From: a virus
Virus record (IMG/VR): IMGVR_UViG_3300036944_001650
Location: 1 to 35,679 of that record
Direction: 5' to 3' (one strand)
Length of the DNA stretch: 35,679 nt
The number at the start of each line of letters is the position of its first letter. The first letter of the stretch is position 1. The notes under the pieces are model-generated. The model was not told the DNA's origin, did not search any database, and worked only from the letters and a program-made list of their open reading frames with translations. The translations under genes and the position numbers were made by a program. Below are positions 1 through 35,679 of the stretch, piece by piece.

Positions 1-1343
1 GCGGAAGCGGCGAGTGCGTCGACTGCCGAGCGGGCATCGTCAGACCGATCGGCAAACACGCGGCCGGGGTCCGGCGCGGCCAAGGCCGAGAGTGCGCCGA
101 CTGCCGGCCGGGCCGGGGCAGTGTCGCGTTCGAGAGGAATGGCCATCCGCTTTGAAAGGGTCTTGATTCCATCGTCGGTCACGCGGATGCCGGCGTCACG
201 GAGCGACTTGAGGAGGTCGCCGGTGATGTCCAGCTCGGCAATGTCGTCGCCACCCCACGAGATCCGTGGCGGATCGACGGGCCATCCATTCAGCGAGCAG
301 AGTTCGGAAATGAGCTGGGTGCGGATCGTGGCGGCCAGGCGGATGGCATCGAACTGCCGGATGTCATCGCGGACCTCGCCCTGCTCTTTGCCGATGCTGC
401 TGCCAAGGCCGGTCGACTGAGCCTCGGCCGAAGTGGTCTGGCCGAGGATGATCTTCGAGATCTCCTTGTTCGCGGTGGAGTGAAACTGCTCGAAGGCGTC
501 GCCGCTCTGGCTGGTGTTTGCCTGGTGAATTTTGACCGAGGCATCGTCCGGCACGGCGATCCCGAAAAGACGGGTCGCGGCGCTGAAGGCGCGTTCGAGC
601 AGGAAGCGGGACTGGTCGTCGTCCTTGTTGTAGGTGCCTTCCAGGAAAGGCGCGCCGAAGCGTTCCAGGTTCCGGACCCACCAGTCGCGATCCTGGACGG
701 CGAACAGCCACCAGAACAAGACGGCGCGCATCGGGCCTCCCCAGGTGTCGGGGGTGCTGGTGAGGAGATGGCCGCGGTGGACGATGTAGCGGAGAGGGGT
801 CGGCTCGTGATGGGTGCCGAGGAGCTGGCCGTCGGTGCCGGTGTCGCGGATCCGCAGGCAGCCGGTCGAGTAATCGAGCAGGCGGTAAGGCACCGGACGC
901 AGCTCGGCGAGTTCATAGCGCCAGCCCGGCCGGTCGGACGGCTTCCAGATTTTTTCCACCACGGCAACCGGCAAAAGGGTCGAGTCCAGCAGGTGGACCA
1001 TGGCGTCAAACCACGAGGTTAGACCTTCCAAGTGTCTGCCAACCGCGGCCGCGACGGTGGTTTCCAAGGTGACGTTCTCATTCGCCGCGGTCACGGTCTG
1101 GGCATTGCCGATGACCGCCAGCTTGCGGGTGCCGAACTGCGCCTGGGTGTGGCCATGGCCGGCGATCACGTCGCGGGACAGCGCGAAGAAATCGTCCATG
1201 TTCCCCGACTCGGCGGAGCGGAGGACACCGGAAAGCCGCCCGGCATCCATGGTCTGGGCGATGGCGGAAAGTTCGTAACGGGAGCCGAGCAAGGCACCGC
1301 GCTTCACGGGCTTCCGGCGGAGGAGGAGGTCGAGGAGGTTCAT
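1..1343 (-). CDS. Portal protein, Mu gp29-like (DUF935), 3' end outside window
   Basis: Forms the dodecameric ring at the capsid vertex through which DNA is packaged and ejected. The reading frame opens with ATG at 1343, overlaps the terminase nuclease stop (ATGA), and stays open for 447 codons to the left edge, so the C terminus is missing. Translation gives a DUF935-like core: an N-terminal stretch LSAIAQTMDAGRLSGV, a WWLFAVQDRDWWVRNLERFG stretch in the middle, and a late segment IILGQTTSAEAQSTGLGSSI followed by the RDDIRQFDAIRLAATIRTQL helix typical of the family. DUF935 portals are usually around 500 residues, so little should be missing. The visible tail is Ala/Asp-rich with a degenerate internal repeat. 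It is transcribed leftward with terminase, whereas its usual partner gpF is on the opposite strand about 15 kb away. Confidence 0.85.
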   Translation of the reverse strand, partial: MNLLDLLLRRKPVKRGALLGSRYELSAIAQTMDAGRLSGVLRSAESGNMDDFFALSRDVIAGHGHTQAQFGTRKLAVIGNAQTVTAANENVTLETTVAAAVGRHLEGLTSWFDAMVHLLDSTLLPVAVVEKIWKPSDRPGWRYELAELRPVPYRLLDYSTGCLRIRDTGTDGQLLGTHHEPTPLRYIVHRGHLLTSTPDTWGGPMRAVLFWWLFAVQDRDWWVRNLERFGAPFLEGTYNKDDDQSRFLLERAFSAATRLFGIAVPDDASVKIHQANTSQSGDAFEQFHSTANKEISKIILGQTTSAEAQSTGLGSSIGKEQGEVRDDIRQFDAIRLAATIRTQLISELCSLNGWPVDPPRISWGGDDIAELDITGDLLKSLRDAGIRVTDDGIKTLSKRMAIPLERDTAPARPAVGALSALAAPDPGRVFADRSDDARSAVDALAAS

Positions 1344-2062
1344 GAGCTGAGGTTGTTTCGAGCTTCGCCGGGGACGCCGAAGCGGAGCTGGCGGCGGGCC
1401 AGGGTGACCAGGCGGTCGTCGCGGACAGACTTCCCGCCGCTGCCACCGACTTGCATCGCGGAGATTCCCCGCGCGTCGTGCTTGCCACCGCGGAGGTGCG
1501 ACCAAAGGGCCAGCTTCCCGCTGTCGAAGGTGTCGCCGTGGTTCCCCTCGTCGTCCAGATCGGTGGCGAAGCCGCCGGCGTGGTTCTTTACGAGACGGTG
1601 GTCCTTGATCAACCACTCGCCGCCGGGCAGCGACATCCGCTGGTCCTCGAAAGCCGAGACGTAGAGCTGCCCCAGAAGGGTCTTGTAAGAGAACTTCTCG
1701 CCCTGCCAGACGATGGTCTCGCCGGAGACGATGAGATGCACGGGAAGGTGCTTCCGCATCCGCTTCTTCACGTTCTGGGCATGGTAGCGCTCGTTGCTCG
1801 CGTCCACGCAGAGGGATTCCAGGGAGCGGGCCGGCGCGCTGGTCAGGATCGTTTCCAGGGCGACCATCGCAGCCTCCGGATCGGCCGTCTTGAAACGGAC
1901 CACCAGGCGCTGCCAGTATTTTCCGCCCTGCGATTCGGTGACGGTGATCGAGCTGGGGTTGGACGTCTTCTTTTCCGTGGTCGCCACATCGTAGCCAATG
2001 CCCAGCCGGCCGCCAAGGAGGTGGCGGGTCCAGTCGGACGGGATGGCTTCGGAGGCGATCAT
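1340..2062 (-). CDS. Terminase large subunit, nuclease half (gp28-like C-terminal domain)
   Basis: Predicted RNase H-fold nuclease that cuts phage DNA at the start and end of headful packaging. It has 240 residues. Candidate metal-binding acidic residues are D25 in GIGYDVAT, D87 in LCVDAS and D177/D180 in HGDTFDSGKLAL, in the order expected for terminase nucleases. The ATG lies one base after the stop of the ATPase gene (TGA-G-ATG), in a different frame. In most phages the two domains are one polypeptide of roughly 500-550 residues; here they are separate frames. Translational re-initiation could make both halves, or a one-base indel may have split one gene. Its stop overlaps the portal start. 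Confidence 0.82.
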   Translation of the reverse strand: MIASEAIPSDWTRHLLGGRLGIGYDVATTEKKTSNPSSITVTESQGGKYWQRLVVRFKTADPEAAMVALETILTSAPARSLESLCVDASNERYHAQNVKKRMRKHLPVHLIVSGETIVWQGEKFSYKTLLGQLYVSAFEDQRMSLPGGEWLIKDHRLVKNHAGGFATDLDDEGNHGDTFDSGKLALWSHLRGGKHDARGISAMQVGGSGGKSVRDDRLVTLARRQLRFGVPGEARNNLSS

Positions 2063-2063
2063 C

Positions 2064-2963
2064 TCAGGCGGCTTTCAGCGGTTCGGAAAGGTCGATGCCG
2101 GTGCCGGCGTCCATGCCGAGCTGCTGCGCGGCGATGAGCAGGTGCCGGGGAATGGCGGCGCTGCCGCCGGTCAGGAACTTGAGCAGGTAATTGCGGTCGA
2201 AGGCCGGCTTGTTCATTGCCAAAGCGCGGGCCTCGTCGATCGTCACCGGCTCGCCGCTCCGCGGATGGTAGAGAGGCACGCCGGCCAGCTCGGCGTCGTA
2301 GGCATCCACCCGGTGGACCTGGTAGCCGCTCTCGGTCTCGTACCAATTCCCGCGGATATTCACCGGGAACTCCCGGTTGCCCGGATTCAGGATCTCGTGG
2401 CTGCTGTGGCTGTCATCAGCCGGCGGCGTAGTCGCCATGATCATCATCCAGTCCGGGCGGCGGGAGATGATCGGCTCGACCGCGTCCCACACGCCGTCGA
2501 AGTCCGGCCAGAAGCCGATCTCGTCGCCGAAGACATCGCCGGAGAATCCGCGCGCGGTCATCGGGTTCGGCGCGATGACCCGGCTCCGGCTGTAGCTGGT
2601 GCGGCTGTGCCAGATCTTCACCTCCAGCTTGGACGCCTCGAACAGCTCGGCGACATCGTCGATCCCCAGGCCGTCCATGTTGGAGGTGAGCTTCTGGCCT
2701 TTGACCTCGGCGGCCTTGCGGAAGCGCTCAAGCAGGATGTTCCAGATCGCGGCTTCCTTGAGGATGTTTTCCTGTCCCATCAGGATCGAGGCGGAGACGA
2801 AAAAGACCGAGTGGTCGCGGATCGCCATCATGCGGTCGATGGCCTTGGCCCCCAGCGTGAAGCTCTTCCCGAGCTGCCGGCGCCAGACCATGAAGAACAC
2901 ACGCAGCCGCGAGAGGAAGACTTCCTCTTGCGGCGACAGGAACTTGATCAGCGGTTCGGACAT
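2064..2963 (-). CDS. Terminase large subunit, ATPase half (gp28-like N-terminal domain)
   Basis: Predicted packaging motor ATPase. The preferred start is ATG 2963, five bases after the previous stop, giving 299 residues; a longer reading to 3062 overlaps the upstream gene and is less likely. It carries a terminase-style Walker A (RRQLGKSFT, residues 28-36, K33), a Walker B with catalytic Glu (VFGDEIGFW, D147 E148) and a coupling motif MATTPP near 177-182. No nuclease residues follow: the frame stops at 2064, exactly between the ATPase and nuclease domains. The nuclease continues in the next frame, so the pair together equal one terminase. Confidence 0.85.
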   Translation of the reverse strand: MSEPLIKFLSPQEEVFLSRLRVFFMVWRRQLGKSFTLGAKAIDRMMAIRDHSVFFVSASILMGQENILKEAAIWNILLERFRKAAEVKGQKLTSNMDGLGIDDVAELFEASKLEVKIWHSRTSYSRSRVIAPNPMTARGFSGDVFGDEIGFWPDFDGVWDAVEPIISRRPDWMMIMATTPPADDSHSSHEILNPGNREFPVNIRGNWYETESGYQVHRVDAYDAELAGVPLYHPRSGEPVTIDEARALAMNKPAFDRNYLLKFLTGGSAAIPRHLLIAAQQLGMDAGTGIDLSEPLKAA

Positions 2964-2967
2964 GAGC

Positions 2968-3165
2968 TCAGTAGGGTGGATCGGCCTCGGCCGGCGCGGC
3001 TTCCAGGGCGGCGGCTTTTTCGTGCGCCTGGGAAAGCCGGTTGAGGTCGATCGCGTGGTCACACGCCTCGGCGCGCCGGTCTTTCGGCAGATGGCAAAGG
3101 CGGACCATTTGGGAGATGAATTCGGCGGCCTTGCGGGTGATGTCCTGGGCTTCGGTGGAGGTCAT
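2968..3165 (-). CDS. Small conserved-position phage protein, unknown (65 aa)
   Basis: A 65-residue, largely helical protein with charged N and Ala/Glu-rich C termini (TSTEAQDITRKAAEFISQMV at the start). Its ATG overlaps the upstream stop (ATGA) and its stop lies four bases before the terminase ATPase start, so it is tightly embedded in the packaging operon. Mu-like phages often have small genes between the gp25 and gp28 equivalents; a small-terminase or packaging accessory role is possible from position only. I recognise no family. Confidence 0.6.
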   Translation of the reverse strand: MTSTEAQDITRKAAEFISQMVRLCHLPKDRRAEACDHAIDLNRLSQAHEKAAALEAAPAEADPPY

Positions 3166-3521
3166 GAGCGTCGGATGCGGGGGCGGGCGGTGGTGGTCAC
3201 GTCCTCCGCGACCAAGGGGGCGGGGTTCCGGTGGCCGCAGTTACTACAGTTCCAGTATTCATCGGCCGCCTGCGCGACGATGCCGTAGCAATTCCCGCAG
3301 CCGCCGCACTCGCCGGCAAAGCCGTGGACGGTCGCTCCGCTCATCTTCGCCAGCGCGCGGCCGTGGTGGATCCAGCCGATGTTCATGCCATGGAGCACGC
3401 CACGGTGCCGGGCACGGGACACCGCGGCGGCGGCTTCGCGCCGCTGGCGGGGAACGTCGATGAAGACGAGCCACGCGGACAAGGCGAGGGCCGGGGCGGT
3501 GATGAGCAAAAAGGCGATCAT
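3162..3521 (-). CDS. Membrane-anchored zinc-ribbon protein, unknown role (119 aa)
   Basis: The start ATG 3521 overlaps the preceding stop and gives 119 residues. The first 20 or so residues form a hydrophobic helix (MIAFLLITAPALALSAWLVF) followed by an Arg-rich stretch, so it is probably a single-pass inner-membrane protein. The second half has cysteine pairs in a zinc-ribbon arrangement: CGGCGNC around residues 73-79 and YWNCSNCGHRN around 91-101. It lies between the gp27-like gene and the small gene before terminase. The operon mixes packaging and lysis genes, so its function cannot be assigned from context. A longer in-frame opening up to 3797 exists but reads through the upstream gene and is rejected. 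Confidence 0.6.
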   Translation of the reverse strand: MIAFLLITAPALALSAWLVFIDVPRQRREAAAAVSRARHRGVLHGMNIGWIHHGRALAKMSGATVHGFAGECGGCGNCYGIVAQAADEYWNCSNCGHRNPAPLVAEDVTTTARPRIRRS

Positions 3522-4207
3522 GGGGCGGCGGGGTTGGGGTTCGGGTGGCCGGTGCCGAAAAGGAGCTGACGGAGATCCGCCATGACGACTTCCTTGGACT
3601 TGCCGCTGTCCAGGATGGCGGCGGCCTCCGGCGTCCGCGCCCATTCGAGAAACTTGGACACCGTCTGGCTTTCGAACTTCTCGCGGTCGAGCTGCTGGGC
3701 CTGTTCCTTCAACCGCACCTTCTTCTTGTCGAGTTCCAGCCGGCCGCGTGCCGCCGCGCCCTTCTGGAGGCTGCCGACCGCGTTGGCCACGGAGCATAGG
3801 CCTTCCAGCGGGTCTTTCTCGGCGTCATCGCTGCCGCCGGTGACGACCAGGTTGCCGACCGTCTCCAGCGCTTCCAGGATGTTCCCGGCGATGATGGCCG
3901 CGGCGCCGTCCGCGATGCTGCCGCCGGACTTGGCCACCTTCACGGCGAAGCTGGTGAGCGTCTTGAGGTGCTCGGATTTCTCGTTGCGGCCGATCCAGTC
4001 GCGGTAGCCGCCCATCCGCCATTGCGATAGGTTTTCCGCGGAAGCCGGCACGCCTTCGAAGTGCGCTTCCCAGATCCGGACGGCTTCCGGCTCGGCATTC
4101 AGCCAGGCGAGCAGCGTTCCGGAAGTCTCCCCGTCGAGCAGGCGACGGTTGATCTCCTCCCGCAGCGAGTGGGGGAGCCGCGCGATTTTTCCGGTGCGGG
4201 TGGCCAT
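3518..4207 (-). CDS. Mu gp27-like protein (DUF3486-type), putative small terminase
   Basis: A 229-residue protein whose first 65 residues match the pattern of Mu gp27/DUF3486 proteins: GKIARLPHSLREEINRRLLD, then an LLAWLN segment, then LSQWRMGGYRDW, which reads as a helix-turn-helix-like unit. The remainder is helical with a Lys/Glu/Gln-rich coiled-coil region near residues 150-190 (LELDKKKVRLKEQAQQLDRE). In Mu-like phages this gene sits directly before the terminase large subunit and is thought to be the small terminase or a packaging regulator. Here it is separated from terminase by two small genes, all overlapping by ATGA. The family call rests on the N-terminal pattern and position. Confidence 0.7.
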   Translation of the reverse strand: MATRTGKIARLPHSLREEINRRLLDGETSGTLLAWLNAEPEAVRIWEAHFEGVPASAENLSQWRMGGYRDWIGRNEKSEHLKTLTSFAVKVAKSGGSIADGAAAIIAGNILEALETVGNLVVTGGSDDAEKDPLEGLCSVANAVGSLQKGAAARGRLELDKKKVRLKEQAQQLDREKFESQTVSKFLEWARTPEAAAILDSGKSKEVVMADLRQLLFGTGHPNPNPAAP

Positions 4208-4297
4208 GGATTGTTAGAGAGGGGTTCCCGCGGACGCTGAAGGCGACTTATCAGGTCGAGCCCGGCCTCGCAGTGCGGGCCGTCCGCGGGAAAAGGT

Positions 4298-4402
4298 TTA
4301 CCAATAAGGCCAGTCGCCATCGTCATCATCGTCGCTGGCGATCATCCAAAAGGCGGCGATCACGATGGCGGCGAAGGCGGCAACGATGAGGAAGGTGGTC
4401 AT
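4298..4402 (-). CDS. Tiny membrane protein with acidic tail (34 aa)
   Basis: This is a short frame starting at ATG 4402, which overlaps the endolysin stop (ATGA). It encodes MTTFLIVAAFAAIVIAAF followed by a run of aspartates and WPYW. One transmembrane helix with a short acidic cytoplasmic or periplasmic tail fits a lysis accessory peptide such as an antiholin or spanin-like factor, but this is inference. The overlap with the endolysin, the long hydrophobic run and the good length of the helix (about 19 residues) are the support. About 90 bases without a gene follow, before the gp27-like ATG at 4207. Confidence 0.5.
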   Translation of the reverse strand: MTTFLIVAAFAAIVIAAFWMIASDDDDDGDWPYW

Positions 4403-4998
4403 ACGTGGCGGGAGCTGTTGCCTTGGAGTCGGTCGAGGGAGCGCAGCCGGCGGATGCCGAGCAGTTTGCCGGGGTCGTACGCGGTGATGTTGACCTCGTT
4501 GTTCTGGTTGCCGCCGAGGAGGTAGAGCAGGTTCCGCTTCGCGTTGAAGTGCTCCAGAAAGGCGACGTGGCCTTTCCAGGAATTCGGATTCCCGCGCCAG
4601 AGCACCACCACGTCACCGGGCCGGGCATCGGCCAGGTTCACCGGCTGTCCGACATGAAGCCAGCTCCGCGCGTCCAGCTTCCCGGACGATTCGTAGCCGG
4701 CTTCTGCCGCGCAATAGTTGGCAAAGGACGAGCACCACGCCGTTTCGTCGTCATTGATCCAATTCGCCAGCCGGCGGTGCCAGCGGACGATCAAAGAATT
4801 GTGCTTGGAGCCCGGGATTTCCCGGACGCCGAGGTGCTGGCGGGCGATGCCGTAGGGGTCCGGCGCGGAAGGACCGGCGGAGGATAGACCGACCGCCGGC
4901 TGGACAGGAGCGCCGGCCGGAGAGGACGGACGGACGGCGCTCCCGCCGGTGGTGCCTTCCTTGCGGAAGAGGTTTCGAATCCAGGCGAAAAGGGTCAT
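4399..4998 (-). CDS. CHAP-domain endolysin
   Basis: Predicted peptidoglycan amidase/endopeptidase for host lysis, 199 residues. Residues 1-48 are a short hydrophobic/basic start (MTLFAWIRNLFRKE) and a Pro/Ala/Ser linker; the catalytic domain spans about 49-190. It contains the CHAP (NlpC/P60-like) Cys in AWCSSFANYC (C89), the His in WKGHVAFLEH (H144), and ARPGDVVVLWRG just before it, as in the TIGR02594 group of phage lysins. There is no cleaved signal peptide with a clear site; the N-terminal helix could act as a signal-anchor, or export may depend on the holin encoded just upstream. The downstream 34-residue membrane peptide overlaps its stop. Confidence 0.85.
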   Translation of the reverse strand: MTLFAWIRNLFRKEGTTGGSAVRPSSPAGAPVQPAVGLSSAGPSAPDPYGIARQHLGVREIPGSKHNSLIVRWHRRLANWINDDETAWCSSFANYCAAEAGYESSGKLDARSWLHVGQPVNLADARPGDVVVLWRGNPNSWKGHVAFLEHFNAKRNLLYLLGGNQNNEVNITAYDPGKLLGIRRLRSLDRLQGNSSRHV

Positions 4999-5010
4999 GG
5001 GCGGAAACGG

Positions 5011-5397
5011 TTATTTGGAGCCCTTGTCGTCGATCACGATGGCCCGCTCGATCAGCCGGTCCACGACGTGCGGGTCCGCCTTGAAGGTCCAGTCGCCGCT
5101 CGCGCTCAGCCCGGCCACGCAGCCGGTCAGGAGCTGGCTGCCCAGGATCACGGCCAGCAGCAGCAGCCAGGTGCCGCCGCTCTTGAAGGAGTCGTTGCGC
5201 AGGCCATCGTCCAGCAGGTCGCCGATGATGGTGGCGATCTTGCCGATGGTGATGACCGCCGGCAGCGCCAGGGTCAGGGCGGCGGCGACCTGGTCGGGGA
5301 CCAGGGGGAGGATCTCGGTGAGGTCCAGTCCGCCGATGAGGGTGCAGATGCCGGCGATGGCAGTCAGCCAGAGGAGGATGCGTTGTTTCCAGTTCAC
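5011..5397 (-). CDS. Holin-like membrane protein with internal lipobox
   Basis: A 128-residue protein starting at GTG 5397, immediately upstream of the endolysin. Hydrophobic segments lie near residues 6-23, 38-60 and 77-92, which fits a small phage holin. Unusually, the third segment ends in LLTGC (residues 89-93) and is followed by a polar tail, so it reads like a lipoprotein signal embedded in the chain (SGGTWLLLLAVILGSQLLTG then Cys). This might be a holin fused to an outer-spanin-like lipoprotein, or the Cys may be incidental. No SD is visible before the GTG. Confidence 0.6.
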   Translation of the reverse strand: MNWKQRILLWLTAIAGICTLIGGLDLTEILPLVPDQVAAALTLALPAVITIGKIATIIGDLLDDGLRNDSFKSGGTWLLLLAVILGSQLLTGCVAGLSASGDWTFKADPHVVDRLIERAIVIDDKGSK

Positions 5398-5438
5398 GGT
5401 GGGTAACGGGGTTCGGGTTGGTGGTCGGGCTTGGAGAT

Positions 5439-5699
5439 TCAGCGGCCGGCCTCGTGGTCGAGGATGCCTTTCGCGGTGATGCGGTAGTACTTCACCGGGC
5501 CGCCCATCGGATCATTGGACTCGTCGAGCTGGCCCAGGGTGGTCAGCACCGTGCATGCGGCCTGCACGTCGGCGGGCTCGCAGGGATTTTCCCGGTGCAT
5601 GAAGCGGTGGATCGTCTCCGCGCATTGGGAGACGGAAGGGCGCTCCGCGAGGTGGTGGCGGACGGCGCGTCGGAACTCGGCGATCTTGTGGGGAGCCAT
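5439..5699 (-). CDS. Small putative winged-helix protein, unknown (86 aa)
   Basis: An 86-residue protein. The sequence (AETIHRFMHRENPCEPADVQAACT, then LTTLGQL and KYYRITAKGILDHEAGR) has the helix-helix-wing layout of small winged-helix DNA-binding phage proteins, ending in the YRIT.KG pattern seen in such folds. It sits between the coiled-coil membrane protein and the holin-like gene, at about the place where Mu-like phages carry a similar small gene before gp27. Assignment to DNA binding is inference from the pattern. Confidence 0.6.
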   Translation of the reverse strand: MAPHKIAEFRRAVRHHLAERPSVSQCAETIHRFMHRENPCEPADVQAACTVLTTLGQLDESNDPMGGPVKYYRITAKGILDHEAGR

Positions 5700-5717
5700 G
5701 GGCGGGATGAAAAATCT

Positions 5718-6122
5718 TCAGGAGGCCTTGGTGTCGGCTGCCGGGGCAGGCACCACGGGCAGGCGGGCGGAGAGCTGGCCTTCCAGCCGGCCCAGGCTGC
5801 GGGCCATGTCGTTGACCAGGTTCCCGAGCGTACGCTCCATCTGGGTCATCCGGTGGTCGATCTGGCCGAAGCCGTCGTGAAGCTGCCGTTCCACCCCGTC
5901 GATCTCGTCCTTCACGCGGGCTTCCACCGCCGCGAGTTCGTTCTTCGTCGCGTAGGTCTCGTGGTCCGGCACCGGCTTCTTCAGCTTGTGCCAGATGCTC
6001 ACCGCCTTCTCCGCCGCCACGGCTACGGCGAATAATCCGAGGGCCAGCAGACCGATCAGCGTCGTGTGCTGGGGCAGCGGCCCGGCGGCGGAAACTTCAG
6101 CGAGGAAAGCGGCAACGCACAT
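5718..6122 (-). CDS. Membrane protein with long coiled coil (DUF2730-like)
   Basis: ATG 6122 is preferred (134 residues); a longer opening from 6182 would read through the hairpin at 6157-6180. The N terminus has a hydrophobic start and one clear transmembrane helix (TLIGLLALGLFAVAVAAEKA), followed by KLKKPVPDHETYATKNEL and about 60 residues of heptad-like coiled coil (VEARVKDEIDGVERQL onward) to a Pro/Ala tail. This layout matches DUF2730-type proteins of Mu-like phages and also inner spanins (Rz). It is the first gene of the leftward late operon, starting about 35 bases after the terminator of the repressor operon, so its promoter must overlap or lie just upstream of that terminator. Confidence 0.65.
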   Translation of the reverse strand: MCVAAFLAEVSAAGPLPQHTTLIGLLALGLFAVAVAAEKAVSIWHKLKKPVPDHETYATKNELAAVEARVKDEIDGVERQLHDGFGQIDHRMTQMERTLGNLVNDMARSLGRLEGQLSARLPVVPAPAADTKAS

Positions 6123-6156
6123 GCTGCCGGCACGCTGGGACGCGGGCAAAAAAACA

Positions 6157-6180
6157 GCCACCCGCGGTGGCGCGGGTGGC
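6157..6180 (-). terminator. Intrinsic terminator, copy 1 of a repeated 24-nt palindrome
   Basis: On the minus strand the arms GCCACCCGCG and CGCGGGTGGC pair over a four-base loop and are followed by TGTTTTTTTG. The stem plus T-run is a good rho-independent terminator for the repressor-nuclease-membrane protein operon, 40 bases after its last stop. The same 24 nt occur at 22219 and 28186. Confidence 0.75.
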
Positions 6181-6220
6181 ATGGTGGGGGTGTCTTCTTA
6201 CCGGAAGACAGTCGGGTCAT

Positions 6221-6397
6221 TTACTTCGGAGGGCCGACTTTCGGAGGGTCGAGCTTGGCCACCAGACAGACCACCAAGGCTGGTGCCATGGCCGCGGTCA
6301 TCAGCTTCCAGCCGGAGTTTCCGCGGCCCCATCCCCATACGATCATGAGCCCCGCGGGAACAGCCAGCAGCAAGGCGAGAAGATAGGTCGGCTTCAT
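6221..6397 (-). CDS. Small membrane protein in repressor operon (58 aa)
   Basis: This frame has an ATG at 6397 that overlaps the stop of the nuclease-like gene (ATGA). The product begins MKPTYLLALLLAVPAGLMIV and contains a second hydrophobic segment near residues 33-47 (MTAAMAPALVVCLVA), ending in a Pro/Lys tail (DPPKVGPPK). Two transmembrane helices, or a signal peptide plus one helix, are likely. As the last gene before the terminator it would be expressed with the repressor in the lysogen. A role in superinfection exclusion with its neighbour is speculation from position. Confidence 0.6.
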   Translation of the reverse strand: MKPTYLLALLLAVPAGLMIVWGWGRGNSGWKLMTAAMAPALVVCLVAKLDPPKVGPPK

Positions 6398-7251
6398 GGG
6401 TCGCTTGCCTCCTCGGCGGCTGGGCTGGAAAGGTCGATCACCGGATCCGCCGGCACGCTCGTCGTGATGACCGGCTCCGGACTCGCGGAGCTAGCCTTCT
6501 TCGCGGCTTCCCTGGCCAGCTTGCCGCCGGCCTTCTTGATCCGGGCGGCGGCGGCGCTCACGCTGTCACCTTCCAGCACCTCGCGCTTGAGCACGCCTTT
6601 CTGCATCATCTGGGTCAGCTCTTCCACGCTGACCTTGATGTCCGGGAAGAGTTTGCGGATCTCACGCCGCAAGGTGGAGACCACGCTCTCCTGCATCAGC
6701 ACCTGCGCCACCGTGTAGGGATTCAGGATCGACGCGTGCTGGTGGTAGAGGTTCATCGCGTCGGTCGAAAGGCCCTCCCGCGAGAAGAGGAATATCCGCC
6801 GCTGGTCTTCGTCGGAGCGCGTTCCAAGCGTCAGGAAGTCGATGCTCACCACTTCCTCCGCATCGACCGGCTGGCCAAACTTGATGCGGTAAAGCCGCCA
6901 TTGCACGGCATTGGTCAGGATCACCCATTCCACGCCCTGGTGGACCGCGTAGTTGATCGCCTGACGGATGTGGGAATCGTTGAGATTTACGCCGGCCGCC
7001 TTGACCTCGATCAGATAGCGGATCTTGGAGTCGATCTTCACCGCCAGGTCGCAGAAGGTCCCGCGGATCTGCTGCTCGCTGGTCAGTTCGGAGTATTTGT
7101 CGAAGCCGAACACGTCCGCCAGGATGTCCTTTACCAAGGTGACGGTGTCGGCTTCGGAGACGTCGCGGATCCGGTGGGATTCGGCGATTTTCTGGTAGTT
7201 CTTGAGGCTCGCGGTGGCCCGTTCGATCAGTTTTTTCGGTATGCTGAACAT
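6394..7251 (-). CDS. HsdR N-terminal-like PD-(D/E)XK protein in the lysogeny operon
   Basis: A 285-residue protein; ATG 7251 is chosen (three bases past the repressor stop) over an overlapping TTG at 7257. Residues about 20-130 match the type I restriction subunit R N-terminal nuclease fold: E35 in an early helix, D68 in TFCDLAVKI, E82-V-K84 in YLIEVKA, and the QxxxY motif Q97-Y101 (HIRQAINYAVHQGVEWVILT). No helicase domain follows. The C-terminal third is helical then Lys/Ala/Pro-rich and low complexity. It is cotranscribed with the repressor, so it is probably made in the lysogen. Nuclease activity is plausible since the motif is complete; whether it attacks other phages is inference. Confidence 0.75.
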   Translation of the reverse strand: MFSIPKKLIERATASLKNYQKIAESHRIRDVSEADTVTLVKDILADVFGFDKYSELTSEQQIRGTFCDLAVKIDSKIRYLIEVKAAGVNLNDSHIRQAINYAVHQGVEWVILTNAVQWRLYRIKFGQPVDAEEVVSIDFLTLGTRSDEDQRRIFLFSREGLSTDAMNLYHQHASILNPYTVAQVLMQESVVSTLRREIRKLFPDIKVSVEELTQMMQKGVLKREVLEGDSVSAAAARIKKAGGKLAREAAKKASSASPEPVITTSVPADPVIDLSSPAAEEASDP

Positions 7252-7253
7252 GG

Positions 7254-7760
7254 TCAAGGGTAGGTGAGGAGGAGCAGCAGGGCGCGGGCGATTCCCGCGG
7301 CCTTGGCGTCGCCCTTCCTGGCGTTGTCGGTCATCTGGTGCACGATTTCAAAAGCCTTCTCGCGGTCGAGGGAATCCACGAACCAGCGGGCGAGGGAAGT
7401 GATGTCGTCGGGAGTTTCGGAATTGGGGGGGATGCGGGAGTGGTAAGGCACGGCAGCTTCCCGCGACTCTGCGGGCGGGGGTGAGACAGCCGCGGTCTTA
7501 TCGGGAAAACTCCCACTTTGCGAAGATTCGCCGAATCCATTCAAGCGCTTCAAAATCTCCTCCAACTCGATCTCGGCCAGACCGAAGTGGCGGGCCAGTT
7601 TCCGCAAGGTCGGCAGCGAGACCGGGCGCTTCCCGTTCTCAATCTCGCTGAGGTAGCTGGCGGAAATCCCCGCCGCGCTAGCCAGCTCCTTGGCGTGGAG
7701 TCCCCGTTCCTCACGGAAGCGGCGGACGGCAGCACCAAGGTTCAAGCCCTTGTATGACAT
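7254..7760 (-). CDS. XRE-family phage repressor (c-like)
   Basis: A 168-residue regulator transcribed away from the early operon. Residues 8-65 form an XRE helix-turn-helix (VRRFREERGLHAKELASAAG, then SASYLSEIENGKRPVS, then LRKLARHFGL). The C-terminal part is a Pro/Ser-rich linker and a helical domain (SLARWFVDSLDREKAFEIVH), probably for oligomerisation; no LexA-type Ser-Lys protease motif is seen, so induction by RecA cleavage is not indicated. Mu c and Ner are likewise divergent. Operator-like palindromes lie in the divergent region, and one further copy lies within this gene at 7526-7536. Confidence 0.85.
   Translation of the reverse strand: MSYKGLNLGAAVRRFREERGLHAKELASAAGISASYLSEIENGKRPVSLPTLRKLARHFGLAEIELEEILKRLNGFGESSQSGSFPDKTAAVSPPPAESREAAVPYHSRIPPNSETPDDITSLARWFVDSLDREKAFEIVHQMTDNARKGDAKAAGIARALLLLLTYP
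7526..7536. promoter_or_regulatory. Intragenic operator-like palindrome
   Basis: ATTCGCCGAAT, the exact reverse complement of the palindrome at 7899-7909 in the divergent promoter, flanked by GCGAA at 7520-7524. It lies inside the repressor gene about 375 bases from the main cluster. It could be an auxiliary operator for looping, or chance in GC-rich coding DNA. Confidence 0.35.
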
Positions 7761-7870
7761 CGCCGGTATGACGGGGCATAAAGCCCGCGAACGTCAAGCG
7801 CCGAGACGGAAACCTCCCGCAACCCTTAAACTTCAACGACCCACCGGAGCCTGATAAATTCGGCATTTCC

Positions 7871-7925
7871 GAAGAACTTCGCATATTCGCTTGACCACAT
7901 TCGGCGAATCGTGCGAATTGTTCGC
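7871..7925. promoter_or_regulatory. Divergent early/repressor promoter region with operator palindromes
   Basis: The intergenic region 7761-7929 is AT-richer than its surroundings. It holds TTCGC at 7878 and 7886, a perfect palindrome ATTCG-G-CGAAT at 7899-7909, and GCGAA-TTG-TTCGC at 7913-7925. A -35-like TTGACC lies at 7891-7896, with a weak -10 near 7914-7920, placing the start of transcription close to ATG 7930. The early transcript may be leaderless because no SD precedes that ATG. A repressor or Ner binding function is inferred from position and symmetry. Confidence 0.5.
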
Positions 7926-7929
7926 CGTT

Positions 7930-8121
7930 ATGACGAGGCACAAACTCAAGGCCGTGAAGCGGCGGCTGAAGCACAAGGGATGGACGCACGAGGCTGCGGC
8001 CGAGGCGCTGGGAAGAAGCTACGAGCACCTGAACCGCGTGCTCAACGGGCACCGGGTCTCCGCCAGCCTTGTCGCCGAGATCGAGTCCTTGCCGGCGCGG
8101 GAGGTCGCCTCCGCACCATGA
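7930..8121 (+). CDS. Ner/Cro-like DNA-binding protein
   Basis: A 63-residue basic protein, first gene of the rightward early operon. A helix-turn-helix is visible (WTHEAAAEALGRSYEHLNRV, then LNGHRVSASLVAEIESL). In Mu the equivalent gene ner lies in the same place and represses early and repressor transcription. ATG 7930 is preferred; an in-frame TTG at 7891 would put the operator palindromes inside the gene. No SD is seen. Its stop overlaps the next start (ATGA). Confidence 0.7.
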   Translation: MTRHKLKAVKRRLKHKGWTHEAAAEALGRSYEHLNRVLNGHRVSASLVAEIESLPAREVASAP

Positions 8122-8309
8122 GTCCCGCCGACATGATTTCCGAGATGGAGCGCCTGGCCAAACGCCACGAGGTCAGCTCCGCCAAGTTCCTGGGCAAGGG
8201 CCAGAAAGTCCTCGCCGGCCTGGCCAAGGCCCGTGCCGAGGGCCTGCGCGAAGCCATCGAAGTCGTCCAGGAACAAGCCGCGGCAGCGGGGGAGGTGGCC
8301 GGTGCCTAA
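8118..8309 (+). CDS. Small helical early protein, unknown (63 aa)
   Basis: A 63-residue protein overlapping the ner-like stop by ATGA. It is predicted almost wholly helical and Ala/Lys/Glu-rich (ISEMERLAKRHEV, then LAKARAEGLREAIEVV). I recognise no family. The spacing and overlaps put it firmly in the early operon, and its 3' end overlaps the GTG of the ParB-like gene. Confidence 0.55.
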   Translation: MSPADMISEMERLAKRHEVSSAKFLGKGQKVLAGLAKARAEGLREAIEVVQEQAAAAGEVAGA

Positions 8310-9195
8310 GATCCGCTACGCCCGCCCCGCGGAGATGGCCCCGCACCCGATGCTCAAGCGCGTGGGCATGATGGTCGGCCTGGCCGATCACTTCGCCGCC
8401 CGCAGCCGGAAGGCCGGGAAGAACCGCGACGAGCACAAGGAGCGCGCCGCCGAGCTGGAAGGCGATTGGCAGGCGCTCGTCGAGAGCGTCAAGGCCAACG
8501 GCATCCTGGAACCGATCAAGATCTGCAAAATCCCGGCCACGGATTGGAGTCCCAAGCCTCTCGGCGCGGAATACTGGGTCGTGGACGGCCGGAACCGGTG
8601 GATGGCCGCGCAGCATGCGAAGCTTCGGCGCGTGCCGTACTTGCTCGTCCGGCCGGAAGACGCCAGCGCCATCATCATGGCCACCGTCACCGGCCGCCGC
8701 CACTACACCAAGGGCGCGACGGCCTATCTGGCGGTGCTGATGCACCCGGAATTTGCGACTGATGGGAGCGAGCGCCAAAAGACGGGTTTGAAAGCGGAAC
8801 CTTCCGCACTCAGTGCGGAAGGTCTGGCCACCCGATTCGCCGTTTCCCCTCGCTTGATCGAGCAAGCCGCCAAGCTCTTCCGCCTGGTCGAAAAGCACCC
8901 GCACCTCCGCGAATCCGCCGAGGCGGACGTGTGGGCGGGCTGCGGTCTCGGCGGCATCATCGCCGGACTGGAAAGCATGATTGCCGCCGGCAAGGTGCCC
9001 GAAAAAGAGCCTGCCGACCGCAAGGCCTTCCTCGCCTGGGCCTCGGTCCGGGGCTTCGCCGCGGAGCACGCCAAGCTGGCGGACCGGTGGCCGGATCTCA
9101 GCAAGGAGCAGCGGGACCAAGCCATCGTCATGATCGCCGAAGCGTCGGCCAAGCTGCCGCCGGAGATCCGCACCCATCTGAAGGACGTGCTCTGA
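8302..9195 (+). CDS. ParB/Srx-fold DNA-binding protein
   Basis: A 297-residue protein starting at GTG 8302, with a strong SD (GGGGGAGG, 8288-8295) seven bases upstream; this decides the start. Residues about 30-150 resemble the ParB N-terminal nuclease/CTPase-like fold: LVESVKANGILEPIKI, then WVVDGRNRWMAA (92-103) and VPYLLVRPEDA. A HTH-like segment follows (LATRFAVSPRLIEQAAKLFR). The C-terminal part is helical. ParB-like proteins in phages act in partition, regulation or as nucleases. Here it sits between ner and the transposase, where Mu has no such gene, so its role in lysogeny or transposition is open. Confidence 0.75.
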   Translation: MPKIRYARPAEMAPHPMLKRVGMMVGLADHFAARSRKAGKNRDEHKERAAELEGDWQALVESVKANGILEPIKICKIPATDWSPKPLGAEYWVVDGRNRWMAAQHAKLRRVPYLLVRPEDASAIIMATVTGRRHYTKGATAYLAVLMHPEFATDGSERQKTGLKAEPSALSAEGLATRFAVSPRLIEQAAKLFRLVEKHPHLRESAEADVWAGCGLGGIIAGLESMIAAGKVPEKEPADRKAFLAWASVRGFAAEHAKLADRWPDLSKEQRDQAIVMIAEASAKLPPEIRTHLKDVL

Positions 9196-9205
9196 CTGCC
9201 CCCCG

Positions 9206-11002
9206 ATGAATCTCACCCCACCCGAAAAAGCGGCCCGCGTCCGCGATGTCGAATCCGCCATGAGCACCGGAATCTCCCTTAACCAGGCATGCCGGCTCGC
9301 CGGGGTCTCCCCGGCCAGCTTCCTGCGCTGGCGGGGTGCCATGGCGGCTGCCGGGGGGGAGGCCTTTGCCGCCTTCGCCGCGGCGAAGCCGACCGGCCGG
9401 CCCGCGGCGGTGGTGTTTTCGGAGTCGGATCTGGCCATCGCCCGCTGGCACCGGCTCTGCAAGGGCTCCATCAACATCGCGGTCTACTTCTTCTGCCGGG
9501 ATGCGGACGCCAGCCCGGCCGCCGTCGCCGCACTCCGCAAGATCGAGGAGCGCGCCCTGGAATCCGGCAAAGAGCCCTCCTGGCCGATGTCCGTCCGCCG
9601 CGCCTTCGAGGTCACCGAGGACGAGTGGAGCCGCTTCCGCGGCACCAAGGCCGCGCAGGAAAGCGAGATGGTCACCCGCCGCGGCATGCTGTGGATCGAC
9701 GAGTCCGGCACCCTGCAAAACCTCCTCCCCGGCGAGCTGTGGGAGCTGGATGACTACTCGTGCAACCAGCCCTTCACCTACCTGGATCCGCAGACCGGCG
9801 AGCTGAATGTCGGCCGCCAGATCCTGGCCGGCCTGGACGTGTGCGGTGCCGGGTGGCTTGGCTTTGATCTCATCGGCCGGCCTCGCGATGCCTACCGCGG
9901 GGAAGACATCGTCCGCTTCATTGGCCGGCTCTTCCGTGCCCATGGCGTGCCGCGCTTCCTCCGTCTCGAGCGCGGGTCATGGGAAAGCTCCTACGTCCAC
10001 GGGATCGAGGCCGACGGCCGCACCTGGGGCGGACTCGACGCGCTCTGCTACATCGACCACGTCTGGAAGTCCAAGGGGAAGGGCACGCTGGAAGGCTCTT
10101 TCAATCCGCTGCAAAACTGGCTGGCGCACGCCGGCCGGGATGTCGGCCGCCACGCCGGCGAGTTCCAGGAAAGCGCCAAGGCATGGCGCCAGGCGAAGAA
10201 CGCCGCGAGCAAGCCGGACCCGCGCCTGCTGGGCTTCTGGAGCCAGGAAGACGCCGCCGCCGCTCACGAGGAAGCCGCCCGGATCATGAACAGCCGCCCC
10301 CGCGAGCGGAAGGCCCACGGCGAGCGAGTCTCCGCCGATGATCTCCGCACCCGCCACGGCTGGAACACCACGCCGCTCCCCGCTTCAGAGGCATGGCGTC
10401 TCCTCCCGGTCAAGCAGCGCCGCGCCGTCAATGCCGGCCATGTCATGGTCAATCCCGGCGGCGGCTGGCCGGAGCTTTCCTTCGTCCTGAACGGCATCGA
10501 CGGCCTGTGCCTGGAAAGCGGTCACGCCGTCCTGGTCGCCTGCGATCCCGCCGACCCCGCTGCCGGTGCCTACGTCTGCAATGCCGACATGGGAGCCCGA
10601 AACCGCCGCGGCTGGGGCTGGGGGGAAGTCATCTGCGCCGCCGCGCCCCTGGTCGACCTCGCCCCGCAGATCAATCTTTCCGGCAAGCGCCACGGCACCC
10701 TGGATCTCCGCCGTCAGGCCGCCGCCGCCGCCGCCACCGAGTTCCGCGCCGTGGCCGCCGGCGCGCCGGGCCGCCGGGAGGTTTCCGTCTTCAATGGCAC
10801 CGGCCTGGCCGCCACCGCCGGGGATCTGGATCGCCCCGCCGCAGCCGTGCCGACCACCGGCGAAGCCTCCGCCGCCCCCCGGCCGGCCGCCCGCGAGGGC
10901 CTGGCCGCGCCGACCCGCGGGAACGATTTGGCCGCCCTTTTCGGCGGGGACAAGGCAGCCCAACTCGCCGCCATGGAGGCCAAGGCGCTCGAACACTTTT
11001 GA
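9206..11002 (+). CDS. MuA-like DDE transposase
   Basis: Catalyses replicative transposition and integration of the phage. It has 598 residues (MuA is 663). The N terminus has a HTH (SLNQACRLAGVSPASFLRW, 24-42) for end or enhancer binding. The catalytic core has D182 in WELDDYSCNQPF, E255 in FLRLERGSW where the second Asp is expected, and E296 in GKGTLEGSFNPLQNWL. After it comes a beta-barrel-like region (WRLLPVKQRRAVNAGHVMVN onward) and a long Ala/Pro-rich C-terminal tail that ends in a helical motif (NDLAALFGGDKAAQLAAM), perhaps the region contacting MuB. The second catalytic position as Glu instead of Asp is unusual. Confidence 0.85.
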   Translation: MNLTPPEKAARVRDVESAMSTGISLNQACRLAGVSPASFLRWRGAMAAAGGEAFAAFAAAKPTGRPAAVVFSESDLAIARWHRLCKGSINIAVYFFCRDADASPAAVAALRKIEERALESGKEPSWPMSVRRAFEVTEDEWSRFRGTKAAQESEMVTRRGMLWIDESGTLQNLLPGELWELDDYSCNQPFTYLDPQTGELNVGRQILAGLDVCGAGWLGFDLIGRPRDAYRGEDIVRFIGRLFRAHGVPRFLRLERGSWESSYVHGIEADGRTWGGLDALCYIDHVWKSKGKGTLEGSFNPLQNWLAHAGRDVGRHAGEFQESAKAWRQAKNAASKPDPRLLGFWSQEDAAAAHEEAARIMNSRPRERKAHGERVSADDLRTRHGWNTTPLPASEAWRLLPVKQRRAVNAGHVMVNPGGGWPELSFVLNGIDGLCLESGHAVLVACDPADPAAGAYVCNADMGARNRRGWGWGEVICAAAPLVDLAPQINLSGKRHGTLDLRRQAAAAAATEFRAVAAGAPGRREVSVFNGTGLAATAGDLDRPAAAVPTTGEASAAPRPAAREGLAAPTRGNDLAALFGGDKAAQLAAMEAKALEHF

Positions 11003-11034
11003 CCTGCGGCAGACGCCGCCGGTCACCACCGACA

Positions 11035-11049
11035 GAGAGAGGACACCAC
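11035..11049 (+). promoter_or_regulatory. Recurrent AGGACACCAC translation-start leader
   Basis: AGAGGACACCAC immediately precedes ATG 11050. The same AGGACACCAC core stands before the starts at 13161, 14936 and 15826, and once more at 13084 without a start codon. AGGA is the SD core; conservation of the ACACCAC part beyond it is unexplained. Confidence 0.5.
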
Positions 11050-11457
11050 ATGAAAACACTGACACTGATCGAGGCCGCCGCCGCCCTGGGGGCGGTGGCC
11101 GTTCAAAAGATGGAGGAGGAGAGCGGATCGCTTTCTTCCGCCGCCCGCGCCGCCGCTGAAAAGCTCGCCGCCGTCAAGGATGCCGACACGGATCCTGCCG
11201 AAGCATGGACCGAGGACACCTCGGCGAATCCCCTGCTGCTGGATGCCGTCCTTCAGGATGGAGCCGTGCCCGTCGTCATGCCGGATGGCAGCACGGCCGT
11301 CTTCCGGCTGGACGCCATGAACGCGGTCCCTTGGGTCGTGCTCATCCACATCTACCCGGCCGCCAGCCGCTTCGCGAATGTCTTCCGAAAAAGCTCGGAA
11401 GGCGTGCATCACTTCATCGGCCGCGCGGGGCGCATGGAAAACGGAGGTGCCGCATGA
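11050..11457 (+). CDS. Early protein between transposase and MuB-like gene, unknown (135 aa)
   Basis: A 135-residue acidic protein starting after an AGAGGACACC SD leader. The N-terminal half is helical (TLIEAAAALGAVAVQKMEEE, then SSAARAAAEKLAAVKDADTD) and the C-terminal half mixed (AVPVVMPDGSTAVFRLDAMN, then VPWVVLIHIYPAASRFANVF). No domain recognised. Position between MuA- and MuB-like genes suggests a part in transposition or its control, without direct evidence. Its stop overlaps the MuB-like start. Confidence 0.6.
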   Translation: MKTLTLIEAAAALGAVAVQKMEEESGSLSSAARAAAEKLAAVKDADTDPAEAWTEDTSANPLLLDAVLQDGAVPVVMPDGSTAVFRLDAMNAVPWVVLIHIYPAASRFANVFRKSSEGVHHFIGRAGRMENGGAA

Positions 11458-12476
11458 ACGCCGGCTTCATGGAACTTTCCCACCCGGAACACCGGACGGA
11501 TGTCGAGCTTGAGCTGGTCCAGCTCGCCAAGAATATCCGCGGCTGGCAGGAAGGTCAGAGTCCGAAAATCAGCGACGAGCAGATGCTGCGCCGCTATCCC
11601 GGACTCGGCTCGACCAAAACCTTCCGCCGCCTGCGCGATGCCGACACGGAAGGCCTGGTCTGTGACAACCACCTGCCGAAATACCGCGGCGTCTGGTCCC
11701 AGATCGAGGCCGCCAGCGGAGCCGCCGCCGCGGAGTCCCTCTATCCCGATCTCACCCCGGCCTTGGAATGCTCCGTCGCCGTCGCCGGGCTCATCCCGCA
11801 GAGGGGAAAAACCCGCCTGGTCCTGATCGAAGGCCCGACCGGCTCTGGAAAGACCACCGCACTCGGCATCATCGCCGACAAGTATGCCGGATCCGTGGCC
11901 CGCACCGAAGCACACGAGGGGTGGAACTCCCTGAACTGCGCCCTCGGCGACATCGCGCTCTCCCTGGGTGCGGTTTCCAGCCGGGAGGATCTGCCGTCCA
12001 GCACCTCCGCCCGCCTGGAACTCTGCATCGGCTCCGCGCAGCGCGCCCGCCGCATCCTACTGGTCGACGAGGGGCACCACTGCACCGCCGCGGTCCTGAA
12101 TGCGGTGAAGACCTTCCTGAACCTCACGGATTCGGTGGTCGTCATTGCCGGGATCGACACCCTCTGGCGCAAGCTCACCGCTCGCTCCTGGGAAGAGGCC
12201 CGCCAGCTCATCCACAACCGGCTTTACGAGCGCGTCCGCCTGGCCGCCCCGTCCACTGCGGACGTGGTCGCTTTCCTGACCCGCCGCCTGCCGGCGCTCC
12301 CGGTCCCGGAAGCCAAGGCTGCCGCCGGCAAAGTCGCCGCCATGTCCGCGCACCTCGGGCACTTCGCCTTCCTCCGCCGCGTGGCCGACCGCCTCGCCGC
12401 GCAGCCGGACGATCTGGACGCCGTCGCCATCCTCGCCGCCGCCACCGCCCTCAAGGCCACCCTGGAAACCCGATGA
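11454..12476 (+). CDS. MuB-like AAA+ ATPase, transposition target protein
   Basis: A 340-residue protein. Residues 1-80 form a DNA-binding-like N-terminal region (ISDEQMLRRYPGLGSTKTFR is HTH-like, as in MuB). The ATPase domain starts near 100: Walker A GPTGSGKTT (127-135), Walker B ILLVDE (201-206) followed by GHH, sensor-1-like VVVIAGID, and RLYERVRL as the arginine-finger region. In Mu, MuB coats target DNA and stimulates MuA, giving target immunity. The pairing after the transposase supports the call. It overlaps both neighbours by ATGA or similar. Confidence 0.85.
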   Translation: MNAGFMELSHPEHRTDVELELVQLAKNIRGWQEGQSPKISDEQMLRRYPGLGSTKTFRRLRDADTEGLVCDNHLPKYRGVWSQIEAASGAAAAESLYPDLTPALECSVAVAGLIPQRGKTRLVLIEGPTGSGKTTALGIIADKYAGSVARTEAHEGWNSLNCALGDIALSLGAVSSREDLPSSTSARLELCIGSAQRARRILLVDEGHHCTAAVLNAVKTFLNLTDSVVVIAGIDTLWRKLTARSWEEARQLIHNRLYERVRLAAPSTADVVAFLTRRLPALPVPEAKAAAGKVAAMSAHLGHFAFLRRVADRLAAQPDDLDAVAILAAATALKATLETR

Positions 12477-12754
12477 TCACCTCCACCATCACCTGGCGTC
12501 CGCTCGACGAGGTCTGGCCGGATGCGGACATCACCGTCCTGATCGCCCTGGATGAGGGCACCGTGACCGAGGCCTGGCTAGACGGCGAGCGCTGGCAGCT
12601 CGGCGACCGCCTGAGCTTCCCCGCTCATCCGGAAGCCGACGAGAAGGTCCCACGCGTCATGGCCTGGGCCGACATCCCGGCGCATCCCTTCGAGGACGAT
12701 CTGCCGGTCCGCGGCATCCCCTACACCGTCGGAGCAGAGGAGGTGCCATCATGA
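12473..12754 (+). CDS. DUF551-like small early protein (93 aa)
   Basis: A 93-residue acidic protein whose ATG overlaps the MuB-like stop. The pattern TWRPLDEVWPDADITVLIAL, then EAWLDGERW and a late VMAWADIPAHPF, follows the layout of DUF551 phage proteins (an opening W.P..E.WP..D..VL and an AW..IP ending). The biochemical role of that family is not known. The stop overlaps the next ATG. Confidence 0.55.
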   Translation: MITSTITWRPLDEVWPDADITVLIALDEGTVTEAWLDGERWQLGDRLSFPAHPEADEKVPRVMAWADIPAHPFEDDLPVRGIPYTVGAEEVPS

Positions 12755-13053
12755 GCGCCACCATCCTCCGCATGCCCCGGAAGCGGATCCGCAAGGGCAA
12801 CGCCAGCCGGATCACCAGCCTCGCCGAGATGGCAAAGGCCGCCCGGGAGCATTCCCGCGGCCAGAACCACGCCGACGAGATGACCGTCCTGCTGGTCTAC
12901 GTGAAGTGCGATCCGCCGGCCCATCAACTCACCGCGGAGCTGGGCATCCCCGCCGCCGAAGCCGCCCGCCGGCTGAAGAAGGCCAGCCATCTCCTGCAAT
13001 ACGACGAGGCATTCCGCGATGCCTTCCACGCCATCGATTCCCGCCTCGACTGA
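12751..13053 (+). CDS. Basic early protein, unknown (100 aa)
   Basis: A 100-residue protein with a strongly basic N terminus (RMPRKRIRKGNASRITSL) and a C-terminal part that can be read as HTH (HQLTAELGIPAAEAARRLKK, then ASHLLQYDEAFRDAF). A nucleic-acid-binding role is possible. It overlaps the previous stop and is followed by the 107-base hairpin-containing gap before Gam. Confidence 0.55.
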   Translation: MSATILRMPRKRIRKGNASRITSLAEMAKAAREHSRGQNHADEMTVLLVYVKCDPPAHQLTAELGIPAAEAARRLKKASHLLQYDEAFRDAFHAIDSRLD

Positions 13054-13068
13054 GGCAGAAAACAAGAA

Positions 13069-13112
13069 CCCGCCGCCGCCCGAGGACACCACATCGACAA
13101 GGCGGCGGCGGG
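13069..13112 (+). promoter_or_regulatory. GC hairpin with SD-like loop upstream of gam
   Basis: CCCGCCGCCGCC (13069-13080) pairs perfectly with GGCGGCGGCGGG (13101-13112). The 20-base loop holds a GAGGACACCAC leader followed by ATC rather than ATG. No T-run follows, so it is not a classical terminator; it may be an mRNA processing or pausing element, or a relic of a lost small gene. Confidence 0.5.
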
Positions 13113-13160
13113 GGCCTGATCCACCGAAGCAAACCAGAACCACCGAAAGGACACCACGAC

Positions 13161-13748
13161 ATGACCACCACTGCAAAGGCCCTGCTGAAAAAAATCCGCA
13201 TCGAGCCGATCAAGTCCCGCGACGAGGCCACCGCCATCGCCGCCGGCACCGCCGCCCTCCTGCTCCAACAGGAGAAAGCCGCCATCATCCGCGACGAGCG
13301 GATGGAGGCGCTCAAGCTGGAGTTCGCCATCGAGATCGAGGAACTCGGCCGCCAGGCGGAGGCGAACATCAAGCGCCTGTCCGCCTGGGCGCAGGCCAAC
13401 CGAAAGGCCGAGTTCGGCGACAAGCAGTCCATCCTCCTCGCCGGGCACAAGCTCGCCTTCCGCGAGGGCACCGGGAAGGTCGAGTTCGCCGCCGGCACCA
13501 AGGAGGCGGAGGCGCTGGACGTCATCCTCGCCGCCGAGGACGAGTCCCTTGCCGAGCGCTTCGTCAGCATCAAGACCAGCCTGAACAAGAACGCCGTGCT
13601 CTCCGCATGGCGGTCCAGCGAGACCCTCCGCGAGTTCTTCGGCACCGCCGGGATCTCCGTGGTCAAGGAAGAGCGCTTCGCCTTCGAGCCCGACCGCGAT
13701 GCGGTCGCGGATGCCGCCCCGGTGGTGGTTGGAAAGGCGGTCGCATGA
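13161..13748 (+). CDS. gam: Gam-like host-nuclease inhibitor
   Basis: A 195-residue protein matching Mu Gam (174 residues in Mu), which binds double-stranded DNA ends like Ku and shields them from exonucleases. The diagnostic layout is a long N-terminal coiled-coil helix (AIEIEELGRQAEANIKRLSA), then WAQANRKAEF, then a beta strand region (LLAGHKLAFREGTGKVEF), then SLAERFVSIKTSLNKNAVLS and a late ISVVKEERFAFEPD. An AAAGGACACC leader precedes ATG 13161. Gam in the early region downstream of MuB agrees with Mu order. Confidence 0.85.
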   Translation: MTTTAKALLKKIRIEPIKSRDEATAIAAGTAALLLQQEKAAIIRDERMEALKLEFAIEIEELGRQAEANIKRLSAWAQANRKAEFGDKQSILLAGHKLAFREGTGKVEFAAGTKEAEALDVILAAEDESLAERFVSIKTSLNKNAVLSAWRSSETLREFFGTAGISVVKEERFAFEPDRDAVADAAPVVVGKAVA

Positions 13749-14014
13749 ACCTCCGCCAGGGAGCCACCATCGGCCAGCGGCCGGCCGTCATCCCCGCCGA
13801 TCGTCTCGACGTGCTGGAGTGGCTCATCCACGCCGGCTTGGAAGACTGCCGCTCGAACTGCGCCCGCGCCAGCATCGGCGATCTCCGCCACGCGATCCAG
13901 TACTGCACCCTGAACCCGGTCGGCAATGCCAGCCGCAAGAAGGTCCTGGAAAGCGCTCTGAAGAATCGGACGCGGATCCTCGCGAAGCGCCACAAGAAAG
14001 GAGGCCGCAAGTGA
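13745..14014 (+). CDS. Small basic early protein, unknown (89 aa)
   Basis: An 89-residue protein overlapping the gam stop (ATGA). It has an N-terminal segment LDVLEWLIHAGLEDCRSN and a very basic C terminus (LKNRTRILAKRHKKGGRK), with two cysteines at 42 and 46-like spacing but no full zinc motif. Function not recognised. Its end carries the AAAGGAGG SD for the next gene. Confidence 0.5.
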   Translation: MNLRQGATIGQRPAVIPADRLDVLEWLIHAGLEDCRSNCARASIGDLRHAIQYCTLNPVGNASRKKVLESALKNRTRILAKRHKKGGRK

Positions 14015-14220
14015 TCGCGATGATCGTCCTCGCCTTCCTGGTCGTCTTCATCATCGGCCTGATCCTCGGTGCCCTGGTCGGCCGCGCCGCGGGCTGGCAC
14101 CAGGGATACGACGCCGCCCTGGGGAATGACGGCGAGGAGCTGCCGGAAAACGTCTCGCCTTTCATCCGCGATGCGCGGGTGCGGGGTGCCATCGAACATT
14201 GGACCGGCCACCACCCATGA
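14011..14220 (+). CDS. Small single-pass membrane protein (69 aa)
   Basis: The start GTG 14011 is chosen because AAAGGAGG ends six bases before it; an ATG at 14020 is the alternative. The first 27 residues are a strong transmembrane helix (IAMIVLAFLVVFIIGLILGA) with a GxxxG-like LVGRAAG continuation, followed by a charged 40-residue tail. Role unknown; early membrane proteins of phages often affect superinfection or host membrane physiology. Both ends overlap neighbours. Confidence 0.6.
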   Translation: MIAMIVLAFLVVFIIGLILGALVGRAAGWHQGYDAALGNDGEELPENVSPFIRDARVRGAIEHWTGHHP

Positions 14221-14939
14221 AGCCCCGCGCGTCCAGCCCCTCGAAATACAGCCGCGCCGAGCAAGGCCGCGCCTACCGCCTGCGGCCGCCTGCCGCCGGC
14301 GGGCACGGCAAGCTGCTCAGCACCCTGCAAAAGGCCCGGCTGAATATCCTGGCAAAGCAGGCCTTCGAACGGCTGGACGCCATGGGCCTGATCGACTCCG
14401 GCGTCACGCTCACCGCGTGGCGCCGGGGCGAGCAGGAAAAGGCCACCGGCATCGCCTCGCTCACGGAGTGCCGCAACTCTCACTTCCGCCCGCTCATGGC
14501 CCATTTCCTCGCCGCCGCCGGCATGGAAGACAAGGCCTTCAAAACTTCGATGCGGACCGGCCGGGTCAAGGACCACGGTCCCACGGAGGACACCCAAGAG
14601 GCCCGCGAGATGTGGCGGACCAAGATCATGATGGAGCTGCTGGCCCACGGCCGCCGCTGCGATGCCGCCAGCCCGGACTTCGATCCCGCCATCGCCGCCG
14701 TGGTCATGGAGAAGGGGATCATCACCGCCGCCTACATCGTCCAGATCGCCAAGTTTCAAAACAAGGGCAAGGACCTCGCGACCCTGCCCGCCGACAAGCT
14801 CCGGCAGATCTTCTACACCTGCCGTAACCGCATCTCGGCCCGCGAAGGCCGAGGAAAGACCGCGGACCGCAACAAGAGCCAGAAGGCGAAATCCAAGAAT
14901 CCACCGACCGAAACCGAGGACACCACCGACCGCCGATGA
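14217..14939 (+). CDS. Early protein of unknown function (240 aa)
   Basis: A 240-residue basic, helical protein. Visible features are an N-terminal Tyr/Arg-rich stretch (PSKYSRAEQGRAYRLRPPA), a long helix (LQKARLNILAKQAFERLDAM), a segment ECRNSHFRPLMAHFLAAAG with an HTH-like look, and a Lys-rich tail (KTADRNKSQKAKSKNPPTE). The placement resembles that of Mu-like early regulators (GemA/Gp16), but the GemA motifs are not there, so I leave it unassigned. Confidence 0.55.
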   Translation: MKPRASSPSKYSRAEQGRAYRLRPPAAGGHGKLLSTLQKARLNILAKQAFERLDAMGLIDSGVTLTAWRRGEQEKATGIASLTECRNSHFRPLMAHFLAAAGMEDKAFKTSMRTGRVKDHGPTEDTQEAREMWRTKIMMELLAHGRRCDAASPDFDPAIAAVVMEKGIITAAYIVQIAKFQNKGKDLATLPADKLRQIFYTCRNRISAREGRGKTADRNKSQKAKSKNPPTETEDTTDRR

Positions 14940-15373
14940 AACTCCCGAAGCTCACCCTCATCCGCAACGGCGCGGACGCGCACACCGCCCTGGTGGAGAT
15001 CGCCCCCGGCCAGTATGCCGCGCCCGGCGTTCATCCCTCCGATGTCCCGCGCTACGGCCTGGTCCGCCTGATGCGGCAGCCGGATGGCACCTATGCCCCG
15101 GTCCTGAAGCACCACGGCCAGTGGATGCGCTGCGGCGCGGAGCTGCTGAAGAACTGCGGTCTGGAAGCGCTGCCGCTCCGTACCTTCTACCGCCTGATCA
15201 ATGCCGGCTTCGTCAAGAAGTCCCGGCCTTCGCCCAATGTCATCCTCGTCGACCTCGGTTCCTTGGTTGATCACATCGAAGCCTCCGCCGATCCGGAGTT
15301 CTGGACGCCGGACCGCATGAAGCAATTCCGCCAGGCCGAGGACTGGATCGGCGCGAAAGGAGTCCAGCCATGA
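14936..15373 (+). CDS. Early protein with possible excisionase-like HTH (145 aa)
   Basis: A 145-residue protein. An N-terminal beta-rich half (PKLTLIRNGADAHTALVEIA) is followed by LPLRTFYRLINAGFVKKSRP and VILVDLGSLVDHIEAS, which has the order of a winged helix of the excisionase/MerR type: helix, turn, recognition helix, then a strand and an L..L..H helix. The AGGACACCAC leader is 15 bases upstream, further than usual. DNA binding is inferred only. Confidence 0.55.
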   Translation: MKLPKLTLIRNGADAHTALVEIAPGQYAAPGVHPSDVPRYGLVRLMRQPDGTYAPVLKHHGQWMRCGAELLKNCGLEALPLRTFYRLINAGFVKKSRPSPNVILVDLGSLVDHIEASADPEFWTPDRMKQFRQAEDWIGAKGVQP

Positions 15374-15564
15374 GCGCGACCACCGAGACCTTCCACCTGG
15401 ATCTCGGCGGCGACCGCGTTGCCGAGATCGTCATCCGCGTGATCGAGGCCCCGCTGCCCACCCCGCTGGAGAAGTCCACCGTCCGCAAACCGACCCTCCG
15501 TGAGATGGACGAGGTCGCCGCCGCGCTCTCCCGCCGCGCTTGGTTTTTCCCCACCGCTCCATGA
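15370..15564 (+). CDS. Small early protein, unknown (64 aa)
   Basis: A 64-residue protein with a beta-like first half (FHLDLGGDRVAEIVIRVIEA) and a helical second half (LREMDEVAAALSRRAWFFPT). It overlaps both neighbours by ATGA. No family recognised. Confidence 0.5.
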   Translation: MSATTETFHLDLGGDRVAEIVIRVIEAPLPTPLEKSTVRKPTLREMDEVAAALSRRAWFFPTAP

Positions 15565-15800
15565 TCGCGAAACCCTCCTGCCCTCTGCACGGTGCCACCA
15601 TGCTCCACGTCCGGCAGCACGCCGGCCGGGAATGGTGGCACTGTTCCAAGTGCTCCGCGGAGATCGACGAGCCGACCGACGCCGCGGATGCCGCCTCGCC
15701 GGGCTTCGCCGGGGGTCAGGACGCGTCATTTGCCGGTGACGCGACACTCGACCCGCTTCCGGGCATCGCCGCTCCTGAGCGCGATTTTCGCGACCTTTGA
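15561..15800 (+). CDS. Small zinc-ribbon protein (79 aa)
   Basis: A 79-residue protein. C6 and H9 (SCPLHGATM) with CSKC (residues 28-31) form a likely zinc site of the small phage zinc-ribbon type (CPxHG ... WWHCSKC). The C-terminal 45 residues are acidic and probably disordered. Small zinc ribbons of this kind bind nucleic acid or proteins; no specific role can be given. Confidence 0.55.
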   Translation: MIAKPSCPLHGATMLHVRQHAGREWWHCSKCSAEIDEPTDAADAASPGFAGGQDASFAGDATLDPLPGIAAPERDFRDL

Positions 15801-15825
15801 TTCTCGACCCCGAGAGGACACCACC

Positions 15826-16305
15826 ATGACCACCAAGACACGCACCATGAAAGCCAGCGACCTCGCCTTCCCCGACACCGCGGAAGGCCGACTCATGCGC
15901 CGCTGCGACACCTACGCCCGCCGCGGCATCCTGCACTTCGCCGCGCCCGGCGAGATCCAGATCCGCGGACGGCACTATAGAGGAAGATTCGGCAGCCGCG
16001 TCTTCCGCGCCGCGGTCGAGATCCTCACCCGCCGCCGCTCCTGCCTGCGCTCGATCAAGGAGACCCGGAAGGGCAAGCCCTACGATGTCATCCTCGACTG
16101 CCCGAACTGCCGCCGCGAGGCCGAGGCCCGCGGCTGGCTCCGCGATCCCTCCCACTGCTCCGTCACCGAATGGCCCGCCGACGAGGCGGATGCCGAGGGC
16201 GAATGCACCGGCTGCGGCGCGCGTCGAGCTCAATCGGAATCCCGCCGGCGCGTGGTCCGCCCGGATCTCACCCAAGGACACGCCTTTCGGCGGCTACTGA
16301 AATGA
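15826..16305 (+). CDS. Zinc-binding early protein, unknown (159 aa)
   Basis: A 159-residue basic protein starting after a CGAGAGGACACCACC leader. The N-terminal 85 residues are helical and Arg-rich (AEGRLMRRCDTYARRGILHF, later RVFRAAVEILTRRRSCLRSI). A zinc ribbon follows, made from DCPNCRREAEARGW and GECTGCGARR, with further Cys/His between (DPSHCSV). Probably nucleic-acid binding; no named family recognised. Confidence 0.6.
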   Translation: MTTKTRTMKASDLAFPDTAEGRLMRRCDTYARRGILHFAAPGEIQIRGRHYRGRFGSRVFRAAVEILTRRRSCLRSIKETRKGKPYDVILDCPNCRREAEARGWLRDPSHCSVTEWPADEADAEGECTGCGARRAQSESRRRVVRPDLTQGHAFRRLLK

Positions 16306-16628
16306 GCAGCACCGCCACCACCGGCCGCACCTGGCGGCAGATCGCCCGCGGCATCATCGCCCCGGTCATCGCCGCGAACCAAGGGAAGTCCCGCAAGGAA
16401 CAGCGCAAGGCCCTGCGGGAAGCCTTCCCGCGCTACGGCAGTGCGACCCGCGGCCACGCTTACAAGATCTGGTGCGAGGAATGCGCCTTTGCCCTCCGCG
16501 AGCGCTCCCGCCGGTCCTACGTCCGCCACCAGGTCAAGCGCCCGGAAGACGTGATGCAAGTCATGCGCCCCTGGGCCGCGGAGCGCGGGCTGGTGGAAGT
16601 CACCGCCGTCCTCGACATCGACGACTGA
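16302..16628 (+). CDS. Basic early protein, unknown (108 aa)
   Basis: A 108-residue protein, very basic and helical (TWRQIARGIIAPVIAANQGK, then SRKEQRKALREAFPRYGSAT and a CEECAFALRERSRRSYVRHQ segment). It ends in an acidic VTAVLDIDD. It overlaps both neighbouring starts and stops. Function not recognised; the arginine content suggests DNA or RNA contact. Confidence 0.55.
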   Translation: MSSTATTGRTWRQIARGIIAPVIAANQGKSRKEQRKALREAFPRYGSATRGHAYKIWCEECAFALRERSRRSYVRHQVKRPEDVMQVMRPWAAERGLVEVTAVLDIDD

Positions 16629-16975
16629 TGAAAACGCAAACTCCACCTCGCCCGCGCCGGGTCGTCGGCCGGCACCGCGCCGTCCGCCTGGTCATCTTCG
16701 CCCTGGAAGAAGTCTATCAGGTCAGCGAGCAGGAGATCGTCGGTCCCGGCCGGCCCGCGGGCGCCGTCTGGGCTCGCCAGGTCGGCATGACCGCGCTGAT
16801 GGATCAATTCGGCTGCACCACCTCCTTCGCCGCCGAGGCATTCGGCCGCATCGACCACGGCACCGCCCTCCATGCCCGGCGCGCCGTGAAGATCCGCGCC
16901 GCGGCCAACCATTACTTCCGCGCTAAGATCCGGCAATTCCTCGCCCGCCTCGCCGAACTCCGCCGCGACCCATAA
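16628..16975 (+). CDS. Free-standing DnaA domain IV-like DNA-binding protein
   Basis: A 115-residue protein. Residues about 18-98 follow the DnaA C-terminal DNA-binding domain: ARQVGMTALMDQFG (49-62, equivalent to the AR..AMYL helix), TSFAAEAFGRIDHGTALHAR (65-84, the DnaA signature containing R-x-DH-x-T-x-x-HA), and a following RAVKIRAAANHYF helix. The AAA+ and domain I parts of DnaA are absent. It could bind DnaA-box-like DNA to recruit or block host replication initiation; replicative transposition depends on the host replisome. It is the last early gene, six bases before gpF. Confidence 0.72.
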   Translation: MKTQTPPRPRRVVGRHRAVRLVIFALEEVYQVSEQEIVGPGRPAGAVWARQVGMTALMDQFGCTTSFAAEAFGRIDHGTALHARRAVKIRAAANHYFRAKIRQFLARLAELRRDP

Positions 16976-16981
16976 CTCCCG

Positions 16982-18538
16982 ATGGCAAAATTCCTGACAG
17001 AACCCGTCCCGCACGAGGAAGGCGCGAAGTTCATCGCCGGCAAGCCGGCGCTCACCCGCCGCATCTTCGACCAGCTCGCCCCCGATCTCCAGGCCCGTGC
17101 CCTGGTCATCACCGGCGTCGAAGGCCTGGACGCCGTGGCCCGCGTCCGCGAGCTGCTGGCCGAGCTGCCCCGCGGCGGGGACTTCCGGGATCTCAAGGAC
17201 CGGATCAACGCCGAGCTGTCCCCCTGGCTGGTCGATCCGAATGCCGACGAGGACGAGCAGGCCAAGCAGCGCGCCGCCGCGAACCGCCGCGCCGAGCTAC
17301 TGCTCCGCATGCACGGCTGGCAGGCCTACGCCCGGACTCAGTACGAGCTCAACGAGGCCCATGCCGATGTCTTCCCCTACCGGCAATACCTTTCCAGCGA
17401 GGACAACCGCGTCCGCCCGCACCACGCCGCCCTGAACAAGAAGATCCTGCCCGCGAATCATCCCTTCTGGCTGAACCACACGCCGCCCTGGGAGTTCAAC
17501 TGCCGCTGCGATTGCGTGGTGCTCACCGCTGACGAGGTGGACGAGCTCAAGGCCGCGGAGGCGAACAAGCCCGAGGAAGACAAGCTCGTCATGCCCGAAG
17601 CCCAGCTCCGCGAGATCGAGCGGAACCAGCGGATCGTCAAGCCGGGCGGCCAGGGCTTCCTGGACATCCGCACCCCGCGCGAGCGGGACGGCAGCGGCTA
17701 CGAATGGCGGCCGGCGGAGGACGCGCTGTCCATCGACCAGATCCTGGACCGCTACACCCCGGCCGAGCGCCAAGCCTTCACCGACTTCGCCGCCGCGCAA
17801 AAGCTTGAAGACGGACGCACTTTGTTAGAGTGGTGGAAGGATGGCACCCCGGCCTCCGCCGCTCCGGTCAGGGGTCCGGCACCGGCACCGGCACCGGCCA
17901 TCCCTGCGCCGGCACCCGGCCCGGTCCCGGCCGCGCCCGTGCTGGCCACCCGCCAGACGCCGGTGTCGAAAGGTTTGCCGGTCAAAGCCACGGGCACCGT
18001 CGGGAAAGCCTGGAAGACCACCCTCGCGGAGATCGACAAGATCCATGACGATGGCATCCTCCCCGGCTTCCCCGCCACCCGTGCCGCGAAGGGCGCGAAC
18101 CATCTCGGCGTCTATCACCCCTCCAAGCGCAAGCTCGCCCTCAAGGACGGCGGTCCTTGGATGCACCTCACCGCCGCGCACGAGATCGGCCACTACCTCG
18201 ACCACCAGGCGCTCGGCACTCCCGGCCGCTACGCCAGCCAGCAGCCCGGTCACCCGGCCCATGCCGTGGTCGACCTCCTGCTCGGCTCTCCCACCGTCGC
18301 CGCTATCCGCGGCTCCGGCATCTCGCCGAAGCGCCGCGCCTATTTCACCAGCCGCGTGGAAGTCTGGGCACGCGCCTACGCCCAATTCATCGCCGAGGAA
18401 AGCGGGCAAGCGGATCTCTCCGCCGACCTCGTCCGGGTTTCCGCCAGCGTCGAGCCCTGGCGGCAATGGACCGCCGCCGAGTTCGCCCCCGCCCGCGCTG
18501 CGATCCGCGACATGTTCCAAAAGAAAGGATGGATGTAA
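16982..18538 (+). CDS. gpF/gp30 head morphogenesis protein fused to HEXXH metallopeptidase domain
   Basis: A 518-residue protein in three parts. Residues 1-185 are the MuF minor head domain, with VFPYRQYLSSEDNRVRPHHA, then NHPFWLNHTPPWEFNCRCDC, the family hallmark. Residues about 186-330 contain helices and then a Pro/Ala linker (295-322). Residues 340-518 are an added zincin-like domain: HLTAAHEIGHYLDH (H400, E401, H404) and a probable third ligand E460 in TSRVEVWARAYAQFIAEE. MuF proteins go with the DNA and in some temperate phages carry C-terminal toxin domains. This could be an effector injected with DNA or a maturation protease. The 56-residue next gene overlaps the stop. Confidence 0.8.
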   Translation: MAKFLTEPVPHEEGAKFIAGKPALTRRIFDQLAPDLQARALVITGVEGLDAVARVRELLAELPRGGDFRDLKDRINAELSPWLVDPNADEDEQAKQRAAANRRAELLLRMHGWQAYARTQYELNEAHADVFPYRQYLSSEDNRVRPHHAALNKKILPANHPFWLNHTPPWEFNCRCDCVVLTADEVDELKAAEANKPEEDKLVMPEAQLREIERNQRIVKPGGQGFLDIRTPRERDGSGYEWRPAEDALSIDQILDRYTPAERQAFTDFAAAQKLEDGRTLLEWWKDGTPASAAPVRGPAPAPAPAIPAPAPGPVPAAPVLATRQTPVSKGLPVKATGTVGKAWKTTLAEIDKIHDDGILPGFPATRAAKGANHLGVYHPSKRKLALKDGGPWMHLTAAHEIGHYLDHQALGTPGRYASQQPGHPAHAVVDLLLGSPTVAAIRGSGISPKRRAYFTSRVEVWARAYAQFIAEESGQADLSADLVRVSASVEPWRQWTAAEFAPARAAIRDMFQKKGWM

Positions 18539-18708
18539 TGAGCACGACCCAAGAACAAGCAAACGACATCGTCTCCGGCTACGAGGCCGGAGCCCTCACC
18601 GAAGATCAGGCCCTCGCGCAGTTGCAGACCCTCGGTGTGCATCCGCTGCACGCGGCGGAAATGCTCGCCGTCGCCCGCGGCGAAAGCGACGTGGAAGGGG
18701 AAGGCTAA
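18538..18708 (+). CDS. Small acidic protein coupled to gpF-metallopeptidase (56 aa)
   Basis: A 56-residue acidic, helical protein (QANDIVSGYEAGALTEDQAL, then LGVHPLHAAEMLAVARGESD). ATG 18538 overlaps the gpF stop as TAATG, with AAGAAAGGA upstream. Similar small helical proteins occur beside portal/MuF genes, and it might also be an inhibitor of the metallopeptidase domain. Neither role is shown by the sequence. Confidence 0.55.
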   Translation: MSTTQEQANDIVSGYEAGALTEDQALAQLQTLGVHPLHAAEMLAVARGESDVEGEG

Positions 18709-18714
18709 CGCTGA

Positions 18715-18793
18715 GCCGTCCCGATCGGATCAGCCGCCCTCAATGCCATGAGAAAATCTAACGTAACTACGGCTGAGTCCGATCGGGACCGGC
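18715..18793. repeat. Near-perfect 20-22 bp inverted repeat at left edge of the island
   Basis: The left arm GTCCCGATCGGATCAGCCG (18718-18736) pairs with CGGCTGA-g-TCCGATCGGGAC (18770-18789) with one bulged base, and the pairing can be extended outward by GCC/GGC with one more bulge. The 33-base loop holds the ATG of the following gene. It marks the point where the usual gpF-gpG adjacency is broken. No T-run follows, so it is not a simple terminator. Confidence 0.7.
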
Positions 18794-19002
18794 GTCTTGT
18801 TGTCGGTTGCCCGAAGCCACTGGACTGCCCGCACTGCGGAGCCATTGCGCGGCTCCACACCGACTGCCCGCGCCCGGTGGCCTACTGCCGCAACTGCTGC
18901 CCCGGCTCCGAACAATGGCCGCGGCAATACCGATCCACGCCACGCGAGGCCGTCCTCGCATGGAATGCTCTCGTCCGCGAAATCCGTTGGCTCAAGTCAT
19001 GA
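18748..19002 (+). CDS. Lar-like restriction-alleviation zinc protein (84 aa)
   Basis: An 84-residue protein. The core matches the Lar family: LDCPHCGAIARLH, then CPRPVAYCRNCCPG, then STPREAVLAWNALV, the family ending (eeA..aWN). Lar of Rac prophage relieves type I restriction by modulating the host enzyme; many phage relatives are untested. The ATG at 18748 lies in the loop of the inverted repeat without an SD, so the start is uncertain and initiation could depend on RNA structure. It overlaps the next gene by ATGA. Confidence 0.65.
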   Translation: MRKSNVTTAESDRDRRLVVGCPKPLDCPHCGAIARLHTDCPRPVAYCRNCCPGSEQWPRQYRSTPREAVLAWNALVREIRWLKS

Positions 19003-19391
19003 CCTCCGCCCTCAACAAAGCCGCCCGCGAAGCATCCGAGCGAGACCTCGACGGATGGGTTCTGACCAATGGCAACCCGCCCGGCCAGCGGACCGGCACG
19101 ATGCTGGTGATGGCGGACCGTGCCGGACGCCCCTACGCCATCGGCTGCGGAGACACCGAGCTGGAGGCTGCCAACGCGATGATGGCGGACATGACGCGGC
19201 GAGCCCGCGCATGGCTCAAGGCGCGGCGAGTGGTCCGCACCTGGCGCGATCACCTGCGAGCCGAGGCCGAGGATCGCCGGGCGGAAGAGTCCGCCGCGTT
19301 TCTGGCGTCCCGCAAATCTGGTCCCGACAACGATAAGGGTCTGGCGGTTGCGGACCCCAACCCAAGCGCCTCCAACGAAGATGGAAACTGA
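18999..19391 (+). CDS. Island protein, unknown (130 aa)
   Basis: A 130-residue protein with a beta-rich start (DGWVLTNGNPPGQRTGTMLV, then PYAIGCGDTELEAANAMMAD) and an Arg-rich helical second half (RARAWLKARRVVRTWRDHLR). Its tail is polar. It overlaps the Lar-like stop and the next start. No family recognised. Confidence 0.5.
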   Translation: MTSALNKAAREASERDLDGWVLTNGNPPGQRTGTMLVMADRAGRPYAIGCGDTELEAANAMMADMTRRARAWLKARRVVRTWRDHLRAEAEDRRAEESAAFLASRKSGPDNDKGLAVADPNPSASNEDGN

Positions 19392-19785
19392 ACCCCTGCC
19401 ACCGATGAACGGAACTTCTACAGATGAGCAATCGCCAGCACCCGCTGGTTCGAGGGCTGGCCTTTGGACGACTGAAGAGATCAGGACGCTGCGACTACTG
19501 GCGGGCAAAATCCCCGCGAAGGAGATCGCTCGCATCATGAAGCGAAGCTATCAGCGGCTTCACGACGTGGCCGCACGTCACGGGATCAAGTTGGCCATGC
19601 ACGGTGCCGACCATCATGCGTCAAAGTATCCCGATCTGATTGTCGAGATCACGCGCCGACTCAGTGAGGAGATCCCGGTTCTTTCCTACTCCCAAATTGG
19701 GAGAATTGTTGGAGTCCACCCCAAAACATTAGGCGATTGGTGCCGATTCGACAAACGAACAAGTGACGCCGTAAATCTACCATGA
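19381..19785 (+). CDS. Putative DNA-binding protein with two HTH units (134 aa)
   Basis: A 134-residue protein. After a polar N terminus, a Myb/SANT-like unit appears (WTTEEIRTLRLLAGKIPAKE, then IARIMKRSYQRLHDVAARHG). A second HTH follows near the C terminus (VLSYSQIGRIVGVHPKTLGD, then WCRFDKR). This arrangement suggests a site-specific regulator, perhaps of the neighbouring integrase island. Base composition is noticeably less GC-rich than in the phage structural genes. Confidence 0.6.
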   Translation: METEPLPPMNGTSTDEQSPAPAGSRAGLWTTEEIRTLRLLAGKIPAKEIARIMKRSYQRLHDVAARHGIKLAMHGADHHASKYPDLIVEITRRLSEEIPVLSYSQIGRIVGVHPKTLGDWCRFDKRTSDAVNLP

Positions 19786-20033
19786 GCCGTGGCAGCTACA
19801 TCCAATATGCGATTCCGCGCCGCGGCGGCGCTCCCTACATCTGGGATTGGGCTGACCAGCCGGAAACCCTGCGCCCCATGCTGCGCTATCTGGACATGTT
19901 CGACCACAACACCAAGGGCGGCTTCATCCGCTACCCTGACGGCCGGATTGAGCACCCTGACGGCCGGATTGAAAGTCCCTCGAACGCCAGTGATGTGCCG
20001 TGCGCCGATGCGCGACCATTGAAGCGCGACTGA
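19782..20033 (+). CDS. Small island protein with a 7-residue tandem repeat (83 aa)
   Basis: An 83-residue protein with a Trp/Tyr-rich N-terminal part (YIQYAIPRRGGAPYIWDWAD) and an exact duplication of PDGRIE (PDGRIEHPDGRIES) made by a 21-base tandem repeat at about 19933-19973. No family recognised. It overlaps the previous stop by ATGA. Confidence 0.5.
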   Translation: MSRGSYIQYAIPRRGGAPYIWDWADQPETLRPMLRYLDMFDHNTKGGFIRYPDGRIEHPDGRIESPSNASDVPCADARPLKRD

Positions 20034-20097
20034 AAAGCTTCTGAGCATCGGCACCATCTACTTGTTCATCCTCTTAATTTTGAATCAACAAACGACT

Positions 20098-20325
20098 ATG
20101 AAAAAACCAATCATCGAAGAAAACACACTGGAAAACGAACATCTCACCGCAACCATCTGGCAACAGGTGGAAGATGGAGTCGCTGAACAGGCGATCCACG
20201 CTCGGACATGGGACGGCGGCGACAACGCCAAGCTGATCGAACTGAAACAGGAAAACGGCTCGGTGCTGCTGAATGGCGAGACGATCCGCGAACTCTCGAA
20301 AATGCTGATCCGTTGGATTGGATGA
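20098..20325 (+). CDS. Small acidic island protein, unknown (75 aa)
   Basis: A 75-residue protein from ATG 20098 (an upstream in-frame TTG at 20062 is less likely). It has a Glu/Asn-rich start (KKPIIEENTLENEHLTATIW) and a C-terminal helix (GETIRELSKMLIRWIG). The 64 bases before it are AT-rich (CTTAATTTTGAATCAACAAA), unlike the rest of the window, and may contain a promoter, though no convincing -35/-10 pair with good spacing is visible. Function unknown. Confidence 0.5.
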   Translation: MKKPIIEENTLENEHLTATIWQQVEDGVAEQAIHARTWDGGDNAKLIELKQENGSVLLNGETIRELSKMLIRWIG

Positions 20326-20389
20326 ACGAAATAGGTGAGGCACGGGCGGACAACGCCGCTCCGCCGAAGCTACCGACTCAGTAACTACC

Positions 20390-20704
20390 ATGAAAACTAC
20401 GAAATCAAAACGCCCCGCCCGTTGCTCTCGACCGACTTGTTCTGCATTGGAGGATGCTCGCCACGATGGAAGGCGCAGCATCATCGCCAAGCTCGCTTAC
20501 TGGCACGGCGGACACAACGCCTCCGAGAACTCATGGGGGAGGCTTGGAATGCAGGTCGATACCGCTGACGACGAAGCAGTGGCGGAATACTTCTACAAGG
20601 AAATCTCCGCCGATGCCCGCAAGCCGCTCGAAGCGGAAATAGTGACGCTCAAAGCGCGTCTCTTTGATTTGCAGAACAGCCAATTATCCCAACCCGAAAC
20701 CTGA
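20390..20704 (+). CDS. Small island protein, unknown (104 aa)
   Basis: A 104-residue protein with a basic N terminus (KTTKSKRPARCSRPTCSALE), a middle segment IIAKLAYWHGGHNASENSWG, and a C-terminal coiled-coil-like helix (KPLEAEIVTLKARLFDLQNS). No family recognised. The 15 bases between its stop and the integrase suggest cotranscription. Confidence 0.5.
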   Translation: MKTTKSKRPARCSRPTCSALEDARHDGRRSIIAKLAYWHGGHNASENSWGRLGMQVDTADDEAVAEYFYKEISADARKPLEAEIVTLKARLFDLQNSQLSQPET

Positions 20705-20719
20705 TCCCGTTCGAATATC

Positions 20720-21688
20720 ATGAAACCGCTGGACGATCAAGAGGCCTTGACGGGCCTACAAAATGCCATTCGCAAGGCCGGGCTTTCGCGGAATACCCAC
20801 AAGTGCTATCGCGGCTGGGTGATCCGCTACCGCGAGGCGCGCAAGCTGCGTCTCTGCCGCGACCTGCAAACCTACCTCGATCACCTCGCGACCGTCGAGG
20901 AGCTCAATCCGAAAACGATCCGGCAGGCGCTCAATGCGCTGAAACTTTACCACGAGGCGGTGCTCAAAATCGAGATCCCGCCGAATTCGCTGGATCTACC
21001 CCGGATCAATCCTCACCGGAACATGCCGGTCTGGCTGACGCACGAGGAGGCGATGGATCTGATCGGCCGGATGCGCGGCCTGCCCCAACTACAAGCGATG
21101 TTCCTTTACGGCACCGGCAGCCGGATTACGGCCATGCTTACCCTGCGGCTGAAGGACGTGGATTTGTCGCGCGGCATCGTCACCTTCCGGCATGACAAGG
21201 GCGGGAAATCCCGGCCGGTGAAGCTCCCACAGATGCTGCTGCCGCTCCTTGCCGGGCACATCGCCGGCACCAGAAAGCAATGGGAGATCGACCGCGCCCG
21301 CGACGTCATCTGTCCGCCGCCGGACGAGTCACTACTTCGAAAGCTGGGACGCCGGCAATTCGGACGGCTCGCCTGGTATTGGCTCTTCCCGTCCGCCGTC
21401 GTCCGTGATGGTGCCCGCTGGCACTCCACCGAACGCGCGCTGGTCGCGGAGTTGGATCGTGCCGTTGACGAGTCCGGCCTGACAAAGCGGGTCACATGCC
21501 ACACCCTCCGCCATTCCAATGCCACCGCGCTGGTCGAGTGCGGGGAAAACATCCGCGCCATCCAGGAGCACCTCGGTCATACCAATGTCCAGACAACGAT
21601 GATTTACACGCACGTAACCTGCGAGGAAGCTCTGGTCTCTCCAATGGATAGCCCGCCGCCGCCACGCCGGAGCTTGGTGATCCGCTGA
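20720..21688 (+). CDS. Integron-integrase-like tyrosine recombinase
   Basis: A 322-residue site-specific recombinase. Residues 1-95 are the SAM-like core-binding domain; the catalytic domain has R135 (GTGSRITAMLTLRLKDVDLS), K160/K163 (DKGGKSRPVKLP), H261 and R264 (CHTLRHSNAT), H287 (QEHLGHTNVQTT) and the nucleophile Y296 (MIYTHV). The H-R-H-Y spacing (3, 26, 35) is the same as in IntI1 (H277, R280, H303, Y312), and a WYWLFPS..VRDG insert-like stretch also recalls IntI. All catalytic residues are present. It is not needed for a transposing phage, so it probably came with the island. No attC-like array was recognised nearby. Confidence 0.8.
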   Translation: MKPLDDQEALTGLQNAIRKAGLSRNTHKCYRGWVIRYREARKLRLCRDLQTYLDHLATVEELNPKTIRQALNALKLYHEAVLKIEIPPNSLDLPRINPHRNMPVWLTHEEAMDLIGRMRGLPQLQAMFLYGTGSRITAMLTLRLKDVDLSRGIVTFRHDKGGKSRPVKLPQMLLPLLAGHIAGTRKQWEIDRARDVICPPPDESLLRKLGRRQFGRLAWYWLFPSAVVRDGARWHSTERALVAELDRAVDESGLTKRVTCHTLRHSNATALVECGENIRAIQEHLGHTNVQTTMIYTHVTCEEALVSPMDSPPPPRRSLVIR

Positions 21689-21695
21689 CTCCGCC

Positions 21696-22214
21696 ATGCA
21701 AGCCGTCGTCACCGCCGTCCGCAACACTCTCTCCCCGGACCTCCAAGTCCTCTACCGGAACGCGTCGAACAAACCCGCGCTGCATGCCGCCATCGGCCAG
21801 GGCCTCGTCTCCCTGGGCAAGCGGGCCTTCAACGACTCCTCCCTCCGCCCGGCCACCTGGAAGGCGAAGAGCGACGGCACGCCCTCCCGGCTCCGCGACA
21901 CCGGCACCCTGGCGAAGTCCCCCCGCGTGACCGAGGTCTCCGCCCGCGGCGTGACCGTCGGCTCGGATCGCAAATACGCCGCGATCCACCAGCTCGGCGG
22001 CAAAACCCCGGCCCATGTCATCCGGCCGAAGAGCAAGCAGGCGCTCAAGACCCCCTTCGGCCTCTTCAAAAAGGTCAACCATCCCGGCAGCAAGATCCCG
22101 GCCCGGCCCTACCTGCCGTTCTACTCCAACGGCCGCCCGACCCCGCAGGCCGTCCGCATGATCAACAGCGTGACCCGCGCCCGCCTGATGGCCGGTGTCC
22201 GCGGCGCTCCGTAG
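21696..22214 (+). CDS. gpG-like virion morphogenesis protein
   Basis: A 172-residue protein of the phage virion morphogenesis (Mu gpG / P2 gpS) family, involved in head-tail joining and tail completion. Characteristic segments are GKRAFNDSSLRPATWKAKSD, then SRLRDTGTLAKSPRVTEVSA, then VTVGSDRKYAAIHQLGGKTP and KIPARPYLPF. In Mu it follows gpF directly; here it lies 3 kb further on, beyond the integrase island. The palindrome copy 2 follows four bases after its stop. Confidence 0.8.
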   Translation: MQAVVTAVRNTLSPDLQVLYRNASNKPALHAAIGQGLVSLGKRAFNDSSLRPATWKAKSDGTPSRLRDTGTLAKSPRVTEVSARGVTVGSDRKYAAIHQLGGKTPAHVIRPKSKQALKTPFGLFKKVNHPGSKIPARPYLPFYSNGRPTPQAVRMINSVTRARLMAGVRGAP

Positions 22215-22218
22215 GCGT

Positions 22219-22242
22219 GCCACCCGCGCCACCGCGGGTGGC
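22219..22242 (+). repeat. Repeated 24-nt palindrome, copy 2
   Basis: Arms GCCACCCGCG and CGCGGGTGGC, identical to copies at 6157 (minus) and 28186, in the same orientation relative to transcription. It lies four bases after the gpG stop. The following sequence has only a short T-run (CCGGTTTC), so it would terminate weakly; it may stabilise the upstream mRNA or cause pausing. Confidence 0.7.
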
Positions 22243-22278
22243 CGGTTTCTGGCGATCCGGCAGCATGCGTGCCGTCCG

Positions 22279-23283
22279 ATGCCCGCCACGCTCACGCCGC
22301 CAGCCGCTCAAAAGGGTCGCCTCCCGCTCCCTTCCCGGCTCGTGGTCTGCCCCTGGGGCGAGTCCCGCGACCTCGCCGGGAATCCCGTCATCGTCAATGA
22401 CGTGACCGTCCAGCAGCTCGCCGCCAACCAGGCCCGCTACGGCTTCGACGAGGTCGCGCTCGACTTCGATCACAACACCGCGCCCCAGGTCGATGCCGAG
22501 GGCAACGTGCTCGCCCTCCGCGAGCCGCTCCCCATCGCCGGCATGGGCCGCCTCAGCGTCGAGGCCGGAGTCGGCATCGTTTACACCCCGCTCTCCTGGA
22601 CTCCGGAGGGCGAGCAGTTTTTCACTGGCCGCCACTACCGCGATCTCAGTCCCACCGTCGGCAAGACCGACAAGGGCGAGGTCGACTTCGTGCATTCCGT
22701 CGCCCTCACCCGGAAGGGTCAGATCGCCAATCTCCACGCCTTCGCCGCCGCCGGGAATCTCCCCGCGCTGCATTGCCTGAGCGTCCCGCTCGCCGCCCCG
22801 TCTACCACCACCACCACCGCCACCATGGACTTCCGCGCCGCCCTCGCCAAGATGCTCAAGCTCGATCCCGAAACCTGCACGGACGAGGACATCGCCGCCG
22901 CCCTGACTGCCGCCGAGGCCGAGGCCCTGGCCGCCAAGCCGGAGACCACTCCGGAGACGGTCGCCATGTCCGCCGCCGGCCTGCCGACCGTCACCAGTCT
23001 GGCCGCCGACTTCGAAGCCTTCCGCCGCGACCAGCTCGTCAAGGAGGCATCCGCCGCCGGCAAGGTCATCCCGCTCTCCGCGGACGAGCTGAAGACCGTC
23101 TCGCTGGCCACCCTCTCCGCCATGATCGCGAAACTCCCCGCCACTGTCCCGCTGGCCGCGGCCACGCCGGGCACCGGGAATGAGCCGCCGGTCGTCAAGA
23201 CCCTCAGCGCCGGGGCCAAGGTCATCGCCGACAAGCTGGGCCTCACTCCCGCCCAACAGGCCAAGGTCGCAGCCATGCCCTGA
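22279..23283 (+). CDS. gpI/gpZ-like head maturation protease and scaffold
   Basis: A 334-residue protein of the Mu-like prohead protease family. ATG 22279 is preferred; an upstream start at 22195 would overlap gpG and the palindrome. The protease domain spans 1-170: RLVVCPWGESRDLAGNPVIV, then VALDFDHNTAPQ, then PLSWTPEGEQFFTGRHYRDL and VDFVHSVALT. The remainder is Ala/Glu/Thr-rich and helical, as a scaffold. An internal ATG at 22825 (MDFRAALAKMLKLD) lies where Mu makes the scaffold-only gpZ, although no SD is seen. Confidence 0.8.
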   Translation: MPATLTPPAAQKGRLPLPSRLVVCPWGESRDLAGNPVIVNDVTVQQLAANQARYGFDEVALDFDHNTAPQVDAEGNVLALREPLPIAGMGRLSVEAGVGIVYTPLSWTPEGEQFFTGRHYRDLSPTVGKTDKGEVDFVHSVALTRKGQIANLHAFAAAGNLPALHCLSVPLAAPSTTTTTATMDFRAALAKMLKLDPETCTDEDIAAALTAAEAEALAAKPETTPETVAMSAAGLPTVTSLAADFEAFRRDQLVKEASAAGKVIPLSADELKTVSLATLSAMIAKLPATVPLAAATPGTGNEPPVVKTLSAGAKVIADKLGLTPAQQAKVAAMP

Positions 23284-23346
23284 GCCCTCTCCCGCGAACT
23301 ACCACGAATCCCGTAACTCATCCTCCGCCTCTAACCACCTACGATC

Positions 23347-23769
23347 ATGGCTGCCGCCACCGCTCCCTTCCCCGCCCCGGAACTCACCGGGAAAGACTAC
23401 GTCGTCGGCCTGGCCGCCAGCACCCGGATCTGGGCTGGCACCATGGTCAGCCTGAATGCCGCCGGCCGCGCCATCCCGGCCGCCGATACGGCATCCACCC
23501 GCGTGATCGGCCGCGCCGAGCAGAGCGTGGACAATAGCGCCGGCAGCGCCGGGGACCTGTCCATCCAGGTCAAGCCCGGTTGCTTCAAATTCAACAACTC
23601 CGCCACCCAGCCGGTCACCATCGCGAGCATCGGCCTGGTCTGCTACGTGGAGGATGACAACACCGTCGCCATCGCCGCCGGACCCACCAACGACATCAAG
23701 GCCGGCATCGTCGTCCGCGTGGATGCCGACGGCGTCTTCGTCGATCTCTCCGCCGCCCCGCTGATCTGA
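23347..23769 (+). CDS. Capsid decoration-like protein
   Basis: A 140-residue beta-rich protein between the protease/scaffold and the major capsid genes, where Mu-like and many other phages encode a head-decoration protein. Features are KDYVVGLAASTRIWAGTMVS, later AGDLSIQVKPGCFKFNNSAT and a repeated alternation of short strands with Ala/Gly/Asp turns (DDNTVAIAAGPTNDIKAGIV), like DUF2190-type or gpD-type proteins. Family call is by position and pattern. Confidence 0.65.
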   Translation: MAAATAPFPAPELTGKDYVVGLAASTRIWAGTMVSLNAAGRAIPAADTASTRVIGRAEQSVDNSAGSAGDLSIQVKPGCFKFNNSATQPVTIASIGLVCYVEDDNTVAIAAGPTNDIKAGIVVRVDADGVFVDLSAAPLI

Positions 23770-23819
23770 TCGGCCGTCCCTCAATCGCCTAGTCTCCCGA
23801 TCCCTCAATCTCCAATACC

Positions 23820-24731
23820 ATGGACCTCACTACCGCCAACGTCGCCGACCTCTTCAAGGGCTTCCGCGTCCTTTACGACGATGCCCTGCAAGCCGCCGAG
23901 ACGGACTACCAGGACGTCGCCACCCGCACCACGTCCGGCTCCGCGGAAGAGCTTTACGCCTGGCTGGGTGCCATCCCGTCGATGAAGGAGATGCTCGGCG
24001 AGCTGACGCTCGACGGCGTGTCCAACGTCGACTGGACCATCCGCAACCGGAAGTGGGCGGAAGCCGTCGAGGTCCCTCGCGAGGCGATCGAGCGGGACAG
24101 CTACGGCATCTACAATCCCCTCATGTCCTCCCTCGGCCGCGTGGCTGCGCAGCACCCTGACAGCCTGCTCGCCGAGCTGTTCACGAATGCCTTCAGCGCC
24201 ACCCTCGGCAAGGACTACACCGGCAAGGCATTCTTCGCCGCCGACAAGAAGCACGAGCCGAGCAACGCCAAGTCGGCCGTCTTCTCGAACGCCGGCACCG
24301 GGGTCCTCAGCGAGGCCAACCTGATCATCGCGATCACCAACCTCAAGACCCGCAAGAACAACGCGGGCCGCTCCATGAAGCTGGGCCGCAAGCTCCTGCT
24401 CGTGGTGCCCCCCGCGCTGGAGTTCACCGCCAAGGCCCTGCTTCAAAACGAGAAGAACGCCGCCGGTGCTGACAACATCCTGCGCAACGTCGCCCAGGTG
24501 AAGGTCCTCCCGGATCTCACCAGTGCCACCGCCTGGTTCCTCATGGAGACCGGCCTCGAGATCAAGCCCTTCATCTTCCAGGTCGAGAAGGAGCCGGAAC
24601 TCACCTCCCTGGTCGATCCCCAGAACCCCCACACCTTCATGACGGATAACTTCGTCTACAAGGCCTACGGCCGCTACGCCATGGCCTACGGAATTCCCCA
24701 GCTTTGCTACGGCTCCACCGGCGCCGGCTGA
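23820..24731 (+). CDS. Major capsid protein, Mu gpT-like
   Basis: A 303-residue major head subunit. Family features are the N-terminal NVADLFKGFRVLYDDALQAA, then ELYAWLGAIPSMKEMLGELT, the segment RDSYGIYNPLMSSLGRVAAQ and the F...HEPSNAKS region, ending in AYGRYAMAYGIPQLCYGSTG. Mu gpT is 305 residues, so the length agrees. Position after the scaffold and decoration genes supports it. A strong terminator follows. Confidence 0.9.
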   Translation: MDLTTANVADLFKGFRVLYDDALQAAETDYQDVATRTTSGSAEELYAWLGAIPSMKEMLGELTLDGVSNVDWTIRNRKWAEAVEVPREAIERDSYGIYNPLMSSLGRVAAQHPDSLLAELFTNAFSATLGKDYTGKAFFAADKKHEPSNAKSAVFSNAGTGVLSEANLIIAITNLKTRKNNAGRSMKLGRKLLLVVPPALEFTAKALLQNEKNAAGADNILRNVAQVKVLPDLTSATAWFLMETGLEIKPFIFQVEKEPELTSLVDPQNPHTFMTDNFVYKAYGRYAMAYGIPQLCYGSTGAG

Positions 24732-24754
24732 TTCTAACCGAATACGTGATCCCG

Positions 24755-24790
24755 AACCCCGGCGGCGGCTTGTCCCCGCCGGGGTTTTTG
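24755..24790 (+). terminator. Intrinsic terminator after major capsid gene
   Basis: AACCCCGGCGG (24755-24765) pairs with CCGCCGGGGTT (24776-24786) over a ten-base loop and runs into TTTTTG. It is typical for separating the highly expressed capsid gene from the following connector and tail genes. Confidence 0.85.
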
Positions 24791-24813
24791 TTTCCCGCCA
24801 AACGCTACTACCC

Positions 24814-25233
24814 GTGTCTTACTTCACCCGCGCCGCTCTCGAAACCATCATCCCCCCCGCCTTCCTGGTGGAGGCCCTGGACGATGACGGGGATGGAGTG
24901 GAAGACAGCGGCCTCTACGATTCACTCGCCGCGGAGGCGGAGGCCGCGGTCGATGAATTCATCTCCCGACGCTACAGCGTACCCATCTCCCCGGTGCCCG
25001 CCATGGTGGCGAATGCGGCCAAGATCTTCGCCGCGGAAATGCTCCACCAGCGCCGCGGTCAGTATGGGGAAAAGAACCCCTTCAGCGCCCGCGCCAACGC
25101 GCACCGCACCACCCTGGAAATGATCGCCACCGGCGACATCACCTTCGGTCCCACCACCGCCCCGGCCAAGTCGCCCATCTCCATCGTCACCGAAGCCTCC
25201 GGCACCGTCCCCGCCTCCCGCATCAACGGATGA
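24814..25233 (+). CDS. gp36-like head-tail connector protein (DUF1320)
   Basis: A 139-residue protein with GTG start at 24814. It opens with SYFTRAALETIIPPAFLVEA and contains a long helix (YDSLAAEAEAAVDEFISRRY) and PVPAMVANAAKIFAAEMLHQ, then RRGQYGEKNPF: the DUF1320 (Mu gp36) pattern of head completion proteins. The start is set by this pattern; the SD is weak. It overlaps the next start by ATGA. Confidence 0.8.
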   Translation: MSYFTRAALETIIPPAFLVEALDDDGDGVEDSGLYDSLAAEAEAAVDEFISRRYSVPISPVPAMVANAAKIFAAEMLHQRRGQYGEKNPFSARANAHRTTLEMIATGDITFGPTTAPAKSPISIVTEASGTVPASRING

Positions 25234-26165
25234 AACTCTACTTCGACCTCGGCAAGGAACGCCTCCTCTCCGTCCCCCGCGGCGGGGAGATCAATCTCAT
25301 CCACCTCAAGGCCGGCGGGCTCGCGGAACTGGCGGTCGATTTCTACGACGGCAAGGCCAGCACCGCGCCGGCCTTCACGCCCCTCATCCAGTTCGCCGTG
25401 AAAACGGCTGAGGAAGGCAGCCTCCTCGCCTTCGCGGACTTCGATGCCTTCACCGGCAGCGGTGCCTTCTGGGCCGGGGAACTCCTCACGAACACCGCCG
25501 AAATGGTCGACTGGCTGGACGGAGCTTCTTCCAAACTCGCCGTCGCCGAGCTGACCATCCGCGATGGAGAGGAGGGCATCCCCATCCGCAGCCAGACGCT
25601 CCAAGTCCGCGTGGCGAATCATGTCATCCGCGGGGACGAGGGCACGCCTGGCTCGCTGCCAGATCCCGCCGCCTGGCTTGCGGCGAACGGCATCGTCTAC
25701 GATCCGGCGATCATCGGATTGACCGGCGGGGGAGCGACCAAGCTGGACGGCACCGCCACCGTCGGCATCGCGCCCGGCCGCACGCAGCTCGTCATTGTCA
25801 GCGGCCTGAGTCATCTCTACCGCCTCACGGCCGGAACGACGGTGGAGTCATCCCCCGAATCGATCCGCCCCGATGACTACAACGCCGGCACAAATGCCAA
25901 GGTCTGGGTGCTCCAATCGCTTCGCGTGCCCTACGTGTCCGCCGGGCGGCTGGGCATCGCTTACGGCGGGCACTATTCGGAAATCATCTCCGAGCTGCTG
26001 ACGGCAGGCCGGGAATACCAACTCCCGGACCGCTCCGGCACCTTAGCCGTCGGCATCCCGGAGCACGCCACCCTCGCCGCCGCCAACGCCGCTATCGCCG
26101 CCATCGGCGTTGTCTTCTACAATCTCGCTACCTCACGCCATGAAGTCACCACGGACACTGTCTAA
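25230..26165 (+). CDS. Putative baseplate/fibre protein with BppU-like N terminus
   Basis: A 311-residue protein. Residues 1-150 have the immunoglobulin-like fold pattern of BppU N-terminal domains (NLIHLKAGGLAELAVDFYDG, then PLIQFAVKTAEEGSLLAFAD, then LTIRDGEEGIPIRSQTLQVR). A spacer and a second beta-rich domain follow (GRTQLVIVSGLSHLYRLTAG, then DDYNAGTNAKVWVLQSLRVP). It probably links the tail tip or a neck fibre to the receptor-binding protein encoded next. Its end overlaps the next gene by 26 bases. Confidence 0.6.
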   Translation: MKLYFDLGKERLLSVPRGGEINLIHLKAGGLAELAVDFYDGKASTAPAFTPLIQFAVKTAEEGSLLAFADFDAFTGSGAFWAGELLTNTAEMVDWLDGASSKLAVAELTIRDGEEGIPIRSQTLQVRVANHVIRGDEGTPGSLPDPAAWLAANGIVYDPAIIGLTGGGATKLDGTATVGIAPGRTQLVIVSGLSHLYRLTAGTTVESSPESIRPDDYNAGTNAKVWVLQSLRVPYVSAGRLGIAYGGHYSEIISELLTAGREYQLPDRSGTLAVGIPEHATLAAANAAIAAIGVVFYNLATSRHEVTTDTV

Positions 26166-28179
26166 AATCCTCGCCGCGGTCTGGCCGCTCATCGGACTCG
26201 CCACCGCGCAAACCTCCCTCGTCAACGGGAAGGGCGGGGGCATCACGAATCCTGCGGCGTTCCGGACGGCGCTGGGTGGCAGCTCTTCCGGATCCGCGCT
26301 CTTCACGGACAATCCGAACGCCCTCAAGAACACGTTTGCCAAGGTGATCGCGGGTTACTCCGGTTCCGGCCAGATCAACGTGATGACGGCCGGCGACTCC
26401 CTTTCCGCCGGAATCAATGCACCCAACGGCGGGCTCGCAATGCTGGAACATCGCTGGGGTATCGCCGGCGTAGGAGTCGGCGGAATCGGGGTTTACGGGG
26501 GGCCTTCCGTTTCAGGTGGAGCATCGGTTTCGTCGACGGACTATGCACGCTGGTGGAACGGCAACGTCGCCGTGGTGCCGGCAGCAGGTGAGGCCGTCTA
26601 CGACTACAACACGACCGGCCCGATCTACTGCAACCGCATCCGGATCTTCTACATCAAGGAGGACGCAGTTGGGAAATTCAAGGTCCAGACGAGCTTCAAC
26701 GGCGCGGCTTATGCGGATGAGAATTCCACCCGGACAAGCGGAGTCACCACCAACGGCAGCCCCAACATTTCCTTCGCCACTTCTGGAGGCGTGATCCCCC
26801 CCTTGGGGATGATCGTGACCGGCACCGGCATTCCCGTTAACACCTATGTGGTGTCCGCGACAGCGACCACGGCGGTTTTGAATCAAAACGCGACCGCGAC
26901 CGGAAGCGGGTTGACGTTCACTTTCAGCCCGAATGTCGATACCGACAACAACGCGTCGACCGCCGCGGGGATCATCACCCTCGACAAATCGGCAGCCGCA
27001 AATGTCGGGCTGTATCGGGTCAAGATCGTCGGTCTCACCGGGACCGTCCGGATCATCGGGGCTCTCTTTGATCACACGGGGATGTCGGGGGTGGTTAGGA
27101 CATCCCTTTCCAAAGGCTCTTCCGACTTCACGGAGTGGGACGACTGCCCGGCGTCGGTCATCAACACGGTGATTGGCAGCATCGCCCCTGACCTCACGCT
27201 CTTTGCCAACGTCGGCACCACGACTGAAGGCGCGCTCAATACCATGTTCGGGCGGCTATCCACCGCGCACGCGGCGAGCGACAGGATCATCTTCGGGGTG
27301 TGGCCTAATGCGACGGCGACGGAGGTCACGGAAAATCCGGTTTTGGAAGCCTGGGCGCGGGCGAACTCAGCGGCCTACGTGTCGCCGACCTGGCACTGGC
27401 CGACCCACGCGGCTTTGCAAGCGGCCGGGCTGTCAGCAGACGCCACGCACCCGACCGCGACCGGCTACGCGCTGATGACCAGTTGGGCGTTCGAGCGAGT
27501 GCTCGCCGGCTGGCCTGCCATCACTCCCGTGCTACCAGGTGGCGGAGGCAGCGGAGTTCCCTACAACATCCTCACGGCGGGTCGGCTGCTTGAGCCTGGC
27601 AGCGGGATCCAAACGGTCAACCTGACGCAAAGCTTGTCAGCGCCGTTCATCGCGGTCTCGCAGAGTGCTTCCGGGGGCTTGGTCATCCGTGACCGATCTC
27701 TCACCGGTTCGTCGGACCAACACGCCATTTATCGCAGCGGCGGCGCGCTGGTCACCGAGGCGGCCGGCGGATCCGCTTCCTACACCTCGCTCAACAACCT
27801 GGGGCATTTCGAGTTCTTCCCCTCTCTCTCGGCCGGCGACAACCGTCTCGGCCGGTCCGCCAACCGCTGGGGGCGCATCTTCACGAACGGCATCTATCTG
27901 GCATCATCAACCAAGACCGGCGCTTACACTGCGACCGACCGAGATCACCTCCTGCTTTGTGACGCGACGAGCGCGGCTTTCACGGTCACGCTCCCGGCCG
28001 TCGCCTCCAACTCGGGCCTCGTGCTCGTGGTTAAGAAGATCGACGCGTCGGGCAACGCCGTCACGCTGGACGGGAACGCGAGCGAGACCATCGACGGTGC
28101 GACCACCCTGGCCCTCACGGCTCAATGGAACCGCGCCCTGATCCAGAGCAACGGCACGGCGTGGTTCCGCATCGACTGA
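26140..28179 (+). CDS. SGNH/GDSL esterase tail fibre or spike with signal-like N terminus
   Basis: A 679-residue protein starting at ATG 26140. Residues 1-24 look like a Sec signal (MKSPRTLSKILAAVWPLIGL then ATAQ), unusual for a virion protein. A fibre-like motif follows (NGKGGGITNPAAFRTALG). An SGNH hydrolase domain starts at INVMTAGDSLSAG (G85-D86-S87, block I) and ends at DATHPTATGYALM (D434, H437, block V), with a lectin/Ig-like insertion near 180-280. The C terminus has fibre repeats (SANRWGRIFTNGIYLASS) and a beta-rich end. It probably de-esterifies surface polysaccharide during adsorption. Palindrome copy 3 follows. Confidence 0.75.
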   Translation: MKSPRTLSKILAAVWPLIGLATAQTSLVNGKGGGITNPAAFRTALGGSSSGSALFTDNPNALKNTFAKVIAGYSGSGQINVMTAGDSLSAGINAPNGGLAMLEHRWGIAGVGVGGIGVYGGPSVSGGASVSSTDYARWWNGNVAVVPAAGEAVYDYNTTGPIYCNRIRIFYIKEDAVGKFKVQTSFNGAAYADENSTRTSGVTTNGSPNISFATSGGVIPPLGMIVTGTGIPVNTYVVSATATTAVLNQNATATGSGLTFTFSPNVDTDNNASTAAGIITLDKSAAANVGLYRVKIVGLTGTVRIIGALFDHTGMSGVVRTSLSKGSSDFTEWDDCPASVINTVIGSIAPDLTLFANVGTTTEGALNTMFGRLSTAHAASDRIIFGVWPNATATEVTENPVLEAWARANSAAYVSPTWHWPTHAALQAAGLSADATHPTATGYALMTSWAFERVLAGWPAITPVLPGGGGSGVPYNILTAGRLLEPGSGIQTVNLTQSLSAPFIAVSQSASGGLVIRDRSLTGSSDQHAIYRSGGALVTEAAGGSASYTSLNNLGHFEFFPSLSAGDNRLGRSANRWGRIFTNGIYLASSTKTGAYTATDRDHLLLCDATSAAFTVTLPAVASNSGLVLVVKKIDASGNAVTLDGNASETIDGATTLALTAQWNRALIQSNGTAWFRID

Positions 28180-28185
28180 GCCCCT

Positions 28186-28209
28186 GCCACCCGCGCCACC
28201 GCGGGTGGC
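28186..28209 (+). repeat. Repeated 24-nt palindrome, copy 3
   Basis: Identical to copies at 6157-6180 (other strand) and 22219-22242. It lies six bases after the SGNH fibre stop and is followed by CTCTTTCCC, a partial T-run. Weak terminator or mRNA 3' stabiliser. Confidence 0.7.
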
Positions 28210-28242
28210 TCTTTCCCGCCTCTCCTCCAAGCTCCGCGACAG

Positions 28243-28770
28243 ATGCCCGCACCTGCCCAACCCTGGACCGCCGACGAGGTGCTGCGCGCCGTCGAGGACG
28301 CGCTGCGTCCCCTGGTCACCGGTCTCGGCGGCGGGCTGGATGTCGCGTCCGATCCCGACCACGCGTTGGAACTCCTCAAGACCGCGCCGTCCAAGTGGCG
28401 GCTGATCCTCGGCTGGCCCGGCTTCGGCGATCACCCGTCCGCTCGCGAGGGCATGGGAAGCCATCGCATCTATCTCGTGATCCAGGTCGCCAAGGGATTG
28501 TCGGTCAAACCCGGCGACCTCCTTCACCGCGGCCGCGCTTCCCTGCCCGGCGGGCCGATGGGCGCGCTGATCGACGTGACCGGACGCTGGGTCCGCGCCC
28601 TCCATTTCCCCGACGGCTCCGGCGTCGACCACGCCGGCTTCGCGCAGCAGGGCAGCGCCTGGCTGGAGATCGACGGCATCTCCACCAAGCAGCACCAGCT
28701 CGACTTCTCCGCCGCCTGCGCCCTGACCGCTCACGACACCCGCATCCCGCTCTCCATCACCCCGCTCTAA
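28243..28770 (+). CDS. gp37-like tail terminator/neck protein
   Basis: A 175-residue protein, mixed alpha/beta. N-terminal helices (TADEVLRAVEDALRPLVTGL) are followed by strands around KWRLILGWPGFGD and HRIYLVIQVAKGLS, then DVTGRWVRALHF. The position before the tail tube gene and this layout suggest the tail terminator/head-tail joining protein (gp37/DUF1834-like), with moderate support. Confidence 0.55.
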   Translation: MPAPAQPWTADEVLRAVEDALRPLVTGLGGGLDVASDPDHALELLKTAPSKWRLILGWPGFGDHPSAREGMGSHRIYLVIQVAKGLSVKPGDLLHRGRASLPGGPMGALIDVTGRWVRALHFPDGSGVDHAGFAQQGSAWLEIDGISTKQHQLDFSAACALTAHDTRIPLSITPL

Positions 28771-28782
28771 CCGCACCCCGCC

Positions 28783-29544
28783 ATGTCCCTCGCCGCCACC
28801 TACCCCGGTTACATCTCCATCGCGGAAGATCCGCAAAACATCATGTTCGGCACGGTGCAAGTCGGCACCGACTTCGGCCAGGCCAAGTCCGCCAGCGTGA
28901 AGCGCACCGCCGACAAGGAAGAGCTGGACCGGAACAACGGCAGCCTGCTCGCCGTCATCCTCCGCAAGCCCCGCTTCGAGCTGACCCTCAAGACCCTCTT
29001 CACCCTGGACGTGGCCGCCCCCGGCATCGGCGAGCGCATCGTCTTCCCGCTCGTCGGCGTCATCGGCAACATCCTCGACGTCACCGTGGACTGGGAGGAC
29101 AACTCCGGCCGCATGCTCAGCATCGAAGCCACGAGCTGGGACACCTTCCAGAACGAGGTCACGGCGCAGCACTACGACGGCAGCGCCTGGACGCCCATCG
29201 TCGACACCGTGGCCATCGACGCCCCGACCGCGCCGACGCTGGTCAGCGCGTCGATCAACACCGCCGGCAACCTCCTCACCACCGTCTTCAGCGTCCCGGT
29301 CACCGTCCCGCCGCTCACCACGGCGATGGTCCTCACCGGCAGCGTCTCCGGTGCGGATGCCGTGGCCTACGCCACCGGCAGCGGCACCAGCGCCATCCAG
29401 TGGAACCTTGCCGACATCATCACCGACCCGGAGACCTGCACGCTGGCCTACACCCAGCCCGGCAACGGCATCCAGGACCTCATTGGCACCGACCTCGCCA
29501 CCTTCAGCGGCACCGCGGTCACCAACAACTCCACCCAGGTCTAA
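28783..29544 (+). CDS. Major tail tube protein with Ig-like C-terminal domain
   Basis: A 253-residue protein. The N-terminal 145 residues are a tail-tube-like beta structure (GYISIAEDPQNIMFGTVQVG, later RKPRFELTLKTLFTLDV and NILDVTVDWEDNSGRMLSIE). Residues 150-253 are an added Ig-like beta-sandwich rich in Thr/Ser (TAPTLVSASINTAGNLLTTV), as seen decorating siphovirus tubes. No sheath gene lies next to it, so the tail is likely non-contractile. It is immediately followed by the chaperone with frameshift. Confidence 0.65.
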   Translation: MSLAATYPGYISIAEDPQNIMFGTVQVGTDFGQAKSASVKRTADKEELDRNNGSLLAVILRKPRFELTLKTLFTLDVAAPGIGERIVFPLVGVIGNILDVTVDWEDNSGRMLSIEATSWDTFQNEVTAQHYDGSAWTPIVDTVAIDAPTAPTLVSASINTAGNLLTTVFSVPVTVPPLTTAMVLTGSVSGADAVAYATGSGTSAIQWNLADIITDPETCTLAYTQPGNGIQDLIGTDLATFSGTAVTNNSTQV

Positions 29545-29565
29545 CCGACCCGCACCGCAGAGGAC

Positions 29566-30204
29566 ATGCCCGCGACTCCCTACCCCCTGACCGGCCCCGA
29601 CCCGGACAAGCTGGCCGACGGCTCCCCCCGTCCCCGCTGCCCGCAAACGGGGAAGCCGCTGATGACGCTGGAGGAAGCCAACTGGCACTCCCACGTCAGC
29701 GGCATGGCGGCCCGCGCCGCCGCGGATGCCAATGGCGATCCGGTCGCCACCGCCGCGCTGCTGGACGGCGCGGCCGGCGGCGGGCCGGTCATCGGCAAGT
29801 GGCAGCTCCGGCCGCTCACCATCGGGACCTTCAATGTCCTCCAACTCGTCGGATCCGCGCATGCCCGCGAGAACGCCGACGGTCAACCGATCGCCGTCGG
29901 CCTGATGGACATCGCCCGCGCCGCCCTGGTCTTCGCCAAGCCGGAATGGTCGTACCAGCAGCTCCGCAAGGGCGACGTCAGCCGGGAGGAATTCGAGGCG
30001 GAGGTCGTCGAGCTTTCCTTCCTCCTCGATCCCGCCGCCATCAAGCGGGCCAACGATTGGATCGAGCACGAGATGCGCGAGTTCTTCGGCGAGGAGACCA
30101 CCGCAAAAAAGCCGCTGCCGCCGGATCTCCCCGCGGGGCCGGCCGAGTCACCGGCCTCGCCCGGAACCACGCCGGACCTGCCAGCGGATGGCAGCCCGCC
30201 CTGA
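29566..30204 (+). CDS. Tail assembly chaperone, zero-frame product (G-like)
   Basis: A 212-residue protein following the tube gene with a GAGG SD (CAGAGGACATG). The helical core is RPLTIGTFNVLQLVGSAHAR, then LMDIARAALVFAKPEWSYQQ and RANDWIEHEMREFFGEET. The C-terminal part after the slippery site is Pro-rich and unstructured, as in other G proteins, where the zero-frame tail is dispensable. The arrangement (tube, chaperone with frameshift, tape measure) matches long-tailed phages, in which G and GT guide tape-measure assembly. Confidence 0.75.
   Translation: MPATPYPLTGPDPDKLADGSPRPRCPQTGKPLMTLEEANWHSHVSGMAARAAADANGDPVATAALLDGAAGGGPVIGKWQLRPLTIGTFNVLQLVGSAHARENADGQPIAVGLMDIARAALVFAKPEWSYQQLRKGDVSREEFEAEVVELSFLLDPAAIKRANDWIEHEMREFFGEETTAKKPLPPDLPAGPAESPASPGTTPDLPADGSPP
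30105..30111 (+). promoter_or_regulatory. Slippery heptamer for minus-1 ribosomal frameshift
   Basis: A-AAA-AAG, in frame as GCA-AAA-AAG. An SD-like GAGGAG at 30091-30096 ends eight bases upstream, and a 10-bp stem (30133-30142 with 30151-30160, one G-U pair) lies 21 bases downstream. The minus-1 frame is open from here to 30428, giving a fusion of about 287 residues (182 zero-frame codons plus 105). Confidence 0.8.
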
Positions 30205-30428
30205 TCGAGATGCTCATGGCGGACTACCGGCAGACCCTCCGCAGCGCGGTCTTCCGCTTCCCCCTCCGGGCCGCCTTTGCCCTGCTCCCGTGCCGGGCGG
30301 AGCGCCTGGGCCATGAGACCCGCACCGCCGACCACGGCGACCGCGCCTGGCTGGCCGAGAAATCCCGGATCAAGGCCTGGCTGTCCGAGCACTACGCGAT
30401 CCAAGCCCCCACCGCGAAAGCACCATGA
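30111..30428 (+). CDS. Minus-1 frame extension (T-part) of the tail assembly chaperone
   Basis: Read by frameshift from 30111, this frame encodes AAAGSPRGAGRVTGLARNHA, then GWQPALIEMLMADYRQTLRS and a helical end (GDRAWLAEKSRIKAWLSEHY). A stand-alone start at ATG 30210 would give 72 residues, but the open frame back to the slippery site and the coherent WQPALIEMLMADYR stretch before that ATG favour the fusion. In lambda-type systems the T part contacts tail tube subunits while G contacts the tape measure. The stop overlaps the tape-measure ATG. Confidence 0.72.
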   Translation, partial: AAAAGSPRGAGRVTGLARNHAGPASGWQPALIEMLMADYRQTLRSAVFRFPLRAAFALLPCRAERLGHETRTADHGDRAWLAEKSRIKAWLSEHYAIQAPTAKAP

Positions 30429-32266
30429 GCGAAGGAATCTTCTACACCCTGGGCCTGCGCACCTCCGCCTTCACCGGGCCGCTGGCTTCCGCGCAATCCG
30501 CCATCGGCCGCTTCCAGGGCAGCCTGGCAGGGATGGCGGCAAAGGCCGCGGCCCTGGCCGCCCCGGTCATCGGCGTCGGCGCCGCCTTCGCCGGCTTCCG
30601 CAAGGCCATCACCGCCGCGGCGGACATGGAGAGCACGGCCGTCGCCTTCGAGACCCTCATCGGCTCCGCGTCCAAGGCCAAGAAGACCCTCGACGAGCTC
30701 AAGGCGCTGGGAGCCGAGACCCCCTTCGAGTTCCCCGAGCTCGCCGATGCCGGCCGCAAGCTCATCGCCTTCGGGGAGGGCGCGGACACCGTCGGCGCGA
30801 CCCTCCGCCGGATCGGCGATCTCGCGAGCGGCGTGCAAGCGCCCATCGGCGAGATCGCCGAGCTTTTCGGCAAGGCCCGTGTGCAAGGCACCCTATTCGC
30901 GGAGGACATCAACCAGCTCACCGGTCGCGGCATCCCCGTGATCCAGCAGTTCGCGAACATCCTCGGCGTCAGCCAGGGCGAGGTGAAGAAGCTGGCCAGC
31001 GAGGGCAAGATCACCTTCCCGCTGCTGGAGCAGGCATTCGTCAACCTCACCTCCCAGGGCGGCCAGTTCTTCAACATGATGGCCAAGCAGAGCGGCACGA
31101 CCAACGGACTGCTCTCCACCCTCAAGGACAACATCGGCGAGATCTTCCGGATCATCGGCCAGCCCATCAACGACTTCCTGCGCCCCTTCCTCACCGACAG
31201 CATCGCCCGCACCCAGCGCCTGGGGCAGGGCCTCGCCGCCTTCATCAAGCTCCTCCAAGCCGCGCGCGAGGGAGGACAGCTTGGCGAGTTCGTCGGCAAT
31301 TCCCTGGTGCTCGCTGCCAAGGAGACGATCAACGTCCTGACCGGCGGCTTCCGCGGCGGCGTGGCCTACCTCGGCACCGCGCTCCCGGCCGTATTCTCCG
31401 CCGCGGCCGACTCTGTTTTCGGCAGCCGCTTCGCCATCGCCATCGAGTCCATCTTCCGTGCCGCCGGCGACATCATCTCGGCCTCCGCCCGCGACGGCGC
31501 GGCCAGTTTCGCCGAGGCATTCGGCCGCCTAGGCTTTGCCGATGATCTCCGCGAGTTTGCCGATGCCGACCGCCAGCGTGCCGCGAACCGCATGCGCACC
31601 GCCGCCGGTGCCCTCGGCGGGGCGAGGGGTGCCGACGTGGAAGAGGCCGCCCGGAAGATCCTGGACGCACACCGCGCCGGGGCCGCCGCCTTCGAGTCCG
31701 CCGCCAAGGACAGCCCCATCTTCGACACCCGCGCCGACCGCGCCCGCTTCGCCGAACTTTCCCGCGGGCTCGATCCAAAGGCCTTCGCCGAGCTGACCAA
31801 GGCTTTCCAGGGAACGCCCCTCATCCTGCAAAAGCTTTCCCGTGAGCAGGAAGGTGCGACGAAGGCGGCCAAGGACTTCACCGCCGCCATGAAACCCGCG
31901 GCCGCCGCTGCCGGCCGGGCTGCGGCCGGGGAGGGGCCATTCGCCGGCCAGGCCGCGGCCCGCCGACGCGGCCTCGCGAACCGGGAAGAGAGCCGCCTCC
32001 AACAGAACGACCGCCGGTCGGAGCGCGACAAGGCCCGGAATCCCCTCGGCCTTCGTGGTCTCCGCCGCTTCGACGAGGCCGGAGCCGCAGCTTTCCCCGT
32101 CGCCGGTCTGGACGCCATCAACCGCCGCGGCCAGGCCGCCGCCGAGAACGTCCGGCCTGGTAATCCTCGCCCGACGAAACCCCGCGAACTCATCGACGGC
32201 CAGTCCCGCGCCGAGCAGCTCCTCGCCAAGATCGAGTCCCACCTCGCCAAAGTGGAAGCCGCCTGA
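30425..32266 (+). CDS. Tape measure protein
   Basis: A 613-residue protein that sets tail length. The N-terminal part matches the tape-measure N-terminal domain (ADMESTAVAFETLIGSASKA, then KTLDELKALGAETPFEFPEL, then LFAEDINQLTGRGIPVIQQF and LLSTLKDNIGEIFRIIGQPI). A hydrophobic stretch near residues 38-58 and Ala-rich helices follow; the C-terminal third is charged coiled coil. By the usual ratio of about 0.15 nm per residue, a tail near 90 nm is expected, short for a siphovirus. It follows the chaperone pair. Confidence 0.85.
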   Translation: MSEGIFYTLGLRTSAFTGPLASAQSAIGRFQGSLAGMAAKAAALAAPVIGVGAAFAGFRKAITAAADMESTAVAFETLIGSASKAKKTLDELKALGAETPFEFPELADAGRKLIAFGEGADTVGATLRRIGDLASGVQAPIGEIAELFGKARVQGTLFAEDINQLTGRGIPVIQQFANILGVSQGEVKKLASEGKITFPLLEQAFVNLTSQGGQFFNMMAKQSGTTNGLLSTLKDNIGEIFRIIGQPINDFLRPFLTDSIARTQRLGQGLAAFIKLLQAAREGGQLGEFVGNSLVLAAKETINVLTGGFRGGVAYLGTALPAVFSAAADSVFGSRFAIAIESIFRAAGDIISASARDGAASFAEAFGRLGFADDLREFADADRQRAANRMRTAAGALGGARGADVEEAARKILDAHRAGAAAFESAAKDSPIFDTRADRARFAELSRGLDPKAFAELTKAFQGTPLILQKLSREQEGATKAAKDFTAAMKPAAAAAGRAAAGEGPFAGQAAARRRGLANREESRLQQNDRRSERDKARNPLGLRGLRRFDEAGAAAFPVAGLDAINRRGQAAAENVRPGNPRPTKPRELIDGQSRAEQLLAKIESHLAKVEAA

Positions 32267-32970
32267 TGCTCGACGACCTCCATCCCCACGGCCTTCAGTT
32301 CGCCGCCACCGACCTGGTGCCGAACACGCCCTCGCCCCTCTCCATGGTGCCGAGCTACGCCGAGGACGGCTTTGACGACCTGACAGCCGCCTTCCTGGTC
32401 ATGAGCGCCCTGGGCACGGAGGCCGCCGTGCTGGCCGCCCACTTCCCGAAGGGCAAGCAGCTCCCCGGCCTGAGCATGTGGGTCCGCCGCGCGAGCTGCC
32501 GCGGCATCGCCCCCGGCCTCTGGATCTGCGAGGTGAACGCCCGCGGCCTCCTCGGCAGCACCCGCTACGAGCGCCGGGTGGATGCCGTGGTCGCCCAATC
32601 CAGCGACCCGGATGTCAGCCTCGTCGCCCCCGAAGGCTACCCGTTCACCTACCCCTCCATCTTCAGCGTCCGCGCCAACGAGGCCACCCTCACCGCCCGC
32701 ACCTCCTACGTCACCACCACCGCCCCGGACTACACCAAGGTGTCCGAGACCGTCTACTCCGCGAATCCGCTCCCGTCGGGCTACCCGGCCCTGCCGGATC
32801 CGCCGGCCGACAAATGGTCCTCGATCGAGGATCCCGTCTACCACTACCCCGCCGGCTGGGTGCTGGAAGCCCGCCCCACGGAAGTCATCCGCGACGACAG
32901 CAATGTGGACGTCTGCTGGCATGTGCAGGATCTCCACGTCTACTACCAGCAAACGCGACCTTCCTCCTGA
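32266..32970 (+). CDS. Distal tail protein candidate, unknown family (234 aa)
   Basis: A 234-residue protein, overlapping the tape-measure stop by one base or so. It is beta-rich (QLPGLSMWVRRASCRGIAPG, then LWICEVNARGLLGSTRYERR, then TLTARTSYVTTTAPDYTKVS). Its place right after the tape measure is that of the distal tail protein (Dit) in siphoviruses. No motif recognised. Confidence 0.6.
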   Translation: MLDDLHPHGLQFAATDLVPNTPSPLSMVPSYAEDGFDDLTAAFLVMSALGTEAAVLAAHFPKGKQLPGLSMWVRRASCRGIAPGLWICEVNARGLLGSTRYERRVDAVVAQSSDPDVSLVAPEGYPFTYPSIFSVRANEATLTARTSYVTTTAPDYTKVSETVYSANPLPSGYPALPDPPADKWSSIEDPVYHYPAGWVLEARPTEVIRDDSNVDVCWHVQDLHVYYQQTRPSS

Positions 32971-32973
32971 CCC

Positions 32974-33627
32974 ATGGCCGGCGACAAACACTCCCTACCG
33001 CGCTACCCCGAGGGCGCGACCATCTGGTTCAAGGGCAAGACCTGGAACCAGGTGGCCGAGATGCTGGAAAGCTGGCGGGTCCGGCCCGGCAAGGGCATCC
33101 GGCTCGAACAATTCCCGACCGGCACCGTCATCAGCTCTCTGGCTGAAACCGCGCCTGCTGGGACCGTGGCGGATCCCGGTGCCCTCACGCTCAGCCTCAC
33201 GCGCCCGGCCATCCACGGAGCCCCCGTATCCGGGCCGGCATCGGGGAATGTCCGGGTGTGGTTCACCTTCGGCACCTGGAACCAGCGCCTCCCGGAAAAC
33301 TCGGTCTGGTATCTGGATGTGACCGCCAGCGTAGACCGCTACTTTTTCGCCAAGGCGACCCTTTCCCCTCTCGCCGATCGCCTGACCCTCGCTGAATGGG
33401 AGATCGTGTCAGGCGCCGCGGAAGACAGTGAGGTCACCGCCGACTGGGGCGCGGCCGGCGAGCTGCCGGAAACCTTGGTCCTGATGCTTGGGACCTACGA
33501 CGGCGACACCGGCCAGGTGGCATCCACCGGGAAGGGCAGCATCTACACCCGCGACCACCTCTCCAACGTCATCACCGACGCCGGCACCACCGCCTTCACG
33601 CGTAACATCGACTTCGTCCGACACTGA
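32974..33627 (+). CDS. Tail tip protein candidate, unknown family (217 aa)
   Basis: A 217-residue beta-rich protein with a short N-terminal domain (YPEGATIWFKGKTWNQVAEM, then LESWRVRPGKGIRLEQFPTG) and a Ser/Thr/Gly-rich C-terminal half (LVLMLGTYDGDTGQVASTGK). Placed between two other tail tip genes, and its stop overlaps the next ATG. I do not recognise the family. Confidence 0.55.
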   Translation: MAGDKHSLPRYPEGATIWFKGKTWNQVAEMLESWRVRPGKGIRLEQFPTGTVISSLAETAPAGTVADPGALTLSLTRPAIHGAPVSGPASGNVRVWFTFGTWNQRLPENSVWYLDVTASVDRYFFAKATLSPLADRLTLAEWEIVSGAAEDSEVTADWGAAGELPETLVLMLGTYDGDTGQVASTGKGSIYTRDHLSNVITDAGTTAFTRNIDFVRH

Positions 33628-35591
33628 TGCCCTGGGAAGCGTCCACCGATTTCGAAGGCGTCCGCCCGCCGGGCTTCCCCGGCAGCATCCCGGTGGACGG
33701 CGGCAGCGGCTGCCCCGGCTGGCTGCCGGCACCGGTAACGGCGGCGACGTCCGCCCTGCGGCGGGTGTGGTCGCGCCTGCCGTGGCAGCCCTCCGAGCTG
33801 GCGGACGATGCCTGGGAGATCCGCGACCAAGGCGGCTGGGGATTCCCGGCCTACGGCACCGCCTGCGCGGACGTGGTCAAGCGCTTCGCCGTGCTGGCAA
33901 TCACCGGCACGGCGCGCCGGCTGGTCTCTTCCGGGAGCTGCGCCGGGCAGGTGGATGACCAACGGGTGGCCACCGACTGGGTGGAGACCTGGGACTGGAC
34001 ATTCCAAACGACGGCCGATGATCCCGGAACGGAAGAGATCGACGAGACGGCCTACGAGGTGGTCATCGGGTCGGAAAGCGCCGGCAGCTTCCAGCGCACC
34101 ACGAACTCGGCGACGCCGTCCGGGGGGAGCTGCATTTTCGTACCCGGCACGCCCACCGACGCGGCCCCGCCGGCCGCATCCACGGCAGTCAGCGGGGTGG
34201 AGGCCACCTGGGCTTATCCGACAGTCTCTGGCTTCACGCCCGACGGTGCGCTGGAATACACGCTGTCCAGCGAGATCACGACCGCCACGATCAGCACTCT
34301 CCTAGACGAGTGGATGCTGGAGTCCGATGAGTTCCGCCAGGCGACCGGCGGTGGCACGGTCATTTACGAGACCGAAAGCCCGGACGGCACCTACGGCAGG
34401 GCGGCCAGGGGACGGGTGCGATTCGACCTCAAGGCCAGCATTCCCGAAGGTTACAAGGCCGTGGTCGACTACGTGCTGAGGGAAAGCGCGCCGATCGACC
34501 GCCTGGGCAACATGGTCGCGCCGATCTGGAACGCCGGAACGGCCTCGATCACGCTGACCGACGAGATCACGACGTCGGCCGACGCTCTCGGCGAGTGGAC
34601 CCGGGGCGCGATCGAGACCAGCGACGTGGACGCCGCCCCCTGGGAAATCTCCGCCGGCTCCAACTCCGCTGTCGGGGCCAACTCGAACGGCGACGATGGC
34701 GATTGCGGCCTGCTGGTCCGGGTCGCCAGCCTCGCCCCCGGCCGCCGCTTCCGCCTGGCCTGCAACATGGACTGGTCCAGCTCCGAGGGCACCGGCGAGG
34801 CCGACTTCACGCTGGAGATGTCGGAGGAACCCGGAGAGCCCCCGCGGACGCCGGCGGTCTATTGGAACGATCACGCTCCGGATGCGGTCAACGGCGTGAC
34901 TTTCCGCTACCTCGTCGAGCCCGGCGACATCGAGGAGTGGATCGACGGCGCATGGACGGCCGTGGCCGAGGCGGACATCACCGGCGCGATTGCCGTGATG
35001 GCAGTAGAGTTCAAGGCCCGCGGCGGCGGCCCTTGGGGTTTCCGGAATTTCGACCCTGCGATCGGGGATCCAGCCGCGCCGGCGTGGTACGAGAAGGCGT
35101 CCATTTCGGTCAACTGGTCGATCACCGGCACCAACCCGGATTCCTGTGGCGACGATCCGGCTGGCAGCCTGGTCCTCCTGGGGGACGTGACCGTGGATGC
35201 CGCCGGCCGCTACCTCGACGACCTGACCACCGACACTGCCGAATTTGGCGGGTTGAGCTACAACCCCGACCCCAACATCCACCCCGACGCTCGGCATCCG
35301 TGGTACCAGTCCCTGCCGAGCTACTTGGTCACTCGGATTCCGCTCGACACCCCCAGTGACATCCCGGCGACCGCCGACATCCCAACCCCGGGAGACGACC
35401 CTTTTGACCAAGCCGTCGATGTCCGCCGCGATCTACCGACCGGATGGGGTGACGAGGTGTCGCGCACTCCCGTTGAGTTGGAGCCATCCTCCGAGTTCGA
35501 GACCCAGAGCGAGTGGTTCACCCCTCCCACCTGGCCCGGACCAGGTCAATTTGCCACCTGGGAGAACCTCCGCTACGAACCGGCCACCTGA
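33627..35591 (+). CDS. Large tail tip/fibre protein, last gene before the right edge (654 aa)
   Basis: A 654-residue acidic, beta-rich protein. It begins with a short charged N terminus and a Trp/Gly-rich region (GIPGLR-like turns; WEIRDQGGWGFPAYGTACAD), and contains repeated beta segments (SISVNWSITGTNPDSCGDD and DVTVDAAGRYLDDLTTDTAE). No enzymatic motif recognised. In Mu-like siphoviruses the last late genes encode the central tip and receptor-binding proteins, which fits. Paired palindromic GC hexamers and the end repeats follow. Confidence 0.6.
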   Translation: MPWEASTDFEGVRPPGFPGSIPVDGGSGCPGWLPAPVTAATSALRRVWSRLPWQPSELADDAWEIRDQGGWGFPAYGTACADVVKRFAVLAITGTARRLVSSGSCAGQVDDQRVATDWVETWDWTFQTTADDPGTEEIDETAYEVVIGSESAGSFQRTTNSATPSGGSCIFVPGTPTDAAPPAASTAVSGVEATWAYPTVSGFTPDGALEYTLSSEITTATISTLLDEWMLESDEFRQATGGGTVIYETESPDGTYGRAARGRVRFDLKASIPEGYKAVVDYVLRESAPIDRLGNMVAPIWNAGTASITLTDEITTSADALGEWTRGAIETSDVDAAPWEISAGSNSAVGANSNGDDGDCGLLVRVASLAPGRRFRLACNMDWSSSEGTGEADFTLEMSEEPGEPPRTPAVYWNDHAPDAVNGVTFRYLVEPGDIEEWIDGAWTAVAEADITGAIAVMAVEFKARGGGPWGFRNFDPAIGDPAAPAWYEKASISVNWSITGTNPDSCGDDPAGSLVLLGDVTVDAAGRYLDDLTTDTAEFGGLSYNPDPNIHPDARHPWYQSLPSYLVTRIPLDTPSDIPATADIPTPGDDPFDQAVDVRRDLPTGWGDEVSRTPVELEPSSEFETQSEWFTPPTWPGPGQFATWENLRYEPAT

Positions 35592-35620
35592 TGGCCGGGG
35601 ACCGGCCGCCACCTGGCCGG
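35580..35620 (+). repeat. Alternating CCGGCC/GGCCGG palindromic hexamers after the last gene
   Basis: CCGGCC (35580), GGCCGG (35593), CCGGCC (35602) and GGCCGG (35615) alternate, allowing two competing hairpins just past the stop at 35591. No T-run follows. It may fold as a 3' mRNA end structure. Confidence 0.4.
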
Positions 35621-35625
35621 CTGAC

Positions 35626-35668
35626 CCATTTCACGAGTTTCGCGAATTACCGTTTCACGATTTTCGCC
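35626..35668 (+). repeat. Two 19-bp direct repeats, candidate transposase end-binding sites
   Basis: CCATTTCACGAGTTTCGCG (35626-35644) and CCGTTTCACGATTTTCGCC (35650-35668) agree at 16 of 19 positions, 24 bases apart. They resemble the Mu end-site consensus containing GTTTCAC and CGAAA. The window ends ten bases on with TTACACAG, including a CA that would fit a transposon terminus. No such pair is seen elsewhere in the window. Confidence 0.5.
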
Positions 35669-35679
35669 GGGTTACACAG

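What the first reader, a model, noticed from the sequence alone, without database searches (positions are those of the whole stretch)
29566..30428. Programmed minus-1 frameshift of dnaX type in the tail assembly chaperone
Seen: in-frame A-AAA-AAG at 30105-30111, an SD-like GAGGAG eight bases upstream, a 10-bp stem downstream, and an uninterrupted minus-1 frame to 30428 that ends on the tape-measure ATG. Known: A AAA AAG with an upstream SD-like element and a downstream hairpin is the E. coli dnaX design; lambda G/GT uses the same principle at another heptamer. Here the chaperone position agrees (tube, chaperone, tape measure). Such a dnaX-like cassette in a Mu-like phage with a non-contractile tail is notable, and the fusion would be missed by normal gene calling.
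Basis: partly seen in the sequence, partly recalled or inferred. Interest (0 to 1): 0.72.

Follow-up and report, generated by a model that had tools for sequence, protein, structure and literature searches.

The report
Tail chaperone with conserved ribosomal frameshift
A phage gene for a tail-building helper protein carries a slippery spot where some ribosomes slip back one base and make a longer fusion protein, a well-known trick of tailed phages that comparison with 31 relatives strongly supports here.

Summary
In ORF 29566-30204, A AAA AAG at 30105-30111 is in the phase needed for a -1 shift, GAGGAG lies 8 nt upstream, and the -1 frame is open to 30428, its TGA overlapping the tape-measure ATG (30425). 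Comparison supports the programmed frameshift. In 31 Verrucomicrobiota phage or prophage relatives the second frame is always -1, and 31 of 32 loci (window included) carry an in-phase slippery heptamer (A AAA AAA, A AAA AAG, A AAA AAC, G GGA AAN or C CCU UUA). The C-terminal domain is conserved upstream of the only usable internal start, and several relatives have no start there. In two close pairs the third-codon-position substitution pattern switches from the G frame to the -1 frame at the heptamer. Mechanism: -1 ribosomal frameshifting making a G-T tail assembly chaperone, as in lambda. "dnaX type" is only partly right. The heptamer and SD-like element fit, and SD-like elements are enriched across relatives. 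The 10-bp stem starts 21 nt after the heptamer (about 5-6 in dnaX), is no stronger than shuffles and is not conserved. A AAA AAG chaperone sites and Mu-like siphophages are both already published. A new member of a known kind; low surprise.

The parts
28783..29544 (+). major tail tube protein gene (candidate), upstream partner of the cassette
   Evidence: Position before the chaperone; same order in L002, L003, L004 and L088
29566..30204 (+). G: tail assembly chaperone, product of normal decoding, 212 aa
   Evidence: homologs in L002-L004 and L088 and others; predicted mostly helical domain, mean pLDDT 78
30091..30096 (+). SD-like GAGGAG, 8 nt before the heptamer (possible stimulator)
   Evidence: SD-like tetramers precede the heptamer in 17 of 30 loci, 3.5 expected
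30105..30111 (+). slippery heptamer A AAA AAG, in phase for -1
   Evidence: an in-phase slippery heptamer is present in 31 of 32 loci
30133..30160 (+). 10-bp stem (30133-30142 / 30151-30160), probably not a stimulator
   Evidence: z -0.72; not conserved
30111..30428 (+). T: -1 frame extension, 105 aa, stop 30426-30428; fusion G(1-182)+T(105) = 287 aa
   Evidence: conserved GW..aL...Y...PL core; T in the -1 frame of G in all 32 loci
30210..30212 (+). in-frame ATG of the T frame, the main alternative start; judged not used to make T
   Evidence: Conserved GP..GW.PALIE lies upstream of it; it would cut predicted helix 28-39 of T; no equivalent start in L002, L003, L138, L139
30425..32266 (+). tape measure protein (TMP_3), start overlaps the T stop (ATGA)
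   Evidence: Pfam PF20155 E 4e-22; PHROG tape measure families

Best explanation
This is the lambda-G/GT-type tail assembly chaperone cassette of a Mu-like phage of Verrucomicrobiota. Most ribosomes read gene G to its stop at 30204. A minority, with Lys-Lys tRNAs on AAA AAG, slip back one base at 30105-30111 to AAA AAA and continue in the -1 frame to 30428, giving a 287-aa G-T fusion. By analogy with lambda, G binds the tape-measure protein and the rarer G-T recruits tube subunits. Shown here: the anatomy, conservation of the heptamer and of the -1 arrangement, and a switch of coding frame at the heptamer in two pairs of relatives. Inferred: that the ribosome, not RNA polymerase, does the slipping; the efficiency; and the roles of G and G-T.
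For: All 32 loci have T in the -1 frame of G, and 31 of 32 have an in-phase XXXYYYZ site in the allowed stretch, with the heptamer type switching between lineages. Codon shuffles give such a site in 0.3-14% of cases per locus. G GGA AAG, the lambda heptamer, stands at the equivalent place in L002, L003, L137 and L139. Substitutions in L002/L003: before the heptamer [9,5,25] at G-codon positions 1,2,3; in the 231-nt overlap [1,17,5], i.e. at third positions of the -1 frame although the G frame is still open. L129/L126 show the same, [17,5,40] then [0,9,3]. In L002, L003, L138 and L139 no start codon lies between the heptamer and the conserved T core. The window's T is conserved upstream of ATG 30210. 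Heptamer plus -1 frame at tube-chaperone-tape measure is the pattern reviewed in PMC5009743 and applied in PMC3483164.
Against: L004, a real homolog, has no canonical heptamer. Three weak T matches (L175, L185, L190) lie in one long ORF and need no shift. In the window/L088 pair the short overlap shows no clear periodicity ([14,9,15]). G matches no Pfam, PHROG or solved structure, and the fold search gave nothing significant, so the name chaperone rests on gene order and layout. No protein data.
Confidence: 0.93

Rival explanations
1. The fusion is made by transcriptional slippage: RNA polymerase adds an A in the A-run and normal translation of the edited mRNA gives G-T.
For: Seven relatives have runs of nine or ten A (L088, L126, L129, L138, L143, L144, L187) and L189 has nine; nine A drive slippage in Thermus dnaX (PMC5009743, PMC3711429).
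Against: The window run is only six A, below the more than seven A that PMC3711429 cites for slippage. Sister sites G GGA AAG, G GGA AAA and C CCU UUA at the same place are not long homopolymers, so slippage cannot be the family's general mechanism.
Confidence: 0.04
2. T is a separate small gene started at ATG 30210 or 30216 by translational coupling with the G stop at 30204; the heptamer is incidental.
For: ATG 30210 lies 6 nt after the G stop, and L004 and L088 also have an in-frame ATG inside T.
Against: Residues upstream of the ATG (GP..GW.PALIE) are conserved in the -1 frame; the GW motif is the most conserved point over 16 loci. Starting there cuts the first predicted helix. L002, L003, L138 and L139 have no start before the core, and the codon periodicity switches at the heptamer, far upstream of any start.
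Confidence: 0.03
3. Chance: the open -1 frame is a by-product of high GC and the heptamer is a random A-run.
For: The -1 frame is open for 767 codons through unrelated genes, and one AAAAAAG is expected in a window like this.
Against: Conservation of heptamer, phase and T core in 31 of 32 loci, many with shorter -1 ORFs.
Confidence: 0.005

Closest known systems
Lambda G/GT tail assembly chaperone frameshift and its relatives in dsDNA tailed phages (Xu, Hendrix and Duda 2004, as cited in PMC3483164; reviewed in PMC5009743)
   Same: Gene order tube, chaperone, tape measure; -1 shift near the 3' end of G; sister loci use the lambda heptamer G GGA AAG
   Different: No detectable sequence similarity to listed chaperone families; heptamer A AAA AAG in the window
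Phage AH2, VT1-Sakai, psiM2, PVL, PV83 and ul36 chaperone genes with A AAA AAG (PMC3483164); Paenibacillus larvae phages (PMC6003738)
   Same: Same heptamer in the same gene position
   Different: Other phage lineages and hosts
E. coli dnaX frameshift cassette
   Same: A AAA AAG with an SD-like element upstream (8 nt here, 10 nt in dnaX)
   Different: dnaX has its stem about 5-6 nt downstream and shifts about 50% to an early stop; here the stem is 21 nt away and unremarkable, and the shift extends the protein
Mu-like siphophages (vB_SspS_MuM16-1, PMC8541194; D3112 and B3 from my own knowledge)
   Same: Mu-like transposase and head genes; no tail-sheath family matched among the proteins scanned
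   Different: Host phylum (Verrucomicrobiota here, inferred from relatives)

Membership tests
Lambda G/GT-type -1 frameshift in tail assembly chaperones | Two overlapping ORFs between major tail gene and tape-measure gene, second in the -1 frame | tested here: met
   same -1 arrangement in relatives
Lambda G/GT-type -1 frameshift in tail assembly chaperones | Slippery heptamer X XXY YYZ in phase near the end of G, conserved | tested here: met
   31 of 32 loci; L004 lacks one
Lambda G/GT-type -1 frameshift in tail assembly chaperones | The -1 frame is translated as a continuation of G (no independent start) | tested here: met
   Comparative only: no starts in several relatives and periodicity switch at the heptamer
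Lambda G/GT-type -1 frameshift in tail assembly chaperones | G and G-T made in a fixed ratio and needed for tail assembly | not testable with these tools
   Needs protein data and mutants
Lambda G/GT-type -1 frameshift in tail assembly chaperones | Sequence or fold similarity to known chaperones | tested here: inconclusive
   No Pfam, PHROG or PDB sequence match; Foldseek only insignificant hits, N15 GT at E 1.9
E. coli dnaX-type cassette | A AAA AAG heptamer in phase | tested here: met
E. coli dnaX-type cassette | SD-like stimulator about 10 nt upstream | tested here: met
   GAGGAG 8 nt upstream; enriched in relatives, 17 of 30 against 3.5 expected, though an acidic linker (GAG and GAC codons) may add to this
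E. coli dnaX-type cassette | Strong stem about 5-6 nt downstream | tested here: not met
   Stem starts 21 nt downstream, z -0.72; family mean z -0.67, no shared stem
E. coli dnaX-type cassette | Single tRNA-Lys(UUU) reading both AAA and AAG in the host | tested here: inconclusive
   Related host genomes carry tRNA-Lys CUU as well as UUU; the window's own host is unknown
Mu-like phage | Mu-type transposase and head genes | tested here: met
   phrog_310 transposase (weak, E 2.5e-5), Phage_Mu_F, Mu-like_Pro, Mu-like_gpT

The most novel reading that the evidence does not exclude
Within one chaperone family of Verrucomicrobiota phages the same fusion is made by two interchangeable mechanisms, ribosomal slipping at G GGA AAN, C CCU UUA or A6-7 sites and RNA-polymerase slippage at A9-A10 runs, with the A-site codon (AAA or AAG) tuned to hosts that carry two lysine tRNAs.
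Probability: 0.15. Interest if true: 0.4.

Novelty: new member of a known kind. Interest (0 to 1): 0.2.

Why it matters
It identifies the chaperone gene pair of a little-studied phage group, a protein that standard gene calling misses and that protein family libraries do not recognise. The 31-relative comparison gives a natural series of heptamers replacing one another at the same place, useful for testing which stimulators matter in hosts with two lysine tRNAs. It does not change the general picture of tail assembly.

Tried and rejected
Searching viral contigs with the window's G protein or tube protein alone found nothing, and phages with G found nothing; the tape measure served as anchor instead. 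L132 was a false match. The downstream hairpin as a stimulator was rejected, except that L141 and L142 do have a strong stem starting 6 nt downstream (z about -3.6). Structure predictions were of moderate confidence (pLDDT 74 and 78) and fold searches gave no significant match. Bare heptamer counts in the window were not informative. Independent start at 30210 and chance were considered and rejected on comparative grounds.

Full report
Observation. ORF 29566-30204 (212 aa) lies between the tube-like gene 28783-29544 and the tape-measure gene 30425-32266 (Pfam TMP_3, E 4e-22). Its codons ...GAG GAG ACC ACC GCA AAA AAG CCG... place A AAA AAG at 30105-30111 in the phase for a -1 slip. GAGGAG is 8 nt upstream. 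After a slip, reading continues from 30111 for 105 codons to TGA 30426-30428, overlapping the tape-measure ATG. The bare 7-mer is expected about once in such a window, and the -1 frame is open for 767 codons through other genes, so neither alone is evidence. With the protein kept and codons redrawn from the phage's usage, an A6G or A7 heptamer arises in this gene in 0.8% of trials, and any slippery site with A or U in the second triplet arises within its last 60 codons in 0.4%.

Relatives. The G protein itself finds nothing in viral contigs or phages, so the tape measure was used as anchor, followed by profile searches with the extension T. This gave 31 further loci from viral contigs and Verrucomicrobiota genomes in which G and T are adjacent. 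In all 32 loci T is in the -1 frame of G; 31 have an in-phase slippery heptamer near the end of G. Types: A AAA AAA (most), A AAA AAG (window, L140), A AAA AAC (L186, L192), G GGA AAG (L002, L003, L137, L139), G GGA AAA (L141, L142, L188), G GGA AAC (L136), C CCU UUA (L174, L176). L004 has none. Three weaker T matches (L175, L185, L190) lie in a single long ORF and were left out of the 32. Many loci are close relatives, so 31 of 32 overstates the number of independent events.

Is T an extension of G or its own gene? The window has an in-frame ATG at 30210, 6 nt after the G stop. But the stretch before it (GP..GW.PALIE) is conserved with L088, L002, L003 and L004, and the GW motif is the most conserved point of the T alignment. 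L002, L003, L138 and L139 have no ATG, GTG or TTG between the heptamer and the T core. In the model of T the first helix spans residues 28-39, so a start at residue 34 would cut it. Strongest, in the close pair L002/L003 substitutions before the heptamer fall at third positions of the G frame ([9,5,25]), and directly after it at third positions of the -1 frame ([1,17,5] by G-codon position) although the G frame stays open for 231 nt. L129/L126 show the same switch. The window/L088 pair is too diverged and its overlap too short to show it ([14,9,15]).

Mechanism. Ribosomal -1 slipping explains all heptamer types. An SD-like tetramer precedes the heptamer in 17 of 30 loci against 3.5 expected from the same genes (the acidic linker may inflate this and some loci are related). 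The stem is not borne out: it starts 21 nt after the heptamer, has z -0.72, and the family mean z is -0.67 with no shared structure, while E. coli dnaX has AGGGAG 10 nt upstream and a stem about 5-6 nt downstream (my own knowledge of the dnaX literature). Related host genomes carry tRNA-Lys CUU as well as UUU; a CUU tRNA would pair poorly with AAA after a slip, so A AAA AAG may be less slippery there than in E. coli (inference from PMC5009743), which would suit the low ratio needed for a chaperone.

Known or new. The -1 shift in tail chaperones is widely conserved in tailed phages (PMC5009743). A AAA AAG at this position is already listed for several phages (PMC3483164; PMC6003738). The window is Mu-like (transposase phrog_310, Phage_Mu_F, Mu-like_Pro, Mu-like_gpT), and a Mu-like siphovirus is described in PMC8541194. 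Hence a new member of a known kind, well supported and of modest interest.

Noticed in passing
window 20720-21688 (+): A tyrosine recombinase ORF (Phage_integrase E 2e-27, Phage_int_SAM_4) sits between Mu F-like and gpG-like genes of a phage that has its own Mu-type transposase; ORF 20062-20325 just upstream has unusually low GC (third-position GC 0.62).
   Followed up: no
L136 1004-1824 and downstream: G/T cassette of a related prophage that is not followed directly by a tape-measure gene but by small ORFs and a MARTGKIARLPH protein like window 3518-4207 (-), which matches phrog_426, terminase small subunit.
   Followed up: no
L185, L190, L175: T-like domain lies at the end of one long ORF, so no frameshift is needed; possible natural fusions or unrelated proteins.
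   Followed up: no
L004 4547-4607: Homologous G/T pair in the -1 arrangement without any canonical XXXYYYZ heptamer in the allowed 60 nt.
   Followed up: partly
L088, L126, L129, L138, L143, L144, L189: A-run of exactly nine A at the shift site in lineages that otherwise differ, the length that drives transcriptional slippage in Thermus dnaX.
   Followed up: partly
L184 (reverse complement, 1555-1557): T frame is interrupted by a TGA inside the conserved core; sequencing error, decay or recoding not distinguished.
   Followed up: no
window 26110-28179 (+): 689-aa ORF without clear family match between neck and tube genes.
   Followed up: no
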